Positions 1-64,000 of a DNA stretch of 64,000 nt are shown here, piece after piece. Numbering within the stretch: the stretch's first letter is position 1; the number at the start of each line of letters is the position of its first letter. This stretch comes from Streptomyces sp. NBC_01465 (GTDB lineage: Bacteria > Actinomycetota > Actinomycetes > Streptomycetales > Streptomycetaceae): positions 8,680,001 through 8,744,000 of the forward strand of contig NZ_CP109467.1 in NCBI RefSeq assembly GCF_036227325.1. Reading direction: 5' to 3'. The position numbers were made by a program, and so were the translations under genes. The notes beneath the pieces were generated by a model. The model was not told where the DNA came from. It worked only from the letters and a program-made list of their open reading frames with translations, and ran no database searches.

Positions 1-1
1 C

Positions 2-1156
2 CAGCTCGCCGAACTCTACGAACAGCAGCGCCACGTCGCCCTCACCCTGCAACGCAGCCTGATGGGCTCGCCCGCCCCACTGCCCGGCATGGACGCCTCC
101 AGCCGCTACTTCCCCGCACGTCAGGGCCCGGGTGTGGGCGGCGACTGGTTCGACCTGATCGCCCTGGGCGGCGGCCGGGTGGGCGTACTGATGGGCGACG
201 TCATGGGCCGCGGCCTGGAGGCCGCAGCCGTCATGGGACAGCTCCGCTCGGCCTCCCACGCCCTGGCCAAGACCGGCATGCCGCCGTGGCAGCTCATGCG
301 GGCCCTGGACGCGGTCGTCAGTGAACTGCCCGACCAACTCGTCACCTGCTGCTACCTGATCCTCGACCCGGACGAGAGCGCCCTGACCGTGTGCTCCGCC
401 GGACATCTGCCGGTCCTGCTGGTGGACCCCACCGGTCAGGTCCGCCGACTCCCGGTACCCGTCAGCGTGCCCCTGGGCGTCGGCGAAGTACCCCACCAGG
501 AAATCCGGCTCACCGTCCCGCCGTCCTCCGTGCTGGCCCTCTACACCGACGGTCTGGTGGAGACCCCCACCAGCGACATCGAGGAGCAGATCGACGCCCT
601 GACCGTCGCCCTGGAGAAGGCCATCGCGGATTCACCCTGCCTGGACCTGGCGGCAGACTCCATCCTCGCCGCACTGCTGCCCGACCCGGTGGGCTACGCC
701 GACGACGTGACCCTGCTCCTCGCCCGGATCCCGCTCGCCCCGCTCACCGCCGTATCCGCAGAGCTGCCCGCCCTGCCCGTCAGCGTGGGGGAGGGGCGGC
801 GCTTCCTGCGCCGCACTCTGGAGGACTGGGGATGTGAGGACCTCACCGACACCGCCTGCCTGCTCGCCTCCGAACTTCTGACGAACGCGGTCCGCCATGC
901 GTGCGACCCGCTCAGGCTGCGGCTGCGCCGCACACGCGACGACCTCACCATCGAAGTCTGCGACGGCAGCCCGGTCCTGCCCCGGGCCAGAACGGCCGCG
1001 CTCGACGAGGAGTCGGGCCGCGGACTGGCACTGCTCGACCAACTGGCCGCCACCTGGGGCACGCTGCCCACCCAGGACGGCAAAGCCGTATGGTTCTCCG
1101 TCCTCCTGCCCCCATCGCACAGCGGGTCGCCCCTGGAAACGGGTACGGCCCGCTGA
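2..1156 (+). CDS. SpoIIE-type PP2C phosphatase with C-terminal HATPase domain (5' partial)
   Basis: The frame is open from base 2, so the gene begins upstream of the window; 384 residues are visible. A PP2C/SpoIIE serine phosphatase domain (visible residues about 20-245) carries the metal-binding motifs GGDWFD and GDVMGRG. A HATPase_c kinase-like domain (about 260-375) carries the N-box [10 protein letters not shown] and the [10 protein letters not shown] loop. The family regulates anti-sigma and anti-anti-sigma partner switching or stress signalling in the cytoplasm. Any sensory domain (PAS/GAF) would lie upstream, out of view. It sits next to a DosRS/OsdRK-like block, so it may belong to the same stress response; that link is inference. 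Confidence 0.88.
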
Positions 1157-1193
1157 CCTGTCAACTGTGCCGCTGCGGCACGGGAACGGTCCT

Positions 1194-1778
1194 TCAAAGA
1201 ATCTGGCGCCGCCACACGAGTGCCACCTCTTGCCACTCTGCGTCCCAGCCGCGCATCCGCAGCACCTCGATGTGGGCCCTCAGGCCGAGGCCGACCAGGA
1301 ACACCAGCGCACCGGCCCCCGATCCGGCCAGAACCGCGGAGTAGCCCGCCCGAACGATGCGGTCGGAGTCCGAAGGAGGCGGGCTCACCAGGGAGTTGTG
1401 CGGACCCGCCCACGCGGTCACCGAAGTGCCCGCGGCGGCCCCGGCCGGCACCCGGGTCGTGCCTGTGCGGGTGGCGCCCCGCGCGTCGACCCAGCGGACC
1501 CGCGCCATCACCTGCTCGGAGCCGGCGCCCGACACCGCGGCCACGGCCGGCGGTGCCGCCTGTGTCAGCACGGCAGGGACGCGATGTCGGTCGCTCTGCT
1601 GTGCGGAGATGCTGCTGGAGACCCAACCGGCCGTGGCCGCGCCGACCGCGACAACGGCCACCGCGACCAGCGCCCAGGTCGCGGCCACGACCCAGGCCTC
1701 CAGTATGTCGCTGCGCCGCTTCAGCGGATTGTTCCGCCAGCGCCACAGCCGCACAGCGGTCCGCTTCGTGAATGCCAT
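1194..1778 (-). CDS. Rv1733c-like two-TM membrane protein
   Basis: A 194-residue protein starting MAFTKRTAV, chosen because a GAGGAGG leader lies just upstream of this ATG. A basic, Trp/Arg-rich N terminus precedes one transmembrane segment (about residues 29-50). An extracytoplasmic region of about 90 residues follows, then a second membrane segment (about 145-167) and a short cytosolic tail. This layout matches actinobacterial Rv1733c-family proteins; M. tuberculosis Rv1733c belongs to the DosR regulon. The biochemical function is unknown. It stands head-to-head with the DosR/OsdR-like regulator at 1974, which supports hypoxia or stress control. Family assignment is by topology and sequence style, so moderately sure. 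Confidence 0.7.
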   Translation of the reverse strand: MAFTKRTAVRLWRWRNNPLKRRSDILEAWVVAATWALVAVAVVAVGAATAGWVSSSISAQQSDRHRVPAVLTQAAPPAVAAVSGAGSEQVMARVRWVDARGATRTGTTRVPAGAAAGTSVTAWAGPHNSLVSPPPSDSDRIVRAGYSAVLAGSGAGALVFLVGLGLRAHIEVLRMRGWDAEWQEVALVWRRQIL

Positions 1779-1973
1779 CGTGGAACGCCTCCTCGGGATC
1801 CTTCGACCGTGCCAGGCATGCACACGCTCCGGCAGGGGCCGATACGCCGCCCCCACGGGGCCGAAAGGTCTCAACGCGCCCCGGACAATGGGCTGTTAGG
1901 CCCTGGCCGACGGGGCTGTACGCGGGCGAGGATTCCTTCAGGACGAAGCACATCGCTCCAGTGAGGGACGGCC

Positions 1974-2660
1974 ATGACCGCATCAGCCCACAAGTTCTCC
2001 GACGAGCACCCGATCAGGGTCTTCCTCGTCGACGACCACGAAGTCGTCCGGCGCGGTCTGATCGACCTGCTGGACGCCGAACCCGACATCGCGGTCGTCG
2101 GAGATGCGGGCTCGGTCGAACACGCCGTGAACCGCGGCAAGGCGCTGCGCCCCGATGTCGCCGTCCTCGACGTACGTCTGCCCGACGGGGACGGCATCAC
2201 CGTCTGCAGGGAGTTGCGCTCGGACATGCCGGAGCTGGCCTGCCTGATGCTCACCTCGTTCGACGACGACGACGCCCTCCTCGACGCGATCATGGCGGGC
2301 GCATCCGGATACGTGCTGAAGCAGATCCGCGGGGCCGACCTGCTCTCGGCGGTGCGTACGGTGGCCGCAGGGCAGTCCATGCTGGACCCCGCGACCACGG
2401 CCCGGCTGATGAACAGCCTGCGCACCGAACCGGCGCCCGAGGGCGCCCAGCCGCCCGAACTCGCCGGTCTCACGGCGCGCGAACGCGACATCCTTGAGCT
2501 CATTGGCGGAGGACTCACCAACCGGCAGATCGGCGAGCAGCTGTTCCTGTCGGAGAAGACCGTCAAGAACAACATCTCCCGCCTCTTGGCGAAACTCGGG
2601 GTCCACCGGCGCGTCCAGGCCGCCGTGCTCGCTTCCCAGCTCGAGCGCCGCACCCCCTGA
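1974..2660 (+). CDS. NarL/LuxR-family response regulator, DosR/OsdR-like
   Basis: A 228-residue regulator. The receiver domain (about 14-130) has the acidic pair D20/D21, phospho-acceptor D66 in [10 protein letters not shown]94 and K116. A LuxR-type HTH (about 160-225) contains [12 protein letters not shown] and the recognition helix region [13 protein letters not shown]. The receiver and HTH resemble DevR/DosR of M. tuberculosis and OsdR of S. coelicolor, which control overlapping dormancy/stress regulons. The likely cognate kinase is the GAF kinase at 3807-5522, with an Acg-like reductase between them. The predicted role is activation of adjacent stress genes (nitroreductase, alcohol dehydrogenase, USP). 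Confidence 0.85.
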
Positions 2661-2769
2661 ACGGCCGCCCAGGAAAGGCCTGTTCGGCCCCTTGGGGTGA
2701 ACCGCCCGGCCCCTTCGATCCCTGCCCGGTCACCGGTCAGGCTCGAAAGGCAACCTGGAGGTGGGAGTC

Positions 2770-3768
2770 ATGCCCCCTGCGACCCTCGACGGCGCAACCG
2801 TCGAAGCGCTGATCACCGCTGCTTCCGCAGCGCCCTCGATCCACAACACCCAGCCCTGGCGGTTCGGCCTGGACCCGCAGACCCTGACCTTCACCATCAG
2901 TGCCGCCCCCGAACGTGCCCTGCACCACAGTGATCCGCATGGGCGCGCCCTCCATCTCTCCGTCGGGGCCGCTCTGTTCAACCTGCGCGTCGCCGTCACC
3001 CACTTCGGCTGGCGGCCCCTGACCCGGCTCCTGCCGTCCCCGGCCGATCCGGCTCTGCTGGCCACCGTGCAACTGGCAGCCACCGCGAAGCAGGCCGCGG
3101 CCCACCGGCCGGACCTCTATGCCGGCATCGAACGCCGGCACACCAGCCGATTCCCCTTCGCCGACCGCTGGCCACCGCCCGTCGTACGCGCGGAACTGGT
3201 CGAAGCCGCCCACGCCGAAGGCGCCACCCTCAGCTACCCCGGCGTGGAGGAGACCGAACGCCTCCTGCGACTGGCAGCCGAGGCCGAGTTCCGCAATGCC
3301 CACGACGGACAACGCGCCGCCGAGAACCTCAACTGGGCTCCCGCCGGGGCCGGTCGTACGGACGGCCTCCCGCAGACGGCCTTCGGCCGGCAGGATGCCA
3401 CCAGCCGTCTGCCCATGCGCACCTTCACCGGCTTGTGCCGGAGCCGCGCCCTGAAAACAGCCGCGTTCGAGCAGCACCCCCTGATCGCCGTCCTGGCGAC
3501 CGCGCACGACCGCCGGGTGGACTGGCTGAGGGCCGGACAAGCTCTGGAACACGTCCTGCTGGTCGCCACCGTGCACGACGTACGTGCCTCGCTCCTCCAT
3601 CAGCCGCTGGAATGGTCCCACCTGCGCCGCTCCCTGCGCGGCCCGGCGGACCTGCACTCTCAGGTCCAGATGCTCATCCGTCTGGGCTACGGCCCGCCGG
3701 GCAGCCCCACCCCGCGCCGGGACCCCTCCCAGGTGCTGCGCATCCACCAACGGCCCGCCACCACGTAG
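2770..3768 (+). CDS. Acg-family FMN-dependent nitroreductase-like protein
   Basis: A 332-residue protein. The ATG at 2770 was preferred over the in-frame GTG at 2761 because GGAGG lies 8 nt before it. The N terminus contains the Acg-type motif SIHNTQPWRF, followed by a two-lobed nitroreductase fold of the length usual for Acg proteins (about 330). M. tuberculosis Acg is DosR-controlled and is thought to bind FMN without acting as a typical nitroreductase. Its place between the DosR-like regulator and DosS-like kinase matches that regulon logic. The substrate is unknown. The gene runs convergent to the kinase gene, with about 38 bp between stop codons. Confidence 0.82.
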   Translation: MPPATLDGATVEALITAASAAPSIHNTQPWRFGLDPQTLTFTISAAPERALHHSDPHGRALHLSVGAALFNLRVAVTHFGWRPLTRLLPSPADPALLATVQLAATAKQAAAHRPDLYAGIERRHTSRFPFADRWPPPVVRAELVEAAHAEGATLSYPGVEETERLLRLAAEAEFRNAHDGQRAAENLNWAPAGAGRTDGLPQTAFGRQDATSRLPMRTFTGLCRSRALKTAAFEQHPLIAVLATAHDRRVDWLRAGQALEHVLLVATVHDVRASLLHQPLEWSHLRRSLRGPADLHSQVQMLIRLGYGPPGSPTPRRDPSQVLRIHQRPATT

Positions 3769-3806
3769 GGCGGCGGACAGTGCTGCCCCGACCCCCGACC
3801 CCCGGC

Positions 3807-5522
3807 TCACGGCACGGGGGCACTCCATACGAGCAGAGTGCCCCCGCCGGGGCGGCCCTCGTGACGGAAGTCCCCGCCGACCGCACTCGCCCGCTCGGCG
3901 ATGTTCTTCAGCCCGCTGCGCTCGGAGCCCGCCGAGAACCCCACACCGTCGTCGCCGACCGTCAGCGTCAACTCGCCCGCGGCCACCACCACATGCACGT
4001 CCGCGTGCCGGGCGCGGGCGTGGCGGGCGGTGTTGCTCAGCGCTTCACCGACCACGGCCACGACATGGTCGGCCAGCGGGGCGGGGACATCGGTGTCGAT
4101 CAGACCATCGAGGCGGAGTGACGGGCTGAATCCAAGGGACGCGGCTGCTGACGCCGCGGTGACCGTCAGCCGCTGGCGCAGACCGCCCTGCCCGGGACCG
4201 GACTCGTGCGACCGCAGCCCGAAGATGGTGGAGCGGATGATCTTGATGGTGTCGTCGAGATCACCGACAGCCCGTTCCAGCCGCTCGGACGCCTCCGGAT
4301 GCTGTACGAACCGCTGGGTGCTCTGCAGGGTCATCCCGGTCGCGAACAGCCGCTGGATCGCCAGGTCGTGCAGATCGCGGGCGATGCGGTCGCGGTCCTC
4401 CAGCAGGGCGATCTGCTCGGCGTCACTGCGGCGCTCGGCCAGCTCCAGAGCCAGTGCCGCCTGTCCCGCGAACCCCAGCAGAGGCTGTGACTCCGCGACA
4501 CCGAACGCGGCCCGCCCCGTAGCCCTTACGAGCAGGAGCACCCCGCGCACCCCCGTCCCCGAACCCAGCGGAACCGCCACCGCCGGACCCATGCCCGCCC
4601 ACCGCTCCTTCGCCTCCGTACGCGCGTCGGCGGCGATGTCCTGGCTCAGGACCGGCTCGCCCGTACGGAACGCCGCCGACAGGAAGTTCTCACCGTCCGG
4701 AACCAGCAGCCCGAGGTGCGCCTCCGCGCCGCGGCCGAGCGCCAACTCCACGCGCAGGCGCCCCGATTCAGGGACGGCCACGAGCCCCAGGTCGGCAGTG
4801 AGCAACTGCCGTGCATGGTCGACGACCAGGGCCAGCACCTGCTTCTGCGCCACGCCCGACAGCAGGCTCTGGGTCACCTCGGCGCTCGCGGCCATCCACA
4901 GCTCGCGGCGCCTGGCCTCCTCGTACAGCCGGGCATTCTCGATCGCGACTCCCGCCGCGACGGCCAGCGTCGCGAGGACCGCCTCGTCCTCGGCGTCGAA
5001 CTCCTTCGCGCTGCGTTTCTCGGTGAGGTAGAGGTTGCCGAAGACCTCGTCGCGCACCCGGATCGGGACACCCAGGAAGGAATGCATGGGCGGATGGTTG
5101 TCGGGAAAGCCCGAGGATGAGGGGTGCTCGGCGAGTTCCGCCAGGCGCAAGGGCTCGGGGTGGCGGATGAGTTCGCCCAGCAGGCCGTGCCCGCTGGGCA
5201 GGTCTCCGATCCGGGACTGCAGTTCCTCCGCGATGCCGACGGGCAGGAACTGGGCGAGCCTGCGGTCGTGGCTGATGACCCCCAGAGCCCCGTACTCGGC
5301 ATCCACCAGCACGACCGCGGCCTCCACTATGCCGTGCAGCACCTGGGGCAGATCCAGCTCCCGCCCCACCGACAACACCGCCTCCAGCAGCCCCTGTACA
5401 CGATCACGCGTGCCGCGCACCGTGTTGATACGGACCTGGAGCTCCTCCAGCAGTTCATCCAGGCGCAGTTTGGGAAGTGCCTCCGGGTTCCGCTCGTTGT
5501 CCTGCTTCAACGGATCCTCCAC
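3807..5522 (-). CDS. Tandem-GAF sensor histidine kinase, DosS/OsdK-like
   Basis: A cytosolic kinase of about 571 residues with no membrane segments. GAF1 (about 38-175) and GAF2 (about 205-355) precede HisKA_3 with phospho-acceptor His385 (RIARDLHDLAIQRL) and a C-terminal HATPase_c domain. In GAF1, His143 (NHPPM) and Tyr165 (GNLYL) are 22 residues apart. This is the spacing of the DevS haem ligand H149 and distal Y171, so haem binding and O2/NO/CO sensing are plausible. Start choice is uncertain: the frame opens at a TTG (5597), and GTG at 5534 or 5522 fits homolog lengths better. The likely partner is the regulator at 1974. Confidence 0.85.
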   Translation of the reverse strand: MEDPLKQDNERNPEALPKLRLDELLEELQVRINTVRGTRDRVQGLLEAVLSVGRELDLPQVLHGIVEAAVVLVDAEYGALGVISHDRRLAQFLPVGIAEELQSRIGDLPSGHGLLGELIRHPEPLRLAELAEHPSSSGFPDNHPPMHSFLGVPIRVRDEVFGNLYLTEKRSAKEFDAEDEAVLATLAVAAGVAIENARLYEEARRRELWMAASAEVTQSLLSGVAQKQVLALVVDHARQLLTADLGLVAVPESGRLRVELALGRGAEAHLGLLVPDGENFLSAAFRTGEPVLSQDIAADARTEAKERWAGMGPAVAVPLGSGTGVRGVLLLVRATGRAAFGVAESQPLLGFAGQAALALELAERRSDAEQIALLEDRDRIARDLHDLAIQRLFATGMTLQSTQRFVQHPEASERLERAVGDLDDTIKIIRSTIFGLRSHESGPGQGGLRQRLTVTAASAAASLGFSPSLRLDGLIDTDVPAPLADHVVAVVGEALSNTARHARARHADVHVVVAAGELTLTVGDDGVGFSAGSERSGLKNIAERASAVGGDFRHEGRPGGGTLLVWSAPVP

Positions 5523-5652
5523 CCTCGGACGCACCAGCGATGCGTACCTCGGTTCACCGTAGAGCGTGAGGCAATACCTGCGCCCGCCTCCGGCCAACTC
5601 TTAGGCAAGCGTACGAGGTTGAGTTCGCGCAACGGGGACCAGCAGCGGCGAA

Positions 5653-5670
5653 GGGGGACCGACCGGCCCC
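5653..5670. promoter_or_regulatory. Candidate DevR/OsdR-type GC-rich box
   Basis: In the divergent gap between the sensor kinase and the alcohol dehydrogenase lies an imperfect palindrome, GGGGACC-GACC-GGCCCC, about 75 bp before the dehydrogenase start. DevR/OsdR sites are G/C-rich near-palindromes of the GGGnCC type. The match is by eye only, and G/C runs are common in this genome. Confidence 0.3.
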
Positions 5671-5742
5671 TGGGCGCCGCCCCCCGGCCCGGCGCACGGT
5701 GGGCACAGAGACCAACCGGCGTACAGACGAGGAGCGTTCGCC

Positions 5743-6804
5743 ATGCAGGCACTCGTGTTCCACGGCCCCGGCCAGTCGTCCTGGGACAAGGTCCCCGACC
5801 CGGGCATCGAGCAGGCCACCGACATCATCGTGCGTGTCGACACGACCACCATCTGCGGCACCGACCTGCACATCCTCAAAGGCGACGTCCCCGAGGTACG
5901 CCCCGGAACCGTGCTGGGCCACGAGGCGGTCGGCGAAGTCGTCGAGACCGGCGCCGACGTGCGCACCGTGCACCGCGGCGACCGGGTCCTCGTCTCGTGC
6001 ATCTCCTCCTGCGGACGCTGCCACTACTGCCGGCGGCAGGCGTACGGCCAGTGCCTGGGCAGTGGCGGCTGGATCCTGGGCCACCTGATCGACGGCACCC
6101 AGGCCGAATACGTCCGTATTCCCTTCGCGGACCTGTCCGTGCACCGTCTGCCCGAGACCGTGCAGAGCAACGACGCCGTCCTGCTCTCCGACATCTTCCC
6201 CACCGCCTACGAGGTCGGCGTCCTCAACGGCCGTGTCCAGCCCGGCGACACCGTCGTCGTGGTCGGCGCGGGCCCCATCGGACTGGCCGCCGTCGCGACG
6301 GCGAAACTCTTCTCCCCCGGGAAGATCGTCGCGGTCGACCTCGCCGACGCACGCCTCCGGGCAGCCGCCCGGCTCGGCGCCGACATCGTGGTCAACGCCG
6401 TCGAACAGCCCGTGGACGTGGTCAAGGACCTCACCGGCGGACTGGGGGCCCAGGTCGTCATCGAAGCCGTCGGCGTCCCGGAAACCTTCGAGATGTGCAC
6501 CCGCATGGTCCGCCCCGGCGGACACGTGGCCAACGTCGGCGTGCACGGCAAGCCCGCCCGGCTCCACCTCGAAGACCTTTGGATCAAGAACGTGACGATT
6601 ACGACCGGACTGGTCGACACCTACTCGACGCCCGTCCTGCTCGACATGCTCGCCGCCGGGCGCCTGCCCGCAGCCGAACTCGCCACCCACCGTTTCGCCC
6701 TGGGCCAGATCGAGGAGGCGTACGACACCTTCCACCGGGCGGCGGAGACCGGCGCCCTCAAGGTCCTCCTCAACGGCGCACACACCTTCGCCCCCGCCCG
6801 CTGA
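5743..6804 (+). CDS. Zinc-dependent medium-chain alcohol dehydrogenase
   Basis: A 353-residue MDR-superfamily enzyme. Catalytic-zinc ligands are Cys38 (TICGTDLH) and His60/Glu61 (GHEAVGEV). The structural zinc site is complete with Cys90, Cys93, Cys96 and Cys104. A Rossmann motif VVGAGPIGLAA lies near residues 170-180, and LDMLAAG-type C-terminal sequence follows. The family oxidises or reduces alcohols, aldehydes or polyols with NAD(P)(H); the exact substrate cannot be read from sequence. It lies divergently from the DosS-like kinase and just ahead of a universal stress protein. That arrangement is common in actinobacterial dormancy clusters and suggests a role in fermentative redox balance under low oxygen. 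Confidence 0.88.
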   Translation: MQALVFHGPGQSSWDKVPDPGIEQATDIIVRVDTTTICGTDLHILKGDVPEVRPGTVLGHEAVGEVVETGADVRTVHRGDRVLVSCISSCGRCHYCRRQAYGQCLGSGGWILGHLIDGTQAEYVRIPFADLSVHRLPETVQSNDAVLLSDIFPTAYEVGVLNGRVQPGDTVVVVGAGPIGLAAVATAKLFSPGKIVAVDLADARLRAAARLGADIVVNAVEQPVDVVKDLTGGLGAQVVIEAVGVPETFEMCTRMVRPGGHVANVGVHGKPARLHLEDLWIKNVTITTGLVDTYSTPVLLDMLAAGRLPAAELATHRFALGQIEEAYDTFHRAAETGALKVLLNGAHTFAPAR

Positions 6805-6882
6805 ACCCACGGGCCCTGCCCCACACGCCAGCGCGCGACAGCACCGCACCGGCAGGCCGTCGCGCGAGAAAGGACACCAGTC

Positions 6883-7689
6883 ATGCTGCGCGGACACGTC
6901 ATCGCGGGCGTCGACGGATCTCCGGCAGCCGTTCAGGCACAGGACGCGGCAGCCGTCGAGGCCGTGTTGCGCGGAGTCCCGCTGGAACTGCTCTACGCCG
7001 TACCCGATCCGGACGAGGCACCCCCGATTCTGACCGCGTGTGCAGCACGGGTGCGCGCCCGCCACCCGGGCCTCGAGGTCCACGCCACCGCGGTGAGGGA
7101 GGGCCCGGCCGCGGCGCTCGTACGCCATGGGGCCGGAGCGGCGCTCATCGTGGTCGGTCCCCGCCGCACCGGCCGCTTCACCGGCGCTGTGCTGCCCTCG
7201 GTGACCCGCCGCACCGCGGCCCGCACCCGCACTCCGCTGATGCTGGCCAACACCCCGCACACCCGCCCGCCGACCGCGCCGGGCCCGGTGATCCTTCTCC
7301 TGGGTCACGAGGACGAACAAGACGCCGACGCGGCCCTGTTCGCCTTCACCGAGGCGGCCCGCCGCGATGTGGCACTGCTCTGCTTCCGCGCGGACGGCAC
7401 CCCCGCACGTTCGGCCGACGGCTCCGCACTGCTCGGGGCCGTGCGACGGAGCACCCGCACGGACCGCATGCGCAGGCTGCTCGACGCGACGGGCAGCGCC
7501 GGCCTGTTGGTCATGCGGCAGCACCACGCGCCGCTCCAGCGTTTCCACCCCCGTCCCACGACGCGGGACCTCCTGATCAGGCACAGCTGTTGCCCCGTTG
7601 TCGTGGTTCCCACCTCTCAGGCTTCGTACCGGTGGAATCCCGATGTGCTCCACTGGCGGCCGTCGGGCAGCACGGCCAGCGCTTCGTAG
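6883..7689 (+). CDS. Universal stress protein, tandem UspA domains
   Basis: A 268-residue protein with two UspA-like halves (about 1-125 and 135-250). It begins HVIAGVDGSPAA, the beta-1/alpha-1 nucleotide-binding start, and the first half ends near VVGPRRTGRFTG, a degenerate form of the G-2x-G-9x-S/T ATP motif. The second half is weaker but ends with the typical CPVVVVPT strand. USPs are cytosolic stress and dormancy effectors, and many are in the DosR regulon. It follows the alcohol dehydrogenase by 78 bp, with an AGAAAGGA leader. Its last 24 codons overlap the convergent ApbE gene by 73 bp, so the C-terminal tail may be an extension lacking structure. Confidence 0.8.
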   Translation: MLRGHVIAGVDGSPAAVQAQDAAAVEAVLRGVPLELLYAVPDPDEAPPILTACAARVRARHPGLEVHATAVREGPAAALVRHGAGAALIVVGPRRTGRFTGAVLPSVTRRTAARTRTPLMLANTPHTRPPTAPGPVILLLGHEDEQDADAALFAFTEAARRDVALLCFRADGTPARSADGSALLGAVRRSTRTDRMRRLLDATGSAGLLVMRQHHAPLQRFHPRPTTRDLLIRHSCCPVVVVPTSQASYRWNPDVLHWRPSGSTASAS

Positions 7690-8384
7690 CCGGCGAGACC
7701 TTCCACCCAGTCCTGTGCACCCTCGCCCCGGGCGAAGGCCGCGGTGGCGTAGGTGTCGGTGAAGGTGAGCCGGGGGCCGACGAGGGTGAGAGAGGCGAAG
7801 GCGGTGGCGGGTGTGCCGCGGTGCGGATCGAGGATGTGGGCACCGCGTTCGGCCGTGCCGGAGGTGGCGACGGCCAGGTCGTGCGGGGCGGTGACGACGG
7901 TGAGCAGCTCCCCGGGGTGCAGCGGGTGGGCGATGCCGATGCGCCACGGTGTGCCGCGGGCGGCCTGCCCGCGGAGCTGGAGGTCGCCTCCGCCGTTGAT
8001 GCAGGTGTGGTGGGCGCCTGCCTCGTAGAGGAGTTGGGACGCCGTTTCGGTGGCCCAGCCCTTCACGAGCCCAGAAGGGTCGAGGGTTCCCGCGGGGACG
8101 ACGCTGAACCAGCCGTCGCTGACATGGGCGGCTTCGGCGCACAGGGACAGCACCTCACGTACTTCGGACGGGCAGTCGCCGAGGCGGATCTCCCCCCGGT
8201 CGAGTCGGCTGATGTGGCTGTCGTGCCGGTAGGTGGAGAACACGGCGTCGACCCGGTGGAGTTGCCGTACGGCCTCCGCGAGCGCGCTGCGGATCGCTGA
8301 GGTCGGCTCGTCGCGGATGTCGAAGGAGAACACGGTGCCCATGACGTGCTCGACGTGGCGAAGTCCGCGCGCGGTGTCAGGCAC
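7617..8384 (-). CDS. FAD:protein FMN transferase (ApbE family)
   Basis: A 255-residue enzyme. The GTG at 8384 overlaps the upstream stop codon (GTGCCTGA), implying translational coupling; the frame stays open further upstream, but that part shadows the neighbouring gene. ApbE hallmarks are an N-terminal MGTVFSFD, the motif DPSGLVKGWA, and INGGGDLQLRG followed by WRIGIAHP. The family transfers FMN from FAD to a Thr/Ser in an FMN-binding domain on extracytoplasmic electron carriers. The substrate is very likely the FMN-binding protein encoded immediately upstream. Third gene of an operon with a ferric-reductase-like protein. Confidence 0.9.
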   Translation of the reverse strand: MPDTARGLRHVEHVMGTVFSFDIRDEPTSAIRSALAEAVRQLHRVDAVFSTYRHDSHISRLDRGEIRLGDCPSEVREVLSLCAEAAHVSDGWFSVVPAGTLDPSGLVKGWATETASQLLYEAGAHHTCINGGGDLQLRGQAARGTPWRIGIAHPLHPGELLTVVTAPHDLAVATSGTAERGAHILDPHRGTPATAFASLTLVGPRLTFTDTYATAAFARGEGAQDWVEGLAGYEALAVLPDGRQWSTSGFHRYEA

Positions 8385-8814
8385 GGGCCTGGTCGAGAGC
8401 GCTCTGCAGGGACTGGATGTAGCCCTGGCTGGTGTAGCTGGCTCCGGAGACGGCGTCGATGTGCGCGCTCTGGGCGCCGAGCGCCTCCTGGGTGAGGCGG
8501 GGCAGTGCGTACGAGGCGATCTGCTGGTCGCGGCCGTTCTGGTCCGGGGCCTGGAGAACCTTGATGCCGGTGATCTTCCCCTTCGAGAGGGTGGCGGCGA
8601 CCTGCACGGTTCCGTACTGGGTGTCGATCGGATCGCCGGTGAACGTGCCCGTCCCCGTGCCCGAACCGGTTGTAGTGCCCGACGAGGTGTCTGGCGAGGA
8701 AGCGGGAGTACGCGGGCCCACCCCGGCGAGAGCGGGGAGCTGGTGGGGCTTGAGGGCGAGCAGCGCGACGACGAGGGCACTGATCCCTGTGGTCGCGAGG
8801 ACGGCACGGCGCAT
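8377..8814 (-). CDS. Exported FMN-binding domain protein
   Basis: A 145-residue protein starting MRRAVLATTG, with GAGGAGA before the ATG. A single N-terminal hydrophobic segment (signal anchor or signal peptide) is followed by a Ser/Thr/Gly-rich linker and an FMN_bind domain (about 60-145). The domain carries the flavinylation-type motif DAVSGASYTS, in which a hydroxyl residue after SGA would accept FMN covalently. It is predicted to act outside the membrane as a one-domain flavin electron carrier. It sits between the ferric-reductase-like membrane protein and ApbE, with a 12-bp gap upstream and an 8-bp overlap downstream, so the three form one functional unit. Confidence 0.87.
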   Translation of the reverse strand: MRRAVLATTGISALVVALLALKPHQLPALAGVGPRTPASSPDTSSGTTTGSGTGTGTFTGDPIDTQYGTVQVAATLSKGKITGIKVLQAPDQNGRDQQIASYALPRLTQEALGAQSAHIDAVSGASYTSQGYIQSLQSALDQARA

Positions 8815-8825
8815 AGGGGTTCTCC

Positions 8826-10190
8826 TCAGAACGCGAACGACTCGTGGTGGATGCGCCGTGCCGGGACGCCGGCTTCGCGCAGGGCCCGGATCGCGGCGTG
8901 CGTCATGCCGGGCGGACCGCACAGGTAGACGTCGTGCGCGGCCAGGTCCGGGACCAGGGAGCTGAGACCACGGGCAGTGAGGGGAGAGGAGTACGCGGCG
9001 GGTTCGTCGACGACGTAGTGCACGGTCGCCCGCCGGCGGGCCGCTATCGCGTCGAGCTCACCGCGCAGCGCGAGGTCCTGGGCGCGGCGCGCCCGGTAGA
9101 TCAGGGTCACGTCGCCCGGCAGCGTCTCGAACAGCGTCCGCAGCGGGGTGATGCCGACACCGCCGGCCAGGAGCAGGACCCGGGAGGTGGAACGGCGGCT
9201 CGCGGTGAAACCCCCGTAGGGCCCCTCGGCCCACACCCGGGTGCCGACCGCCAGACGGGCCAGGGCGGCGCTGTGCCCGCCCGCGGTCTTCACCGTGATG
9301 CGCAGGTGGCCGGGGCGCGCGGGAGCCGAGAGGGAGTACGGGTTCGCCGTCCACCACAACCCGCGGGCAAGGAACCGCCAGCGCAGGAACTGCCCCGGTT
9401 CACCGCCCAGTTCGTCCAGGCGCTCACCGGTCAGATGGACGGAGACCACACCGGGCGCCTCGGGATGCACGGCCGCGACGCGCAGCCGGTGGCGCAGGCC
9501 GCGCCGTACAGGGAGGGCGAACCGGTACCAGGCGAGCAGCGCCGAGACACCGAGGAACAGGGTGTACCAGGCAGTCTGGGCGAGCCGGTTGCCGACGAAG
9601 TCCGCCCCGTTGGAGAGCTGGTGCCCGAAGGTGAGAAAGACGGCCAGGTAGGTGGCGAAGTGCAGGTAGTGCCAGGTCTCGTAACTCATTCTCCGCCGGG
9701 CCGCGCGAGCCGATACCACTCCCGTGGCCACGAACAGCAGGAAGCCGGCCGTGCCCTTCAACAGGTCGGGGTAGTGCAGGACGAGCGTGGCTGTCTGGCT
9801 GACCACGCCCGTACGGGAAGACAGGGAGTAGCCCCAGATGATCAGGAGGGTGTGGGCGAGCGCCAGCGACACCGTGCAGCGGCCGCCCCACGCGTGCCAG
9901 CGGGCGAGCCGGTCCGTGCCGATGGTGTGGTCCAGGATCGGTATGCGCGCCATCAGCGCCAGAAGGACCGCGCAGGCGTACCCCGCCAGCAGGCCGGTGA
10001 TGCGCCCCGCGCCGGTGAGCCAGCCTGCAGGACCGACCACCGAGGTCGTGTCGGCCCACCAGAGGGCGAGCACCCCCGCGGCACCGGCCCAGATCACCAG
10101 GGGTGCCAGCAGGGGCACGACGCTGCGGTGCGGGCGCCGGTGGCGCATCCCGCGGCCCGCATAGGCGGTGCGGCTGAACGTGGTGGTCAT
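8826..10190 (-). CDS. Ferric-reductase-like transmembrane flavoprotein (FNR-type oxidoreductase)
   Basis: A 454-residue protein. The N-terminal half (about 20-215) has about six membrane helices with histidines in helical positions (LAHTLLIIWG, ETWHYLHFATYL, GHQL) suited to haem ligation. The C-terminal half is a ferredoxin-reductase module with flavin motif NPYSLS, nucleotide loop LLAGGVGITPLRT and CGPPGMTHAAI. The family passes electrons from NAD(P)H through FAD and haem across the membrane. With the downstream FMN-binding protein and ApbE it forms a flavin-based extracytoplasmic electron-transfer operon. The acceptor (ferric iron, quinone or other) is not evident. It is divergent from an OmpR-type regulator. 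Confidence 0.87.
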   Translation of the reverse strand: MTTTFSRTAYAGRGMRHRRPHRSVVPLLAPLVIWAGAAGVLALWWADTTSVVGPAGWLTGAGRITGLLAGYACAVLLALMARIPILDHTIGTDRLARWHAWGGRCTVSLALAHTLLIIWGYSLSSRTGVVSQTATLVLHYPDLLKGTAGFLLFVATGVVSARAARRRMSYETWHYLHFATYLAVFLTFGHQLSNGADFVGNRLAQTAWYTLFLGVSALLAWYRFALPVRRGLRHRLRVAAVHPEAPGVVSVHLTGERLDELGGEPGQFLRWRFLARGLWWTANPYSLSAPARPGHLRITVKTAGGHSAALARLAVGTRVWAEGPYGGFTASRRSTSRVLLLAGGVGITPLRTLFETLPGDVTLIYRARRAQDLALRGELDAIAARRRATVHYVVDEPAAYSSPLTARGLSSLVPDLAAHDVYLCGPPGMTHAAIRALREAGVPARRIHHESFAF

Positions 10191-10358
10191 GGCTCCTCCG
10201 GCGACTGCTCAATCCCGTACGGGGCGGTCAGCCTCACAGCCCGAGCTCTGTGTACCTTCTGAATCCGCCCCACCCGTCGGCCTCTGTGCCGATTGAGAGG
10301 AAACTCAGAGGCACGGGACGTCCGGTCGCGGCCCACGGCAGGGGATGCTGAAAGGACC

Positions 10359-11093
10359 ATGGACGAGCCGCGCACCACATCGCTTCTGCACCGCCCCGAC
10401 GGAGGCCCCGTACGGATCCTCGTGGTCGACGACGAACCCGACGTCACTGACGTCCTGGCCGGTGTCATGACCACCGAGGGCTGGCAGGTCCGTACAGCAT
10501 CCGACGGCTCGAGCGCGCTCACCGCAGCGCGTGACTTCCGGCCCGACGCGGTGGTTCTGGACTGGATGCTCCCCGACCTCGACGGGCTGCAGGTCCTGCG
10601 CGCGCTGAGACGCGAGGCGCCCCGGGTGTGCGTGCTGTTCCTGACCGCCCGCGACGCGGTCGAGGATCGCATCGCGGGCATCACGGCAGGCGGCGACGAC
10701 TACGTCACCAAGCCCTACAGCCTGGAAGAAGTCCTCGCCCGCCTGCGCGGCCTCCTGCGGCGGGCGGGAATGGCGACCGAACCGGGCCAGCACTGGCTGA
10801 CCGTCGGGGACCTGACCATGGACGAAGAAGCCAGGGAAGTCCGGCGCAGCGGTGCCGTCGTCGAACTCTCCCGTACGGAGTTCGAACTCCTGCGTTTCCT
10901 CATGCGCAACCCGCGCCGGGTGCTGTCCAAGGACCAGATCCTCGACCGGGTCTGGGCCTACGACTTCGGCGGCCGCGCTCATGTCGTCGAGCTCTACATC
11001 AGCTACCTGCGCAAAAAGATCGACGCCGGCCGCACTCCGATGATCCACACCGTGCGCGGTGTCGGCTACGTCCTCAAGCCGGAAGCATCGTGA
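10359..11093 (+). CDS. OmpR/PhoB-family response regulator
   Basis: A 244-residue regulator beginning MDEPRTT, chosen because AAAGGA precedes this ATG. The receiver domain carries VVDDEPDV and phospho-acceptor Asp in VVLDWMLPDLDG; a winged-helix trans_reg_C domain (about 150-240) has ELSRTEFELLRFL and RTPMIHTVRGVGYVLKP. It overlaps the histidine kinase gene by GTGA. It is transcribed divergently from the ferric-reductase/FMN/ApbE operon, 168 bp away, and the arrangement suggests it controls that operon, as a TcrA/MprA-like regulator of membrane redox. That regulatory target is inferred from position only. Confidence 0.9.
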   Translation: MDEPRTTSLLHRPDGGPVRILVVDDEPDVTDVLAGVMTTEGWQVRTASDGSSALTAARDFRPDAVVLDWMLPDLDGLQVLRALRREAPRVCVLFLTARDAVEDRIAGITAGGDDYVTKPYSLEEVLARLRGLLRRAGMATEPGQHWLTVGDLTMDEEAREVRRSGAVVELSRTEFELLRFLMRNPRRVLSKDQILDRVWAYDFGGRAHVVELYISYLRKKIDAGRTPMIHTVRGVGYVLKPEAS

Positions 11094-12514
11094 GACGCCT
11101 GGGACCCCGTACGCTGCGGGGCCAGCTCACCGCAGGACTCGTCACGCTGCTCGCCCTGGCCTGCCTCGCCGTCGGCATCACCACCGCCCTCGCCCTGCGC
11201 GGATTCCTCATGGGACGACTCGACCAACAACTCACCGCATCCGGCGGCCGGTTCGCCGCAAGCCTCGAACACGAAGCCAAACCCGACGCCGACAACCGCC
11301 CCGACACCCGCGGCCAGTCCGAAACGACCTTCGGCGCCCGGCTCCTCGACGGCACCGTCACCCAGGCCGCCGTGGTCGACGACTCGACCGACCGCCCCCT
11401 CCGGCTCACCGCCGATGACCGCCACGCCCTGGCCGGAGTCCCCGCGGACGGAAACGGGCGCAGCATCTGCCTGTCCACGCTGGGCAAGTATCGGGTCACG
11501 GCCGTCCGGGGCGACGACCAGGACATCCTCATCACCGGTCTGCCCCTGCACCCTGTCGAAGAGACCGTCCACCGCCTCGAAGCCGTCGAAACCGTCGTCT
11601 TCGGCGCCGCGCTGCTCGCCACTGGCATCGCCGGCGCCTTGTGGGTACGCCTCTCCCTGCGCCCCCTCCAGCGCGTCACCTCCCGAGCGGCCGAGGTCGC
11701 CGCACTGCCCCTCGCCAGCGGCGAAGTCGCGATGCCCGGCCCCCTTTCCGACACCGACCCGCGCACGGAGGTCGGCCAGGTCGGCACCGCCCTCAACCAC
11801 ATGCTCGGACACGTCGAAGACGCCCTCACCCGCCGCCAGGCCAGCGAGGAACGACTCCGCCACTTCGCCGCCGACGCAAGCCACGAACTGCGCACCCCCG
11901 TCGCGAACATCCGGGGCCACGCCGAACTCGCCCTGCGCCACAACGGCCCCGTCCCGGGCGACGTACGCCACGCTCTGGAACGCATCAACGGCGAGTCCCA
12001 GCGCATGACCCGCCTCGTCGACGACCTGCTTCTCCTCGCCCGCCTCGACGCCGGACGCCCCCTCGACCACGAGCCGCTCGACCTGACCCTGCTGATCCTG
12101 AACGCGACCGACGACGCACGCGCCGCGGGCCCCGACCACCACTGGCTCCTCGACCTCCCCGAAGAACCCGTCACTGTCACCGGCGACGCACACCGTCTCC
12201 AGCAGGCCATCGGCAACCTCCTCGCCAATGCCCGCATCCACACCCCACCCGGCACCGAGGTGACCATCACGCTGGCCGTCGGTCCAACCGGCGTAGGAGT
12301 GGACGTGAGCGACAACGGCCCTGGCATCCCCGAAGATCTCCAACCCCAGGTCTTCGGCCGCTTTGTCCGAGCCGACCATGCCCGCTCACGCAGCACCGGC
12401 AGCACCGGACTGGGCCTCGCCATCGTCCAGGCAGTCATCACGGCCCACGGTGGAACCGCCACCGTCACCAGCAGCCACGGGCACACCGCCTTCCGCCTCA
12501 CACTCCCCAGTTGA
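11090..12514 (+). CDS. Membrane sensor histidine kinase (HAMP, HisKA, HATPase_c)
   Basis: A 474-residue kinase. The GTG start at 11090 overlaps the regulator stop (GTGA). TM1 (about 14-37) and TM2 (about 160-185) flank an extracytoplasmic sensor of roughly 120 residues. A HAMP segment follows, then the H-box ADASHELRTPVANIRGH and HATPase_c with N-, G1- and G2-box sequences (GNLLANARIHTPPG, VSDNGPGIPED, GLGLAIVQAVITAHGG). It is the cognate partner of the preceding OmpR-type regulator. The sensor domain shows no recognised fold, so the stimulus is unknown; the neighbouring operon suggests a redox or metal signal. Confidence 0.9.
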   Translation: MRRLGPRTLRGQLTAGLVTLLALACLAVGITTALALRGFLMGRLDQQLTASGGRFAASLEHEAKPDADNRPDTRGQSETTFGARLLDGTVTQAAVVDDSTDRPLRLTADDRHALAGVPADGNGRSICLSTLGKYRVTAVRGDDQDILITGLPLHPVEETVHRLEAVETVVFGAALLATGIAGALWVRLSLRPLQRVTSRAAEVAALPLASGEVAMPGPLSDTDPRTEVGQVGTALNHMLGHVEDALTRRQASEERLRHFAADASHELRTPVANIRGHAELALRHNGPVPGDVRHALERINGESQRMTRLVDDLLLLARLDAGRPLDHEPLDLTLLILNATDDARAAGPDHHWLLDLPEEPVTVTGDAHRLQQAIGNLLANARIHTPPGTEVTITLAVGPTGVGVDVSDNGPGIPEDLQPQVFGRFVRADHARSRSTGSTGLGLAIVQAVITAHGGTATVTSSHGHTAFRLTLPS

Positions 12515-12572
12515 CGCGCTCGATCGGATGCATCCAGAACGCCTCGCGCCCGCAGCCCCGAGGATTCCCCCT

Positions 12573-12856
12573 TCATCCCGAGCTGTCGCCGACCTGGGAC
12601 TCGACCACGACGACCGTGCACAGTTCCCGGTCGGCGTCGACCTCATGATCGCGGGCGTCACGGCCCGCCCGCCGCCCAGCCACCGCGAGGATCGGCCATG
12701 AGTCCGGTGCCAGGTTGCGGCCGGGCTGGACCATGACGTGCCGCCGAGCGCGGAGGCAACGTCGCGTTCCAGTTCCTCCTGGAACCGCATCTGCAACCGG
12801 TGGACCTCAATCGTGGCGTCGAGCGGCATCAGGGCCCAGTTGCCCAGCATGCTCAC
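12573..12856 (-). pseudogene. Small frameshifted ORF of unknown function
   Basis: Between the kinase and the dioxygenase operon, a reverse-strand reading begins at GTG 12856 (MSMLGNWALMPLDATIEVH) and is protein-like for about 35 residues (RFQEELERDVASALGG). Coding character then continues in another frame (HVMVQPGRNLAPDSWPI to ADRELCTVVVVESQVGD), ending in TGA at 12573-12575. A single-base loss near 12757 would explain the switch. The family is not recognised. It may be a decayed gene or a sequencing error. The remaining sequence to 13132 holds only the leader of the next operon and nothing else recognisable. Confidence 0.35.
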
Positions 12857-13132
12857 CGTCGTTCACCGACCGGCTTTAACGCAGGAGACACCTTCCGTAG
12901 CACTCACGTAACACCTGGGCGCAAGACTCTCGCCATCGCGCAGCTCCCGGGATCGACGGGCTCATCCGCCCGCCGGGGCTGCAAGCTCACGACGCGTCCG
13001 GCAGCAAGGCCGGTGCGTGCGTGCCCGGCCCGCCGCGTGCGGGACGGTGGAAGCGCCGGGGGCGGTGACCGCGCTTCGTTCCCCCGCGTACGGGCTCAGC
13101 GGCCGCGTACGTAGTGACCAGGGAGAACCACG

Positions 13133-14155
13133 TTGACCACACAGCCGTACGACATACCCGTCGAGCGAGAGCCCGGGGCTGAGCAGGAGCTCGACCGGGA
13201 GCGGCGGATGGGTGCCGCGCCCGGGACAGCGACCGTCACCCGGGACATCCGGGTCGTCGATCTGACCGACTTCGAAGCCCGGCGCGACGACATCACCGAG
13301 GAGTTGTGGCAGGCCGCCACCGAGATCGGTTTCTTCCAGCTCTCCGGGCACGGCCTCGACCCGGCCGAGATCGACGAGGCGTTCGCCGCAGCCGAGGCGT
13401 ACTTCGATCTGCCCGTCGGCATCAAGAGCGGCCACGCGCTCAAGAAGGGTCTGAACACGGGCTGGGAGTACCGCAGTCAGGTACGCCCCTCCACCGGTAC
13501 CCCGGACGAGAAGGAGTCCTACCAGCTCACCCGGCCGCACATGGACGGGCTGTGGCCGGACGAGGGGGAACTGCCGGGATTCCGTGAGACCTTGCTGGAT
13601 TTCGAGCGCCGCTGTCACACGCTCGCCCACCAGGTGCTGTCCTGCTTCGCCGAACGTCTCGGCCTCGCCCGTGACTTCTTCGCCCGGCGGCATGATCCGG
13701 CGAGCCCCCTGCACCAGAGCACCCTGCGGCTGCTGCACTACTACGCCGTCCCCGAGAAGGCACGCGGCACAGCGGAGGGCGGGTGGCGCGCCGGAGCTCA
13801 CACCGACTTCGACTGCCTGACTCTCCTCTTCCAGCGCGATGGGCAGGACGGTCTCCAGGTGTGCCCGGGCAAGGAGGCCGACAGCCGCGCCTGGACGCCC
13901 GTACCGGCTCGCGCCGACCTCATCACCTGCAACATCGGCGACATGCTCATGCGGTGGAGCGGCGATCTCCTGCCGTCCAACTTCCACCGGGTCGCCGCGC
14001 CCGGTCCGCAGGACGACCAGGGTCCGCGCTACTCCATCGCCTACTTCGCGCAGGCTGACCGGGACGCGGTGATCGCCGCGCCGGACGGGCGCCACGCACC
14101 CATCACCGCCGAGGAGTACCTGCGGCAGCGCATCGCTGCCAACTTCGCCGGCTGA
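13133..14155 (+). CDS. Isopenicillin-N-synthase-like Fe(II)/2-oxoglutarate dioxygenase
   Basis: A 340-residue enzyme with a TTG start preceded by AGGGAG. The jelly-roll DIOX_N and 2OG-FeII_Oxy domains are complete. The Fe(II) triad is His223 and Asp225 (AHTDFD) with His285 (NFHRV), and the 2-oxoglutarate-binding R-x-S is Arg299-Ser301 (RYSIAYF). It resembles actinobacterial IPNS-like oxygenases rather than true IPNS, since no ACV synthetase is nearby. Fungal thymine-7-hydroxylase belongs to the same superfamily, and the downstream genes encode a deaminase-like amidohydrolase and a nucleobase permease. Oxidation of a purine or pyrimidine is therefore a reasonable guess. Confidence 0.87.
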   Translation: MTTQPYDIPVEREPGAEQELDRERRMGAAPGTATVTRDIRVVDLTDFEARRDDITEELWQAATEIGFFQLSGHGLDPAEIDEAFAAAEAYFDLPVGIKSGHALKKGLNTGWEYRSQVRPSTGTPDEKESYQLTRPHMDGLWPDEGELPGFRETLLDFERRCHTLAHQVLSCFAERLGLARDFFARRHDPASPLHQSTLRLLHYYAVPEKARGTAEGGWRAGAHTDFDCLTLLFQRDGQDGLQVCPGKEADSRAWTPVPARADLITCNIGDMLMRWSGDLLPSNFHRVAAPGPQDDQGPRYSIAYFAQADRDAVIAAPDGRHAPITAEEYLRQRIAANFAG

Positions 14156-14253
14156 CCGGCAAGCCGCCCTCGGGGGTGGCTTCTGCCGCCGTGGCCGCGC
14201 GAGCGGTCACGGCGGCCCTTCTCCTACACCCACGCACGAAAGCGGGGTCCCTC

Positions 14254-15702
14254 ATGTCCGAACCACGTCCGTGCACGCTGTTGTTGTCCGGTGCCCAAGT
14301 GGTCACCGTCGATGACGCGCGCACTGTTCACCCCGACGGCGCGGTGGCCGTCGACGGCGATCGCATCGTCGACGTCGGCCCCACCACCGACCTGGTCGCC
14401 CGCTGGCGGCCGCTCCGCACCGTCGACTGCCGCGGCAGCGCCGTCCTGCCCGGATTCACCGACGCTCACACACACCTGTTCCAGAGCCTGGCCCGCGGCA
14501 TCGGCGATGGTCTCGCCATCGGGCGGTGGCTGAACGAGTTCATGTGGCCGTACGCCATTCACCTCGACTCCGAGGATGCCCGGATCGCCGCCCGACTCGG
14601 TGCCGTGGAGGCCGCCCGGGCCGGCATCACCACGGTCGTCGACCACCACTACGCGCCCAGCGACCCCGAGACCGTCCTGGCCGTCGCCGACGCGATCGAG
14701 GAGATCGGGCTGCGCGGGGCAGTCGCCCGCGGCATGCTCGGTGACCGTACTGCCGTCGCCGACGCACGGGGCCTGCCCACAGCCCTTTACCGCTACAGCA
14801 CCGAGCAGGAACTCGACCTCACCCGGCAGTGCATGTCCGCGCGTGGCGCCGAATCCATGGTGCGCGTCTGGCCCGCCCCTCTCAACCTCTCCTACGGTGA
14901 CCGGGATCTGGTGCGCGGAGCCGTCGCCCTTGCCCGTGAGCACGGGGTGCGCTGGCACACCCACTGCAGCGAGGGGCCCAAGGACCCGCAGAGCTTCCTG
15001 GGCCGGTACGGGGAACGGCCGGTGGCCTGGCTGGCGGCCGAGAACCTGCTGGACGAACACGCCACGCTGGCCCATGCGGTGTGGCTCGACGAGGAGGAGA
15101 CCGAGGCGGTCGGTGCGTACGGGGCGGGAGTGGCGCACTGCCCCTGCTCCAACGCGTACCTGGCCTCCGGCGCGATGCCCTGGCGCGGCCTGCGCGACGC
15201 GGGCGCGATGGTGGCGCTCGGTACGGACGGCCCCAGCGCCGGCGGTCGCCAGGACATGTTCGAGGTGATGAAGCAGACCCTCTTCGGGCAGCGCCTGAGC
15301 AGGCTCGATCCAACTGCCGTGCGGTGCGAGGAGGTTATTGAAGCCGCGACGCGCGACGGTGCCCGGTACGCGGGTGTCGAAGGCGGCGGGGTGATCCGGC
15401 CGGGCGCGTTGGCCGATCTGGTGGTGGTGGACCTGAAGGGAACAGCCGTACAGCCCCTGCACCGGGCGGTGTCCGCACTCGTCTACTCCGCCCGTGCGGC
15501 GGACGTCGCGATGACGCTCGTGGGCGGGCGCATCGTGTACGAAAACGGCCACTGCCCGGGCGTCGACGAGGAAGCTCTGGTCGCGCACGCGCGGGAGCGG
15601 GCGGAGCACTTGGTGCGGCGGGCGGGATTCGGGGCCCTGACAGAGCCATGGCGTAACGGCAACGGGAATCAGGACCGGCGGACAAGGGTGGCGACATCGT
15701 GA
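14254..15702 (+). CDS. Amidohydrolase, 8-oxoguanine/hydroxydechloroatrazine deaminase type
   Basis: A 482-residue enzyme starting MSEPRPC. Metal ligands of the cytosine-deaminase-like amidohydrolase fold are visible: HxH at His72/His74 (DAHTHLFQ), HTHCSEG, a further His in LAHAVWL, and Asp in LGTDGPSAGG. The family hydrolytically deaminates purines and related heterocycles such as guanine, 8-oxoguanine, S-adenosylhomocysteine or triazines. It lies 98 bp after the IPNS-like oxygenase and overlaps the permease start (GTGA), so import, oxidation and deamination of one nucleobase-like compound may be linked. Substrate specificity cannot be decided from sequence alone. Confidence 0.88.
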   Translation: MSEPRPCTLLLSGAQVVTVDDARTVHPDGAVAVDGDRIVDVGPTTDLVARWRPLRTVDCRGSAVLPGFTDAHTHLFQSLARGIGDGLAIGRWLNEFMWPYAIHLDSEDARIAARLGAVEAARAGITTVVDHHYAPSDPETVLAVADAIEEIGLRGAVARGMLGDRTAVADARGLPTALYRYSTEQELDLTRQCMSARGAESMVRVWPAPLNLSYGDRDLVRGAVALAREHGVRWHTHCSEGPKDPQSFLGRYGERPVAWLAAENLLDEHATLAHAVWLDEEETEAVGAYGAGVAHCPCSNAYLASGAMPWRGLRDAGAMVALGTDGPSAGGRQDMFEVMKQTLFGQRLSRLDPTAVRCEEVIEAATRDGARYAGVEGGGVIRPGALADLVVVDLKGTAVQPLHRAVSALVYSARAADVAMTLVGGRIVYENGHCPGVDEEALVAHARERAEHLVRRAGFGALTEPWRNGNGNQDRRTRVATS

Positions 15703-17129
15703 CCGACACACGCACGCAAGCGGCGCAGGTGCAGGTGCAGGACAGGACAAGCGCCGGAGGCCCTGCCGTCGACCCGGTCGAAGCAGTGCCGCGATGGTGG
15801 CGACTGGGTGCGCTGGGCCTGCAGCACGTCCTCGCGTTCTACGCGGGTGCGGTGGTCATGCCGCTTTTGGTGGCTCAGGGGATGGGGTTGACCGCTGCTG
15901 ATACGGCGGCCCTGATCAACACCGCGCTGGTGGCCTGCGGGGCTGCGACGCTTCTGCAGGCGGTCGGCCTGCCGGGCATCGGAATCCGACTGCCCGTGGT
16001 CCAGGGCATGTCGACCGCAGCCGTGCCCTCCTTGGTGTCGGTCGGTGTTGTCGCGGGCGGCGGGAAGGCCGGACTGCCCACGGTCTTCGGAGCGGTGATC
16101 GCGGCGGGAGCGGTTCTCTTCCTCGTCGCACCGGTTTTCGGCCGACTCATACGCTTCTTCCCTCCGCTGGTCACCGGCACCATCGTGATCATCGTCGGCG
16201 TGACCCTCATGGGTGTTGCGGCGCGGCAAGTCGGCGGTGGCGACTCCTCCGCACCCGACTTCGGCACCCCTGCGCATCTCGGCCTGGCCGGTGCCACGCT
16301 GGCGGTGATCGTGGTGCTGTCCCGGTTCGCCAAGGGTTTCCTCGCGTCCGTCGCCGTGCTCGTGGGCCTCGCCGCCGGAACGGCACTGGCTGCGACCGTG
16401 GGACGTACGGACTTCTCCGGGATAGGCAAGGCCGACTGGGTCGGCATGCAGGCCCCGCTGCACTACGGCGCACCGCGCTTCGACGTGATGGCCGTCCTCG
16501 CGATCGTCCTCGTACTCGTGATCATCGCAGTGGAGTCCATCGGCCAGTTCTTCGCTGTCGGAGACATCGCCGGACGGGAGGTCGGCGAACGGGACATCAC
16601 CCGTGCACTGCGCGCCGACGGACTGGCGACCGTCCTGGCCGGGCTGATCAACTCCTTCCCGACCACGGTCTACTCGCAGAATGTCGGACTGCTGCGGCTG
16701 ACCCGCGTCACCTCCCGCTGGATCGTCGCGGCGGCCGGCGTCCTCATGCTGGTCCTCGGCCTGATGCCCAAGGTGGGTGCGGTGGTTGCCGCCATGCCGG
16801 CCGACGTGCTGGGCGGCGCGACCATCGTCCTGTTCTCCACGATCGCTGTCGTCGGCGTACAGATCCTCGTCAAGGCCGACCTCTCCGATGCCCGCAACAC
16901 CGTGCTGGTCGCGGCGAGCCTCGGCATCGGATTCCTCCCCACCGCCTATCCGCAGTTCGCGGAGCACATGCCCACGCGGCAGCTCCAAGTGCTCTTCGAG
17001 AGCGGCATCATGCTCGGCACACTCTCGGCCGTCCTGCTCAACCTGTTCTTCCACCATCTGGGCCGGACTTCCGCCCGCCCTGCGCACACCGCCGCCTCAC
17101 CGTCCGGCACGAGCGAAAAGGCCATTTGA
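15699..17129 (+). CDS. NCS2-family uracil/xanthine permease
   Basis: A 476-residue integral membrane protein; the GTG at 15699 overlaps the deaminase stop. About 12-14 hydrophobic helices are present, with NCS2 signatures: the GLQHVLAFYAGAVVMPLLV start, IRLPVVQGMSTAAVPSLV, the conserved AVESIGQFFAVGDI helix and NSFPTTVYSQNVGLLRLTRV near the substrate site. NCS2 proteins import uracil, xanthine, urate or guanine with H+ or Na+. Translational coupling to the deaminase and oxygenase makes this a three-gene uptake-and-degradation operon. A GC-rich hairpin follows the stop codon. Confidence 0.92.
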   Translation: MTDTRTQAAQVQVQDRTSAGGPAVDPVEAVPRWWRLGALGLQHVLAFYAGAVVMPLLVAQGMGLTAADTAALINTALVACGAATLLQAVGLPGIGIRLPVVQGMSTAAVPSLVSVGVVAGGGKAGLPTVFGAVIAAGAVLFLVAPVFGRLIRFFPPLVTGTIVIIVGVTLMGVAARQVGGGDSSAPDFGTPAHLGLAGATLAVIVVLSRFAKGFLASVAVLVGLAAGTALAATVGRTDFSGIGKADWVGMQAPLHYGAPRFDVMAVLAIVLVLVIIAVESIGQFFAVGDIAGREVGERDITRALRADGLATVLAGLINSFPTTVYSQNVGLLRLTRVTSRWIVAAAGVLMLVLGLMPKVGAVVAAMPADVLGGATIVLFSTIAVVGVQILVKADLSDARNTVLVAASLGIGFLPTAYPQFAEHMPTRQLQVLFESGIMLGTLSAVLLNLFFHHLGRTSARPAHTAASPSGTSEKAI

Positions 17130-17156
17130 CCCATCTCGCTGCCCACCCGACGCACG

Positions 17157-17176
17157 GCGGGGCCCGAACGCCCCGC
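17157..17176. terminator. Hairpin terminator between convergent genes
   Basis: A perfect 7-bp stem GCGGGGC/GCCCCGC with a 6-nt loop lies 27 bp after the permease stop and 33 bp from the end of the convergent SnoaL-like gene. It probably ends transcripts from both sides; no U-tract follows, as is common in Streptomyces. Confidence 0.5.
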
Positions 17177-17209
17177 AGGGGCCGCCAGGTGTGGTCCGCG
17201 GCAAGTCCG

Positions 17210-17620
17210 CTACGCGGGTGCGACGAGGGCGCGCTCCCAGTGCTGGGTGTCGGCGTACTCGCGCATCGTGCGGATCTTCCCGGCACGTACGACGAAGACC
17301 CCGATGTTCTTCTCGTGGTACGGGCGACCGGTCTTGCCGGTCGCCCAGGAGTCCCATTCGACGAGCAACTGCTCGCCCTCGCCGAAGACGTTGGTGACCT
17401 TCAGTCCGATCTCCTTCTCCCCGTCCAGGTGGGCGAACGCCGTCGCCAGGAAGCCGTCGATCACCTGATCCCGGCCCTGCCAGGTGCTGGAGATCGGGAG
17501 GTCGCCGCCGTACCAGCAGGAGCCGTCCTCCGCCCAGCTGTCGCGGATGGTCTGCTGATCGCCTGCGGCCAGGGCATCGAAGTAGCGGAGTACGACCTGC
17601 CGCGTCTCGGAGGTGGTCAT
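17210..17620 (-). CDS. SnoaL/NTF2-like protein A
   Basis: A 136-residue single-domain alpha+beta barrel protein of the NTF2/SnoaL-like superfamily. The N-terminal helix has RYFDALAAGD, followed by SWAEDGSCWYGGDLPIS and a C-terminal strand reading IRTMREYADTQHWERAL. Members bind small hydrophobic ligands or act as isomerases, cyclases or accessory proteins; no catalytic residue set allows a specific call. It is paralogous in layout to the SnoaL-like gene at 18835, with matching phrases GDLP-S-TW-G-D and a MREY/VREHFDT ending. Both genes have a near-identical 41-bp element 65-75 bp before their starts, flanking a LysR gene, so co-regulation is likely. Confidence 0.82.
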   Translation of the reverse strand: MTTSETRQVVLRYFDALAAGDQQTIRDSWAEDGSCWYGGDLPISSTWQGRDQVIDGFLATAFAHLDGEKEIGLKVTNVFGEGEQLLVEWDSWATGKTGRPYHEKNIGVFVVRAGKIRTMREYADTQHWERALVAPA

Positions 17621-17687
17621 GGTGAAGTGCTCCTGTTCGGGGGGTGATTGTGGACACCCCCGACCCTAGGAAGGGCCGGTGCGGCAG

Positions 17688-17728
17688 GGGAAAGACCTGT
17701 TCCGGATCGGTTCAGAACGAACCGGCAT
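17688..17728 (-). promoter_or_regulatory. Duplicated upstream element, copy B (facing SnoaL-like gene A)
   Basis: Read on the reverse strand, this 41-bp segment begins ATGCCGGT, contains GTTCTG, and ends GGAACAGGTCTTTCCC. It matches copy A (18721-18761) at 32 of 41 positions without gaps. It lies 67 bp before the SnoaL-like gene A start. Copy B also holds the inverted repeat GGTTC-N5-GAACC. It is a likely LysR operator and/or promoter. Confidence 0.65.
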
Positions 17729-17774
17729 AGCTGCAGGCCGGGAGTCGTACGTACGAGGGCCCGGTGCGCGGGAC

Positions 17775-18686
17775 TCACGCCGGTGGGCGGAGCCAGCCGT
17801 GGTCGCGGGTGGTGCGGGAGGCGACCTGCAGCAGCCGGGCCGTGGCGGGGCGGCCGGTGCCGCCGCGCGTGAGCAGGTGGATCTCGATGGTCGCCGCCGG
17901 GGACAGCGGCCACCACACCAGCCCGGCAGGAAGGCCGGGCAGGGCGGACTCGCCGACGACAGAGACGGCCTCGCCCCGGGCGACGGGCATGTAGGAGGCG
18001 TCGAAGGACAGTTGGCGCTCGAGCAGCCTCGGTGAGATTCCGGCGCGTTCGAAGATGCCGGTGATCGCGTCGTAGTGGCCAGGGTTGTCGCTGCGGCTGT
18101 GGACGAGCACTGTCTTGTCGGCGAGCGCGGTGACGGCGATCTCGTCCGGATCGGCGGCGAGGGGGTGGTCCTCGGCCATGAGTACGCCCTGGGGTTCCAG
18201 GCGCACCAGGGTGCGGACCAGTTGCGGGGTCGGCGGCGGGCACCGGACCAGGCCGGCGTCGAGTGTGCCGTCGGCGACGCCCGCCAGGATCTCGGCGGTG
18301 GGCAGCAACCGCGTGCTGACGCTGATACCGGGATGGGCCTCGGCGAGCGCGGCGAGCAGGGTGGGCGCGGTCTCGTATCCGGTGCTCGCGCTGTAGCCCA
18401 CCGACACGCTGCCGCACTCGCCCGACGCGAAGCCGCGCACGTCCCGCCACAGCCGGTCGGCCTCCTCGCAGAGGGGCGCCCCGCGCTCCATCATGAGCCG
18501 GCCGGCCTCGGTGGGCTCCACCTGCTGAGTGGTGCGCTCCAGCAGTCGTACGCCCAACTCCTGTTCCAGTTGGCGTATTTGGCGACTCAGGGCGGGCTGG
18601 GCGATGTGCAGGCGCTCGGCGGCCCGGGTGAAATTCCGCTCCTCGGCTACGGCGAGGAAGTAACGGAGACGTCGAAGATCTGCCAT
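17775..18686 (-). CDS. LysR-family transcriptional regulator
   Basis: A 303-residue regulator starting MADLRRLRYFLAVAEE. The N-terminal winged HTH (about 1-62) includes RNFTRAAERLHIAQPALSRQ and LEQELGVRLLERT; the LysR_substrate effector domain (about 90-295) follows. It sits between two SnoaL-like genes: gene A downstream on the same strand, gene B divergent from its own start. Both SnoaL promoters carry the same 41-bp element, and copy A lies between this gene and gene B where it could also serve autoregulation. LysR regulators usually bind T-N11-A boxes and need a small effector, which is unknown here. Confidence 0.9.
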   Translation of the reverse strand: MADLRRLRYFLAVAEERNFTRAAERLHIAQPALSRQIRQLEQELGVRLLERTTQQVEPTEAGRLMMERGAPLCEEADRLWRDVRGFASGECGSVSVGYSASTGYETAPTLLAALAEAHPGISVSTRLLPTAEILAGVADGTLDAGLVRCPPPTPQLVRTLVRLEPQGVLMAEDHPLAADPDEIAVTALADKTVLVHSRSDNPGHYDAITGIFERAGISPRLLERQLSFDASYMPVARGEAVSVVGESALPGLPAGLVWWPLSPAATIEIHLLTRGGTGRPATARLLQVASRTTRDHGWLRPPA

Positions 18687-18720
18687 GCCACGCACCCTAC
18701 AACCGCCCTGAACTGGACTT

Positions 18721-18761
18721 ATGCCGGTCTGTTCTGGACCCGGTGCGAACAGGTCTTTCCC
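18721..18761 (+). promoter_or_regulatory. Duplicated upstream element, copy A (facing SnoaL-like gene B)
   Basis: A 41-bp segment ATGCCGGT...GTTCTG...CGAACAGGTCTTTCCC, 32/41 identical and ungapped relative to copy B near 17.7 kb. It lies 73 bp before the SnoaL-like gene B start and 34 bp from the LysR start, so it probably works in both directions. The conserved blocks are at both ends, the variable bases in the middle, as expected for a dimeric regulator site. Confidence 0.65.
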
Positions 18762-18782
18762 TTCCACGGTGGGGGATTCCTA

Positions 18783-18818
18783 GTGTTCGAGGCGTCGGAA
18801 AGCCGACGCCTCGAACAC
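18783..18818. repeat. Perfect 16-bp inverted repeat in the leader of SnoaL-like gene B
   Basis: The arm GTGTTCGAGGCGTCGG (18783-18798), a 4-nt AAAG loop and an exact reverse-complement arm (18803-18818) form a very stable hairpin ending 16 bp before the start codon and just before the AGAAGGG leader. Copy A of the shared element lies 21 bp upstream. It may act as an attenuator, an mRNA-stability stem or a protein site. The paralogous gene A has no equivalent hairpin. Confidence 0.85.
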
Positions 18819-18834
18819 GGAGAAGGGACTCACC

Positions 18835-19248
18835 ATGAACCAGCAGGAAATCACCCGAGCGAGCAAGACAGTTGTCCAGGCGTACATGGACACACTGATG
18901 ACGGGCGACATGGACGCGCTGCGTGACTTCTTCACGCCCGACGCGACCTGGACGCTCGCCGGCGATCTGCCGCTGTCGGGAACGTGGACGGGCCCGGACG
19001 AGATCCTCGGCACGTTCGTGCCGGCGATGGTGGCCCGGCTGGTGCCGGAGTCGATGGAGTTCGAGTTCGAGGGACTGATCGCGGAGGGCGAGCGGGTCCT
19101 CGCCGAATGGAACACCCGGGGCCTGGCGCGGGCAGGCGGCCGCTACGACCAGCACTGCCTGGCGATCTTCACGGTCCGGGAAGGCCGGATCACCGCCGTG
19201 CGTGAGCACTTCGACACCCTCCACGCCAAGACCGTCGTCTTCGCCTGA
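18835..19248 (+). CDS. SnoaL/NTF2-like protein B
   Basis: A 137-residue single-domain SnoaL/NTF2-like protein: N-terminal helix VVQAYMDTLMTGDMDALRDF, then TPDATWTLAGDLPLSGTW, and a C-terminal GRITAVREHFDTLHA strand. It resembles gene A at 17210 in length and in the GDLP-S-TW-GPDE region. It has an AGAAGGG leader and is followed 53 bp later by a quinone-oxidoreductase-like gene on the same strand, probably one transcript. The leader is preceded by a perfect 16-bp hairpin. The ligand or reaction is unknown; the neighbourhood suggests a response to a small electrophile or polyketide-like compound. Confidence 0.83.
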   Translation: MNQQEITRASKTVVQAYMDTLMTGDMDALRDFFTPDATWTLAGDLPLSGTWTGPDEILGTFVPAMVARLVPESMEFEFEGLIAEGERVLAEWNTRGLARAGGRYDQHCLAIFTVREGRITAVREHFDTLHAKTVVFA

Positions 19249-19301
19249 GCCGCACCCCGAGTCCCCTGAACACCCGCGTACTTCAACAGGAGCTGTGAAC
19301 C

Positions 19302-20240
19302 ATGAAGGCCATGCTGCCCGGATCCGCCGCCGATGCCGACAAGCCCGTCGTACTCGGTGAAGTCGCCGAGCCCGAGCCCGCCGCCGGCGAGGCCGTCGTC
19401 GCGGTGGAGGCGTACTCCGTGAACCGGGGCGAGACCTTCCAGCTCGACGGCGGCCTCGACCGCCGCTGGGCAGGATGGCGCCCCGGCAAGGACGTCGCAG
19501 GCACCGTCGTACGGGCGGCCGCCGACGGCACAGGACCAGCGACCGGAACCCGCGTGGTGGCCCACCCGCCGGCGTACGGCTGGGCCGAGCGCGTCACCGT
19601 GCCCACCGCGAACCTGGCCGAACTCCCCAACAGCGTCGACGCCGTGACCGCCGCGGCCCTCCCGCTCGCCGGGATCACCGCACTGCGGCTGCTGCGCGCC
19701 GCCGGCCCGCTCGCCGGCCGCCGCGTCCTGCTCACCGGGGCCAGCGGGGGAGTAGGCCACTACGTGACCGAACTGGTCGCCGCCTCCGGCGCGGACCTCA
19801 CCGCAGTCACCGCCACGGCGGAACGCGGCGCGCAACTCCTCCAGCTCGGCGCCACCGAACTGGTCACGTCGGCGGCCGACGCGACAGGCCTGTACGACGT
19901 GGTGCTGGAATCGGTCGGCGGGGCCTCCCTGCCCGCCGCGCTGGCCCGCCTGGAGCCGGGCGGGCTGCTGGTCTGGTTCGGCCAGGCCAGCCGCGAGCCC
20001 GTGACGCTCGACTTCTTCGACTTCTTCAAGGGGCCGAACCAGGCGCGCATCGCGCACTTCGACTACACGGCAGCGGACACGACGTACGGCCAGGACCTGA
20101 CAGCGCTGGTCCGCCTGGTGGCCGCAGGCCGCCTGCACCCCGAGATCGGCACCGTACGCGACTGGAGCCGCACCGCCGACGTCATCACCGAACTGCGCGG
20201 CCGGAGGATCCGCGGCAACGCAGTCCTTACCGTCGGCTGA
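19302..20240 (+). CDS. Zinc-independent NADPH:quinone oxidoreductase-like MDR protein
   Basis: A 312-residue MDR-family oxidoreductase lacking the structural-zinc Cys cluster. The GroES-like N-terminal domain (EAYSVNRGETFQLDGG, WRPGKDVAGTVV) is followed by the NADPH-binding motif LLTGASGGVGHYVTEL, in the AxxGxxG style of quinone reductases. The family reduces quinones or alpha,beta-unsaturated carbonyls with NADPH in the cytosol. It follows SnoaL-like gene B with an AGGAGC leader and probably belongs to the LysR-controlled unit. It ends 16 bp from the end of the convergent S41 protease gene. Confidence 0.87.
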   Translation: MKAMLPGSAADADKPVVLGEVAEPEPAAGEAVVAVEAYSVNRGETFQLDGGLDRRWAGWRPGKDVAGTVVRAAADGTGPATGTRVVAHPPAYGWAERVTVPTANLAELPNSVDAVTAAALPLAGITALRLLRAAGPLAGRRVLLTGASGGVGHYVTELVAASGADLTAVTATAERGAQLLQLGATELVTSAADATGLYDVVLESVGGASLPAALARLEPGGLLVWFGQASREPVTLDFFDFFKGPNQARIAHFDYTAADTTYGQDLTALVRLVAAGRLHPEIGTVRDWSRTADVITELRGRRIRGNAVLTVG

Positions 20241-20256
20241 TGCGGCGGCGATCAGT

Positions 20257-21615
20257 TCAAGTGCCGACCGGCGACGAGGACTGACGCAGCAGGGCGAGGG
20301 CCGCGTCGAAGGCCGAGTCGCGGTCCTTCGCGAACTCCTCGTCGGTGAAGACGGGCGTGCGGACGTTCGGCGGGATGCCCGTGCCGTCGTACGTCGTCCC
20401 CGAGCGGTTGAGGAACAGCTCGTTCGGCAGCCAGACCTCCATGCCGTTGGGGAGCGTGCGCGTGAGGGTGTCGGAGAAGACGCCCTGCGTGGGCTGCCCG
20501 ATGCGCACCGTGGTGCCGGGCCGGTCGATGAGCGCCTGGGTGAACGTCTCGCCCGCACTGACCGTCGACCCGCCGGTGAGCACGGCGATCGGGCCCGTGT
20601 AGCGCGGTACGCCGTGTGCGGGCCGCACAGCGATGGGCTGCGGGCGCGTGTACTGCGTGCGCTTGCGGTACGCGGTGTACGGGGTGTCCGTGAGGCGCTC
20701 CGCGATGTGCAGGCCGAGCGAGTCGTAGCCGCCGCCGTTGATCCGCAGATCGATGACCAGGCCCTTGAGGGAGTGTGTCCGGCGCTCGGTCAGCACGGCG
20801 TTCAGCGCCTTGTCGAGCTCCGCGAGGTGGACGGCGTACGACCGCTCGTCGCCCGCGTATCCGGCGAATCCGGAGATTCGCAGATACCCCTGCCCGCCGG
20901 GCAGGTCCGCGTAGCCGATACGGCCGTCCGCGAACCGGCGCAGTTCGCGGCCGCCGAGGTCGCGGCGTTCCACGAACTCCTGCACTTTGGCGTCCAGTTC
21001 GGGTCCTGGCACGACCGTGCCGGGGCGGCCCTGCCCGAAGTGCCGGTCGCCGTCGATGACCGCGACGTGCGCGTCGTACAGCGGCTTCACCATCCCGGTG
21101 AACAGGGCGAAGAGTTCGTCGCGCGTGGTGTCGGCGTGCACTCGGGGTCGGTATGTGTCCCGGACCGCGTGCCAGTCGATGCCCTTGGCGGCGAAGAACG
21201 GGTAGTTCTCTTCGAAGGACTGCCAGAAGACGTCGAACGCCGTCACCGGGTCGTTCGGCAGCGGCCGCGTGCAGACCTCCGGCAGATGCGCCAGCCGGTG
21301 CAGTTCGCGGTGGCCGGGCGAGCCGGACAGGCTCAGTGTCCCCGGGCGTACGGTGAGAACGGTCCCTTCGGAGTCGGTGTAGGTGCCGGGGCCGGTGCGC
21401 CGTGCGGTGTCGCCCAGCACACAGCCGGCCCGGGACGTCTGGTACTCCCGCAGCCGCCCGTCCGCGATCGACAGCACCGTGCCGTAGCCGTCCACACGCC
21501 AGACGCCCTCGGAACCCGTGGTCCCGGTCGCCGCCGCGGGCGTCACGGCGACTGTTCCCCCGATCAGCGCGAGTGTCACGATCGCCGTCGCAGCCCTGGA
21601 AGTCCTGTGTCGCAC
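20257..21615 (-). CDS. Secreted S41-family (C-terminal-processing-type) serine peptidase
   Basis: A 452-residue secreted protein: a signal peptide (about 1-29, MRHRTSRAAT through TPAAA) precedes an extracellular N-terminal region and the S41 peptidase core (about 230-430). The core has LKGLVIDLRINGGG and the nucleophile Ser353 in GGSTVSAGETF, followed by GQPTQGVFSD. S41 enzymes (Tsp/CtpA/tricorn core) use a Ser-Lys/His arrangement to cut exported peptides; a PDZ domain is not evident, which fits the short tricorn-like peptidases common in Streptomyces. It is single-gene, with no clear operon partners. The natural substrate is unknown. Confidence 0.87.
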   Translation of the reverse strand: MRHRTSRAATAIVTLALIGGTVAVTPAAATGTTGSEGVWRVDGYGTVLSIADGRLREYQTSRAGCVLGDTARRTGPGTYTDSEGTVLTVRPGTLSLSGSPGHRELHRLAHLPEVCTRPLPNDPVTAFDVFWQSFEENYPFFAAKGIDWHAVRDTYRPRVHADTTRDELFALFTGMVKPLYDAHVAVIDGDRHFGQGRPGTVVPGPELDAKVQEFVERRDLGGRELRRFADGRIGYADLPGGQGYLRISGFAGYAGDERSYAVHLAELDKALNAVLTERRTHSLKGLVIDLRINGGGYDSLGLHIAERLTDTPYTAYRKRTQYTRPQPIAVRPAHGVPRYTGPIAVLTGGSTVSAGETFTQALIDRPGTTVRIGQPTQGVFSDTLTRTLPNGMEVWLPNELFLNRSGTTYDGTGIPPNVRTPVFTDEEFAKDRDSAFDAALALLRQSSSPVGT

Positions 21616-21779
21616 CGCGGTGTCCTCTCCCCGTACGCATCACTGCCTGACGCCTCCGACGATGGCCGATGGGACGTCAGGGAACCATCCGGCGGCCCGG
21701 TTGATCGACAGGGGGGTTAACCCGACCGCCCGTACGGCGCAGACGGGGTACGGACCGGTAGAGCGGCTAAGGTGCCGCC

Positions 21780-22175
21780 ATGTCGCGCCCCCGAGAGACC
21801 AAGCACCGTATCGTCACGACGTTCCAGCGCCGGGTCGCCAACCCGCTGTCGACCCGCTTGCCGGGCCAAGCGGTTGTCGAGACCACCGGCCGCACCTCCG
21901 GCCTGCCGCGCCGCACCCCGGTCGGCGGGCGCCGCGTCGGCGACACTTTCTGGCTCGTCTCGGAGTTCGGCTTCACGTCGCAGTACGTGCGCAACATCCA
22001 GGCCGATCCGACGGTCCGCATCCGCCTGCGCGGCCGCTGGCACCATGGCACCGCGCACCTGCTCCCCGAGGACGATGCCCGAGCCCGGCTCAAGCAGCTT
22101 CCCCGCTACAACAGCGCCGCAGTGCGCGTCTTCGGTACCCAACTCCTGACGATCCGGATCGACTTGACCGACTGA
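21780..22175 (+). CDS. Deazaflavin (F420)-dependent nitroreductase-family protein
   Basis: A 131-residue protein of the DDN/F420H2-dependent oxidoreductase split beta-barrel family. It carries VVETTGRTSGLPRRTPVGG and WLVSEFGFTSQYVRNI, followed by NIQADPTVRIRLRGRWH, all typical of the family, which is largely restricted to F420-producing actinobacteria and chloroflexi. The family reduces quinones, furans, biliverdin or nitro compounds with F420H2 or FMN. It is a single cistron; the substrate cannot be inferred from its neighbours. Confidence 0.87.
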   Translation: MSRPRETKHRIVTTFQRRVANPLSTRLPGQAVVETTGRTSGLPRRTPVGGRRVGDTFWLVSEFGFTSQYVRNIQADPTVRIRLRGRWHHGTAHLLPEDDARARLKQLPRYNSAAVRVFGTQLLTIRIDLTD

Positions 22176-22358
22176 GCAACCTCCCGACGGGCAGTGCCGG
22201 AGGGCGGTGGGACCGACGGCCACGCCACTCCCACTCCGGTCCGTCCGCGACCGGGCCGGGGACAGAGAAGGAGAACACCCCGCCGGAGTGAGGGCTCGAC
22301 GGATCTCCTGGGCCGCCGCAGCATTGATGAGACATAGGGTTCACTTCCAGAACGCGGC

Positions 22359-22740
22359 CTAACCGCTGTGCCCGGCGCACCGGGAGACACGCTCCGTCGC
22401 GGTGTGGCTCATCCAACGGGCCTCGATCTCACGTCCGTTGGGGAGCATGTGCCGGGCCGGCCCGTCGGCAGGGACGAAACCGACGCGGGCCAGCGACCGT
22501 GCCGAAGCGATGTTCGCCGACTCGTGCCCGGCTCGCACGGTGCGCAGGCCCAGATGCTGGTGACCGAGGACCGTCGCGGCCCAGAACAGCTCCGCGCCGA
22601 GCCCCTGTCCTCGCGCATGGGGCGCCAGCTGCCCGCCGATCTCCCCAGTGTCGGTGTCGATCCCCGCGCTCCCCGCATATCTGCCGTCGTCCAGACGGAC
22701 GCAGAGCAACTGCCTTTTCAGGGAGCCCGGTTCTGTGACT
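22359..22740 (-). pseudogene. GNAT N-acetyltransferase, N terminus removed by an IS605-type insertion
   Basis: The reverse-strand frame encodes the C-terminal two-thirds of a GNAT enzyme: LLCVRLDDGRYAGSAGIDT, then the acetyl-CoA pyrophosphate-loop region APHARGQGLGAELF, and ESANIASARSLARVGF. Normal GNATs have another 45 or so residues before this point. The frame instead runs into the right end of the IS200/IS605 element at about 22740. The missing N-terminal part is not found at the other end of the element, so more than a simple insertion has occurred. The product is probably non-functional. Confidence 0.8.
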
Positions 22741-22743
22741 CCT

Positions 22744-22950
22744 CCACCCCCTGAAGGGGGTGGCTTCTCGCTATGCCTGGTTGGCATTGCGATGGACCAG
22801 CCCGGCCCGTAGAACGTTGGTTGCTCCGACTTCGTCGGCGTGCGCCTGATGGTCGCACGAGACGCAGTGGAACTTTTCCTGTGTGGGCCGGTTCTCCTTC
22901 GCGGTGTGCCCGCATTGGGGGCACTGGCGGGAGGTGTTGCGGGGGTCCAC
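22744..22950 (-). ncRNA. Predicted omegaRNA (reRNA) region of element 1
   Basis: TnpB proteins of IS200/IS605 elements use a guide RNA transcribed from the 3' part of tnpB through the right end, with the guide read from flanking DNA. The tnpB 3' end and the right-end hairpin here are intact and collinear, so an omegaRNA is expected. Its guide would come from the GNAT gene DNA flanking the right end. The 5' boundary is not visible and is only estimated. Confidence 0.4.
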
Positions 22951-23994
22951 GGCGATTGCTTCTCGTCCGGCGCTTTCAGCCTTGGCGTGCAGGATCGTCA
23001 GGAACACCCCCCAACCGGCGTCGGCTATCGCCCGGTTGAGCCCGGACTTGGCTGCGGCCCCGTTAGGCAGGAACGCGCCCGGATGGTCGGGGTCGGGTTT
23101 CGGCTGGGCGGTCTTGCTCATGTTGCGGATCTTGAGGTCTTCGTGCGCGATGACGTCGTGCTCACGGACCAGGTCGAGCGCGGTCTTGTGCGCGTGGTCG
23201 AGTCGCTGGCGTCGCACCTTGCCGTGCAGGGCTGCGACGCGTTCGACGGCCCGTTGGTGGTTGCGGGTGCGGTGGTGCGCCCTGCAACGCGGGTAGCGGC
23301 TCAGCGCCCGTTGTGCTGCTTGGAGCTTCGCGGCTGCATTGCGGGCATGACGCGGGTTTTTGATGTGCGCGCCGTTGGAGTCGGTCAGGAACGAGGCGAT
23401 GCCCATGTCGATGCCGACCACGCTGCCTGTCGTGGGCAGCGGTTGGGGCCGGGCCTGTTCGGCGGTGAGCACGACGAACCATTTCCGGCCCTCGCGCTTG
23501 ACCGAGACGGTCTTGACCTTGCCGACCACCGGCCTGTGCTGGTTGACCTTGACGTGACCGACGCCTTGGAAGCGGACGCGGGTGACGGGGTCGTGCGCGG
23601 TGGCATCCCACCGGCAGCCGTCGCCGTCCTTGGGGAAGTCCACCGTGTCGAACCACATTGCGCCACGAAAGCGCGGATAGCCCGGTGCATCACCGGCCTT
23701 GATCCGGCGGAAGAACGCGGCGAATGCCTTGTCCAGGCGGCGCAAGGTGGCCTGCTGCGAGCTGAATGACCAGCGGCCGTGACGCTCGGGGTCGAAGGCG
23801 CGGATCTCCTTGAGCTGCGCGGACTGCTGTCCGTACGTGATGCTCGTCCTGGAGACGTGCCGGTAGGCGTCGCGACGCTCTTGGAGTGCGCCGTTGTAGA
23901 GGCCGCAGTGATCGCGCAGCATCTCGCCCAGCGCGATCGTCTGGCGCACGGTGGGCCGCATGAGGAATTTGTACGCACGGATCATCTGGCCCAC
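22771..23994 (-). CDS. tnpB: TnpB, RNA-guided RuvC nuclease of IS605-type element 1
   Basis: A 407-residue TnpB. The RuvC triad is complete: Asp196 (GIDMGIASFL), Glu285 (AHEDLKIRNM) and Asp387 (HADEVGATNVL). The zinc ribbon is present as Cys358/Cys361 and Cys377/Cys380 (CPQCGH, CVSCDH). The start may be the GTG at 23994 or the ATG three codons later. TnpB is not the transposase but an omegaRNA-guided DNA nuclease, ancestral to Cas12, that helps retain the element. It is divergent from the tnpA remnant. The reading frame is intact and so are all catalytic residues, making activity plausible. Confidence 0.9.
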   Translation of the reverse strand: MGQMIRAYKFLMRPTVRQTIALGEMLRDHCGLYNGALQERRDAYRHVSRTSITYGQQSAQLKEIRAFDPERHGRWSFSSQQATLRRLDKAFAAFFRRIKAGDAPGYPRFRGAMWFDTVDFPKDGDGCRWDATAHDPVTRVRFQGVGHVKVNQHRPVVGKVKTVSVKREGRKWFVVLTAEQARPQPLPTTGSVVGIDMGIASFLTDSNGAHIKNPRHARNAAAKLQAAQRALSRYPRCRAHHRTRNHQRAVERVAALHGKVRRQRLDHAHKTALDLVREHDVIAHEDLKIRNMSKTAQPKPDPDHPGAFLPNGAAAKSGLNRAIADAGWGVFLTILHAKAESAGREAIAVDPRNTSRQCPQCGHTAKENRPTQEKFHCVSCDHQAHADEVGATNVLRAGLVHRNANQA

Positions 23995-24036
23995 CCCTTC
24001 CCGCAGTTGTTTCGTTGGCCATACTGCGCGTGGTGT

Positions 24037-24216
24037 ATGTCACCACGCTGGGAACAAAATACCGATATCCGCCGGGGCCGTCACGTCGTCTCCACCCTCC
24101 ACGTTCACTTGGTTTTCGTGACCAAGTACCGGCGCGAGGTCTTCAACGACGAGATGCTGACCCGCTGCACCGCCATCAGCTCACCTGACGGAGAAGGTAA
24201 ACCGACCTGCACCTGA
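24037..24216 (+). pseudogene. tnpA: IS200-type TnpA transposase fragment
   Basis: Starts MSPRWEQNTDIRRGR and continues with the HUH-transposase N-terminal strand LHVHLVFVTKYRREVF, then DEMLTRC. After about 47 residues it departs from the family and ends in a short unrelated tail. The HUH motif, catalytic Tyr and most of the protein are missing compared with the 140-residue homolog at 31855-32283. It is divergent from tnpB with a 42-bp gap. Inactive. Confidence 0.8.
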
Positions 24217-24224
24217 ACCGTGAC

Positions 24225-24370
24225 TCAGGTGAGGAACTGTCCGGAGGAGAGGGTTCCAAGATTTTCGTAGGCATTGTCGTCGTTACCGTGGACAGCCCGG
24301 CTACTCGATTCCCACCCGTTGCGTCGGTTGACGCAGCTGCGCGTGGGACTCGCTTCTTCGGGCCGGCCCG
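24225..24370 (-). pseudogene. Possible C-terminal tail of another TnpB
   Basis: Reverse-strand coding-like sequence reading NRRNGWESS ... NDDNAYENLGTLSSGQFLT followed by TGA resembles the variable tails at the C terminus of streptomycete IS605-type TnpB proteins. No zinc ribbon or RuvC part remains. The identification is from memory of such tails and is weak. Confidence 0.3.
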
Positions 24371-24378
24371 GCACTCTG

Positions 24379-24828
24379 CTAACGGGCGTTGCCGGCGGCG
24401 AGGGTGGCGACGGACTTTTGGATGCGCCGCTGGCGTGTTGCTTCGGTTTTGGCGCCTTCGATCGACAGGACGTGCGCGCGGCGGTTGCTGTAGGAAAGGG
24501 CGTCGAAGAAGCGTCGGGCCGCCGGTTCGGCGTCCAGAGCTGCGGCGAAGTCGGCGGGGACGGTGACTTGGCGGGGTTCGGTGTCCAGGTGGAGCTCGAT
24601 CTCGATGACGTCCCCGCCGCTGATGCCGGTCTGCTGGCGGACATCGGCGTTCAGGCCGAGCATGTAGGTGCCGTTCATCGGGGCCACTGAGTTCCGGAAG
24701 GTGTGGTCCCCGATGGTGACGCGGACCTTCGGTCGCTTTCCGCCGCCGAGTGCCTCGACGACCTCGGGCGGGACGGCGACACCGGTCGCGGTCTTTCCGG
24801 CGAGCAGGACGGTGGTCTGGAACTTCAT
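24379..24828 (-). CDS. YdeI/OmpD-associated-family protein (DUF1905)
   Basis: A 149-residue protein. The DUF1905 beta-barrel half (about 1-90) has LAGKTATGVAVPPEVVEALGGGKRPKVRVTI within it, and the YdeI/OmdA helical half (about 95-140) has DFAAALDAEPAARRFFDALSYSNRR in outline. The family is widespread in bacteria and small; its biochemical role is not established. It looks intact and monocistronic, with a GGGAGA leader. It lies among decayed transposon sequence on both sides, so it may be passenger DNA. Confidence 0.85.
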   Translation of the reverse strand: MKFQTTVLLAGKTATGVAVPPEVVEALGGGKRPKVRVTIGDHTFRNSVAPMNGTYMLGLNADVRQQTGISGGDVIEIELHLDTEPRQVTVPADFAAALDAEPAARRFFDALSYSNRRAHVLSIEGAKTEATRQRRIQKSVATLAAGNAR

Positions 24829-24843
24829 GGCGGATCTCCCTGT

Positions 24844-25254
24844 TCATGGGGAAAGCGACGACCTCTTCGGGTGAAGGGTTCTGCGTGTGCCGTTCACCAG
24901 TTCAGACGGTGCTGTACAGCAGAACTCATCGCCCCCGGGCCGCGCATGCCGTCGAGTAACTGGGTTCGTCTGGTTAGCCAGGTTGCGATCTCGTCGACGA
25001 CCGCAGGGTCGACGTGCCCCGGCCGCCGCGATATCGCCCGACCGCAGTTCGGCCGCCAGGTAGGAGAACACGCACACCTCCAGGTGGAGGGAGCGGCATT
25101 CTCCCTGGGTGAAGGAATTCGCAGCGTCGTTCGCGGCCACCTCCCCGGCACGCAGTTTGGTGGCCATTGGGGCGTTCCGCGCGTACCAGGTGCCGGGGCC
25201 GTACAAGGTGCCGTAGCGCAGGACCACATGGTCGGGCAGTTCAGCCCATCGCAC
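24844..25254 (-). pseudogene. Epimerase fragment joined to a Tn3-type transposase fragment
   Basis: A reverse-strand frame begins with an NAD-dependent epimerase segment (VVLRYGTLYGPGTWYAR, then LRAGEVAANDAANSF). It then abruptly changes to CVFSYLAAELRSGDIA, a phrase typical of Tn3-family TnpA (normally followed by the GS-Y-W-QL block). Other coding-like pieces continue in a second frame (GHVDPAVVDEIATWLTRRTQ). No intact gene is present; this is a recombination scar between unrelated genes. Confidence 0.6.
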
Positions 25255-25355
25255 TCTCCAGGGCCTGTACCTCGCGGATGGTAGTGGTGCGTGGCTCGGC
25301 GGTGGTGAGATCCAGCGTTAACTGCCGGCGGAGGTCGCGGGGCCCTTGTTAGATG

Positions 25356-25373
25356 TTTAGCTAAGATGCTAAA
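25356..25373. promoter_or_regulatory. Candidate ArsR-family operator
   Basis: An inverted repeat TTTAGC-TAAGAT-GCTAAA sits 9 bp before the ArsR-type start codon, in an AT-rich patch unlike the surroundings. Position and symmetry suit autorepression. Confidence 0.55.
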
Positions 25374-25381
25374 TAAAAGGC

Positions 25382-25714
25382 ATGACAGAAGCTCAGGACG
25401 AGGCAGGAGCCTTCCGTGCTCTCGCCGATCCGACGAGGCGCCAGATCCTCGAGGACCTTAGAGGCGGTGAGCTCGCGGCTGGCGTCATCGCCGCCAGATT
25501 CGCGATCAGCGCACCTTCCATCTCACGACATCTCGGTGTGCTCAAGGGAGCCGGACTGGTCACCGAGCGACGGGAGGGCAACCGGATTGTCTACGCGCTC
25601 GCCGAGGACCGCCTGGCCACCTGCATCGGTCGGTTCCTCAGCGCCGTCTGCCCCGAGCAGTTCGTGCTTCGCCACACCAAATGGCGCCCTGGGGTGCAGA
25701 GCGAGGGATCATGA
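25382..25714 (+). CDS. ArsR-family HTH repressor
   Basis: A 110-residue winged-helix regulator of the ArsR/SmtB type. ALADPTRRQILEDL and SAPSISRHLGVLKGAGLVTERREGNRIVYAL-like sequence fill the HTH and wing. No cysteine pair typical of metal-sensing ArsR is seen near the HTH, so a non-metal signal is likely, as in SdpR/YczG-like members. The AAAAGG leader is overlapped by the predicted operator. Its stop overlaps the next start (ATGA), so it is translationally coupled to the DUF2071 gene, which it probably co-regulates. Confidence 0.9.
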   Translation: MTEAQDEAGAFRALADPTRRQILEDLRGGELAAGVIAARFAISAPSISRHLGVLKGAGLVTERREGNRIVYALAEDRLATCIGRFLSAVCPEQFVLRHTKWRPGVQSEGS

Positions 25715-26457
25715 GGCAGCCGCGACTGTCCAGTGTCGTTGAACGACGGCTACTGGTGAACTACCGAGTCGCGTCGGATGTCGCGGCACGCCTGCTCCCC
25801 GGGCCACTGCGCCCGCAACTGGTGCATGGCTACGCGGTCGCGGGCATCTGCTTGCTGCGCCTGGGAAGTGTCCGGCCGGCCTGGGCGCCCAAGGCGTTCG
25901 GACTGCGGAGCGAGAACGCGGCACATCGGATCGCCGTCGAGTGGGACGGGCCGGACGGCGTGGAGACCGGCGTCTATATTCCACGGCGCGACTCCGCCTC
26001 GCGACTCAACGTCTGGGCAGGAGGACGCTTCTTCCCCGGCGAACACGGCCGAGCCGACTTCGAGGTGCACGAGACACCCAGTCAGATGCGCGTCGCGCTG
26101 GCGACATGGGATGGCGACACCCGAGTGGATGCCACCGTCGAGCTGGCCGACGAGCTGCGAGGCAGCGAGCTCTTCGCCGATCTTGCCGAGGCTTCCCGCT
26201 TCTTTCGAGGCGGGACGAAGGGCTTCTCGGCCACCAGCTCCGGCCGTCACCTGGACGGCATGGAGCTGCGGACCAATGCATGGCATGTGGAAGCCGGCCG
26301 GGTTCGCTCCGTTGCCTCGTCCTTCTTCGAAGACCCGGACCGCTTCCCGTCAGGGAGCGCGACCCTGGACTGCGCTCTGGTCATGCGCGACGTCCTCGCC
26401 AGTTGGTGGCCGCTCCCGGCCATGGCTTCGGAGCAAAGTGCTCAACTGACCTGCTGA
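25711..26457 (+). CDS. DUF2071-family protein
   Basis: A 248-residue protein starting MRQPRLSSVVERRLLVNYRV in the ATGA overlap with arsR. The layout is that of DUF2071 (acetoacetate-decarboxylase-like fold): LPGPLRPQLVHGYAVAGICL near the start, VEWDGPDGVETGVYIPRRD in the middle and a C-terminal FFEDPDRFPSG region. The family function is unknown; several members pair with ArsR or MarR regulators, as here. The region to the next gene (26458-26666) shows nothing recognisable. Confidence 0.75.
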   Translation: MRQPRLSSVVERRLLVNYRVASDVAARLLPGPLRPQLVHGYAVAGICLLRLGSVRPAWAPKAFGLRSENAAHRIAVEWDGPDGVETGVYIPRRDSASRLNVWAGGRFFPGEHGRADFEVHETPSQMRVALATWDGDTRVDATVELADELRGSELFADLAEASRFFRGGTKGFSATSSGRHLDGMELRTNAWHVEAGRVRSVASSFFEDPDRFPSGSATLDCALVMRDVLASWWPLPAMASEQSAQLTC

Positions 26458-26666
26458 AGCGCGCAGTCGTAGCTTCGGTTCCGGTGGCGTGTTGCCTCGT
26501 CGGGTGTCGGCGGCGGTGAGGTGAAGTCGCAGGCGCAGTCGAGGGTGTCTTCGGGGGCCCGGTGTGTGCCGAGGGTGCGGGTTGGTGCGCAGGTTCCGGG
26601 TGGGCCCCGACAGAAGCGCTGCAAGGAATTCGGCTTGCCGTGCCGTGTGACGGCGCCGGAGGCGGC

Positions 26667-27560
26667 TCAGATGACCAAGACTCGGCGCCCGCGCGTGTGA
26701 CCGGCGTAGCTGTCGACGTGGGCCGCCGCGGCCTCGGCCAGCGAGTACGACTTCTCGACCGGGATGTGGAGGCGGCCCCGCGTGATCAGGTCAACGGCCT
26801 CGGTGAGCGCCGCCGACACGCTTCCGGCCGCGCCGGAGAACCGGACACCGAACTCCGGCGCACCGAGATCGGCGATGGAGACGACCTTCTGCGGACTCCC
26901 GGTCAGCTCGACGAGCTCGCGGATCACGCCCGAACCAGCCAGATCGAGAGCCGCGTCGACGTCGCCGAGCCGCTGAACCCGCTCGCCCCAGCCCTCGTCG
27001 TACGTCGTGGCGAGGGCGCCAAGGCTGCGCAGATACTCCTGGTTCGCGGCACCGGCGGTGCCGATCACCGTGATGCCGCGGTCGCGGGCGATCTGTAGCA
27101 CGGCCGATCCGACTCCTCCGGACGCGCCGCTGACCAGGAGCGTCTGCCCGGGCCGCACACCGACCTCGTGGATGACGCGCAGCGCCGTCTCCACCACGGA
27201 GGGGTACCCGGCCGCCTCCTCGAACGTCAGCCCTTCGGGCATCCGGGCCCAGGCCGACAGTACGGCGAACTCGGCGTAGGTGCTGGCGCCCTCGCCGAAC
27301 ACCCGATCACCGACCTCAACGCCTACGACTCCCTCGCCTACCTCGTCCACCACCCCGGCGGCGTCCAGCCCGACGCCGGAGGGCAACTCGATCGGATGGG
27401 CCCCCAGCACCTGGCCTTCACGAATCCTCCAGTCGACGGGATTCACGCCCGCCGCCCGCACGGCGATGCGTATGCGGCCGGCACCCGCGTGGGGCTCATC
27501 GGCATCAACGAGTTGCAGAACGTCCGGACCGCCGAACTCGGCGAAGCTCACCTTCTTCAT
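26667..27560 (-). CDS. NADP-dependent MDR oxidoreductase (quinone reductase-like)
   Basis: A 297-residue MDR enzyme without zinc-cluster cysteines. It begins MKKVSFAEFGGPDVLQLVD, typical of zinc-independent quinone oxidoreductases, then AGVNPVDWRIREG, and has the nucleotide-binding stretch LLVSGASGGVGSAVLQIA and the common C-terminal ending HTRGRRVLVI. It probably reduces quinones or enones with NADPH. It is divergent from a TetR regulator 70 bp away, a classic repressor-target pair, with a candidate operator in the gap. Confidence 0.88.
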   Translation of the reverse strand: MKKVSFAEFGGPDVLQLVDADEPHAGAGRIRIAVRAAGVNPVDWRIREGQVLGAHPIELPSGVGLDAAGVVDEVGEGVVGVEVGDRVFGEGASTYAEFAVLSAWARMPEGLTFEEAAGYPSVVETALRVIHEVGVRPGQTLLVSGASGGVGSAVLQIARDRGITVIGTAGAANQEYLRSLGALATTYDEGWGERVQRLGDVDAALDLAGSGVIRELVELTGSPQKVVSIADLGAPEFGVRFSGAAGSVSAALTEAVDLITRGRLHIPVEKSYSLAEAAAAHVDSYAGHTRGRRVLVI

Positions 27561-27578
27561 GCCGCCGAACGTAGCACT

Positions 27579-27622
27579 ACCAGATAGCTTTCCATAACGG
27601 TTACTCTTTCATACCTGATAGC
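27579..27622. promoter_or_regulatory. Candidate operator between oxidoreductase and TetR gene
   Basis: In the 70-bp divergent gap lie direct repeats ACCAGATAGC (27579-27588) and ACCTGATAGC (27613-27622) around a perfect small palindrome TAACGGTTA (27595-27603). This is a plausible binding region for the TetR protein. Confidence 0.45.
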
Positions 27623-27630
27623 CTACGAGC

Positions 27631-28251
27631 ATGACCGTGCAGTCCGGACGCCGTGAGCGCAAGAAGGCCGCGACCCGCCAGAAGATCGCCGACACCGCGC
27701 TGCGGCTCTTCCTGGAACGCGGTTACGACGCGGTGGGCATCCGTGACGTGGCAGCCGAGGCCGACGTGGCCGTCACCACGCTCTTCTCACACTTCGCCTC
27801 GAAAGAGGCCCTGGTGTTCGAGCAGGACGAGGACTTCGAGCAGCGCCTCACGCAGGCGGTCACCGGCCGGGCGCCGCACGAGCCGCTCATCCCCGCGCTG
27901 CGCCGCGAGATCCTGGCCCTGGTGCGGCACTGCACAGCGGACAGCGCCGCACCGATCTGGCGCATGATCGACGGATCTCCCACCCTGCGGAAGTACGACG
28001 AGTCGCTCCGCCTACGCCACGCGGACGCCCTGGCCGCAGCCATCGCCGCCGATCCCGACCTGACGCTGAGCGAAACCGCCACCCGCACCATCGCGAGGTT
28101 CGTGATCGACGCCTACTCGCTGGCCCGCGAAGCCGCCGACCCGCAGGCCGCCCTGGACGAGATCTTCCAAATGATCGAGGCGGCGTGGGAGGTCACCTGC
28201 CCCTCTGTAAGTGGTCACCCTGGTCCCGATGGGCCGCGGCCGCGGGTATGA
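27631..28251 (+). CDS. TetR-family transcriptional regulator
   Basis: A 206-residue regulator. The N-terminal HTH (about 12-60) reads RQKIADTALRLFLERGYD and VAVTTLFSHFASKEALVF; a TetR_C ligand domain follows (DEIFQMIEAAWEV near the end). It is divergent from the MDR oxidoreductase, which it likely represses until a quinone or other electrophile binds. The effector is unknown. Confidence 0.9.
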   Translation: MTVQSGRRERKKAATRQKIADTALRLFLERGYDAVGIRDVAAEADVAVTTLFSHFASKEALVFEQDEDFEQRLTQAVTGRAPHEPLIPALRREILALVRHCTADSAAPIWRMIDGSPTLRKYDESLRLRHADALAAAIAADPDLTLSETATRTIARFVIDAYSLAREAADPQAALDEIFQMIEAAWEVTCPSVSGHPGPDGPRPRV

Positions 28252-28406
28252 GACGGCGTCACTTACCACGGCGAGGCACGAAGTTGGGCATCGCCACGGG
28301 AAGCGACGAGAACTGCCCGAACTCGTTATCGGCCTATGGCGCGGTGGTGGCCCAAGCGCCGCCGGGGTAACGATACGAAGCAGAGACACCGAGCGTCCGA
28401 CACGAC

Positions 28407-28769
28407 GTGAGACAGCGGACAGACCCGCTGCTTTCGGGACCGGTGTCCGACACGAGCCGCGAGACCCTACACGTTGTGGGGCTCAAAACCTTCTGCACCC
28501 TGCAGCAGGTCGGGGCGGTGATCGTGCGGCAACTGTGGCGGCGGCCGGACTGTCCGGCCGAGGCCTGGGTGCTGGCCTTCGAGCGGGACTGGGCGAGGGT
28601 GTTGGAGGACTCCCGTCACAGCTTCAGCCTCACCCCGCTCCACGACACCGTCCGCAGCTGGCAGTTACGTGTTGCCGCGGCGGCCCCGGCTGTCGACGCC
28701 TATCTGGACTCCGGCCGGGACGAGACTGGCTTCGTCGACCCGGACGGCGTGCTCGGCGCCCGCCCGTGA
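28407..28769 (+). CDS. Hypothetical protein, possibly an antitoxin-type DUF6247-like protein
   Basis: A 120-residue frame from GTG 28407; GTG 28443 (MSDTSRETL) is an alternative, and neither has a strong leader. The C-terminal half reads AWVLAFERDWARVLEDSRHS, SLTPLHDTVRSWQ and YLDSGRDETGFVDPDGVLG, resembling small streptomycete proteins annotated as DUF6247. These often precede RelE-like toxin genes. The downstream frame, 3 bp after this stop, is indeed a toxin-like remnant. Family assignment is from memory and moderate at best. Confidence 0.5.
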   Translation: MRQRTDPLLSGPVSDTSRETLHVVGLKTFCTLQQVGAVIVRQLWRRPDCPAEAWVLAFERDWARVLEDSRHSFSLTPLHDTVRSWQLRVAAAAPAVDAYLDSGRDETGFVDPDGVLGARP

Positions 28770-28772
28770 GCG

Positions 28773-28955
28773 GTGGCCCCCGGGACGCTGCAGCTGTCCT
28801 AGCAGGCCGTGAAGACCCTCGGCGAACTCCCCTCGCCCGCCCGGGAGATGGTCCGCGACGTGCTCGACATCGCGGTGCGCTCACCGTGGGGCTGGCCCCA
28901 GTGGAACACGGGCGACCCCGAAGGCGAGGACGTCCGTACCGCCCGCACGCATCCG
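28773..28955 (+). pseudogene. Decayed RelE-like toxin gene
   Basis: Read from GTG 28773, codon 10 is an amber stop (TAG 28800-28802) in the context TLQLS-stop-QAVKTLGELP. The sequence then continues convincingly (REMVRDVLDIAVRSPWGWPQW, EGEDVRTA) before losing homology near 28955. RelE/ParE-type toxins normally continue with a catalytic strand such as VRYRV-type sequence and an R/H C-terminal end, which is absent. The gene is doubly disrupted. It directly follows the antitoxin-like ORF, supporting a former toxin-antitoxin pair. The remaining sequence to 29125 holds nothing recognisable. Confidence 0.5.
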
Positions 28956-29125
28956 AAATTGATCTGCGATTGCGCACGCTCCTGCCCATCCCAGACCTTC
29001 GGGGCGGTCGGCGGCGGGGCAGCGACCGAAGACCGCTTCTGGGTGAGCATTCTGGACCTTCTTCCTGCTCCCCGCCCTGGAGGTGCGGGGAGCAGCCACA
29101 TACGCCTGGCGTTGGGAACATCCGG

Positions 29126-30037
29126 TCAGCGCTGCTGTGCAGCGGAGGCGTTGAGGCGGCTTGCGAGGAAGCGGGCGGCGCGGTCGAGGGCGGCATCTGC
29201 CTCGTCGAGACGCCCGTGCTCGCTCTGGTACACGTGCGGGAGACCCGGCCCGATCTCCAGTGTGGTCTCGACGTCGGCGGCGCCCGCACGGCCGGCCAGG
29301 CGGACCGCGTCGTCGAGCAGCACCTCGTTCGCCCCGACCTGTACGAGCAGCGGGGGCAGGCCGGAGAGGTCGGCGAACACCGGGCTCGCCAGGGGGTGAC
29401 TCCGGTCGCCCGCCCCGACGTAGAGATCCGCGTACGCGCGCACGTCGGCCGCGGTGAAGATCGGGTCAGCGTCCTCCTTGGTGCGCATGCTCGCTCCGGA
29501 GAGGGTGAGGTCGACCCACGGGGAGAAAACGACGGCGGCGGCCGGCTGAGGCAGTCCCGCCTCGCGGGCGGCGAGCAGAGTGGCGATGGTCAGGCCGCCA
29601 CCGGCGGAGTCACCGGCCACGACGACCTCGCGCGGGTCTGCTCCGGTGTCCAGCAGGTCACGGTAGGCGGCGAGCCCGTCGTCGACGGCCGCGGGAAAGG
29701 GGTGCTCGGGAGCCAGCCGGTAGTCCACCGATGTCGCCCGGATCCCGGCACGGGCGGCGAGTTCGCCCGCTATGCCGACGTGGGTGTCCGGAGCGCCGAT
29801 GACGTAGCCACCACCGTGGAAGTAGAGCAGCCGCCCGCGGTCTGCCGCCTTGGCCGGTGCCAGATCCAGGGCGGGCCGCCCGCCCAGGACGGTCTTACGG
29901 GTGACCACGCCCTCCGGTGCCGGTCGCGTCATGACCGTGGCGAACAAGGCCCGCTGCTGCGCGGGGGTGGGCGGCGTCTCACTGCGCGGGGCGGAACGGA
30001 GCAGGGCGTCCAGAGCTTGGCGCTGCTGTTGGGACAT
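29126..30037 (-). CDS. Alpha/beta hydrolase, HSL-type esterase
   Basis: A 303-residue hydrolase of the hormone-sensitive-lipase subgroup: oxyanion-hole HGGGYVIG, nucleophile elbow GDSAGGGL, acidic region near VQVGANEVLLDDA and catalytic His in GLPHVYQ. It would hydrolyse short- to medium-chain esters in the cytosol. It is divergent from a MarR gene; the 109-bp gap contains three palindromic boxes, so MarR probably represses this esterase. The substrate is not known. Confidence 0.9.
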   Translation of the reverse strand: MSQQQRQALDALLRSAPRSETPPTPAQQRALFATVMTRPAPEGVVTRKTVLGGRPALDLAPAKAADRGRLLYFHGGGYVIGAPDTHVGIAGELAARAGIRATSVDYRLAPEHPFPAAVDDGLAAYRDLLDTGADPREVVVAGDSAGGGLTIATLLAAREAGLPQPAAAVVFSPWVDLTLSGASMRTKEDADPIFTAADVRAYADLYVGAGDRSHPLASPVFADLSGLPPLLVQVGANEVLLDDAVRLAGRAGAADVETTLEIGPGLPHVYQSEHGRLDEADAALDRAARFLASRLNASAAQQR

Positions 30038-30071
30038 GGTGAGCCTCCATCAAGTTGACGTGCAAGGATGC

Positions 30072-30133
30072 ATTCCAAGGAATCTATCTGTTCGCATCCA
30101 ACTACCTTCCAGGGAAGATGATTCCCAGGAATC
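30072..30133. promoter_or_regulatory. Three palindromic MarR-type boxes
   Basis: Box 1 ATTCCAAGGAAT (30072-30083), box 2 CTTCCAGGGAAG (30106-30117) and box 3 ATTCCCAGGAAT (30121-30132) share an N-TTCC-nn-GGAA-N core. They lie in the gap between the divergent esterase and MarR genes; box 3 ends just before the MarR leader. A cooperative MarR operator is likely. Confidence 0.7.
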
Positions 30134-30146
30134 TACTGGAGGTTTT

Positions 30147-30599
30147 GTGAGCCACACCACATCAGTCTTCCTCGATCTCGTCCGCGTGGAGACCCGGCTC
30201 TACAACGCGGTCGGCGCCCGCCTGCGCACAGAACAAGGCCTGTCGTTGGGTCAGTTCGAGTTCCTGCAGATCATCGACCAGTCGGACGGATGCCGCGTGC
30301 TCGACATCGCCGGCGAGTTGGCCATCACCGTGGGGGCCGTCAGCAAGGCCGTCGACCGACTGGTGGCCGCACACTGGTGCGCACGGATCGCGCACCCTCA
30401 GGACCGCCGCTCCTCCGTACTGCGCCTCACACCCAAGGGCGAGGAAGTACTGGCGGCTGCCCGCCCGGTGGTCGAGAGCACGCTCGCTTCACTGACGCAG
30501 ACGGTTCCCGCTGCCGACCTGAGACGCCTCGCCGCCACTCTGCATTCCCTCCGAGCGGTCCTCGAGGCGGACAACCAAGGCCAACCGGGGTCAACTTGA
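30147..30599 (+). CDS. MarR-family transcriptional regulator
   Basis: A 150-residue regulator from the GTG at 30147, which has TGGAGG before it; the frame is open upstream but that part antisenses the esterase. Winged-helix content: RVLDIAGELAITVGAVSKAV (helix-turn-helix) and HPQDRRSSVLRLTPKGEEVL (wing). MarR dimers usually sense aromatic or oxidising compounds. It is divergent from an esterase with three matching palindromes between. Its stop codon TGA lies at the very edge of IS605-type element 2, so its last residues may come from the element. Confidence 0.9.
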   Translation: MSHTTSVFLDLVRVETRLYNAVGARLRTEQGLSLGQFEFLQIIDQSDGCRVLDIAGELAITVGAVSKAVDRLVAAHWCARIAHPQDRRSSVLRLTPKGEEVLAAARPVVESTLASLTQTVPAADLRRLAATLHSLRAVLEADNQGQPGST

Positions 30600-30890
30600 C
30601 CTGGCCCTAAAGGGCCAGGCTTGGAGGTGGTCGTCCCAACTGGCTGCTGGGTGATCCCTCCGTTCAGACACCCCTATGGGCTGTCAGGGACGCGTGACTC
30701 ACGCCCCGCGATCCACACGGGCTCGGCCCTGCGGCCGATGTTGTGGGATGCGTTGTCGTCCGCGTTGGCGAGAAACCCGCAGGCCCTGCACGCGAACGTT
30801 GCTTGATCGATCCGGTTCTTCCGGTCGATGTGGTAGCACTCGGAGCATTGCTGGCTGGTGTATGCCGGATCGACATACACCAGCGGCACC
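30600..30890 (-). ncRNA. Predicted omegaRNA (reRNA) region of element 2
   Basis: The 3' part of tnpB and the right-end hairpin would be transcribed together as the TnpB guide RNA. A perfect 11-bp stem GCTGGTGTATG/CATACACCAGC (30854-30884) lies inside the 3' coding part and may be a structural element of this RNA. The guide would come from the end of marR. Boundaries are estimated. Confidence 0.4.
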
Positions 30891-31834
30891 CCAACCCGGC
30901 GTGCCTTGTATGCAAGGAAGGAGCCGAGCTGGTGGAAGCTCCACGAATGCAGTTGTGCACGCTGTCCTTTACGGAGCCGTACCCGGTCACGGATGCCGGT
31001 CAGCTCTTCGAGAGCCAGGCCGCGTCCGGTGCGTTCAGCGATGGTGACGATGGTCTTGGAGACGATGTGGTTGACGTTGGCGGTGTGACGGGCTTCCTTG
31101 CGGGAGCGCTGCTTGAGCCGTCGTCTTGCGGACTGGGTTCCCTTGGCCTGCAACTTGGCCCGCAGGTCCAGCTGCCGCTTCCGGTGCCGGTTCAGACCGC
31201 GCCCGGCGGCCCGGTAGCCGGTGGAAGTGGTGGCGATGTTGACGAGCCCGAGGTCGACGCCAATCCAGTCGGCCGGGTTCTCGTTGACCGGCTTCTCGGG
31301 GACCTCACAGACCGCGATCAGGTAGAACACCCCCTCACGTTCGACCAGATCGGACTCACCCCTGCGATGCTCACGAAGCACCTTGAGAGCATCCGGGGAG
31401 CAGACGAACCCGACGTTCTTGAGTCGCCCGGCCGTCGTCCATATCGACACTGTCTGGGCATCCAACTGCCATGACAGAGACCGGTCATCGAACGGCTGCG
31501 CCGCCTTTGGCCGAAACGTGATCGGCTTCGACTCCGCTTTCACCCGCCTCTTCGAGCCCTCCCCGCCGAGATTCCCGGCCCGGATGTTCGCCTTCAACGT
31601 CGTGTAGGCATCCCGCGTCTTCTTGATCACGTGCTGCGCGGCCTGAGCGCCGAGCCCACGGGCCTTCAGCTCGGCGTAGGCGTGCTTCCGCAGCTCGTAC
31701 TCACGCGGAACCCCACGCTCGAACGCCACTTTGGAAACCCAGCACGCCGCCTCATTTACCGTTCGCAGCGTGGAGCGGAGCGCGGCGGCCTGGTCGGCCT
31801 CCGGCATCAGCTTCACCTGCGTCACGATCTTCAC
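30674..31834 (-). CDS. tnpB: TnpB, RNA-guided RuvC nuclease of IS605-type element 2
   Basis: A 386-residue TnpB, a different lineage from the one in element 1. RuvC residues are Asp194 (GVDLGLVNIA), Glu276 (LALEELTGI) and Asp359 (NADDNASHNI). The zinc ribbon is Cys330/Cys333 and Cys349/Cys352 (CSEC, CRACG). The conserved YVDPAYTSQQC precedes the ribbon. The frame is intact, so an active omegaRNA-guided nuclease is plausible. It is divergent from tnpA with a 20-bp AT-rich gap. Confidence 0.9.
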   Translation of the reverse strand: MKIVTQVKLMPEADQAAALRSTLRTVNEAACWVSKVAFERGVPREYELRKHAYAELKARGLGAQAAQHVIKKTRDAYTTLKANIRAGNLGGEGSKRRVKAESKPITFRPKAAQPFDDRSLSWQLDAQTVSIWTTAGRLKNVGFVCSPDALKVLREHRRGESDLVEREGVFYLIAVCEVPEKPVNENPADWIGVDLGLVNIATTSTGYRAAGRGLNRHRKRQLDLRAKLQAKGTQSARRRLKQRSRKEARHTANVNHIVSKTIVTIAERTGRGLALEELTGIRDRVRLRKGQRAQLHSWSFHQLGSFLAYKARRVGVPLVYVDPAYTSQQCSECYHIDRKNRIDQATFACRACGFLANADDNASHNIGRRAEPVWIAGRESRVPDSP

Positions 31835-31854
31835 GTAGCTGATTATATTGATCT

Positions 31855-32283
31855 ATGTCACCTTGATGGGAGCCAAACCCCAACATTCACAGGGGTCGTA
31901 GCGTCGTCCACACCCTCCACGCCCACTTGGTCTTCACACCCACATACCGACGTGGACCCTTCACCGACGAGATCCTCAACCGCTGCGAAGAAATCACGCG
32001 GACCGTCTGTGCCGACTTCGAGACCGAGCTAGTCGAATTCAACGGCGAACGCGACCACGTCCACCTCCGCGTGCGCTACCCGCCGAAGATCGCCCTGTCC
32101 CGACTCGTCGGCTCCCTCAAGGGTGTCTCCGCCCGCAGACTCCGCCAGGAGTACCCCGACCACGTCCGTACATATCTGTGGGACGCCCACTTCTGGTCAC
32201 CCTCCTACTTCGCCCCGTCCTGCGGCGGCGCCCCACTGAGCATCATCAAGGACTACATCGAGCAGCAAAAACGCCCGAACTGA
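31855..32283 (+). pseudogene. tnpA: TnpA (HUH Y1 transposase) with a nonsense codon at position 4
   Basis: From ATG 31855 the reading is Met-Ser-Pro-stop (TGA 31864-31866) then WEPNPNIHRGRSVVHTLHAH and a complete Y1 transposase: the HUH motif in DHVHLRV, then SRLVGSLKGVSARRLRQEY and HFWSPSYFAPSCGGAPLS, with a Tyr in the last helix (IIKDYIEQQ). The element 1 homolog starts MSPRWEQN, so an Arg codon CGA became TGA here. Translation could restart downstream, or TnpA may be dead. Confidence 0.8.
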
Positions 32284-32324
32284 CCTGCACATCAGAACAA
32301 TCCAGAGAAGCGATTCCTCCCGGG

Positions 32325-32332
32325 CCTGAAGG
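32325..32332. repeat. 8-bp target duplication of IS1182 (left copy)
   Basis: CCTGAAGG, identical to the right copy at 34122-34129. It covers the loop and two stem pairs of an IS605-type right-end hairpin. Confidence 0.8.
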
Positions 32333-34121
32333 ACTCCGTTGGGGAACTCGTGATTCGAGCAGGTCCATGTCGTTTGCCTTGTTGATGGCTATGGTCGTTG
32401 GCGGGGTGGGGAGAGCGGGATGTCGCTGGAATCGCGGGCCGATGATGGGGTGCCTGAGCTGACGGCCCGGGTGGTGAGGGCCTCGTTCCCCAAGGGGACC
32501 CTGGCCATCCGGATCCGGGAAGTCCTCGGTGCGCTGTTCACGGATGAGGACTTCGCCGAGGCCTTCTCCGGTCGAGGTCGGCCCGCGATCTCGCCGGGGT
32601 CTCTGGCGTTGGTGTCAGTGCTGCAGTATGCCGAGGGACTGTCCGACCGGCAGGCCGCTGACCAGGTGCGGGCCAGGATGGACTGGAAGTATCTGCTGGG
32701 ACTGGAGTTGGACGATCCAGGGTTCGACTTCACCGTCCTGGGAGACTTCCGCTCCCGTCTCATCACGCACGGGCTGGAAGAGCGAGTCTTTCAGGTGGTG
32801 CTGGCCCGACTCTCGGAGGCCGCACTCCTGCGGGCTGGCGGCCGGCAGCGCACCGACTCCACGCACGTGCTGGCCGCGGTGCGCACGCTGAACCGGATGG
32901 AGTTCGTCGGCGAGACGCTGCGGGCGGCGCTGGAGGTGCTGGCCGCGGCCGCCCCTAACTGGCTGACGCCGCTGATCAGCCCAGCGTGGGTGGAGCGTTA
33001 CGGGGCCAAGGTGGACAACTACCGCTTCCCGAAAGGGGAGAACGTCCGCCGGGAGTGGGCCGAGCAGGTTGGCCGGGACGGGTTCGCTCTCCTTGACGCC
33101 GTCGATGCGGCGACCGCTCCGGCCTGGCTGTGTGAGGTCCCCGCGGTCCGCATTCTGCGCCGGGCCTGGTCGGAGCAGTATCACCGGGATGGGCAGGAGG
33201 TGTGCTGGCGGGAGGGCAAGGACCTCCCGCCGGCTAGAGACCGGCTGTCCTCGCCATATGACACCGACGCCCACTACGGCATCAAACGCGGCTCGGGCTG
33301 GTGCGGTTACAAGGTCCACCTGAGTGAGACCTGCGAGCCGGACGCACCGCATCTGATCACCAACGTGGAGACCACGAACGCCACCGTCAACGACACCGAG
33401 GTCACCGCAGAGGTCCACCAGCACCTGGCAGAGCGGGAGTTGAAACCGTGTGAGCATGTGGTCGACGCCGGATATGTCACCGCCGCCCACATCCTGGCCG
33501 CCCGCGAGAACCACGGCATCGACCTGGTCGGCCCCGTCGGCCTCGACACCCACCACAGCGGACGCGATACGCAGGCACCGGACCTGACCCAGGCCGCATT
33601 CAAAACGGACTGGGAGGCCAGGAAGGTCGTCTGCCCCCAGGGAGCATCCAGCATCAGCTGGTCCCAGCAGCGCAAGGCCAGCGGGACCCCGCTCGTCCGG
33701 GTGCACTTCGCACTCGCCGACTGCGACCCATGCCCACTGAGGCAGAGGTGCACCAAGGCAGCCAACGGCAAGTGGGGCCGCAGCCTGACCCTGCTGCCTC
33801 GCGAGCAGCAGCAGATCCTCGAAGAACGACGCGCTGAGCAGCAGACCGACGCGTGGAAGGAACGCTACGACGTGCGCGCCGGGGTGGAGGGCACCATCTC
33901 CCAGGCCGTCCGCCGCACTCACCTGCGACGCACCCCCTACCGGGGCCAGAGCAAGACGCACCTCGCCAATGTCCTCTCCGCCACCGCCCTCAACATCGCC
34001 CGAGTCGACGCCTGGCTGAACGGCACCCCACTCGGCGCCACCCGCGTCTCCCACCTCGCACGCCTCACCCTCGCGGCATGACCCGAACCCGAGAGCCGAT
34101 TTACGGATTTCCCAACGGAGT
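32333..34121. mobile_element. IS1182-family insertion sequence (1,789 bp)
   Basis: The terminal inverted repeats begin with 11 perfect bases, ACTCCGTTGGG, and stay similar for about 15 more (left GAACTCGTGATTCG, right AAATCCGTAAATCG). One full-length transposase gene occupies the element. It is flanked by 8-bp direct repeats CCTGAAGG. Length, single ORF and hairpin target all suit IS1182-family elements. The intact repeats and gene suggest recent, possibly active insertion. Confidence 0.85.
32420..34081 (+). CDS. IS1182-family DDE transposase
   Basis: A 553-residue transposase: the DUF772-type N-terminal domain (about 40-120; GLSDRQAADQVRARMDWKYL), then the DDE core with GGRQRTDSTHVLAAV for the first Asp, CEHVVDAGYVTAAH for the second, and a distal Glu region near RAGVEGTISQAVRRTHLRR. 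A cysteine-rich CDPCPLRQRCTKA stretch is typical. The ATG has GGGAGAGCGGG upstream. Complete and intact, inside its own inverted repeats. Confidence 0.92.
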   Translation: MSLESRADDGVPELTARVVRASFPKGTLAIRIREVLGALFTDEDFAEAFSGRGRPAISPGSLALVSVLQYAEGLSDRQAADQVRARMDWKYLLGLELDDPGFDFTVLGDFRSRLITHGLEERVFQVVLARLSEAALLRAGGRQRTDSTHVLAAVRTLNRMEFVGETLRAALEVLAAAAPNWLTPLISPAWVERYGAKVDNYRFPKGENVRREWAEQVGRDGFALLDAVDAATAPAWLCEVPAVRILRRAWSEQYHRDGQEVCWREGKDLPPARDRLSSPYDTDAHYGIKRGSGWCGYKVHLSETCEPDAPHLITNVETTNATVNDTEVTAEVHQHLAERELKPCEHVVDAGYVTAAHILAARENHGIDLVGPVGLDTHHSGRDTQAPDLTQAAFKTDWEARKVVCPQGASSISWSQQRKASGTPLVRVHFALADCDPCPLRQRCTKAANGKWGRSLTLLPREQQQILEERRAEQQTDAWKERYDVRAGVEGTISQAVRRTHLRRTPYRGQSKTHLANVLSATALNIARVDAWLNGTPLGATRVSHLARLTLAA

Positions 34122-34129
34122 CCTGAAGG
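34122..34129. repeat. 8-bp target duplication of IS1182 (right copy)
   Basis: CCTGAAGG, matching the left copy at 32325-32332 and directly adjoining the right inverted repeat. Confidence 0.8.
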
Positions 34130-34209
34130 CCCGGGGTTCCTCGCTAGATCAAGCTGAAGACGTTCACTGGGTGAACGGAGCCAGCAGTCCCGCTTCGGGC
34201 GTCTGCAGG

Positions 34210-34941
34210 TCAGCTGCTGCGCCAGTAACCCAGCGCGCTCACCCGATCTTTCGGCACGTTCAACTCTTTGCGCGCGTACGCGGCCAAGGCGCGTGTGGTT
34301 GCCGTGTCGCAGGCGATCCAGATGTACGCATCGGACGTGTCCTCACCCAGAAGACCCGGCAGTTCGGCCTTGACGTCCTCGACCAGGTGCTGTCCGGCTT
34401 CCCGGCGTTCCACATGACGCAGGGTGTGGTGGGCAGGGTCCAGGCGGAACGGCAGTTTCTTGTCGGAGGTGTGCGTCGTCTCGCACCAGATGGTGGCCGG
34501 AGTCCGCGGGACGGCGTCCAGTAGCGAGTTGATCGCCGGCGCGGACGCCGCGTCGCCGATGATGAAGAGCCGTGCGGGCGCCGGTTTTGGCAGGGCGAAT
34601 TCCGTTCCCTGGAGCGTCGCGTCGATGCTGTCGCCCGGCTGAGCGGCGCGGGCCCAGTCGCTCGCCGTGCCGTCGTGCAGGGCGAACTCCAGGCTGAACG
34701 TCCCCGCGGACGGGTCCGGGTCGACCAGTGTGTACGCGCGCTGGTGAGGTTTTCCCGCCCGCTCGAACCAGACCCTCACCCACATGGTCGGGTGCGCGCC
34801 GCCTGTCGCGGCGAGCAGTCCTCCGTCGGAGAAGTGCACCCGACGGAAGTGCTCGGTGACCTGTTCGACGCCGGTCACGGTGAACGTGAAATCGCGTCCC
34901 CGCATGAGCTTGAGGACAACGCCCTCCCAGCCATGGCCCAC
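34210..34941 (-). CDS. Siderophore-interacting protein (FAD-dependent ferric-siderophore reductase), DesF-like
   Basis: A 243-residue SIP-family reductase (ViuB/YqjH type). FAD motif RAYTLVDPDPSAGTF (RxYT), then FALHDGTASDWARAAQPGD, the NAD(P)-site region LFIIGDAASAPAINSLLD, and the C-terminal SIP domain ending RVSALGYWR. It releases iron in the cytosol by reducing ferric siderophores. It is divergent from the DesG-DesH gene across an iron box, so both respond to iron through a DmdR-type repressor. In S. coelicolor a homologous gene (desF) adjoins desferrioxamine genes; here desABCD are absent from the window. Confidence 0.9.
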   Translation of the reverse strand: MGHGWEGVVLKLMRGRDFTFTVTGVEQVTEHFRRVHFSDGGLLAATGGAHPTMWVRVWFERAGKPHQRAYTLVDPDPSAGTFSLEFALHDGTASDWARAAQPGDSIDATLQGTEFALPKPAPARLFIIGDAASAPAINSLLDAVPRTPATIWCETTHTSDKKLPFRLDPAHHTLRHVERREAGQHLVEDVKAELPGLLGEDTSDAYIWIACDTATTRALAAYARKELNVPKDRVSALGYWRSS

Positions 34942-34967
34942 AGCTGTCTCCTCTCCAGAAGTGCAAG

Positions 34968-34986
34968 TAAGGGTAGGCTAACCTAA
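34968..34986. promoter_or_regulatory. Iron box (DmdR/DtxR-type operator)
   Basis: The 19-bp sequence TAAGGGTAGGCTAACCTAA matches the streptomycete iron-box consensus TTAGGTTAGGCTAACCTAA at 16 of 19 positions. It lies 26 bp before the siderophore-interacting protein start and 56 bp before the acylase start, covering both divergent promoters. Confidence 0.85.
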
Positions 34987-35042
34987 ATGTGGTTGCTGGG
35001 GGAGTGGCCGGTTATTGACGTGCACCGGAGTAGGGGAGCGGG

Positions 35043-37844
35043 ATGACATTCAAGGCGCGGTACGAGCACATGCGGGACGACTGGGGGATACCTCACCTCC
35101 GGGCGGACGACGCGCTTGCGCTGGCCTACGGCCAAGGGCACGCCACGGCTCTGGACCGCGCCTGGCAGCTGGAGTTCGACCGGCACCGAGTGCAGGGCAC
35201 CACGGCCGCGTTCCTCGGAGAGGAAGCAGTCGACTGGGACCGGTTCGCGCGACAGTCCCGGCTCGACGACACCGCACAGCGCTGCTTCCGGACTCTGGAG
35301 CCGGAGACCGCGGCCTGGGTGACGGCCTACACCGACGGCGTCAACGCCGCGCTGGCCGAAGGCGCCTCGCAAGCACCGGAATTCACCGCCATGGGACTCG
35401 CTCCCGGCACCTGGAGACCCTGGACCCCCTTGGGGGTCTGGCTCGCCACCCACATCCTGTTCGCCGGTTTCCCCACCAAGATCTGGCGCGACGAAGTCGC
35501 CCGGCTGCTGGGTGAGGAGGCGATCGGGCTCTTCGCCACGGACGGCCCAGGCACCACCGGAAGCAACGGCTGGCTCGTCGAGGGAGAACGCACCGCGACC
35601 GGCGCCCCGATCATCGCGGGTGACCCGCACCGGTACATCGAGGACCCGGGCGTCTACCAGCAGATCCGGCTCGCCTGCCCCGAGTTCGACGTCGTCGGAC
35701 TCGCCGTCCCGGGGGTACCAGGCATCGCCCACTTCGCGCACACCGGCGGCGTCGCCTGGGCGATCACCAACGCCATGGCGGACTACCAGGACCTGTACCG
35801 CGAACAGCTGCGGCGCACCGGCGACGGCCGTGTCGAAGCACTGGGCCCCGACGGCTGGCGTCCCGCCGCCGCACACACCGAGACCATTGACGTCGCGGGC
35901 GCCGCACCCGTAACCGTCGAGATCATCGAGACCGACCGGGGCCCCGTCATCGCCGGAGGGCCACAGGAGCCCTCCGCCCCGAGCGATCGGCGGGACATGG
36001 TCGAGACGGCGGGCGACGACGACCAGAATCCGCAGCACGCCGCGCAGCCGTTCGGATCCGTCCAAACGCTGAGCCTGCGTCAACTGCCCCGCGTCACAGG
36101 CGAGCTTGGCTTCGACGCGCTCCCGGCCCTGCTCCGCGCCCGTACCGTCGCCGACGTGGATGCCGCGCTCGACCGCTGGGTGGAGCCCGTCAACGTCGTA
36201 CTCGCGGCGGACACCAGTGGCGCCACCCTGTACCGTGTCGCCGGTTACGTCCCCCGGCGTCCCTACGTCAACAGCCTGCGGCCGGTGCCCGCCTGGGAGT
36301 CGGTGCACGGCTGGCGTGCCGGCCGTGCACCGACTCCCAGGAAGCGGATCGAAGGCCTCGCTGTGATGGCCAACGAGCGCGGTCTCGCCGCCCCGCTCGG
36401 CGTCGAGTTCGCGCCACCGCACCGAGCGGACCGCATCGGCGAACTTCTGGCCACCTCCACAGACTGGACGGCCACGGACATGGCCGCCATCCACACCGAC
36501 ACGCTCCTGGCCTCGGCGGGCCCTCTGCTGGGCCTCCTCGCGGCGGCCCCCGGCCTCAGCCCCGATGCCGTACGACTGCGCGACCGGCTGTTGACCTGGG
36601 ACCGGCACATGGACGCCGCGTCCACCGACGCCTCCCTGTACGCGGCCGTGCGCGCGCACGTCGTGCACCGGCTCGCGGCACACCCCTCGCTGGCTCCACT
36701 GGTCGGTCCCGGACGGCCCGCCAGGCCCGGCGCCTACCCAGGGCTGTTCCTTCCCTGGCTGGCGGCGCTGCCGCGCATCGGGTTCGCCCTGGAGTTCCTG
36801 CTGGACGGCGGACCTGTCCCGCACGGCGAACGCATCGCCATGGTGGCAGCCGCCGCAGAGAGCATCGCCAGATCCCTCGCGGAACCGCACAAGAGCGGCC
36901 CAGGGCCGTGGGCCTCAGCACATCAGCTCGTCACCTGGCAGGCCCTGCCCGGCACGGCGGGCAGCAGCGCTGCACCCGCTTCGGCAGGACTGGCCGGCGA
37001 CCACGACTGCGTACTGTCCACCTCCAGCACCCCGGGCATCACCCACCACAGCACCCGCGGCCCCGCCGCCCGTTACGTCTGGGACCTGGCGCGACGCGAG
37101 GACAGCCTCTGGATCGTCCCACTGGGAGCATCCGGCGTCCCCGGTGACGCCCACCACCGCGACCAGCTCCCGCTCTGGGTGGAGGGCGCCCTCGTCCCCG
37201 TGACCACCGACTGGAATCTGCTGCATCGAACCGAGGAGAAAACTCCCATGTCGCCCGCCCCCGCTGCGCTCCCGCCCGCCCGGCGCACCCCCCTGCACGA
37301 ACAGAAGATCGACGGATTTGGAACGATCGTCCTCGTACCCGTCCACCCGGCTACCGACCTGGACCTGTTGTACTCGTGGGTCACCGAGGAGCGCGCCCGG
37401 TTCTGGGGAATGGGGCAGGAGAGCCGCGAACAGGTCCTGGAGACCTATGAGTTCCTCGACTCGCTGGCCACGCACCATGCTCTGCTTGCAGTGAGGGACG
37501 GTGTCCCTGTCGCCCTGTTCCAGACATACGACCCGGCCGCCGACCCGGTCGGCGAGTGCTACGAGGTGCGTCGTGGCGACTACGGCGTCCATCTGCTGAT
37601 TGCCCCGCACCGGGGCGCGGTGCCCGAACCGGGTTTCACCGGGGCCTTGCTCTCGGTCCTGATCGCCTACGTCTTCAGCGACCCGGCCAACCTGCGCGTC
37701 GTCGTCGAGCCCGACGTCAGTAACGAGAAGGCGCTCACGCGCATGCTCAGAGCCGGGTTCGTGCTCGGCCCGGAGATCGACAAGCCGGAGAAGCGGGCCC
37801 GCCTCGCGTTCTTGAGCCGCGAGGCCGCCGCCGCGAAGGGATAG
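35043..37844 (+). CDS. Penicillin-amidase-family acylase fused to a siderophore-type GNAT acyltransferase (DesG-DesH-like)
   Basis: One 933-codon frame with a GGGGAG leader. Residues 1-735 form an Ntn-hydrolase penicillin acylase with the autoprocessing nucleophile Ser174 (TTGSNGWLV) and GDPHRYIEDPG; no signal peptide is seen, so it may be cytosolic. Residues 736-933 form an AlcB/IucB-type GNAT (ERARFWGMGQ, then GDYGVHLLIAPHRGA). At the junction an internal ATG (37248) has GAGGAG 9 nt before it, so the GNAT may also be made separately. In Streptomyces, acylase and GNAT genes (desG, desH) adjoin desferrioxamine genes and are linked to aryl/acyl-desferrioxamines. The iron box upstream predicts iron repression. 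Confidence 0.85.
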   Translation: MTFKARYEHMRDDWGIPHLRADDALALAYGQGHATALDRAWQLEFDRHRVQGTTAAFLGEEAVDWDRFARQSRLDDTAQRCFRTLEPETAAWVTAYTDGVNAALAEGASQAPEFTAMGLAPGTWRPWTPLGVWLATHILFAGFPTKIWRDEVARLLGEEAIGLFATDGPGTTGSNGWLVEGERTATGAPIIAGDPHRYIEDPGVYQQIRLACPEFDVVGLAVPGVPGIAHFAHTGGVAWAITNAMADYQDLYREQLRRTGDGRVEALGPDGWRPAAAHTETIDVAGAAPVTVEIIETDRGPVIAGGPQEPSAPSDRRDMVETAGDDDQNPQHAAQPFGSVQTLSLRQLPRVTGELGFDALPALLRARTVADVDAALDRWVEPVNVVLAADTSGATLYRVAGYVPRRPYVNSLRPVPAWESVHGWRAGRAPTPRKRIEGLAVMANERGLAAPLGVEFAPPHRADRIGELLATSTDWTATDMAAIHTDTLLASAGPLLGLLAAAPGLSPDAVRLRDRLLTWDRHMDAASTDASLYAAVRAHVVHRLAAHPSLAPLVGPGRPARPGAYPGLFLPWLAALPRIGFALEFLLDGGPVPHGERIAMVAAAAESIARSLAEPHKSGPGPWASAHQLVTWQALPGTAGSSAAPASAGLAGDHDCVLSTSSTPGITHHSTRGPAARYVWDLARREDSLWIVPLGASGVPGDAHHRDQLPLWVEGALVPVTTDWNLLHRTEEKTPMSPAPAALPPARRTPLHEQKIDGFGTIVLVPVHPATDLDLLYSWVTEERARFWGMGQESREQVLETYEFLDSLATHHALLAVRDGVPVALFQTYDPAADPVGECYEVRRGDYGVHLLIAPHRGAVPEPGFTGALLSVLIAYVFSDPANLRVVVEPDVSNEKALTRMLRAGFVLGPEIDKPEKRARLAFLSREAAAAKG
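36292..36341. repeat. Perfect 20-bp inverted repeat inside the acylase coding sequence
   Basis: The left arm runs CCTGGGAGTC...GCACGGC (36292-36311), and the exact reverse complement is at 36322-36341, with a 10-nt loop. It encodes part of PAWESVHGWRAGRAPTPR, so the reading frame is kept. A hairpin this long inside a gene is unusual even at this G+C content. Confidence 0.9.
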
Positions 37845-38208
37845 CTGGACGCCGCCGCTCGGTTCTTTGACTCGGCGTTGGCGTCACGCGTGAGGACTCC
37901 GACGCCTGCGACGGCCGTCGTGCCGACCGCTGCGGCGACGGTGGCGAGACCGGCACCGAATCCCTACCGCTTCACCCAGGCACGAGCCCGACAGTCCCAG
38001 CGAGATACGGAACGCACCTCCCACCGGACCGCGGATCACCCACCTCGATACGTCATCACATCCTCCGGAGATGGGGCCAGAACCGAGGAACACAAACCTC
38101 CTTGATCACAGGGAGGTGGGGCGGCCAGAACCGAGAGACGAACGGGGCCCGTGCACAAGTCCCTAACCAGGCTGCCGTTGAACGTGGCTGACTGGCAGTC
38201 ACTGTTTC
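37845..38208. other. Gene-free stretch between acylase-GNAT gene and lipoprotein gene
   Basis: No gene is supported here. One reverse-strand frame reads a hydrophobic GLATVAAAVGTTAVAGVGV but begins right after a stop and runs antisense into the GNAT coding region, so it was not called. A CCGAGAACC-like GC-rich tract near 38080-38140 shows no clear hairpin. Confidence 0.5.
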
Positions 38209-38886
38209 CTACTTGGTGGTGTGGGTGGGGTAGACCCGGACGTCGGTGTAGGCGCCCTTGATCTGACCGGCGGTGGAAGGCCACTCCAGGCTGATGGTGT
38301 GCGTCTCGTTCGGGGGTGTGACCAGGATGTTGGTCGGGGACGCGAGGCTGTGGCCGGTGGAGTCGATGGTGTAGGCGAGGTCGAAGACCGCGGCGTCGCC
38401 GGGCTTGAGGACGGTGATGCGCGGCTGGGCCTGGCCGCGCGCGATGGGGCTGGAGGTGTGGTCGGCGTCCTTGATGTCGACGCCGGCGAAGCCGGTGGCG
38501 GAGCAGGTGGTCGAACCTCGGTTGATCATGGTGATGTTGATCCGGCCCTCGTCCGTGCCGGCAGCGGCGTACTCGGCGTCGATGGCCAGGTCCTGGGTCT
38601 TGCAGAACGTGACCTTGCTGCCGGTCTGCGTGGCGCCGCTCGTGCTGGTGCCGGTCTGGGTGTCCTGGCCGGCGGAGTCCGGCTTCGTGTTGTTGGCGGT
38701 GGAGGCGCCGGAGTCCGAGCTGCCTCCAGACGTCGAGCCGCTGTCCGAGGACGGAGAGGCCGAGGCCGGGGTGGAGGCGTTCTGGGCGGCGGAGTCCTTG
38801 CCGGAGCCGTCGCTGCTGCAGGCGGTGAGGGAGAGGGTGGCGGCGAGGCTGATGGCGGCGAGAGCGGCGATGCGGCTGTTGTTCAT
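38209..38886 (-). CDS. DUF4232-domain lipoprotein
   Basis: A 225-residue exported lipoprotein starting MNNSRIAALAAISLAATL. Lipobox LTAC places the lipidated cysteine at residue 23. A low-complexity Ser/Gly/Thr/Asp linker (about 25-95) tethers a DUF4232 beta-sandwich domain (about 97-220), with paired cysteines in VTFCKTQD and STTCSATG. DUF4232 proteins are common in Streptomyces envelopes; the function is not established. It is monocistronic. Confidence 0.88.
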   Translation of the reverse strand: MNNSRIAALAAISLAATLSLTACSSDGSGKDSAAQNASTPASASPSSDSGSTSGGSSDSGASTANNTKPDSAGQDTQTGTSTSGATQTGSKVTFCKTQDLAIDAEYAAAGTDEGRINITMINRGSTTCSATGFAGVDIKDADHTSSPIARGQAQPRITVLKPGDAAVFDLAYTIDSTGHSLASPTNILVTPPNETHTISLEWPSTAGQIKGAYTDVRVYPTHTTK

Positions 38887-39153
38887 GGTGTTCCCCCGTA
38901 TGCGGTGCGGTGCGGTGCGTTTGCGGTCTGAAGTATTTGTATCTCGCACCGAGTTACGGGCGGTTCTCCGCGAGGTCTTCGTTCTGTCACAGGCACTTCG
39001 GCCCAGTCGACTGTCGGCAGGATGTGATCCCGCGACGCCCGATGGCAAAGCCGCCTCCAAGGAGTGCGAGGTGAATCCTGAGGAAACGGGCTGGCCACCC
39101 GGTGTCGGGGGAACTAGCGTCGTGATCAGGGAAGATACAAACGGGGAGAGAAA

Positions 39154-39450
39154 ATGATGATGGTGGACGAGACGCCGTCCTGGCGGGAGAAGGCTGCCTG
39201 CCGGGGGACTGATGCGGAGCAGCTCTTCGCGGACTCAGTTCAGCAGAAGCGGGCGAAGGCGCTCTGCAACGGGTGCCCGGTGCGCGTCGAGTGCCTGACC
39301 GAAGCCCTGGACGCACGGGTGGAGTTCGGGGTCTGGGGCGGCATGACGGAACGAGAGCGGCGGGCCCTGCTGCGCCGCCGCCCTGGCGTCCGGTCGTGGG
39401 CGCGAGTCCTCCAGGCCGCCGGTGCCGCGCACAGTGTCGCGGCTGGGTAA
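39154..39450 (+). CDS. WhiB-family [4Fe-4S] transcriptional regulator
   Basis: A 98-residue Wbl protein with an AGAGA leader before three consecutive Met codons. The four iron-sulfur ligands are Cys16, Cys38, Cys41 and Cys47 (ACRGTD, CNGCPVRVEC). The conserved turn FGVWGGMTERER and a basic C-terminal segment RRALLRRRPG complete the family pattern. Wbl proteins bind sigma factor region 4 and sense NO or O2 through the cluster. Which Wbl subclass (WblA-E) is not clear. Confidence 0.92.
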   Translation: MMMVDETPSWREKAACRGTDAEQLFADSVQQKRAKALCNGCPVRVECLTEALDARVEFGVWGGMTERERRALLRRRPGVRSWARVLQAAGAAHSVAAG

Positions 39451-39486
39451 GCCGGTTTGGCAGCGCGCGAACATACTGGGCGCTGC

Positions 39487-39753
39487 CAGGCACTGGAGGA
39501 CGCGGTCACTCTGGCGGCCGCCCTCGGTTCGGAGTCCACCGTCGAGGCTGCGCTCGCTCGATACGAGGCCGAGCGCCGACCGCGGAGCCAGGTCGTCGCA
39601 GCAGCCGCCCGGCAGCCCGGGAGAATGGGCCAGCCACTGTCCCACCCGCTGGCCGTCCCCCTGCGGAACACGGCGATGCGACTGACCCCGTCCCGGGTCG
39701 CCACCCGTATGATCCTGCGTCACTACGCCTGGGTCCCGCCTTCGCTGAAGTGA
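39487..39753 (+). pseudogene. C-terminal remnant of an FAD monooxygenase
   Basis: The frame reads ALEDAVTLAAALGSESTVEA, then ARYEAERRPRSQVVAAAARQ and RMILRHYAWVPPS. This is the last 90 or so residues of a PheA/TetX-type flavin hydroxylase, normally preceded by the GDAAH...GQG motif. Everything upstream is missing; a WhiB gene lies directly before it. An unrelated intact monooxygenase is convergent 78 bp away. Confidence 0.75.
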
Positions 39754-39831
39754 TCTACTTCAGCCCGGTGTTCAGGTGTTCCACCTGCTCGCCGTTCGTT
39801 GCCGAGGACTGCTCGGGCCGGGGCCTTGGAG

Positions 39832-40893
39832 TCACTGGGTGCTGCCGCCGAAAGCAGCAGCGCCCTCCTGCCCCTTGATCTGGTTCTCCGTCACGTACTC
39901 GCGCAGCTCGGCTTCGTAGGCGGTGAATGCGGCGGTGTGGTCGCCGTTTGCGGCGGTCAACTGGCGGGCCAGGGTGCGGGCCCCGATCAGGGCTTGTGAG
40001 GTGCCCATGCCGGCGGTCGGTGCGGCGCAGTATCCGGCGTCTCCCACGAGGACGACCCGGCCGGTCGACCAGGCGTCCAGGTGTACCTGGGCGGAGGAGG
40101 AGAAGTAGAAGTCGTCGGCGGCCGTCATCGCTTTGAGCAGGTCGGGTGCAATCCAGCCGACTCCGGCGAACGCGTCGCGCAGCGCCTGCTCCTGCTCGGT
40201 CCGCGGCCGACGGTCCAGGACGGGTGCCGCGGTCGCGAACGACAGGCTGACCGACATCCGGCCGGGATCGGCGGCGCTGAAGGCGTACACCGCGGTGCCC
40301 TCGCCGCTCTGCAGAACCCCTGTGTGGTCGAGCCCGAGGACGTTGTCGGCCGTGAACCCGGCGCCCGACATGCCCAGGTGACGCAGTGTCTGCTCGTGGG
40401 GGCGGAAGGCCAGTTGGCGGACCTTGGAGAAGAGCCCGTCCGCGCCGACCACCAAGTCGAAGGACCGGGGCGCGCCGTGTTCGAACTCGACCGCGACACC
40501 GTCGTCGTGCTGGGTGAGCGAGGTGAGGGAGTCACCGAAGACGTAAGTGAGTTCAGACTCGGTCAGACGGTGCAAGATCTTCGTCAACTCGGGCTTGGGG
40601 ACCTCGAGTTCCCCGGCGAACGTCTCGGCAGGCAGCCTGCCGATCTCGCCTCCGTCCGCGTCGACGAGTGTGGTGCCGCGCATCGCGGTGTCGTGACCGC
40701 GGATCTCGTCCAGGACGCCGAGTTCGTCGAGGACGTCGAAGGCGGCGCCGCGGAAGTCGACGGCGTAGCCGCTGCCGCGCAGGCCGGGAGCCCGCTCGAC
40801 GACCGTGACCTGGTAGCCGTCGGCGTGGAGGAAGTGTCCGAGGGCGGCACCCGCCACACCGGCACCCGAGATGAGGACCGTCTTCTTTGTCAT
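39832..40893 (-). CDS. FAD-dependent monooxygenase (PHBH/TetX type)
   Basis: A 353-residue flavin hydroxylase: dinucleotide motif VLISGAGVAGAALGHFL with the acidic end VVERAP, the DG-type motif DLVVGADGLFSKVR, and the GD motif VVLVGDAGYCAAPTAGMG. It hydroxylates an aromatic or antibiotic-like substrate using NAD(P)H and O2. It is divergent from a TetR gene 79 bp away, suggesting repressor control by its own substrate. The target compound is unknown. Confidence 0.9.
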   Translation of the reverse strand: MTKKTVLISGAGVAGAALGHFLHADGYQVTVVERAPGLRGSGYAVDFRGAAFDVLDELGVLDEIRGHDTAMRGTTLVDADGGEIGRLPAETFAGELEVPKPELTKILHRLTESELTYVFGDSLTSLTQHDDGVAVEFEHGAPRSFDLVVGADGLFSKVRQLAFRPHEQTLRHLGMSGAGFTADNVLGLDHTGVLQSGEGTAVYAFSAADPGRMSVSLSFATAAPVLDRRPRTEQEQALRDAFAGVGWIAPDLLKAMTAADDFYFSSSAQVHLDAWSTGRVVLVGDAGYCAAPTAGMGTSQALIGARTLARQLTAANGDHTAAFTAYEAELREYVTENQIKGQEGAAAFGGSTQ

Positions 40894-40929
40894 GGCAAGG
40901 ACCGTACGCCTAATTGCCCAAACGGTCTA

Positions 40930-40961
40930 GTCGAGTGTCTGAACCAAATGGTCAACTCGAC
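40930..40961. promoter_or_regulatory. Candidate TetR operator
   Basis: GTCGAGT (40930-40936) and ACTCGAC (40955-40961) form a 7-bp inverted repeat with an 18-nt spacer, ending 11 bp before the TetR start and about 36 bp from the monooxygenase start. Confidence 0.45.
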
Positions 40962-40972
40962 GCTATGCTTGG

Positions 40973-41461
40973 ATGATGGGAAACAAGCAGGACCTGCTCG
41001 ACGGCGCCAAGCAGTGCCTCATCGAGCGCGGCTGGGCACGAACCACCGTCCGTGACATCGCAACCGCCGCCGGCGTCAGCCACGCCGCCATTGGCTACCA
41101 CTTCGGCTCACGCGAAGCCCTACTCACCCAGGCACTGGTCGAGGCGGTCGACGAACTCGACGCCGCCCTCGCCGCCAGCCCCGGCGCGACCGACCCGCAA
41201 GAACGCTGGCAGGCACTGATCGACAGCTTCACCACCCACCGGGCACTATGGGTCGCCCAACTGGAGGCCGTCGTCCAGGCCGAACGCTCCCAGACAGTGC
41301 GCGAGCACCTCGCCGAGGGCCAACGACGGGCGCGCGAAGGCCTCGGCGGATCAGTCCCCCTCGCCCTTCTCGGCGGCCTCATGCTGCAATGGCTGGTCGA
41401 CCCCGACAACGCCCCCACCGGCACGCAAGTCATCGACGGCCTCCGCGACCTCACCCAGTGA
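40973..41461 (+). CDS. TetR-family transcriptional regulator (short)
   Basis: A 162-residue regulator. HTH: CLIERGWARTTVRDIATAAG and AAIGYHFGSREALLTQAL. The ligand domain is shorter than usual (about 190 residues total is typical): EGQRRAREGLGG is followed immediately by SVPLALLGGLMLQWLVDP, as if a middle helix were deleted. It is divergent from the FAD monooxygenase. Probably still DNA-binding, but ligand response may be altered. No frameshift is evident. Confidence 0.85.
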   Translation: MMGNKQDLLDGAKQCLIERGWARTTVRDIATAAGVSHAAIGYHFGSREALLTQALVEAVDELDAALAASPGATDPQERWQALIDSFTTHRALWVAQLEAVVQAERSQTVREHLAEGQRRAREGLGGSVPLALLGGLMLQWLVDPDNAPTGTQVIDGLRDLTQ

Positions 41462-41730
41462 TGCGAGAACCACACGGTGCACACCACCCGCGAACACAGA
41501 CTCCGCAACCGGCGACCTCATCCGGGGTCGCGCCACCACCGCACCCGACGCCAACTCGCCTGACAGGCAAGGCAATCTGAGCGAGGGTTGGACCGTGCCT
41601 CAAGCGGATACTCACCCATGCGCGGAGAAGTCACACAGAGGACACCAGCAGAATGCCGGGCAGCGGCGGGCACTGCTCTGGACTACTCAGGCTGACGGGT
41701 TCTGTCCGTACCTCCGTGAAGTCGGTGGTG

Positions 41731-42150
41731 TCAGGAGCTTTGCGGAGTAGGCCAGGGTCGGCCGTCAGGTGCCTGGCCGGGGCGGCCGGCGAGGACGTAG
41801 TCGCGGTAGCCGTCGCCAGCCATGGACTGGTTCACCCAGCGTTCGCGCACGGCTCCAGTTCGGTCTGCGGCAGCGTCCAGTGCGGCAGCTGGGTCGCTAG
41901 TGGTTGCGACCAGGAGGCCGAAGTCCTCTTCCTCCGCATCGAACAGCGGAGGAAGAGAAACCAGGTCGTAGGTCTGGGGTTCGGTGTCGAGAACGGCGTG
42001 GAGGTAGATCTCGTAGTTGCCCTCGGCGGGCCGTACCTCGACGTAGGAGACACCAATCCGGTCGGGAGATTCGGATGGCCCGAGGAGCTGCTCGATGGCA
42101 CGTCCCCGCTTGAGGACACTGAGGAGGAATGGCCCTGCCAGGTATTGCAC
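41731..42150 (-). CDS. Hypothetical protein, possible immunity-type protein
   Basis: A 139-residue acidic protein: MQYLAGPFLLSVLKRGRAIE, then RIGVSYVEVRPAEGNYEIYL and FDAEEEDFGLLVATTSDPAA. Codon bias is normal for coding sequence. The family is not recognised. Its compact size, acidity and position beside another unknown small acidic protein and a barstar-like gene suggest a contact-toxin immunity or antitoxin-like role, but this is guesswork. It is divergent from the gene at 42241. Confidence 0.6.
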   Translation of the reverse strand: MQYLAGPFLLSVLKRGRAIEQLLGPSESPDRIGVSYVEVRPAEGNYEIYLHAVLDTEPQTYDLVSLPPLFDAEEEDFGLLVATTSDPAAALDAAADRTGAVRERWVNQSMAGDGYRDYVLAGRPGQAPDGRPWPTPQSS

Positions 42151-42240
42151 GTCGCAACACTAGGGGCTTTCCGTGACTGGTGGTTCCCTTCGCCTGTCCC
42201 TGGTGCGCGCCTGGTGAGCGGCAGGTGACAGGCTTGCGGG

Positions 42241-42864
42241 ATGCTGATCGAGGGATACGACGACGGCCCGTTGGCTGCCGGGGAGTGTCTGCTGACTCGC
42301 CCCGGGTTCTGGTCGAATTACCTGCTGGAGTTTTGCGCTGGCGGGACGGATGTTGAGCGTGCTGCCCCGGAGTGGTTCGGCGATGACGGCGCTGATACCG
42401 AAGCCTTGTCCGAGACCCTCATGGACCCCGAATGGTGGCCTGTGTTCCGGGTGCCTGCCTCGGCTGGTCCCGGAATCGTCGTGGTGTACCGCAACTTGGT
42501 CGGCGACTACCGCACCGACTTCCTGCTCGTCCCCGAAGGTCAGAGCGGCGTACAACGGATCACCGGCTGGGAGGGGGAATTGTCGGGAACAGGGCTGATG
42601 TGGCAAGACCTGGTGAACATGGCGGACAATCCAGCACCCGGGGCGGTCGGGGTCGAGGACTGCGCCGCCCGCCTCCTTCTGGTCCTGCCCCTCCTAGGCG
42701 ATCCCGACGTTCCGGACGGTGCCTCTGGGCGGGTGAGCGCCGCCCTTGCCGCAGTCGGAGTCCCGCAAGGCGCCGCGTCCAACACGGCGGACTACCTACT
42801 CGCTCGCCTGACGGACAGATCGTGGCACGATCCCACATGGGGTTCACCCCTGAGCGGTAGTTGA
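42241..42864 (+). CDS. Hypothetical acidic protein, possible immunity-type protein
   Basis: A 207-residue acidic protein starting MLIEGYDDGPLAAGEC, with EWWPVFRVPASAGPGIVVVY and DYRTDFLLVPEGQSG in the middle. Codon bias is typical of a real gene. It resembles SUKH- or Imm-type immunity proteins in style (acidic, single-domain, W-rich), but no family is firmly recognised. It sits between an unknown small gene and decayed transposon sequence, and no toxin gene is in the window. Confidence 0.65.
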   Translation: MLIEGYDDGPLAAGECLLTRPGFWSNYLLEFCAGGTDVERAAPEWFGDDGADTEALSETLMDPEWWPVFRVPASAGPGIVVVYRNLVGDYRTDFLLVPEGQSGVQRITGWEGELSGTGLMWQDLVNMADNPAPGAVGVEDCAARLLLVLPLLGDPDVPDGASGRVSAALAAVGVPQGAASNTADYLLARLTDRSWHDPTWGSPLSGS

Positions 42865-42906
42865 ACCTGCCCCCGGACGGCCGACCACGACCGAGATGAT
42901 CTTCGC

Positions 42907-43126
42907 GTGGCTGGTGTGATCACGGCGTCTGAGCCGTCTTGGATAGGCCCGTTCAGCGGGCTGAGCCCCGCGCTGCTTCGGCAAATTGGTGGCCGCTGTG
43001 AGGCGTGAGACCGCGGCCGGGCTCCACCGCGGTCGGCCCTGGGGGCTCCTGCTTGAGGATCGCATTCTGCTCGTCACGGTTTACTGACGAACGAACTTGA
43101 CGATGCGTCAGATGGCTCCGGGTCAG
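42907..43126 (+). pseudogene. N-terminal remnant of an IS5-type transposase
   Basis: From GTG 42907 the reading is AGVITASEPSWIGPFSGLSP, then a TGA. Coding character resumes as GRPWGLLLEDRILLVTVY, a stop in place of Trp, and RTNLTMRQMAP. These are the N-terminal phrases of streptomycete IS5-family (DDE_Tnp_4) transposases. At about 43126 the sequence switches to an unrelated gene fragment. Several stops make it dead. Confidence 0.75.
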
Positions 43127-43222
43127 GCATCAACATCTACGAACTCGGCGAGGACGGCCTCATCCAGGACGCCAAGGCGTACTTCAACCAGGCCGTCTTC
43201 CAGGTCCAGCTCGCCGACTAGG
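43127..43222 (+). pseudogene. C-terminal fragment of an NTF2/SnoaL-like protein
   Basis: GINIYELGEDGLIQDAKAYF then NQAVFQVQLAD and TAG reads as the last two strands of an ester-cyclase/SnoaL-like domain. No start or upstream part remains; it is fused to the IS5-type remnant. The fold call rests on about 30 residues only. Confidence 0.5.
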
Positions 43223-43466
43223 CCCGAACCGTGGCCTCCGGTGCGGGCTTTCAAGGATAGGCAGTACGAGCTCGTACCGGGGGCGCACCCCGGCCCACCG
43301 CGATACCCGGAGAAAACGACACGCATCGGAATTTTCATGAGAACCTGACCCAACTTCGTCACAAGGCCAGCGACAGATTCCCGTTCATCCGTCCGCACTT
43401 CATGAATTGTGGGTTCACCGGCTTTAAGGTCCCCCACCGCTGGTTGGTGCGGGGGCCTCGATGACA

Positions 43467-44554
43467 TTACTGAGCTTGAACTCGTGAAGTCGTCGGGTTG
43501 AGGGATAGGCCGGTTCCGGCAAGGCATCCGTCGATGAGGTCGCTGCGGTACTGGATCGTGCGCAGGCCGCGCCGGACGGTCTGGACCAGGTGGTCTGGGC
43601 TGGTGAAAGCAACGTTGCTGAGCCAGCCGCGCCGCAGCAGGGACCAGATGCCCTCGACCGGGTTGAGATCCGGTGCGTAGGACGGCAGTTGGTAGACGGT
43701 CAGCCAGTCCCGATCGGCGGTCCACCTGCGGAGCCGAACGTCGAGGTGCACGTTCAGGTTGTCCCAGATGAGCACGATCGGGCCGCCGAGTTGTTGGTGA
43801 GCGACCTGTAGCAGGTCGCGGTAGTCGGTCCAGGCGAAGGACTTGCGCCCGTCGCGCCGGCCGTCGTCGCGGCGGGGCCGGTAGATCAGGCGGGAGCGTT
43901 CGCCTGGTTTGTAGCAGGTCAGGGCGGCGATGGAGACGCGTCGGCGGGAGCGGCCACGGACCCGGATGACGGGGGTGTGCCCGCGTCGGGCCCACGTGCG
44001 GGCGATCGGCGGCGTCATCGAGAAGCCGGACTCGTCCTCGAAGACGATCCAGGCGTCGAGCGCCGCCGCGGTGTTTCCACCAGCGGCCAGGTCTCCTTCA
44101 CCCAGCCAGTGATCGCCTCATCGTCACGCTCAAGGGCCCGTCTGGCCGGAATCTGACAGGAGAAACCGTGGCGGATCAGTAGCTTGCGCACACCCTGGAT
44201 GGTGTAGCTCTTGTGGAAACGGCGGCCGATCACGGTCTTCACGCGGGTCAGCGTCCACCGCTGGTCCGGCCAGCCGTGAGCCATGGGCCCCTTGGCCAAC
44301 TCCGCCTCCAGCTGCAGAAATTGGGCCTCGCTTAAGCGTGGCGGGGAGGCCGATCCGACCGAGCGCAGGGCCCGCGGGCCGCCCTTGGCCCACGACCTCC
44401 GCCACCGCTGCACCGACCGGACACTGACCCGCAGATCTTTCGCGATGACCAGGCTCGGCTCGCCACGGGCGAACCGCCCGGCCGCCACCTTCCGGATGCC
44501 CTCGCGGAACTCTCGCCGCTCGTCCGTCAGACCACCGCCCTGCGCGTACCTCAT
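43467..44554 (-). CDS. IS630-family transposase (two overlapping frames)
   Basis: Frame one (44554-44015, 179 codons) carries the HTH part: SLVIAKDLRVSVRSVQRWRR and a winged second HTH through SYTIQGVRKLLIRHGF. Frame two (44018-43467) carries the DDE part: after a frame change near 44075 the reading AAALDAWIVFEDESGFSM gives the first Asp, then VLIWDNLNVHLD (second Asp) and YAPDLNPVEGIWSLLRRG (Glu). Related elements use a programmed -1 frameshift to join the two, so the split may be natural. The intact inverted repeats support an active or recent element. Confidence 0.85.
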
Positions 44555-44618
44555 GACAACGGCATACCGCGAGGATCAACCCCTGTCAGCAGCTACGACA
44601 CCACGAGTTCAGGCTCAG
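43470..44618. mobile_element. IS630-family element inserted at TA
   Basis: The ends match over about 28 bases including the flanking TA: left TACTGAGCTTGAACTCGTGA (43468 on), right, read inward, TACTGAGCCTGAACTCGTGG. The element is flanked by TA on both sides, the usual IS630 duplication. Its right end sits in the stop codon of the AICAR formyltransferase gene, which now ends with codons supplied by the element. Confidence 0.87.
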
Positions 44619-45775
44619 TAGTGGTGGAACAACCGGAGCCCGGTGCGGGTGAGAGCGATCCGATGCTCGCGGCAGGCGTCCTCGACCTCGCTGGAACGGA
44701 TCGATCCACCCGGCTCGGCGATGTAGCCGACGCCATGCCGGTGGGCATGGTCGACGTTGTCGCGGAACGGCAAGGCGCCGTCCGACACGAACGCGACTTC
44801 TCTCAAACCAGTCAGCCATTGCCTGCGCTGGTCGTCAGTCAGCTCGGGTGCGGGTGCGGAGAGTGCTTTCGCCAGCCGAACGTTCTCGTCCGGGGTGAGG
44901 TCGCCCTCGATGAAGCGGATCTGCCAGTTGATCCGGTCCTGGCGCCGGATGTGCGGCTGGAAGGTGAGCGTGCGGGCCGCCGGGTGGCGTCGCAGCCACC
45001 AGGTGTCGGTTTTCGCGCCGGCCAGGCGGGTGCAGTCCACGCGGGACTGCTGGCCTGCGCCGATCCCCAGGGTTGTCCCGCCGCGCAAGAAGCACACGGA
45101 GTTGGACTGGGTGTAGCGCAGGACGGCCAAGCCCAGCAGGAGATCCTCCGCTGCCGTCGCGGGCAGCGAACCGCACACGACGTTGTCCAGCAGCTCGGTG
45201 GAGAGCGTCACCTCGTCGCGTTGCTGGGTTAGCCGCAGGCCGAACATCTCCCGTGTCTCATGTTGAGGGGGCATGAGCGCCTCATCTGCTTCCATGATCA
45301 GGAAACGGCCGTTCTTCTTCCGGCTGAGCGCCGCGACGGTGCCGGGAGCGTAGCCAGGGGCGATGATGCCGTCGCAGACCACACCCGTCAGCAGCTCGGC
45401 GAGTTCGGTGTCGACCGGGTGCGAGACTGCGGCGAAATCGCCGTAGGAGGATCTCGGATCGGCATCGCGGGCACGCAGGTAAGCGCTGGTGAGCGCTCCG
45501 ACACCGTCGCGGTCGATGCTGTAGAGCTCAGCCGTGACGTCATCGACGGGCCCGGCCACCGCCGCGCCGGCCGGCGAGACATGCTTGAAGGAGGCGGCGG
45601 CAGGCCGGTGCAGAGCTCGGGCGGCCTCCAAGACCAGTTGCCAGCTGTTCAGCGCGTCCAGCATGTTGATGTAGGACGGGCTGCCCTGCAGCACGCGAAC
45701 CGGCCACTGCCCAGGGCGTACTGGTGCGACATAGGCAGTGTGTTGCTGCGGGTTGATTCCGTAACGTAGATCCAC
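44615..45775 (-). CDS. Stand-alone AICAR formyltransferase (PurH C-terminal-domain homolog)
   Basis: A 386-residue AICARFT with no IMP cyclohydrolase domain. The GTG start has GGAGG 7 nt upstream. It begins MDLRYGINPQQHTAYV and has the catalytic Lys-His region SFKHVSPAGAAVAG, the conserved RYTQSNSVCF and AFVSDGALPFRDNVD. The family formylates AICAR with 10-formyl-THF; normal PurH is about 520 residues and bifunctional. Its place here, among transposons and away from other pur genes, suggests a role in a specialised pathway or as a captured duplicate. The final Tyr codon and stop come from the IS630 end; the native end was probably ...LRLFHH. Confidence 0.87.
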   Translation of the reverse strand: MDLRYGINPQQHTAYVAPVRPGQWPVRVLQGSPSYINMLDALNSWQLVLEAARALHRPAAASFKHVSPAGAAVAGPVDDVTAELYSIDRDGVGALTSAYLRARDADPRSSYGDFAAVSHPVDTELAELLTGVVCDGIIAPGYAPGTVAALSRKKNGRFLIMEADEALMPPQHETREMFGLRLTQQRDEVTLSTELLDNVVCGSLPATAAEDLLLGLAVLRYTQSNSVCFLRGGTTLGIGAGQQSRVDCTRLAGAKTDTWWLRRHPAARTLTFQPHIRRQDRINWQIRFIEGDLTPDENVRLAKALSAPAPELTDDQRRQWLTGLREVAFVSDGALPFRDNVDHAHRHGVGYIAEPGGSIRSSEVEDACREHRIALTRTGLRLFHHY

Positions 45776-46039
45776 GTCATAGCCTCCTGGGTCAGCTGGA
45801 CATCACTGACGCTGGCGCCCAGGCGGTCGACGCTTACGCGAGAAAACGGCCGCTCCCCGGTGGTTGTCCACCTTCGCCAGTTGCGGCCGGGCAGGATCCT
45901 ACTCGGCATCGCGCCGGGTCGGGGTGCGCTGTCAACTCGCGGCAGTTGCTTCGGTGCGGGCGCGGGTGACGACCAGGTGATAGAGGCTGCTGATGGCTCA
46001 CCACATCCCGCAGGAAAGCGTAGGGAGCCTTTTCCAAGC

Positions 46040-46792
46040 TCACGTTGAAAATTGGTGGGGGACGACTGCCTTCACGATGCCGGTGATCAGGTTGGTGCTG
46101 CAGCGGAGCTTCCGCAAGAGTCGTCAGCCCTTCAGCACGGCAATGGCCTGCTCGCCGACGCAGCGGATCTTGGCGTGACGGCTGTTGTGCCGCCGCTTCC
46201 AGCGGTTGCGTCGGCGGCCCTGGTAGGGGACTCGGATGTGCTGGCCAGTGCCTTGGTACGCCCTTGTCCGCCCAGCACTTCAGTCCCGCGGCGGCGAGCG
46301 CGTCGACGATGCCATGGCTTCGGGCAGCGGTCAGGTCGTGGGTGGCTCCGGGCAGGGCTGGCGATACCCAGAGCAGTCGGCCGAACGGGTCGGTGAGGAC
46401 CTGGATGTTCATGCCGTGCCGCTTGTGTTTTCCCGAATATTAGGGGGTGTCGGCGGCGACCCGATCGATCGGCAGCAACGTGCCGTCCAGGATCACGAAC
46501 GCCTTCGCCCGGGCCGTCTCCATCACCTCCGCCAGGGTCGGTGCAAGAGCGGCCGAGACTTCGATGGCCTCGCGTATGTACCGGTAGGCGATCGCGATAC
46601 CAATTCCGAACCCAGCGGCAAGCTGGGCACAGGTGTCACCGCACCAGAGGTGGCCAGGGCGAGCAGGCCCTGGCGGTCGGTAGGTAGTCATCGCCACCGG
46701 GTACCGAGCTCCCGTCGCCGAACAGCGAGCCGCTCAGTCAGGAGCTGCAGGCCACGGCTGGACAGATCGATCGACGAGGGGTAAGTAAGCAC
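46040..46792 (-). pseudogene. Decayed IS5-family transposase
   Basis: Reading from GTG 46792 (LTYPSSIDLSSRGLQ), the gene shows two frame changes near 46690. It then continues with CAQLAAGFGIGIAIAYRYI and RAKAFVILDGTLLPIDRVAA. A TAA replaces Tyr in ADTP-stop-YSGKHKRHG, followed by MNIQVLTDPFGRLLWVSPAL, a frameshift after CWADKG, and a TGA replacing Trp near the end (VLKG-stop-RLLRKLR). About 250 codons, at least five lesions. Sequence from 45776 to 46039 is probably the element end and shows no gene. Confidence 0.8.
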
Positions 46793-46930
46793 AGGAAGCT
46801 CCTGGCGGGCACGGGCGATCTTGGTCGAGAACGCGTCTACCAGGAGCTTCATCGCTACGTACAGCCCTCGACCCCGAACAGGCGGACGTCGCTGTCAGGT
46901 TGCACGCGAATGCGCCAGGAAGGGTCAGAT

Positions 46931-47503
46931 GTGGCCTCGTTCGATGTAGCCAAGCCGGAGACGCCCTGGGTCATCTTCGGGCCTCGCGAGGCGGTTGAAT
47001 TCGAAGAGCAGATCGCGGCTCTACGAGCTGCGGGTGGTCGGGTGTACGAGGTGCATGCTCGCGATCTGACAGATGAGGCCGGTGTGCTTGACGCCTTTGC
47101 TCGGGCGGTCGGAGTCCCCGGCTATTTCGGCTGGAATTGGGATGCTCTGGTCGACTGCCACGATGACCTCCACGAGGCCGTCACGGGCGGGGTGGGCATC
47201 GTCATGGTTGTCCACGGAGCCGATCTGCTGCTCGGAGCGGATCACCTCAAGGTGTTCATGATGGTGCTCTGCCTCGCAGCAGACCGTGCGAACACCGCGG
47301 TGGATCCGGATGGTGACCTCAGGAATCAGCCCGTGGTGATCGAGCACTTCGTCTTCCTGCTCGACGATGCCCGGGCCGAGGAGTTCGCCGCGGGGATCAA
47401 GGATCCCGACGTTGTCGTCCGTGTGGAGAGTGACTTCCTCACGGTGGCCCTGGACCTTGATGTCTGGCGACCCGAGGCGGCCGGGCGCCCGAAGGTCTCC
47501 TGA
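46931..47503 (+). CDS. Barstar-family protein
   Basis: A 190-residue protein; the GTG at 46931 (ASFDVAKPETPWVIF) has AGGAAGGG upstream and was preferred over ATG 46910. The barstar-like core (about 30-100) includes YEVHARDLTDEAGVLDAFAR, then the hallmark YFGWNWDALVDCHDDL. Barstar binds and inhibits barnase-type RNases. No barnase-like gene is visible in the window, so it is an orphan immunity gene or acts on an incoming toxin. It is larger than classic barstar (about 90 residues), with a C-terminal extension of unknown fold. Confidence 0.85.
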   Translation: MASFDVAKPETPWVIFGPREAVEFEEQIAALRAAGGRVYEVHARDLTDEAGVLDAFARAVGVPGYFGWNWDALVDCHDDLHEAVTGGVGIVMVVHGADLLLGADHLKVFMMVLCLAADRANTAVDPDGDLRNQPVVIEHFVFLLDDARAEEFAAGIKDPDVVVRVESDFLTVALDLDVWRPEAAGRPKVS

Positions 47504-47631
47504 TTCCGGACCGTGCGGGACCTCGTTTGATTCCTCGGTCCAGCCCAGCAACTGGGCTGCTGGCATGTCTGCGTGCATGCCGCCACGGACCCAACCAGGA
47601 GGTTGGAAAAGGCTCACTGAGAGTCCGGTGT

Positions 47632-48405
47632 TTATACCTTGCGCGCGACCACCATGTAGTTCTCGGCCTCAAGGTCGAACGTGCTCAGTTCCGTTTGGAG
47701 TCCGGCCCGGTGCAGCTCGTCTTCGAGTTCCTCGTACCGGTAGGGCCAGCAGGACAGCAGTTCCGAGCGGACAAGAACCAACCCGGTCGCATCAACTCGC
47801 GCGATCGCAATCTCGATGTGGTGCTCCTCCTCCCAATGCGGCGCAATCTCCCAGCGGTAGACCACGACGGCATCGCGACCGTTCCGGCGGACGAGTCGGT
47901 CACTGATCTCCAGCCGGGAACCTCTGGCCCTCACGAGTTCCCAAGTGCGGGATGTGAGTACCAAGCGCCCGCCGGGGCGCAGAAGCCGTGACATCGACTC
48001 CAGAGCAGCACCCCTGCCTGTCGCGCCCGTGGCATGGTGAAGCGAGTTGCCAACGCAGAACACCATGTCGAACGTGTTGTCCTGGAAATGGTCGGGCAAC
48101 TCTTCCCAGTTCGCCCGTACGGCCCGGACGGATGCCCCGAACTCCTCGGACAACTCTGCGGTCCGACGAACCATCGCCTCGCTGGCGTCAGTTGCGACAA
48201 CCTGCATGCCACGATCGGAGAGGCCAACCGCCAGCTGTCCGGTTCCGCACGAACAGTCGAGGACGTGAGCGTTCGACGGCAGGAGATTGAGGACGTCGTC
48301 GAACGACGCAGCGAACTCGGCTGGAGGCAACTTTGCATCCGAGATGAGCCATTCGTACACCTCGGCAAGCACGTCATAGCCCGTCACCACCACTACCTCC
48401 GTCAC
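47632..48405 (-). CDS. Class I SAM-dependent methyltransferase
   Basis: A 257-residue methyltransferase: motif I VLDCSCGTGQLAVGL, motif II VVATDASEAMV, motif post-I/III FDMVFCVGNSLHH, and LRPGGRLVLTSRTWE. It methylates an unidentified small molecule or protein in the cytosol. It is monocistronic, between the barstar-like gene and a gene-free stretch. Glycine/sarcosine-type N-methyltransferase resemblance (NSLHH) is slight; no substrate is proposed. Confidence 0.87.
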   Translation of the reverse strand: MTEVVVVTGYDVLAEVYEWLISDAKLPPAEFAASFDDVLNLLPSNAHVLDCSCGTGQLAVGLSDRGMQVVATDASEAMVRRTAELSEEFGASVRAVRANWEELPDHFQDNTFDMVFCVGNSLHHATGATGRGAALESMSRLLRPGGRLVLTSRTWELVRARGSRLEISDRLVRRNGRDAVVVYRWEIAPHWEEEHHIEIAIARVDATGLVLVRSELLSCWPYRYEELEDELHRAGLQTELSTFDLEAENYMVVARKV

Positions 48406-48900
48406 GCGGCAGACTCACGGCAGGACGTCAGTCCATCAGCGGAGCAAGCCTGGCACCAATGGTTTTCGCAAGGATGGCTCTGACGGTGTTTGTCAGTTGT
48501 CCGTCTGAGTGGATGTCACCGGCTGGTTGGCTGGGAAGTTGTTCGTGAGAAGTGGTTCTGGCTCACATTCCGTGCAGTTGTCACGGAGAGTCAGATATTC
48601 GGAGCCACGCGATGGCGGTCGGGTCTGATGCAGGGTTGGGTGGCTGGTGGCTTATGACGTGATCGGAGAGCGGGTCAATGTGATGCCGGTGCCGTTATGG
48701 GTCACCTCGTGACTGGGGCAGTTGTGGGCCAAAGCAGGGAAGTACGCGGACGCGCCCCCGCCGCGAACATCTCAGCAGCCTGGAACCCGCACACGCTCCC
48801 GGCGGGCCCGCTCGATCGGGGGCGGGCCAACCCATCGGCATCCCTCATGCCACCGGGATACGTCCACCGTCAGGGGCATCGTCACCTCGAACCGAAAGGA
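48406..48900. other. Gene-free stretch, nothing recognised
   Basis: No start-plus-coding pattern holds on either strand across this stretch, and G+C is lower and patchier than around it. It separates the methyltransferase from the end of the racemase/cyclodeaminase operon and may contain worn transposon sequence. Confidence 0.4.
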
Positions 48901-49665
48901 TCAGGAGCGGGTTCGCGCCTCGCGAGGGTGCCACAGGCCGAGTTGGGCGCCGAGTGGCCAGGCCGTCATGGGCTTCGGGCGGGGCGGAGCGTAGGTGCGG
49001 ATCTTGCTCGTGGACAGGCCGAGGCCTGTCAGTGACTCTGCCAGCTTCACGGCGGCGGCCGTTCCGTCGAGGACGGGGACGCCGGCGCGTTCGCGTACCG
49101 CTTCCTCCAGACCTGCCATGCCGCCGCAGCCGAGCACGATCACCTCGGCCCGGTCGTCGCGGACCGCGCGGACGGCCTGTTCCGCGATCTCCTTCACCGC
49201 GCGGTCCGGGTTCTGTTCGAGCTCCAGAACGGGCAGGCCGCTGGCGCGGACCGAGGCGCAGCGGCCGAGCAGGCCGGCCAGCGCGAGACGGTCCTCGATC
49301 TGCGGGACGGCCCGATCCAGTGTGGTGATCACGGAGTACGTACGGCCGATGAGCATGGCCAGGTGGGCGGCCGCCTCGGTGATGTCGACCACTGGGACGT
49401 CGAGCAGTTCCTGCAGACCTTCGCGTCCGTGTTCGCCGAAGCCTGCCTGGATCACGGCGTCGTACGGGCCGTCGTAGGCGAGCACCCGGTCCATGACGGC
49501 CACCGCGGAGAGGTAGCTCTCCATGTTGCCCTCCACGGACGCGGGTCCGAAGTGCGGTGTCAGCGCCTCGATTTCCGTGCCTGGTGCGGCTGCCTGCCGT
49601 GCCCGGGCGGCTATGGCCTCGGTCATGGATTGGGTGGTGTTCACGTTGACGACGAGGACTTTCAC
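48901..49665 (-). CDS. Asp/Glu/hydantoin racemase-family protein
   Basis: A 254-residue protein from GTG 49665 (KVLVVNVNTTQSMTE). The Asp/Glu racemase fold shows two symmetric halves; one catalytic cysteine is in VIVLGCGGMAGLE, while the N-terminal half has VIQAGFGEHGREGLQE, where a cysteine is usual in full racemases. Loss of the first cysteine points to a hydantoin-racemase- or maleate-isomerase-like variant with altered chemistry. Last gene of a reverse-strand group with a cyclodeaminase-like gene and a binding protein. Confidence 0.8.
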   Translation of the reverse strand: MKVLVVNVNTTQSMTEAIAARARQAAAPGTEIEALTPHFGPASVEGNMESYLSAVAVMDRVLAYDGPYDAVIQAGFGEHGREGLQELLDVPVVDITEAAAHLAMLIGRTYSVITTLDRAVPQIEDRLALAGLLGRCASVRASGLPVLELEQNPDRAVKEIAEQAVRAVRDDRAEVIVLGCGGMAGLEEAVRERAGVPVLDGTAAAVKLAESLTGLGLSTSKIRTYAPPRPKPMTAWPLGAQLGLWHPREARTRS

Positions 49666-49789
49666 GGCTGCCTCCGCAGGGTGGTCGTGGAGCTGGGGCG
49701 AACGCTGAGGTGTGTGCTGCCCGCCGACTCGATCCCGGCGAGCGGCGGGCAGCACGTTCAGGGGGCAGGCGCCTCGCGGCGCCGCGCGG

Positions 49790-50791
49790 TCAGGACAGCT
49801 TCAGCTCGGTGCCGAGTCCCTTGCTCCGGGCGATGTCGACCACCAGGCGGGCGGTGGCGATGTCCTGGATGCCGACGCCGACCGAGTTGTAGAGGGTGAT
49901 GTCGTCCGCCCGTTGTCGGCCGGCCGCGGCGCCGGTGATCACGTCACCCAGCTCGGTGCGGAAGTGCTCGGCGGTGATGGCCCCTTCGGCCACCGGGATC
50001 AGTACGTCGCCGGACTCCGCGAGCGCCGTGCCGTAGCTGTCGACCACGACCTTGCTGCGGACGATCCCCTCGGTGTCGATCTCGCGGTACTCGGGGCGCG
50101 GCGGTGCCCCGACGGCGTTGATGTGCTGACCCGGCCGGAACCACGCCCCCTTCACCAGCGGCGTGTGCGACGGGGTGAGCGTGCACACGATGTCCGCGCT
50201 GCGCACCACCTCCTCCGGAGAAGCACCGATGACGATCTCGACACCTGGCGCGTGCTCCTGGGCGTGCTCACGGAATGCCGCGACCGTCTGCGGGCTGCGG
50301 CTCCACACCACGACACGTTCGATGTCGCATACGCAGCGGATGGCCGCCAGATGCGTACGCGCCTGGTTGCCGGCCCCCACCAGGCCGAGGGTACGAGCCG
50401 GTGCGGACGGGTCGGCCAGGTGGCGGGTCGCAACCGCCGAGGCGGCAGCGGTGCGGAACTGGGTGATGGCCGCGCCGTGCAGCAGCGCCTCGGCGGACCC
50501 GGTGACCGGGTCGACAAGGAGGATCAGCGACTGCTGGGTGGGCAGCGAACGCGCCCTGTTGTCCGGGGTGTCGGCGAGCAGCTTGACGCCGGCGGCGGAC
50601 TGCGGGCCGATCGCCGCGAGCATCGGCACCAGCAGCGTCGAGGTGCCCGGCACCTCGGCGACGGAGCGCTCGGGCTGCACCGCGGTGCCCGATGACAAGG
50701 CTGCGTGTGCCTGTTCCACGGCGGTGACCACCTGCGCCATGTCGAGGGTGTCGCGGATCTCGGCCGTGTTCAGCGCCAACAGCGTGGTCAT
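49790..50791 (-). CDS. Ornithine cyclodeaminase/mu-crystallin-family protein
   Basis: A 333-residue protein whose ATG overlaps the upstream stop (ATGA). Family marks: VTAVEQAHAALSSG near the start, GVKLLADTPDNRARSLPTQQ, the catalytic-region Lys replaced in style by TQFRTAAASAVATRHL, and the NAD(P) motif LGLVGAGNQARTHL. Members include ornithine cyclodeaminase, alanine dehydrogenase-like AlaDH, ketimine reductases and SbnB. It may reduce or release ammonia from an amino acid derivative. It is coupled to the NMT1-like binding protein upstream, with the racemase-like gene downstream. Confidence 0.87.
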   Translation of the reverse strand: MTTLLALNTAEIRDTLDMAQVVTAVEQAHAALSSGTAVQPERSVAEVPGTSTLLVPMLAAIGPQSAAGVKLLADTPDNRARSLPTQQSLILLVDPVTGSAEALLHGAAITQFRTAAASAVATRHLADPSAPARTLGLVGAGNQARTHLAAIRCVCDIERVVVWSRSPQTVAAFREHAQEHAPGVEIVIGASPEEVVRSADIVCTLTPSHTPLVKGAWFRPGQHINAVGAPPRPEYREIDTEGIVRSKVVVDSYGTALAESGDVLIPVAEGAITAEHFRTELGDVITGAAAGRQRADDITLYNSVGVGIQDIATARLVVDIARSKGLGTELKLS

Positions 50792-51699
50792 GAGCGCGCC
50801 ACCGCGGCTTCCGCGGCCGGCCGCGGGTCGACCAGGTCGGCGTACGGGATGGGCTCGTCGATCAGCCCGTCCTCTGCCAGGATCTGCATCCACTCGGCGT
50901 AGCCCTGCTCGTCGATTTGGATGTCGTCCCAGATGCCGCCGGCCCGCAGCTCGTCGATGACCGTGGCGAGGAACGGGGTGTCCAGTTGCGGCCATTCGCG
51001 CCTCAGCAGGTCCGAGAGTTCGGCGGCCTCGTGCTCCTTGAGCCAGTCGTATGCGCGCTGCAGCGCCCGGCAGAACCGCCACACGATCTTGTCGTCGCGC
51101 TCCAGTACCTGCCGGGTCGTGTAGTAGACGCTGTTGGGCATCGCGCCGCCCACCTCGTGGTGGCGGACGGCGATGTGCGCCTTGCCCGTCCGCTCCAGGA
51201 ATGCACCGTTGATGGCATCAGTGACCAGGGCATCGCCCATCCCGCCCAGGAACAGCTCGGTGAGCATGGAGCCGGACAGATCCCGCACCCAGCGCATCAT
51301 GGAGACGTCGGCGCCGGCGCGGCGCATCAGGCCCGCGGTGTGGACATAGGGCGCGGTGCCGCCGGCGCCGGGGGCGATCACGGTCTTGCCCTCAAGGTCC
51401 TTGAAATCGAAGTCCGTTACTGGTTCGCGGACTACGAGCACTTTGGGGTTACGGCCGTTGAGCTGGGCGAACGGGACGTACTCGCGCCCGCGCCCGTGGT
51501 ACATCGCCGGCACCCACAGCCCGCCGAGCACCACGTCGGCGCTCCCGTCCGCGAGGTCGGTCAGGACCTGGGTCCAGTCGTCCGGGGCCGAGCGCGAGAA
51601 GTCGAGTCCTTCGTCCTCGTAGTAGCCGAACTCGCGGGCGATGTACTCGGGCAGGTAGTTGGCCCAGTGCGAGGTGGCGGAGACATGGAAGCGTTCCAT
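50788..51699 (-). CDS. NMT1/SsuA-type substrate-binding protein without a signal peptide
   Basis: A 303-residue periplasmic-binding fold starting MERFHVSATSHWANYLPEYI. It continues with FGYYEDEGLDFSR, DLADGSADVVLGGLWVPAMY and a C-terminal hinge region. It has the THI5/NMT1 layout used by taurine or riboflavin-precursor transporters but lacks any signal peptide or lipobox, and no ABC permease or ATPase is nearby. A cytosolic role as an enzyme or sensor, as in NMT1/4,5-dihydroxyphthalate decarboxylase-type proteins, is therefore more likely. It is coupled to the cyclodeaminase-like gene. Confidence 0.75.
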   Translation of the reverse strand: MERFHVSATSHWANYLPEYIAREFGYYEDEGLDFSRSAPDDWTQVLTDLADGSADVVLGGLWVPAMYHGRGREYVPFAQLNGRNPKVLVVREPVTDFDFKDLEGKTVIAPGAGGTAPYVHTAGLMRRAGADVSMMRWVRDLSGSMLTELFLGGMGDALVTDAINGAFLERTGKAHIAVRHHEVGGAMPNSVYYTTRQVLERDDKIVWRFCRALQRAYDWLKEHEAAELSDLLRREWPQLDTPFLATVIDELRAGGIWDDIQIDEQGYAEWMQILAEDGLIDEPIPYADLVDPRPAAEAAVARS

Positions 51700-51770
51700 C
51701 GGTGTTCCTTTTCGGTGTGCGGGTTGGTGTGGAGTGGTCGTCAGGCCGGCACGCGGGACTGTTGGGACTG

Positions 51771-53246
51771 TCATGTCGCGCGTACGGCGTCGGAGTTGAT
51801 GTCTTCGAGGGGCCTGCCATGGGTCTCAGGAGCGAACCGGGTCGCGACGGCCATCACCGCGTACATCACGCCGATGACCATGAAGACCGCGACGACGCCG
51901 GAGCTGTCCAGGAGCAGACCCGCCCCGAGTGGGACCAGGGCGCCGGCGATGTTGCCCTGCACGGCGACCATGGAGGTCCCGAAGGCGCGCACCCGGGTCG
52001 GGTACAGCTCAGGTGCCCAGGCGAAGATCGTGCTGTTCAGCATCAGGACGAAGAACTGGAACAGCCCGCCGAGCAGCAGGATCAAGGCCGTGCCATGTGC
52101 CAGGAAGCCGAAGGCGAGCGCGGTCAGGCAGGCCGCGACCGCTCCGCTCGTCGTCACAAGGCGGCGCGGCCAGTGCGCGGCGGCGTAGGTGGCGGCGGCG
52201 GCACCGAGGAGGCTGCCGACATTCATGACCATCGTGAAGGTGAGGCTCTTGGTGATCGAGTAGCCCTGGTCGACCAGGATGGTGGGCATCAGGACGAGTA
52301 CGGTGATCTGCGCGCCGAAGCTCATCCAGGACGCCACCCCGAGCGCCGCGGTACGGCGTAGCAAGCGTCCCTGGAAGACCTCCGCGAGCCGCACCTTCTC
52401 CGGCTTCGCGGACCCGACGGCGGATTGCGGCACATACTCGATGACCTTGGCACCGGTGTCCTTCAGGCGTCCGGAGGCCAGCCGTGTCAGTACCTGGTTC
52501 GCCTCGTCGATGCGGCCGCGCGAGGCCAGGTAGCGGGGGGTCTCCGGAAGGTAGCGGCGGTAGAAGACCACCAGGACCGCGGGCAGCACGAGGAGGCCGA
52601 ACATCCACCGCCAGCTGTTGTCCGGGCCGCCGAAGAAGGTGCCGAGCGGGCCGAGCACGAGGGCGGCGAAGCCGAAGGAGAGCATGTTGCCCAGGCCTCC
52701 GGCGCCGACGTTGAGGGAGGCCACCACCGCGCCGCGGAAGCGGGTCGGCACCAGCTCGCTCAGCAGTGTCATGCCGGCGGCGATCTCCCCGCCGAGGCCG
52801 ACGCCCACCACGAACCGGCCGACGGCGAGCACCGCGTAGTTCGGGGCGAGAGCGCAGAGCAGGGCGCCCAGACAGTAGAGGAAGAGGTTGAATGCCAGGG
52901 CGAAGCGCCTGCCCTTGTAGTCCCCGATGACGCCGGTGGCCACCTTTCCGACGATCATGGCTGTGATCGTGACCGTCTGCAGGAAGGCGAGCTCGGTGGT
53001 GGAGATGTGCCAGACGTCCTTGAGCGCCGGGCCGACCGCGCCGAGGGAGTTCTCCTCCATGACATCGAAGAAGGCGCCGAGCAGCACCATCACGAGGATG
53101 AGCTTGTGGGCCCGGTTCAGACCGATCGTGTCAAGGGCCCGGCCGACGGACGAGAGTGCGTCCGCTGTGACCGGGGCGGGGCGGGTGTCCACGGCTGTGG
53201 CGTGGTCCGCCGGGCTGTGCGTTGCAGGTTCCGAGGCATCATGCAT
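51771..53246 (-). CDS. MFS transporter (sugar-porter/AAHS-like)
   Basis: A 491-residue membrane protein from ATG 53246 (MHDASEPATH), with 12 predicted helices. The loop between helices 2 and 3 has GVIGDYKGRRFALAF, and the cytosolic loop after helix 6 reads RRYLPETPRYLASRGRIDE, both MFS signatures; the closing PETHGRPLEDI is common in the sugar-porter/AAHS branches. It probably imports the substrate (aromatic or organic acid) degraded by the racemase/cyclodeaminase group downstream. It is divergent from a FadR-type regulator. Confidence 0.88.
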   Translation of the reverse strand: MHDASEPATHSPADHATAVDTRPAPVTADALSSVGRALDTIGLNRAHKLILVMVLLGAFFDVMEENSLGAVGPALKDVWHISTTELAFLQTVTITAMIVGKVATGVIGDYKGRRFALAFNLFLYCLGALLCALAPNYAVLAVGRFVVGVGLGGEIAAGMTLLSELVPTRFRGAVVASLNVGAGGLGNMLSFGFAALVLGPLGTFFGGPDNSWRWMFGLLVLPAVLVVFYRRYLPETPRYLASRGRIDEANQVLTRLASGRLKDTGAKVIEYVPQSAVGSAKPEKVRLAEVFQGRLLRRTAALGVASWMSFGAQITVLVLMPTILVDQGYSITKSLTFTMVMNVGSLLGAAAATYAAAHWPRRLVTTSGAVAACLTALAFGFLAHGTALILLLGGLFQFFVLMLNSTIFAWAPELYPTRVRAFGTSMVAVQGNIAGALVPLGAGLLLDSSGVVAVFMVIGVMYAVMAVATRFAPETHGRPLEDINSDAVRAT

Positions 53247-53366
53247 CGGACCGACCCCCTTCGAGAGGATGCGCAGACATGACAGCCGAGCCGGGATCTC
53301 GGTCCTCACCACCCGTAGTTCGCGGGGCGGTGCGCGGCCTCAATTCGGCCGCCTGGAGGTATGATT

Positions 53367-53380
53367 ATCAGTCGTCTGAT
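53367..53380. promoter_or_regulatory. Candidate FadR/GntR operator
   Basis: ATCAG-TCGT-CTGAT, a perfect palindrome with a 4-nt centre, lies 20 bp before the GntR-family start and about 120 bp from the divergent MFS gene. FCD-type GntR regulators bind similar short palindromes. Confidence 0.55.
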
Positions 53381-53400
53381 GTTTCCGGGAGGGGTCGGGG

Positions 53401-54117
53401 ATGAAAAAAGTGGAGCGCGTCTCGCTGGTCGAGACAGTCACCCAGGAACTGCGCGAGGAGATCTCCAGCGGAAACTGGGCTCTCGGCCATCGCATCCCGA
53501 CCGAGGCGGAGTTGGTCACACGGCTGGGCGTCAGCAGGGCGTCGGTCCGTGAAGCCGTGCGCGGCCTCGTCCACGCGGGCCTGCTCGCCACCCGCCAGGG
53601 AGACGGCACCTTCGTCGTGGCTACGGACCCCGCGGACGTCGCCCTCCGCCGCCGGCTGACCGACGCGAGCGAACGCGACGTGCTGGAGGTCCGCCGTGGC
53701 CTCGACGTCATCGCGGCCAACCTGGCGGCGGAACGCCGCACTTCAGGGGATATCGCCGAGCTGCGGCGCGCGCTCACCGAGCGCTCCGAGGCGAGTGCGG
53801 TCCGGGATCAGGCCGCGTTCGTCGCGGCGGACGTCGACTTCCACCTGGGCGTCGCCCGTGCCTCCCACAACGACCTGCTGATCGACATGTACGCGAGCTT
53901 CAGCCGCGCACTCGCCGAGAGCGTCCGCGACGACCGCCGCCTGCACAACTTCGCGTCCGACGGCGCCTCGGAACACGACGCGCTCGCCAGTGCGATCGAG
54001 ACGGGCGACGCAACGGCCGCCGTCTCCGCGGCACTCGGCCTGCTGGACAGCACTGCTCAGCAGGTGCCAGGTGTGTCGTCTTCCGACGTCGCGGCGATGC
54101 AGCAGTCCGGGAGGTAG
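53401..54117 (+). CDS. GntR-family regulator with FCD domain
   Basis: A 238-residue FadR-subfamily regulator. The winged HTH (about 8-75) has LREEISSGNWALGHRIPTEA and RLGVSRASVREAVRGL. The FCD domain (about 90-225) has metal-ligand-type residues in DVDFHLGVARASHNDLL and SEHDALASAI. FCD regulators bind organic acids or their metal complexes and usually repress neighbouring catabolic operons. It is divergent from the MFS transporter and downstream catabolic genes, and is probably their regulator. Confidence 0.9.
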   Translation: MKKVERVSLVETVTQELREEISSGNWALGHRIPTEAELVTRLGVSRASVREAVRGLVHAGLLATRQGDGTFVVATDPADVALRRRLTDASERDVLEVRRGLDVIAANLAAERRTSGDIAELRRALTERSEASAVRDQAAFVAADVDFHLGVARASHNDLLIDMYASFSRALAESVRDDRRLHNFASDGASEHDALASAIETGDATAAVSAALGLLDSTAQQVPGVSSSDVAAMQQSGR

Positions 54118-54272
54118 GCGCCGCCCGCGTCCGAAAACGGTGCGTCGCCCCTCGTGCGTAGGTTCTGCGGCTACAGAGGGCACGGCAGACAATTGGCGGA
54201 GGTTCGACTCGGACCCAGTTCGGGAGGGGGGCGATTCCTGTCATCGCGAACCTGAACACATCCTGAGCGTCT

Positions 54273-55127
54273 TCAGACGTCGCGGTGCCGCACGACGACC
54301 ACAGCGAGTACGACCGCGATGAGCGGCCAGAGCGCGTACACGGCCCACGAACCGGGGACGGAAGCGCTGTGGGCGAGCGAATGGGGATCCGGCGGCCAGT
54401 TCTGAACCAAGCGCTTCCAGGCTGTGGCCGGCATCGCGTGACGCATCGCGGCGGACCAGCGTGTGCGCTCCGAGAAGATCGTCGGCAGCATCACCAGGAT
54501 GAAGGCGCTGGTGACCATGGTGGTGGCGCTGTGTCTGATCAGAGCTCCGAAGCCCAGGCCGATCAGTGCGCAGACCGGGGCCAGCAGGGCGGACGCCACC
54601 AGCGCTCGGAGCACTCCGGGATGAGTGAGGGCAACCCCCGCCTGCTGCCTGTTGAGGATGGCTTGGGAGATCAGGAAGCAACCGGTGGAGACGAGAGTGC
54701 CGACTGCGGTCCAGAGTGCGGCGGTGACGACTGCCTTGGCCAGTACGACCGCGCCACGGGCGGGGACGGCCACGGTGGTGGTGCGCATCAGGCCGCTGCT
54801 GTACTCGCTCACGATACTGAGGGCGCCGACGCTGCCGGCAACCAGCATCAGAGTCATGTAGCCGGGGGCCGGGAAAGCATCGAACACCTGGAATCCCTGA
54901 TCGGCCCTCGCGGCCGGGCTCAGCGACCGTAGGTTGTCGGCTTCCGCCAGCGCCGCTACAGCGGCGGATCCGATGACGAACAGGGTGGTCAGTACGAGGG
55001 TCCACGGGGTGGAACGCAGGGACCGTACCTTGATCCATTCGGAGACGAGCAGGTGGCGGAACCGGACGGCCGGCTCGGCGGCAGCCATGGCCGAGATGTG
55101 CGGGGCGGCCGAGGATGGTGTGGTCAT
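54273..55127 (-). CDS. ABC-2-type exporter permease
   Basis: A 284-residue protein from ATG 55127, overlapping the ATPase stop (ATGA). Six or so membrane helices follow a cytosolic start RHLLVSEWIKVRSLRSTPW, with the ABC-2 signature SEYSSGLMRTTTVAVPARG between helices 2 and 3. It forms the channel of a drug/lipid-type exporter with the ATPase upstream. Substrate unknown. No dedicated regulator adjoins it except the FadR-type gene at 53401, which is on the other strand. Confidence 0.87.
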   Translation of the reverse strand: MTTPSSAAPHISAMAAAEPAVRFRHLLVSEWIKVRSLRSTPWTLVLTTLFVIGSAAVAALAEADNLRSLSPAARADQGFQVFDAFPAPGYMTLMLVAGSVGALSIVSEYSSGLMRTTTVAVPARGAVVLAKAVVTAALWTAVGTLVSTGCFLISQAILNRQQAGVALTHPGVLRALVASALLAPVCALIGLGFGALIRHSATTMVTSAFILVMLPTIFSERTRWSAAMRHAMPATAWKRLVQNWPPDPHSLAHSASVPGSWAVYALWPLIAVVLAVVVVRHRDV

Positions 55128-56044
55128 CGGGGCTGTCCTGCCTGGTATTCGACGCTGTTGGTGGTGAGTTCCATGAAGGCCGCCTCCAGGGAGGCGGTCC
55201 GTGTGGTCAGCTCGCTGAGCTGGATCCGGTTCTCGAAGGCGAGTGCCCCGATCCGGTCCGCCAACAGACCGGTCACGGTGAGCTTCTCCGCGTCCGCCGG
55301 CCCCTCCGGCTTGACCTCTGCTCCTGCGGCGGTCAGCACTTCCGTCAGCACGGCGGTCTGCCGCGTGCCTACCACGACGCTGAGGCGGGTGCTGCGCGCG
55401 GCGAAGTCCCGTACCGACTCGGCGGCGATGAGCCGGCCCCGACCGATGACGACGAGCTGGTCGGCAGTGTGTTCCATCTCCGACATCAGGTGGCTGGAGA
55501 GGAAGACCGTACGGCCCTCGGCTGCCAGGCGCCGGAAGAGGCGGCGCATCCACAGGACGCCTTCTGGGTCCATGCCGTTGACCGGCTCGTCGAACATCAG
55601 CACCGGCGGGTCGCCGAGCAGCGCGGTGGCAATGCCGAGCCGCTGCTTCATGCCGAGCGAGAATCCGCTGATGCGGCGGGGTGCGGCTTCGGCCAGGCCC
55701 ACCTCGTGCAGAACTTCGTCCACCCGGCGTCGTGGAATCCCGTTGCTGTGAGCCAGTGCGGACAGGTGGGCCGTGGCGGTGCGTCCGCCGTGTACCTGGC
55801 CGGCGTCGAGGAGGGCGCCGACGTGCCGCAGCCCGCGCGGGTGGCTGCGAAAGGGAACGCCGCTGACGCTGGTGTGTCCGCCGGTGGGCGCGTCGAGGCC
55901 GAGGATCATCCGCAGGGTGGTGGTCTTTCCGGCTCCGTTGGGGCCGAGAAATCCGGTGACCTGGCCCGGTCGCACGGCGAAGGAGAGTTGGTCGACGGCG
56001 GTTTTGCCGCCGTAGCGCTTGGTGAGTTCGTTGACTTCGATCAC
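55124..56044 (-). CDS. ABC transporter ATP-binding protein (DrrA-like)
   Basis: A 306-residue ATPase from GTG 56044 (IEVNELTKRYGG); an ATG at 56080 is possible but lacks a leader. Walker A GPNGAGKTTTLRMI, signature SGFSLGMKQRLGIA, Walker B LMFDEPVNGMDPEG and switch His in FLSSHLMSEM are all present. The C-terminal 80 residues are the DrrA-type extension. It energises the adjoining ABC-2 permease. Confidence 0.9.
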   Translation of the reverse strand: MIEVNELTKRYGGKTAVDQLSFAVRPGQVTGFLGPNGAGKTTTLRMILGLDAPTGGHTSVSGVPFRSHPRGLRHVGALLDAGQVHGGRTATAHLSALAHSNGIPRRRVDEVLHEVGLAEAAPRRISGFSLGMKQRLGIATALLGDPPVLMFDEPVNGMDPEGVLWMRRLFRRLAAEGRTVFLSSHLMSEMEHTADQLVVIGRGRLIAAESVRDFAARSTRLSVVVGTRQTAVLTEVLTAAGAEVKPEGPADAEKLTVTGLLADRIGALAFENRIQLSELTTRTASLEAAFMELTTNSVEYQAGQPR

Positions 56045-56215
56045 AGGGACAACCCTGCCGGGAGGGCCCCGTCCGGTCATGGGGCTGTGGGCGGCAATCG
56101 CGCGGCAGCCTTCGCCCGTAGGCGTACGTCCACAGGCTGATCGCGGCGGAGCCGAAGTGCTTCTGCGTCGTCCCAGGTCTGGCGATGCGTCAGGGGGGTG
56201 CGTATTCCATTAGCT

Positions 56216-56228
56216 CTACAACGTGTAG
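56216..56228. promoter_or_regulatory. BlaI-type operator before the glycosyltransferase
   Basis: CTACA-ACG-TGTAG is a perfect palindrome of the TACA-n-TGTA kind bound by BlaI/MecI repressors. It lies about 77 bp before the glycosyltransferase start, and the local sequence continues CTACAACGTGTAGTAG, similar to the site before the BlaI gene. Confidence 0.6.
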
Positions 56229-56304
56229 TAGTTTCAGGTGGACGGCCCACGCTCCTGCCTGTTCCTTGCCTGCGAGGCCGAAAACCCCCGGAGGCTGATC
56301 CGCT

Positions 56305-57702
56305 GTGCACGGACGTATCGTCATCATCTCGGCGAGTGTGGGGGCGGGGCACGACGGTGCTGCGGCCCAACTCGCCGACAGGCTCGGGTTGTTGGGGTAC
56401 GAAGTCGACCGGCATGACTTCCTCGACCTGCTTCCCGCCCGCCTCGGTGCTCTGTTGGCCGGGAGCTACCACCACCTCCTGACCTGGGCACCCTCCGGCT
56501 ATCAGCGGATCTACGCGGCCACCGGGTCCACAGGCCGTCCCGGCCCCGCGATCCGCCCCCTGCTGCGCGCCGCCGAGCGCCGCACACTGCGTGCCATCAC
56601 CTCCGACACGGTCGCGGTGATCTCCACGTACCCCGGCGCCAGCCAGGTCCTCGGTGCCCTGCGGCGGCGCGGTCTGCTCGACGTACCCGCGCTCACGTAC
56701 CTCACCGACTTCTCCGTGCACGGCCTCTGGGTCGCCCCCGGCATCGACGCCCACCTGGCCGCTCACCCGATCCCCGCAGCACAGGCGCACGCCCTCGGTG
56801 CGGCGGGCGTGCGGGTGTCCGGCCCGGTGGTCGACCCGCGGTTCGTTCCCGGCGATGCGGAGACCCGGCGCCTGGCCCGCCTTCGTTTCGGCCTGCCCGC
56901 GCACACTTCGCTTGCCCTGCTGGTGGCGGGTTCCTGGGGTGTCGGCGCGATTCGGCAGGCGGCCGCGGAGATACGCGAGAGCGGTGTCGCCGTGCCCGTC
57001 GTGGTCTGCGGCCGCAACGAGGCCCTGGCCGAGCGGCTGCGCTCCGACGGCATCGACCACGCCTTCGGCTGGATCCGGGACATGCCCGAACTGATGCATG
57101 CCTGCGACGTCCTGGTTCAGAACGCAGGCGGCCTCACCTCGCTCGAAGCCTTCGCCGCCGGCCTCCCCACCGCGAGTTACCGCTGCATACCGGGCCACGG
57201 CCGGACCAACGCGGCAGCCTTGCAGGAAGCGGGACTTGCGGCCTGGATACGAGACCCGGCCGACCTCAAGTCCGTACTCCTCGACCTCCACGAAGGCGAG
57301 GCGGGACAACGCCAACGGGCCCAGGGGCTGGCCCTGTTCACCGGAATGCGCGGCCCCGCCGAGACCATAGCCAGGCACTGCCTCCGCCCCGCCGCGACCG
57401 TCGCATCCCCGATCCCCGCAACAAGCCCGGAGAGGGCAACGGTGTTCGCGGCCGAGTACATGAATCGGCTGCGCACCAGAAGGACGCGCCCCGCCACAGC
57501 TACCGCACCGGTGCCTGTTCCGTCGCGCCGCACCTTCCGACGCCCCGCCCTCGTGGTTGCCGCACTCGCCTTCACCGCGCTCCTCGGGATCGGCGCTCCA
57601 CTGGCCGAGGCCTACGCCGACGCACCCTCCCACTTCGCCGCGGTGACGCGCTTCCTGGAAGATCACGACGATCACGAAGGACCTCAAGGACACGTACGAT
57701 GA
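56305..57702 (+). CDS. MGDG-synthase-like glycosyltransferase with a C-terminal TM segment
   Basis: A 465-residue GT28/MurG-superfamily protein from GTG 56305, with GGAGG 10 nt upstream. The N-terminal MGDG_synth domain begins VIISASVGAGHDGAAAQLAD. The C-terminal nucleotide-sugar domain has the MurG-like VLVQNAGGLTSLEAFAAGLP. An unusual tail adds a basic linker and one membrane segment (about 413-435). The family glycosylates diacylglycerol or lipid carriers. It overlaps the polysaccharide deacetylase start (ATGA), tying it to envelope polymer synthesis. Confidence 0.85.
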   Translation: MHGRIVIISASVGAGHDGAAAQLADRLGLLGYEVDRHDFLDLLPARLGALLAGSYHHLLTWAPSGYQRIYAATGSTGRPGPAIRPLLRAAERRTLRAITSDTVAVISTYPGASQVLGALRRRGLLDVPALTYLTDFSVHGLWVAPGIDAHLAAHPIPAAQAHALGAAGVRVSGPVVDPRFVPGDAETRRLARLRFGLPAHTSLALLVAGSWGVGAIRQAAAEIRESGVAVPVVVCGRNEALAERLRSDGIDHAFGWIRDMPELMHACDVLVQNAGGLTSLEAFAAGLPTASYRCIPGHGRTNAAALQEAGLAAWIRDPADLKSVLLDLHEGEAGQRQRAQGLALFTGMRGPAETIARHCLRPAATVASPIPATSPERATVFAAEYMNRLRTRRTRPATATAPVPVPSRRTFRRPALVVAALAFTALLGIGAPLAEAYADAPSHFAAVTRFLEDHDDHEGPQGHVR

Positions 57703-58418
57703 CCACCGCCCGCCGCCTCCTGGCCACGACGGCCCTCGCCGCCACCGCCCTGCACGCCGGTCCGCTGATCTCCACCTTCGGCCCCCTGCGCAACCGCCTC
57801 ATGCCCGGCCTCTCCGGCCGCGGGCGCCCCGGGCACGTCGCCCTCACCTTCGACGACGGACCCGACCACCTCTCCACCCCGCACTTCCTGCGCCTGCTCG
57901 CCGCCCGGGACATCCGCGCCACCTTCTTCCTGCTCGGTTCCATGGCGGTGCGCTCACCGGGCCTCGTGCAGGAGATGTCCGCGGCGGGTCACGAGATCGC
58001 CCTGCACGGCTGGGCCCACAAGCCCCTCCTGCTCCGTGGTCCCCGCGCCACGTACGAAGACCTCGCCCGCGCCGACGGCCTCATCGGTGACCTCACCGGT
58101 ACCCCGTCCCGCCTGTTCCGGCCGCCGTACGGAATCCTCACCGGCCCAGCCCATCTCGCCGTACGCCGCCTGGATCTCACCCCCGTCCTGTGGACCACCT
58201 GGGGCGAGGACTGGCGGGCCAAAGCCACCCCGCGCTCCGTCTACGACACGGTCGTCCGCGATCTGCGCGGCGGCGGCACGATCCTCCTCCACGACTCGGA
58301 CTGCACCTCGACGACAGGCTCCTGGCGCACCACCCTCGCCGCGCTGCCCCGCCTTCTCGACACCTGCGCGGAGCGCGGCTGGGAGGTCGGCCCGCTCCGA
58401 GAGCACTACACGGCGTAG
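57699..58418 (+). CDS. Exported polysaccharide deacetylase (NodB/CE4)
   Basis: A 239-residue CE4 enzyme with an N-terminal signal segment (about 1-22). Motif 1 TFDDGPD gives the catalytic and metal Asp, motif 2 HGWAHK the metal His pair, motif 3 RPPYG, and LHDSD near the end holds the second-shell residues. It deacetylates peptidoglycan, chitin-like or capsule sugars outside the membrane. ATGA overlap with the glycosyltransferase; a BlaI-type operator overlaps its 3' end, ahead of the BlaI gene. Confidence 0.88.
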   Translation: MTTARRLLATTALAATALHAGPLISTFGPLRNRLMPGLSGRGRPGHVALTFDDGPDHLSTPHFLRLLAARDIRATFFLLGSMAVRSPGLVQEMSAAGHEIALHGWAHKPLLLRGPRATYEDLARADGLIGDLTGTPSRLFRPPYGILTGPAHLAVRRLDLTPVLWTTWGEDWRAKATPRSVYDTVVRDLRGGGTILLHDSDCTSTTGSWRTTLAALPRLLDTCAERGWEVGPLREHYTA

Positions 58419-58419
58419 T
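58405..58419. promoter_or_regulatory. BlaI-type operator before the BlaI gene
   Basis: ACTAC-ACGGC-GTAGT is palindromic and resembles the operator at 56216. It lies 43 bp before the BlaI start and overlaps the deacetylase stop codon (TAG). Confidence 0.55.
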
Positions 58420-58462
58420 AGTTTTGGCGGTGACGACCGCGAGAACACAGGGGAGCGGACCC

Positions 58463-58828
58463 ATGGAGACAGGACGACGAGCGCCCGGCGAGCTGGAGAG
58501 CGAAGTCCTTGCCGCGCTGTGGGACGCGGGGGAGCCGGTCGGCGCGGGGGTCGTACGGGAGAAGGTGGCCGGCGACCCCGCGTACACCACCGTGCTCACC
58601 ATCCTTTCCAGGCTGTACGACAAGGGGCTGGTCACCCGCGAGCGCGCAGGCCGGGGCTACCTCTACACCCCCGTACGCGACGAGGCCGGACACGCCGCCG
58701 CCGGGATGCGCGACCTCCTGGAGCGCGGCGGCGACCGGGCCGCCGTACTGGCCCGCTTCGTCTCCGAACTCCCCGCCGAGGACGAGCAGTTGCTGGAGCA
58801 GTTGCTGCGCGGCCAGAGCGAGGACTGA
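58463..58828 (+). CDS. BlaI/MecI/CopY-family repressor 1
   Basis: A 121-residue winged-helix repressor: ELESEVLAALWDAGEPV, TVLTILSRLYDKGLVTRERA and GRGYLYTPVRDEAGHA. The C-terminal dimerisation helix reads LARFVSELPAEDEQLLEQLL. BlaI proteins repress beta-lactamase or envelope-stress genes until cleaved by BlaR1. It is preceded by its own operator and followed 3 bp later by a BlaR1-like M56 peptidase, a standard signalling pair; the glycosyltransferase and deacetylase upstream also carry a matching operator. Confidence 0.9.
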   Translation: METGRRAPGELESEVLAALWDAGEPVGAGVVREKVAGDPAYTTVLTILSRLYDKGLVTRERAGRGYLYTPVRDEAGHAAAGMRDLLERGGDRAAVLARFVSELPAEDEQLLEQLLRGQSED

Positions 58829-58831
58829 CCC

Positions 58832-59806
58832 GTGCTGATCAGCCTCACCCTGCCCCTCCTGGGCAGCGCTGCCCTCGCGCTCGCCGCCCCCGCGGCCGCC
58901 CGCAGACTGCCGCCCCGCACCGCCGCCTGGTCCCTGACCTGTGCGGCCGTGGTCGCGGCCGGCGCTTGGGCGACGGTCCTCACGATGCTCGCGCTGACCC
59001 TGATCGGGCAGATCCCGCTGATCGCCGCCGAGGGGGAGTGGTCACCGAGCGCCCTCGCCCGGGCCACCCCGGTCGACCGGCCGGTCGCCGCCGCCTGCGC
59101 GGGCGCGGTGCTGGCCTGCGCGATCACCCTCACCGTCGTCTCCTGGCGCAACGTCCGCGTCCTCCTCGACGCCTGGCGCGAGTGCCGCGCCCTGCCCGCT
59201 GCCGGCGACCTGGCCGTCGTCGACGATCCGGTGCCCACCGCCTTCGCCCTGCCCGGAGCCCCGGGCCGCGTCGTGGTCTCCTCCGGGATGCTCCGGGCGC
59301 TCGACGCCGACGAACGCCGCGCCCTGCTCGCCCACGAACGTGCCCATCTCCGCCACCGCCACCACCTCTTCCTCCTCGTCCTGCAACTGGCGGCGGCGCT
59401 CAACCCGCTGCTCCGTCCACTGACCCGCACCGGGACGTACGTCATGGAGCGCTGGGCGGACGAGTCCGCCGCGACCACGGTCGGCAGCCGCAAACTCGTG
59501 GCGCACGCCGTCGCCCGAGCCGCCCTGGCTGCCAAACGCGCCCCCACGGCAGCCCTGGCAGCGGTCGGCGGCCCGGTCCCGCAGCGCGTCCAGGCCCTGC
59601 TCACCCCGCCGGCCCCGCTGCGCCGCGGAGTGGTCACATCCCTGGCCGCCCTGATGGCGATCTGCTGCCTCGCGCTCGCCCACGCGGGCAGCGACATCGA
59701 CCAGGTCTTCGACACGGCCTCACCGGAACACCCCTGCCACGTCACCACCTCGCAGCAAGAACCCCGATCCCACGCGCAGCGCCCTCACTGGTGTCACCAG
59801 GAGTAG
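58832..59806 (+). CDS. M56-family (BlaR1-like) membrane metallopeptidase
   Basis: A 324-residue membrane protein with about four helices: three before the zinc site and one near residue 275. The gluzincin motif is HERAH (LLAHERAHLRHRHH), with a distal glutamate near ERWADESAAT. No penicillin-binding sensor domain follows, unlike true BlaR1; the protein ends in a short, cysteine-containing tail. It may cleave the adjacent BlaI directly in response to another envelope signal. The GTG start lies 3 bp after the BlaI stop. Confidence 0.85.
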   Translation: MLISLTLPLLGSAALALAAPAAARRLPPRTAAWSLTCAAVVAAGAWATVLTMLALTLIGQIPLIAAEGEWSPSALARATPVDRPVAAACAGAVLACAITLTVVSWRNVRVLLDAWRECRALPAAGDLAVVDDPVPTAFALPGAPGRVVVSSGMLRALDADERRALLAHERAHLRHRHHLFLLVLQLAAALNPLLRPLTRTGTYVMERWADESAATTVGSRKLVAHAVARAALAAKRAPTAALAAVGGPVPQRVQALLTPPAPLRRGVVTSLAALMAICCLALAHAGSDIDQVFDTASPEHPCHVTTSQQEPRSHAQRPHWCHQE

Positions 59807-59822
59807 GTGCGGCACCCTTCAC

Positions 59823-60212
59823 CTACGACTCGGTGGAGTCCAGCAGCCGGCGCAGCAGTTCCTCGTCGTCGTCGGAGAGTTCGTCCACGAAGTGGGCCAG
59901 GACGGATGTCCGGTCGTTTCCGCTCCGCAGGACTTGGTGCATGTGTTTGGCGGTCAGACCGGACTCATCGGTGACGGGTGTGTAGGTGTAGCCGCGCCCG
60001 AGCGGAGTGCGCTTCAGCACTCCGCGGTTGAAGAGACGGGCGAGGGTGGTGGCCACCGTGGTGTGAGCCAGCGGGGTGGTCAGGCGTTCCGTCACTTCGC
60101 CGGGGGTCAGAGCCACTTCGGAGGTCTGCAGCAGCGTGAGGATTTCCGCCTCCAGCGCCCCGTTGGCGCGGCGTTTGCCGCCTGTGCCCGGCGGTCGATG
60201 GCTGGCGTTCAC
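59823..60212 (-). CDS. BlaI/MecI/CopY-family repressor 2
   Basis: A 129-residue winged-helix repressor: ALEAEILTLLQTSEVALTPG, HTTVATTLARLFNRGVLKRT and GRGYTYTPVTDESGLT. The C-terminal dimerisation part ends DDDEELLRRLLDSTES. It is convergent to the M56 peptidase and divergent from the undecaprenyl-pyrophosphate phosphatase 182 bp away. A different palindrome (ATTCGCGAAT) lies in that gap, so this repressor probably controls the phosphatase rather than the BlaI-1 targets. Confidence 0.9.
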   Translation of the reverse strand: MNASHRPPGTGGKRRANGALEAEILTLLQTSEVALTPGEVTERLTTPLAHTTVATTLARLFNRGVLKRTPLGRGYTYTPVTDESGLTAKHMHQVLRSGNDRTSVLAHFVDELSDDDEELLRRLLDSTES

Positions 60213-60254
60213 GGTGCCCTCCCTGCATGAGCGGTCTTCACCGTACCCACTGGA

Positions 60255-60274
60255 CTTCTATTCGCGAATCGAAG
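60255..60274. promoter_or_regulatory. Candidate operator for BlaI-2
   Basis: CTTCT-ATTCGCGAAT-CGAAG is a 20-bp palindrome with one mismatched pair, in the divergent gap between BlaI-2 and the undecaprenyl-pyrophosphate phosphatase. The TTCGCGAA core differs from the TACA/TGTA sites near BlaI-1. Confidence 0.55.
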
Positions 60275-60394
60275 ATACGCTGTGCGTCCGGCGTGCCGCG
60301 CACGCTGGTCGGTCGGCGGGGCCGCTCGATTTCGAACCCATCGTCTCCGGCATCAGAAGTCCGCCATGGCTACGTCAAGTGAAGGTGTCGGCGC

Positions 60395-61231
60395 ATGAGC
60401 GCGATCAATGTGGGTCAGGCCGCGATCCTCGGTGTGGTGGAGGGGGTGACCGAGTTCCTGCCGGTCTCCTCGACCGGACATCTCAAGATCACCGAGGGGC
60501 TGATGGGCATCCAGGTGGATGACACGTCGGTGGTCGCTTTCACCGCCGTGATCCAGGTCGGAGCCATCGCCGCAGTCCTGCTGTACTTCTTCAAGGACAT
60601 CGTGCGGATCGTCTCCGCCTGGGGCCGAGGGCTGGCGAACCGCTCCGAACGTCAGCACCACGACTACAAGTTCGCCTGGTGGGTCATCTACGCCACCATC
60701 CCCATCGTGATCGTCGGCCTCGCGGCGAAGCCGTTGATCGACGGGCCGCTGGCCTCCCTCTGGGTGGTGGCCGCCTCGTTGATCGTCGGGAGCATACTGA
60801 TGTGGGCGGCCGACCAGATGGGCCGGCACAAGCGCGGCGAGCAGGACATCACCTTCAAGGACTCCATGCTGGTCGGCTCCTCACAGATCCTGGCCCTGCT
60901 CTTCCCCGGCTTCTCCCGCTCCGGGGCCACCATGTCCACCGGCCTCATCCTCGACCTGGACCGCGTGGCCGCCACCCGGCTCTCCTTCTTCCTCGGCATT
61001 CCCTCCCTGACCGGTGCGGGCCTGTACGAACTCAAGGACGCAGTCGGCGCCGGCATGGACGTCACACCACTCATCGTCGGCACCGTGGTGTCGTTCGTCG
61101 TCGCCTATGCGTCGATCGCCTGGCTCCTGAAGTTCGTCGCACGGCACAGCTTCAACGCCTTCGTCATCTACCGGATCATCATTGGCGCCCTGCTGCTCGC
61201 TCTGCTGGGCACCGGCGTCCTCAACGCCTGA
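60395..61231 (+). CDS. uppP: Undecaprenyl-diphosphate phosphatase (BacA/UppP)
   Basis: A 278-residue membrane phosphatase with about eight helices. Signature motifs are GVVEGVTEFLPVSSTGHL (catalytic Glu and His region) and FPGFSRSGATMS (Ser/Arg region). It dephosphorylates undecaprenyl pyrophosphate to recycle the lipid carrier for peptidoglycan, teichoic acid and capsule; excess gives bacitracin resistance. It is divergent from BlaI-2 with a palindrome between, so the lipid-carrier supply here seems to be under BlaI-type control. Confidence 0.93.
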   Translation: MSAINVGQAAILGVVEGVTEFLPVSSTGHLKITEGLMGIQVDDTSVVAFTAVIQVGAIAAVLLYFFKDIVRIVSAWGRGLANRSERQHHDYKFAWWVIYATIPIVIVGLAAKPLIDGPLASLWVVAASLIVGSILMWAADQMGRHKRGEQDITFKDSMLVGSSQILALLFPGFSRSGATMSTGLILDLDRVAATRLSFFLGIPSLTGAGLYELKDAVGAGMDVTPLIVGTVVSFVVAYASIAWLLKFVARHSFNAFVIYRIIIGALLLALLGTGVLNA

Positions 61232-61236
61232 CCGAT

Positions 61237-61252
61237 GGACGCGTACGCGTCC
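61237..61252. repeat. Perfect 16-bp palindrome between convergent genes
   Basis: GGACGCGTACGCGTCC lies 5 bp after the phosphatase stop and touches the convergent response-regulator stop. It has no loop, so as RNA it would form a short stem with at least a 4-nt turn. It could be a compact bidirectional terminator or a protein site. Confidence 0.8.
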
Positions 61253-61929
61253 TAATCGGGCGGCTGGGGCCGTGTGAGGCCGAGATCGTACGCAAGGATC
61301 ACGGCCTGGATGCGATCTCGCGCTCCTACCTTGGCAAGTACGCGACCGACGTGTGTCTTGACCGTGGACTCGGCGAGCACCAGACGCTCGGCGATCTCGC
61401 CGTTGGTCCAGCCCTGACCGACGGCGACCAGGATCTCCCGTTCCCGTTCGGTGAGGGCCCGGTATCGCGGGTCTGCCTCGGCCTGCCGTCCTTCGGGCCC
61501 AGCCAGCAGGCCGTCGGCGTAGGTGTCCAGGAGACGCCGTGTCAGGGCCGGCGCGATGACCGCATCCCCCTTGGCGACGGATCGGATCCCGGCCAACAGC
61601 TCCTCCGGACGGGCGTCCTTGAGCAGGAAACCGCTGGCGCCCGCGCGCAGTGCTGCGTGCGCGTATTCGTCCAAGTCGAAAGTGGTGAGCACGAGGACCT
61701 TGGACGGCCCTCCTTCGGCGACGATGCGGCGGGTGGCTTCGATACCGTCCATCCCCGGCATACGGATGTCCATGAGGACGACCTCGGGGCACAACTCGGC
61801 GGTGCGACGTACGGCTTCGGCTCCGTGAGCGGCCTCACCTACCACGTCGGTCTCGGGCGCGTTCTCCAGGAGCATGCGGAAGCCGAGACGCTGCAGTGGG
61901 TGGTCATCGACGATCAGAACAGTGGTCAT
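61252..61929 (-). CDS. NarL/LuxR-family response regulator
   Basis: A 225-residue regulator from ATG 61929, overlapping the kinase stop (ATGA). Receiver: VLIVDDHPLQRLGF and phospho-acceptor Asp in VVLMDIRMPGMDG, Lys in FLLKDARPEELL. LuxR HTH: LTEREREILVAVGQGWTNGE and VKTHVGRVLAKVGARDRIQ. Partner of the kinase upstream. The ABC permease next to them is a likely target, as is usual for such systems; the signal is unknown. Confidence 0.92.
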   Translation of the reverse strand: MTTVLIVDDHPLQRLGFRMLLENAPETDVVGEAAHGAEAVRRTAELCPEVVLMDIRMPGMDGIEATRRIVAEGGPSKVLVLTTFDLDEYAHAALRAGASGFLLKDARPEELLAGIRSVAKGDAVIAPALTRRLLDTYADGLLAGPEGRQAEADPRYRALTEREREILVAVGQGWTNGEIAERLVLAESTVKTHVGRVLAKVGARDRIQAVILAYDLGLTRPQPPD

Positions 61930-63374
61930 GTGGTGGTGCCTGACGGTTCGGGGAGCGGGGTGAGATCGAGAACGGCCTCCACGGTCCACCCGGTGCCGGG
62001 GCCGGGTCCTGCGTTGAGCGTGCCCCCGTACAGGGCAGCACGTTCGGTCATCCCGGCCAGCCCGTGCCCCTCGGCTTGCGGTGGCCGGAGTCGGCCGGCC
62101 CCACCAGGAGGGCCTGAGTCCTCGACACGGATGCGCAGTTGACCGGGCTCGACGCTGACGCTGACCTGCGCTTGTGCGTGGGGGCCGGCATGTTTGAGAG
62201 TGTTGGTGAGGGCTTCCTGAACGATCCGGTAGGCCATCAACTGCAAGCCCCGGTCCAGGGCTCCCGGGTCGCCGTTGAAGCGGTATTCAACATGCGGTCC
62301 AGCTGCACGGATACGGCTGAACAGCTCTTCGAGGTCGCTGACTCCGGGCTGTGGGGCAAGCTGAAGGGAATCCGTACGCTCGCGCAGCGCACCGAGCATA
62401 CGGCGCAGTTCTCCCAGGGCCGTGCGGCCGGTGTCACCGATGAGGACCAGGGCTTGTTTGCCTTGTTCGGGGGCGGCTTCGACCGCGTACGCGCCACCGT
62501 CGGCCAGCGTGATGATGACGGACAGGTTGTGACCGACGATGTCGTGCATCTCCCGGGCGACCCGGGCACGTTCGGTGATGGCAGCCAGCCTGCTGCGCTG
62601 GTCGCGCTCGATCTCCAGACGCGCCGCGCGCTCACGGAGTCCGGCCAGCTGTGCACGGCGGATCCGTACGGCAAAACCCAGCGCGATGGCGGCGACCGCG
62701 GTGCTGCACAGGAAGAACAGAGCGTCCGGCGTGGATACGGCGCCGGCGAAACGCCAGGCGACCAGACCCAGGGCGCCTGCCATACCGGCGCACGCCCAGG
62801 GCAGGTGACGCAGACGACCGTGCAGCACCAGGCTGTAGAGGGCGACGAGCAGGGCTGCATCCGCGCGCAACCAGACTCCCAGCGACCACTGGAGCAGGAA
62901 CACCGCCAAGATGGCGGTGAATGCCACTGTGGGGTTCCTGCGTCGGTAGAGCAGCGGCAGTACGAGCCCGGCTTGCAGCGCCAGGGTCCCGGCCAGCGGG
63001 AGGTGGGTGAAGTCGATGCGGATTTCGTCCGGGCCGCCGGGATGTCCGACGAGATCGGGCACGCACAGCACCAGGAACGCGCAGACCACGACCGCCGTGT
63101 CGAGGCCCCACGGGCACCTGCGATCGACGCGGCGCAGCCGCTGAGCGGCGCGGGATCCCCACGCGACCAGCGGATGGCCCGCGAGGAGGTCCGCATCCGC
63201 GTACGGCTGATCGCCATGCGTTCCGGCGTGGACGGCGGCGTCGTTCGTCAAGGTGACTCTGTCTTCTGTGAGGGGGCGACTGCCGCCGCGGGCCTGCCCG
63301 GAGGACAGCCCCGCGGTACGGCACCTCAGAACTGCAATGTCAGGCGTCCGTGCGTACCAGGCGCCATGCGGCAC
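61926..63374 (-). CDS. NarL-type membrane histidine kinase
   Basis: A frame of up to 482 residues; the start is uncertain. GTG 63374 overlaps the ABC permease end by 35 bp and has no leader; TTG 63251 (TNDAAVHAGT) is an alternative that would shorten it by 41 residues. Four to five membrane helices lie at about 90-240, followed by HisKA_3 with RARVAREMHDIVGHNLSVII (His acceptor) and HATPase_c ending GHGLAGMTERAALYGG. Cognate regulator downstream by ATGA overlap; such kinases usually sense membrane-active compounds. Confidence 0.85.
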   Translation of the reverse strand: MPHGAWYARTPDIAVLRCRTAGLSSGQARGGSRPLTEDRVTLTNDAAVHAGTHGDQPYADADLLAGHPLVAWGSRAAQRLRRVDRRCPWGLDTAVVVCAFLVLCVPDLVGHPGGPDEIRIDFTHLPLAGTLALQAGLVLPLLYRRRNPTVAFTAILAVFLLQWSLGVWLRADAALLVALYSLVLHGRLRHLPWACAGMAGALGLVAWRFAGAVSTPDALFFLCSTAVAAIALGFAVRIRRAQLAGLRERAARLEIERDQRSRLAAITERARVAREMHDIVGHNLSVIITLADGGAYAVEAAPEQGKQALVLIGDTGRTALGELRRMLGALRERTDSLQLAPQPGVSDLEELFSRIRAAGPHVEYRFNGDPGALDRGLQLMAYRIVQEALTNTLKHAGPHAQAQVSVSVEPGQLRIRVEDSGPPGGAGRLRPPQAEGHGLAGMTERAALYGGTLNAGPGPGTGWTVEAVLDLTPLPEPSGTTT

Positions 63375-64000
63375 CGGCCAGCGCCAGCACGGTCCAGCCG
63401 AAGAAGACCGTGAGTCCCGCTCCAGGCGAGAGTACGTCGGTGCCGTGGTGCAGGGTGAACATGGCCTCGCCCGCGTTGCTCGGCAGGTAGGGGCTGATGT
63501 TGTCCTGCCAGGAGGTGGGCAGCAGGGAGACCAGACCGGGAACCAGCATCAACGAGGCGACCAGTACGGAGATCCCGCCGGCCACCGACCGCAGCAATGC
63601 CCCCAGTGCGGTACCGATCACCCCGACGAGGCCAAGGTAGAGACCGGCACCCAGCAGAGCGCGCACCACGCCGCCGCCGGAGATCGTGAGCGCTGCGGGC
63701 GTGCCGTCGACGATGCCACTACCGATCAGAAAGGTGGCGAAAACACCCACCAACGCCATGAGGAAAGCGACTCCGCCGAAGACCGCGGCCTTCGCCCAGA
63801 GCACCGGAAGACGGCGCGGGACAGCGGCCAGGGTGGAGCGGATCATCCCGGTGGAGTACTCGCCCGCGGTGACCAGGACACCCAGGACGCCGAGGGCGAG
63901 CTGAGCGAAGTTGGTGCCGAACAGGGAAAGGCTCAATGCTGTGGACGACGCGAAGTCCGGGTCCATGTGCCGACCGGAGTCGATGCGCGACTTGTACTGG
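63340..64000 (-). CDS. ABC-2-type permease (5' partial, runs off the window)
   Basis: The frame is open to the window edge; an internal Met at 63966 is preceded by in-frame codons, so the start is outside. The visible part (about 219 residues) has five or so membrane helices and the ABC-2 signature TAGEYSTGMIRSTLAAVPRR. The C terminus ends LAGAAWRLVRTDA. It is the permease of an exporter whose ATPase probably lies upstream. It is next to the NarL-type system on the same strand, suggesting regulated efflux or membrane-stress resistance. Confidence 0.85.
   Translation of the reverse strand, partial: QYKSRIDSGRHMDPDFASSTALSLSLFGTNFAQLALGVLGVLVTAGEYSTGMIRSTLAAVPRRLPVLWAKAAVFGGVAFLMALVGVFATFLIGSGIVDGTPAALTISGGGVVRALLGAGLYLGLVGVIGTALGALLRSVAGGISVLVASLMLVPGLVSLLPTSWQDNISPYLPSNAGEAMFTLHHGTDVLSPGAGLTVFFGWTVLALAGAAWRLVRTDA

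Follow-up and report, generated by a model that had tools for sequence, protein, structure and literature searches.

Two genes for SnoaL-like proteins flank a lysR gene in this stretch of the Streptomyces sp. NBC_01465 genome, and each is preceded by a similar 41-bp element. The arrangement raises the question of what the shared element does and how both genes came to carry it. We analyzed the locus within a 64-kb window, i.e., the whole stretch of DNA under study, which covers positions 8,680,001-8,744,000 of a 9.14-Mb single-contig genome. Coordinates below are those of the window, and columns are counted from the first base of the element.

17210..17620, minus strand: SnoaL1, SnoaL_2/NTF2-like protein, 136 aa (Pfam SnoaL_2, E 1.7e-12)
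17663..17668, minus strand: predicted -10 of SnoaL1, TAGGGT (columns 61-66), at the same distance from its element as TAGnGT in 13/13 LysR-type modules
17688..17728, minus strand: element e1, predicted LysR operator of SnoaL1 (32/41 to e2; 62.6 bits)
17714-17728 and 17688-17701, minus strand: recognition part and activation block of e1
17775..18686, minus strand: lysR, ATG at 18686, 303 aa (Pfam HTH_1 1.2e-27, LysR_substrate 7.1e-29)
18721..18761, plus strand: element e2, predicted LysR operator in the divergent gap (in register in 12/12 other modules; 57.8 bits)
18721-18735 and 18748-18761, plus strand: recognition part and activation block of e2
18781..18786, plus strand: predicted -10 of SnoaL2, TAGTGT (columns 61-66; T61, A62, G63, n, G65, and T66 invariant, 13/13)
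18835..19248, plus strand: SnoaL2, SnoaL_2/NTF2-like protein, 137 aa (Pfam SnoaL_2, 1.6e-19)
19302..20240, plus strand: medium-chain, quinone-oxidoreductase-like dehydrogenase, 312 aa (Pfam ADH_N, ADH_zinc_N)

In the window, lysR is divergent from SnoaL2-dehydrogenase, and SnoaL1 is located at the other end of lysR. The dehydrogenase gene, directly after SnoaL2, was missing from the preliminary description of this DNA.

Paired elements within the genome

The preliminary description had placed an ungapped 41-bp element before each SnoaL-like gene, and this held up on recomputation. Elements e1 and e2 are identical at 32/41 positions, the best ungapped 41-mer match between the two 180-bp upstream stretches, and none of 1000 dinucleotide-preserving shuffles reached 32 (mean 21.9, maximum 26). 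From the end of the element to the ATG is 67 bp for SnoaL1 and 73 bp for SnoaL2. Outside the element itself the two sequences coincide once more in a -10-like hexamer, TAGGGT for e1 and TAGTGT for e2, which is equally far from each copy, and no flanking similarity besides this -10 was found in the surroundings of e1 and e2.

Searching the whole 9.14-Mb genome with up to 3 mismatches returned no sites besides e1, e2, and a third copy carried in both chromosome ends. These ends form an inverted repeat, identical over the 6000 bp around the copy, which stands before a second, related lysR (LysRT). The preliminary description had raised the prospect of an element scattered genome-wide without relation to this cluster; this genome showed no such pattern, and a scattered repeat was rejected on the own-genome search.

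Conservation of the LysR module

LysR orthologues at 72-84% identity were found in 11 named genomes (Streptomyces records plus one Saccharothrix record), the remaining 69/80 loci kept being at most 43% identical. An orthologue (E up to 1e-90) also occurred in 5/392 Streptomyces-genus genomes, our own included. Three of these (G059, G304, and G116) are records among the named orthologues, which leaves 12 distinct other genomes. All 12 had lysR divergent from SnoaL2-dehydrogenase (SnoaL2 at 70-89% and dehydrogenase at 78-87% identity) and a single element, in matching register, between the two. With the window, every module pairs the regulator with a divergent target gene and a predicted operator in the gap, as in LysR-type regulators. 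At one locus (L028) the contig ends within the dehydrogenase gene, and at another (L026) the SnoaL2 match falls into two pieces in different frames. The SnoaL1 family, xanthine permease, amidohydrolase, and S41 peptidase of the window were found in 0/12 of the other module stretches examined, and the module therefore sits in other surroundings elsewhere.

The exact 15-mer GAACAGGTCTTTCCC occurred at 14 places in 13/392 genomes (reversed control, 1/392). It adjoined lysR in 5/5 genomes with a LysR orthologue, and in the other eight genomes its surroundings, of two recurring kinds (6 and 2 genomes), looked like coding sequence by eye. In the 11 named-orthologue genomes the pattern matched 13 places: one per module, plus a LysRT site in SDr-06 and a further module that Streptomyces sp. 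2131.1 carries at its chromosome end.

Distribution across the wider clade

We searched 392 Streptomyces-genus genomes with a generalized element that leaves the variable columns unconstrained and tolerates at most 2 mismatches. This recovered 35 places in 30 genomes, and the reversed controls recovered 0. Directly before a lysR of the clade were 33 of the 35, five of them belonging to the orthologue (e2 included) and 28 to LysRT; 30 of these loci were inspected, two were checked by coordinates, and e2 was taken from the window. The remaining two were e1 and a second hit in G193 (2 mismatches), which had no such regulator adjoining and is probably due to chance.

LysRT forms a sister group ~41% identical to LysR. 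It was present at 86% identity or more in 28/392 genomes, with a 29th (G285) at 45%. A site within 2 mismatches accompanied LysRT in 26/28 genomes and G329 needed 3 mismatches; in G035, where the LysRT match begins at residue 20, no site was found in the LysRT locus. LysRT faces a DUF1330 gene in 22/26 loci. Two more distant relatives, L232 (plasmid-borne, Streptomyces sp. NBC_00503) and L205 (in G285), kept GGTCTTTCCC and TAnnnT at the same spacing, with 18 and 15 of the 20 pattern positions and a facing dehydrogenase 50% and 46% identical to that of the window, respectively. Plasmid LysR relatives occurred in three records (40-42%), among which L232 had the third sub-group site and L231 a LysRT-type site. 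A 40-regulator tree grouped all 22 element-bearing regulators together, divided from the rest by a branch supported at 100/99; the 18 outsiders were chosen by us from fetched loci, and the root is for drawing only.

Anatomy of the predicted operator and promoter layout

Columns 1, 2, 5, 6, 15, 16, 28-30, and 32-42 were invariant in the 13 LysR-type modules (12 others plus e2), as was TAGnGT at columns 61-66; since these sites share common ancestry, their agreement at any given column is not independent evidence. The same six columns read TAACCT or TAGCCT in 26/26 LysRT loci, so that TAnnnT at columns 61-66 is common to the 13 LysR-type modules, e1, the 26/26 LysRT loci, and the two more distant relatives.

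Such a fixed distance between block and TAnnnT could also arise if the shared block were the -35 of a special sigma factor, with LysR uninvolved. We consider this very improbable. In the own genome GGTCTTTCCC-N19-TAnnnT matched only 4 places, all of them element sites, even with 1 mismatch. Across 21 genomes it matched 7 places in 4 genomes, all adjoining LysR or LysRT where checked, with 1 reversed-control match. Conservation also extends to column 1, far upstream of any -35.

The upstream part of the element contains a candidate imperfect dyad. Among 27 distinct sites, columns 1/15 paired in 27/27, 5/11 in 25/27, and 6/10 in 16/27. Column 8 was the best-paired centre over both site types together (0.54 for LysR-type, 0.79 for LysRT-type), although for LysR-type sites alone the centres at 36.5 (0.64) and 33-33.5 (0.56) exceeded it (0.54). 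Columns 3/13 and 4/12 were A-T in 13/13 LysRT-type sites; in LysR-type sites (n = 14), where paired, columns 3/13 were G-C (3) or A-T (2) and columns 4/12 were C-G (4). We also looked at a possible GGAA-N7-TTCC dyad around column 33 but do not claim it, with G at column 26 in 7/14 LysR-type and 0/13 LysRT-type sites. The textbook LysR recognition-site motif is T-N11-A. It was absent from e1 and e2, and T2-N11-A14 occurred in 4/14 LysR-type and 0/13 LysRT-type distinct sites. LysR proteins with other motif spacings or T-N11-A variants are on record (PMC12609908).

If transcription starts ~7 nt after TAnnnT, the dyad would fall at -65 and the AACnGGTCTTTCCC block over -35, matching the LysR layout described in PMC8407307 of a recognition site near -65 and an activation site over -35. 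According to PMC4895711, TAnnnT is the -10 found generally in S. coelicolor, and the -35 motif NTGACC described there was not seen at the right distance in these promoters. Since no good -35 was seen, activation is the favored sign of regulation. The preliminary description had taken the conserved ends and variable middle for a dimeric LysR site. The conserved ends and variable middle recur across other genomes, but the pattern fits a two-site layout (recognition plus activation) joined to a fixed-distance -10, rather than a single dimer site.

Status of element e1

We built a scoring matrix from the sites of the 12 other genomes, leaving out those of the window. It ranked e1 (62.6 bits) and e2 (57.8 bits) first and second in the 64-kb window, with the next place at 4.3 bits. 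The e1 score exceeded those of all 12 training sites (49.7-62.1 bits), and the terminal-repeat site scored 48.9 bits. Only e1, among 34 clade-associated sites, was not immediately before a lysR, and no other genome examined had an element at the position upstream of SnoaL1. The nearest element to e1 was that of Saccharothrix sp. ST-888 (37/41), followed by four others at 34/41, compared with 32/41 for e2; e1 also simply lies near the consensus, and this increases its identity with every site. Relative to the invariant LysR-type columns, e1 differs at column 42 alone.

The C at column 42 is shared with the terminal-repeat site, together with CGTTCTGAACC-n-ATCC, and the two agree at 34/41 positions overall vs. 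32/41 between e1 and e2. LysRT might on these grounds bind e1, either alongside the neighboring LysR or instead of it. We regard this as rather unlikely, since the clade-specific positions of e1 (ATGCCGG, GAACAGG) are of the LysR type and it is e1, not the terminal-repeat site, that has the top score with the LysR-type matrix. A different possibility is that e1 is a functionless remnant and SnoaL1 is driven otherwise, in line with the 7/7 SnoaL1 orthologues elsewhere that do without the element. A score above every training site and a retained -10 distance are not expected of a decaying copy, and this explanation is improbable. Overall, the element is very probably the LysR operator, with both SnoaL genes predicted to be under LysR control.

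Origin of SnoaL1

The preliminary description had interpreted the cluster as a duplication with conserved regulation. In its recent form, the SnoaL gene would have been duplicated along with its LysR-controlled promoter and the proteins would have diverged fast, consistent with two SnoaL_2 proteins adjoining one lysR behind alike promoters and sharing 33% identity (132 residues). The SnoaL tree runs counter to this, since SnoaL1 and SnoaL2 belong to two distinct clades there (support 100/100 and 100/97), both spanning several genera; its 55 rows were picked by us from hits, genera were assigned by source names, and a long-branch warning applies among the outsiders. The 12/12 other modules without SnoaL1 also argue against duplication, as do the flanks of e1 and e2, unlike apart from the -10, and the greater nearness of e1 to another species' element than to e2.

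Orthologues of SnoaL1 (73-88% identity) in 7/7 other genomes among the 392 had no element (at least 17/20 positions), and the 12-18 kb retrieved at these loci contained no close SnoaL2 relative. An orthologue on an S. cattleyicolor plasmid likewise had neither the element nor a close SnoaL2 relative in the stretch fetched. Plasmid SnoaL1 relatives were present in four records, and the two examined (H4 and H6) were both without the element; H6 is the same place as G311.

The duplication proposed for the cluster was thus not borne out, and as a recent event it is quite improbable. Recruitment of SnoaL1 into the regulon appears more likely, because the two proteins belong to separate clades, none of the 12 other modules has SnoaL1, the SnoaL1 orthologues are element-free, and e1 is nearer the ST-888 element than e2. 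An old duplication deep in the SnoaL family may still lie behind both genes.

Two metagenomic proteins of 239 aa, P0079 and P0081, consist of a SnoaL2-clade half and a SnoaL1-clade half (P0079 was placed in the tree). Some contigs, those of Streptomyces sp. NBC_00859 and NPDC046716 among them, seem to hold both SnoaL families. These fusion proteins and contigs suggest from sequence that SnoaL1 and SnoaL2 probably act together.

Proposed regulon

Our main reading, which we hold with a probability of roughly 0.8, is a small LysR regulon in which a two-part operator joined to the promoter would switch SnoaL2-dehydrogenase and the recruited SnoaL1 together. LysR would bind the recognition part, the imperfect dyad ATnnCGnnnCGnnnT with its centre near -65; the activation part would be laid over the -35, with TAnnnT then at a fixed distance. 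Operator e2 in the divergent gap would drive SnoaL2-dehydrogenase and probably let LysR control its own gene. The second copy, e1, would put SnoaL1 under the same control and so bring a gene from a separate, older family under the LysR switch. On effector binding, LysR would shift on the activation part and both promoters would switch together; PMC8407307 and PMC11739112 describe a model with a sliding shift of this kind. The computed features are the sequence match, its conservation, the co-occurrence with one LysR clade, the TAnnnT spacing, and the separate SnoaL clades, and from them we infer the binding, its sign, the start sites, the effector, and the joint function of the two SnoaL proteins. 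The kind of system is ordinary, a LysR regulon, yet it is unusually well defined in sequence, and the operator of an uncharacterized LysR becomes predictable to the base ahead of experiment.

In the usual LysR picture, the recognition site is conserved and the activation site is looser. In this clade, by contrast, it is the activation half that stays rigid from one sub-group to the next. A more specific and tentative extension, which we find possible but doubtful, is a divided operator code: the activation half GGTCTTTCCC, near-constant over four sub-groups, would be combined with the fixed TAnnnT, and the recognition half would be sub-group-specific and separate the paralogous regulators. This code would then have been copied to SnoaL1 as the partner of SnoaL2, possibly in a hetero-oligomer. 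Four natural regulator-operator pairs make the rigid-activation-half pattern directly testable. The window also offers a case of a gene from another family coming under a switch, with a natural fusion protein hinting at why.

Protein families and possible function

The LysR protein passed the Pfam cut-offs for HTH_1 (96 bits vs. 26.6) and LysR_substrate (101.1 bits vs. 28), and its nearest solved relatives by sequence include BenM, the CbnR-type 1ixc, and CatM. It resembles BenM/CatM/CbnR-type LysR proteins in these two domains and in the divergent target gene, and the predicted sites near -65 and over -35 resemble the recognition/activation systems described in PMC8407307. It departs from the BenM/CatM/CbnR type in that T-N11-A is imperfect and conservation is stronger in the activation half. 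Among the best 25 of 54 NCBIfam LysR models, the window LysR fell far under every cut-off (top AlsR, 160.7 vs. 430 bits), and no literature on this LysR group was found in the open-access literature searched.

Both SnoaL proteins passed the SnoaL_2 Pfam cut-off of 27 (SnoaL1 48.2 bits, SnoaL2 70.8 bits). SnoaL2 also passed the SnoaL cyclase model (32.7 bits vs. a cut-off of 28.4), which SnoaL1 did not match. Weak sequence matches linked the SnoaL proteins to limonene-epoxide hydrolase structures and the uncharacterized NTF2-like 3fgy. A SnoaL-like protein of aromatic catabolism in Pseudomonas sp. NGC7 is described as a predicted isomerase (PMC12314914). A plausible role for the module, offered as a guess, would be to convert a reactive ring compound, the effector being this compound or a precursor of it. 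The dehydrogenase, with ADH_N and ADH_zinc_N domains, is like PIG3-type quinone oxidoreductases and has quinone_pig3 as its top NCBIfam model, but its score of 89.8 bits against a cut-off of 296.8 places it outside the PIG3 subfamily.

Inverted repeat upstream of SnoaL2

Window 18783–18818: perfect inverted repeat of 16 bp with a 4-nt loop, found from the sequence

This repeat sits between the SnoaL2 ribosome site and the predicted -10 of the gene, and had a z of -7.7 in the window. It was kept in locus L021 (z -3.9), and the value at locus L022 was not significant (z -0.5). Because the repeat overlaps the predicted -10 of SnoaL2, it may serve a second regulator as a DNA operator instead of forming a hairpin in the RNA.

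Second module in Streptomyces sp. 2131.1

L227 4600–7019: second module (lysR divergent from SnoaL2-dehydrogenase, with the 41-bp predicted operator in the gap), at a chromosome end

The element of this module was intact, with SnoaL2 at 85% and the dehydrogenase at 87%. Its lysR was degraded, having lost the 3' part and acquired an in-frame stop.

LysRT loci

L018 6800–8197, and L019: second lysR of the genome under study (LysRT, the sister regulator) with its own element copy, facing a DUF1330 gene, at both chromosome ends

Both copies lie within the terminal inverted repeat. LysRT was present in 28/392 genomes of the genus set, and a DUF1330 match was missing in four of 26 LysRT loci of the genus. 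A genome from another family of the same order (G405, locus L233) contained LysRT at 89% with its element; the 3-kb locus there had no DUF1330 match.

Other settings of SnoaL1 orthologues

Upstream of the SnoaL1 orthologue, loci L220 (G302) and L221 (G243) contained another LysR gene, 35–36% to that of the window. By eye, a tautomerase-like gene ended immediately before the orthologue in both. SnoaL1 orthologues at L135, L137, L138, and L139 had, by eye, a common upstream stretch of another kind, reading approximately GATCGCG..GTGA and CTTGACTGTG, with L137 matching only partly. This stretch is perhaps the site of another regulator.

Other genes in the window

13133–17129: 2OG-Fe(II) oxygenase, amidohydrolase, and xanthine permease genes in a row, convergent with SnoaL1
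22771–23994 (-): ORF with C-terminal CxxC motifs, from sequence

The gene row is possibly a purine-use cluster. By its CxxC motifs, the ORF presumably resembles a TnpB-type transposon protein.
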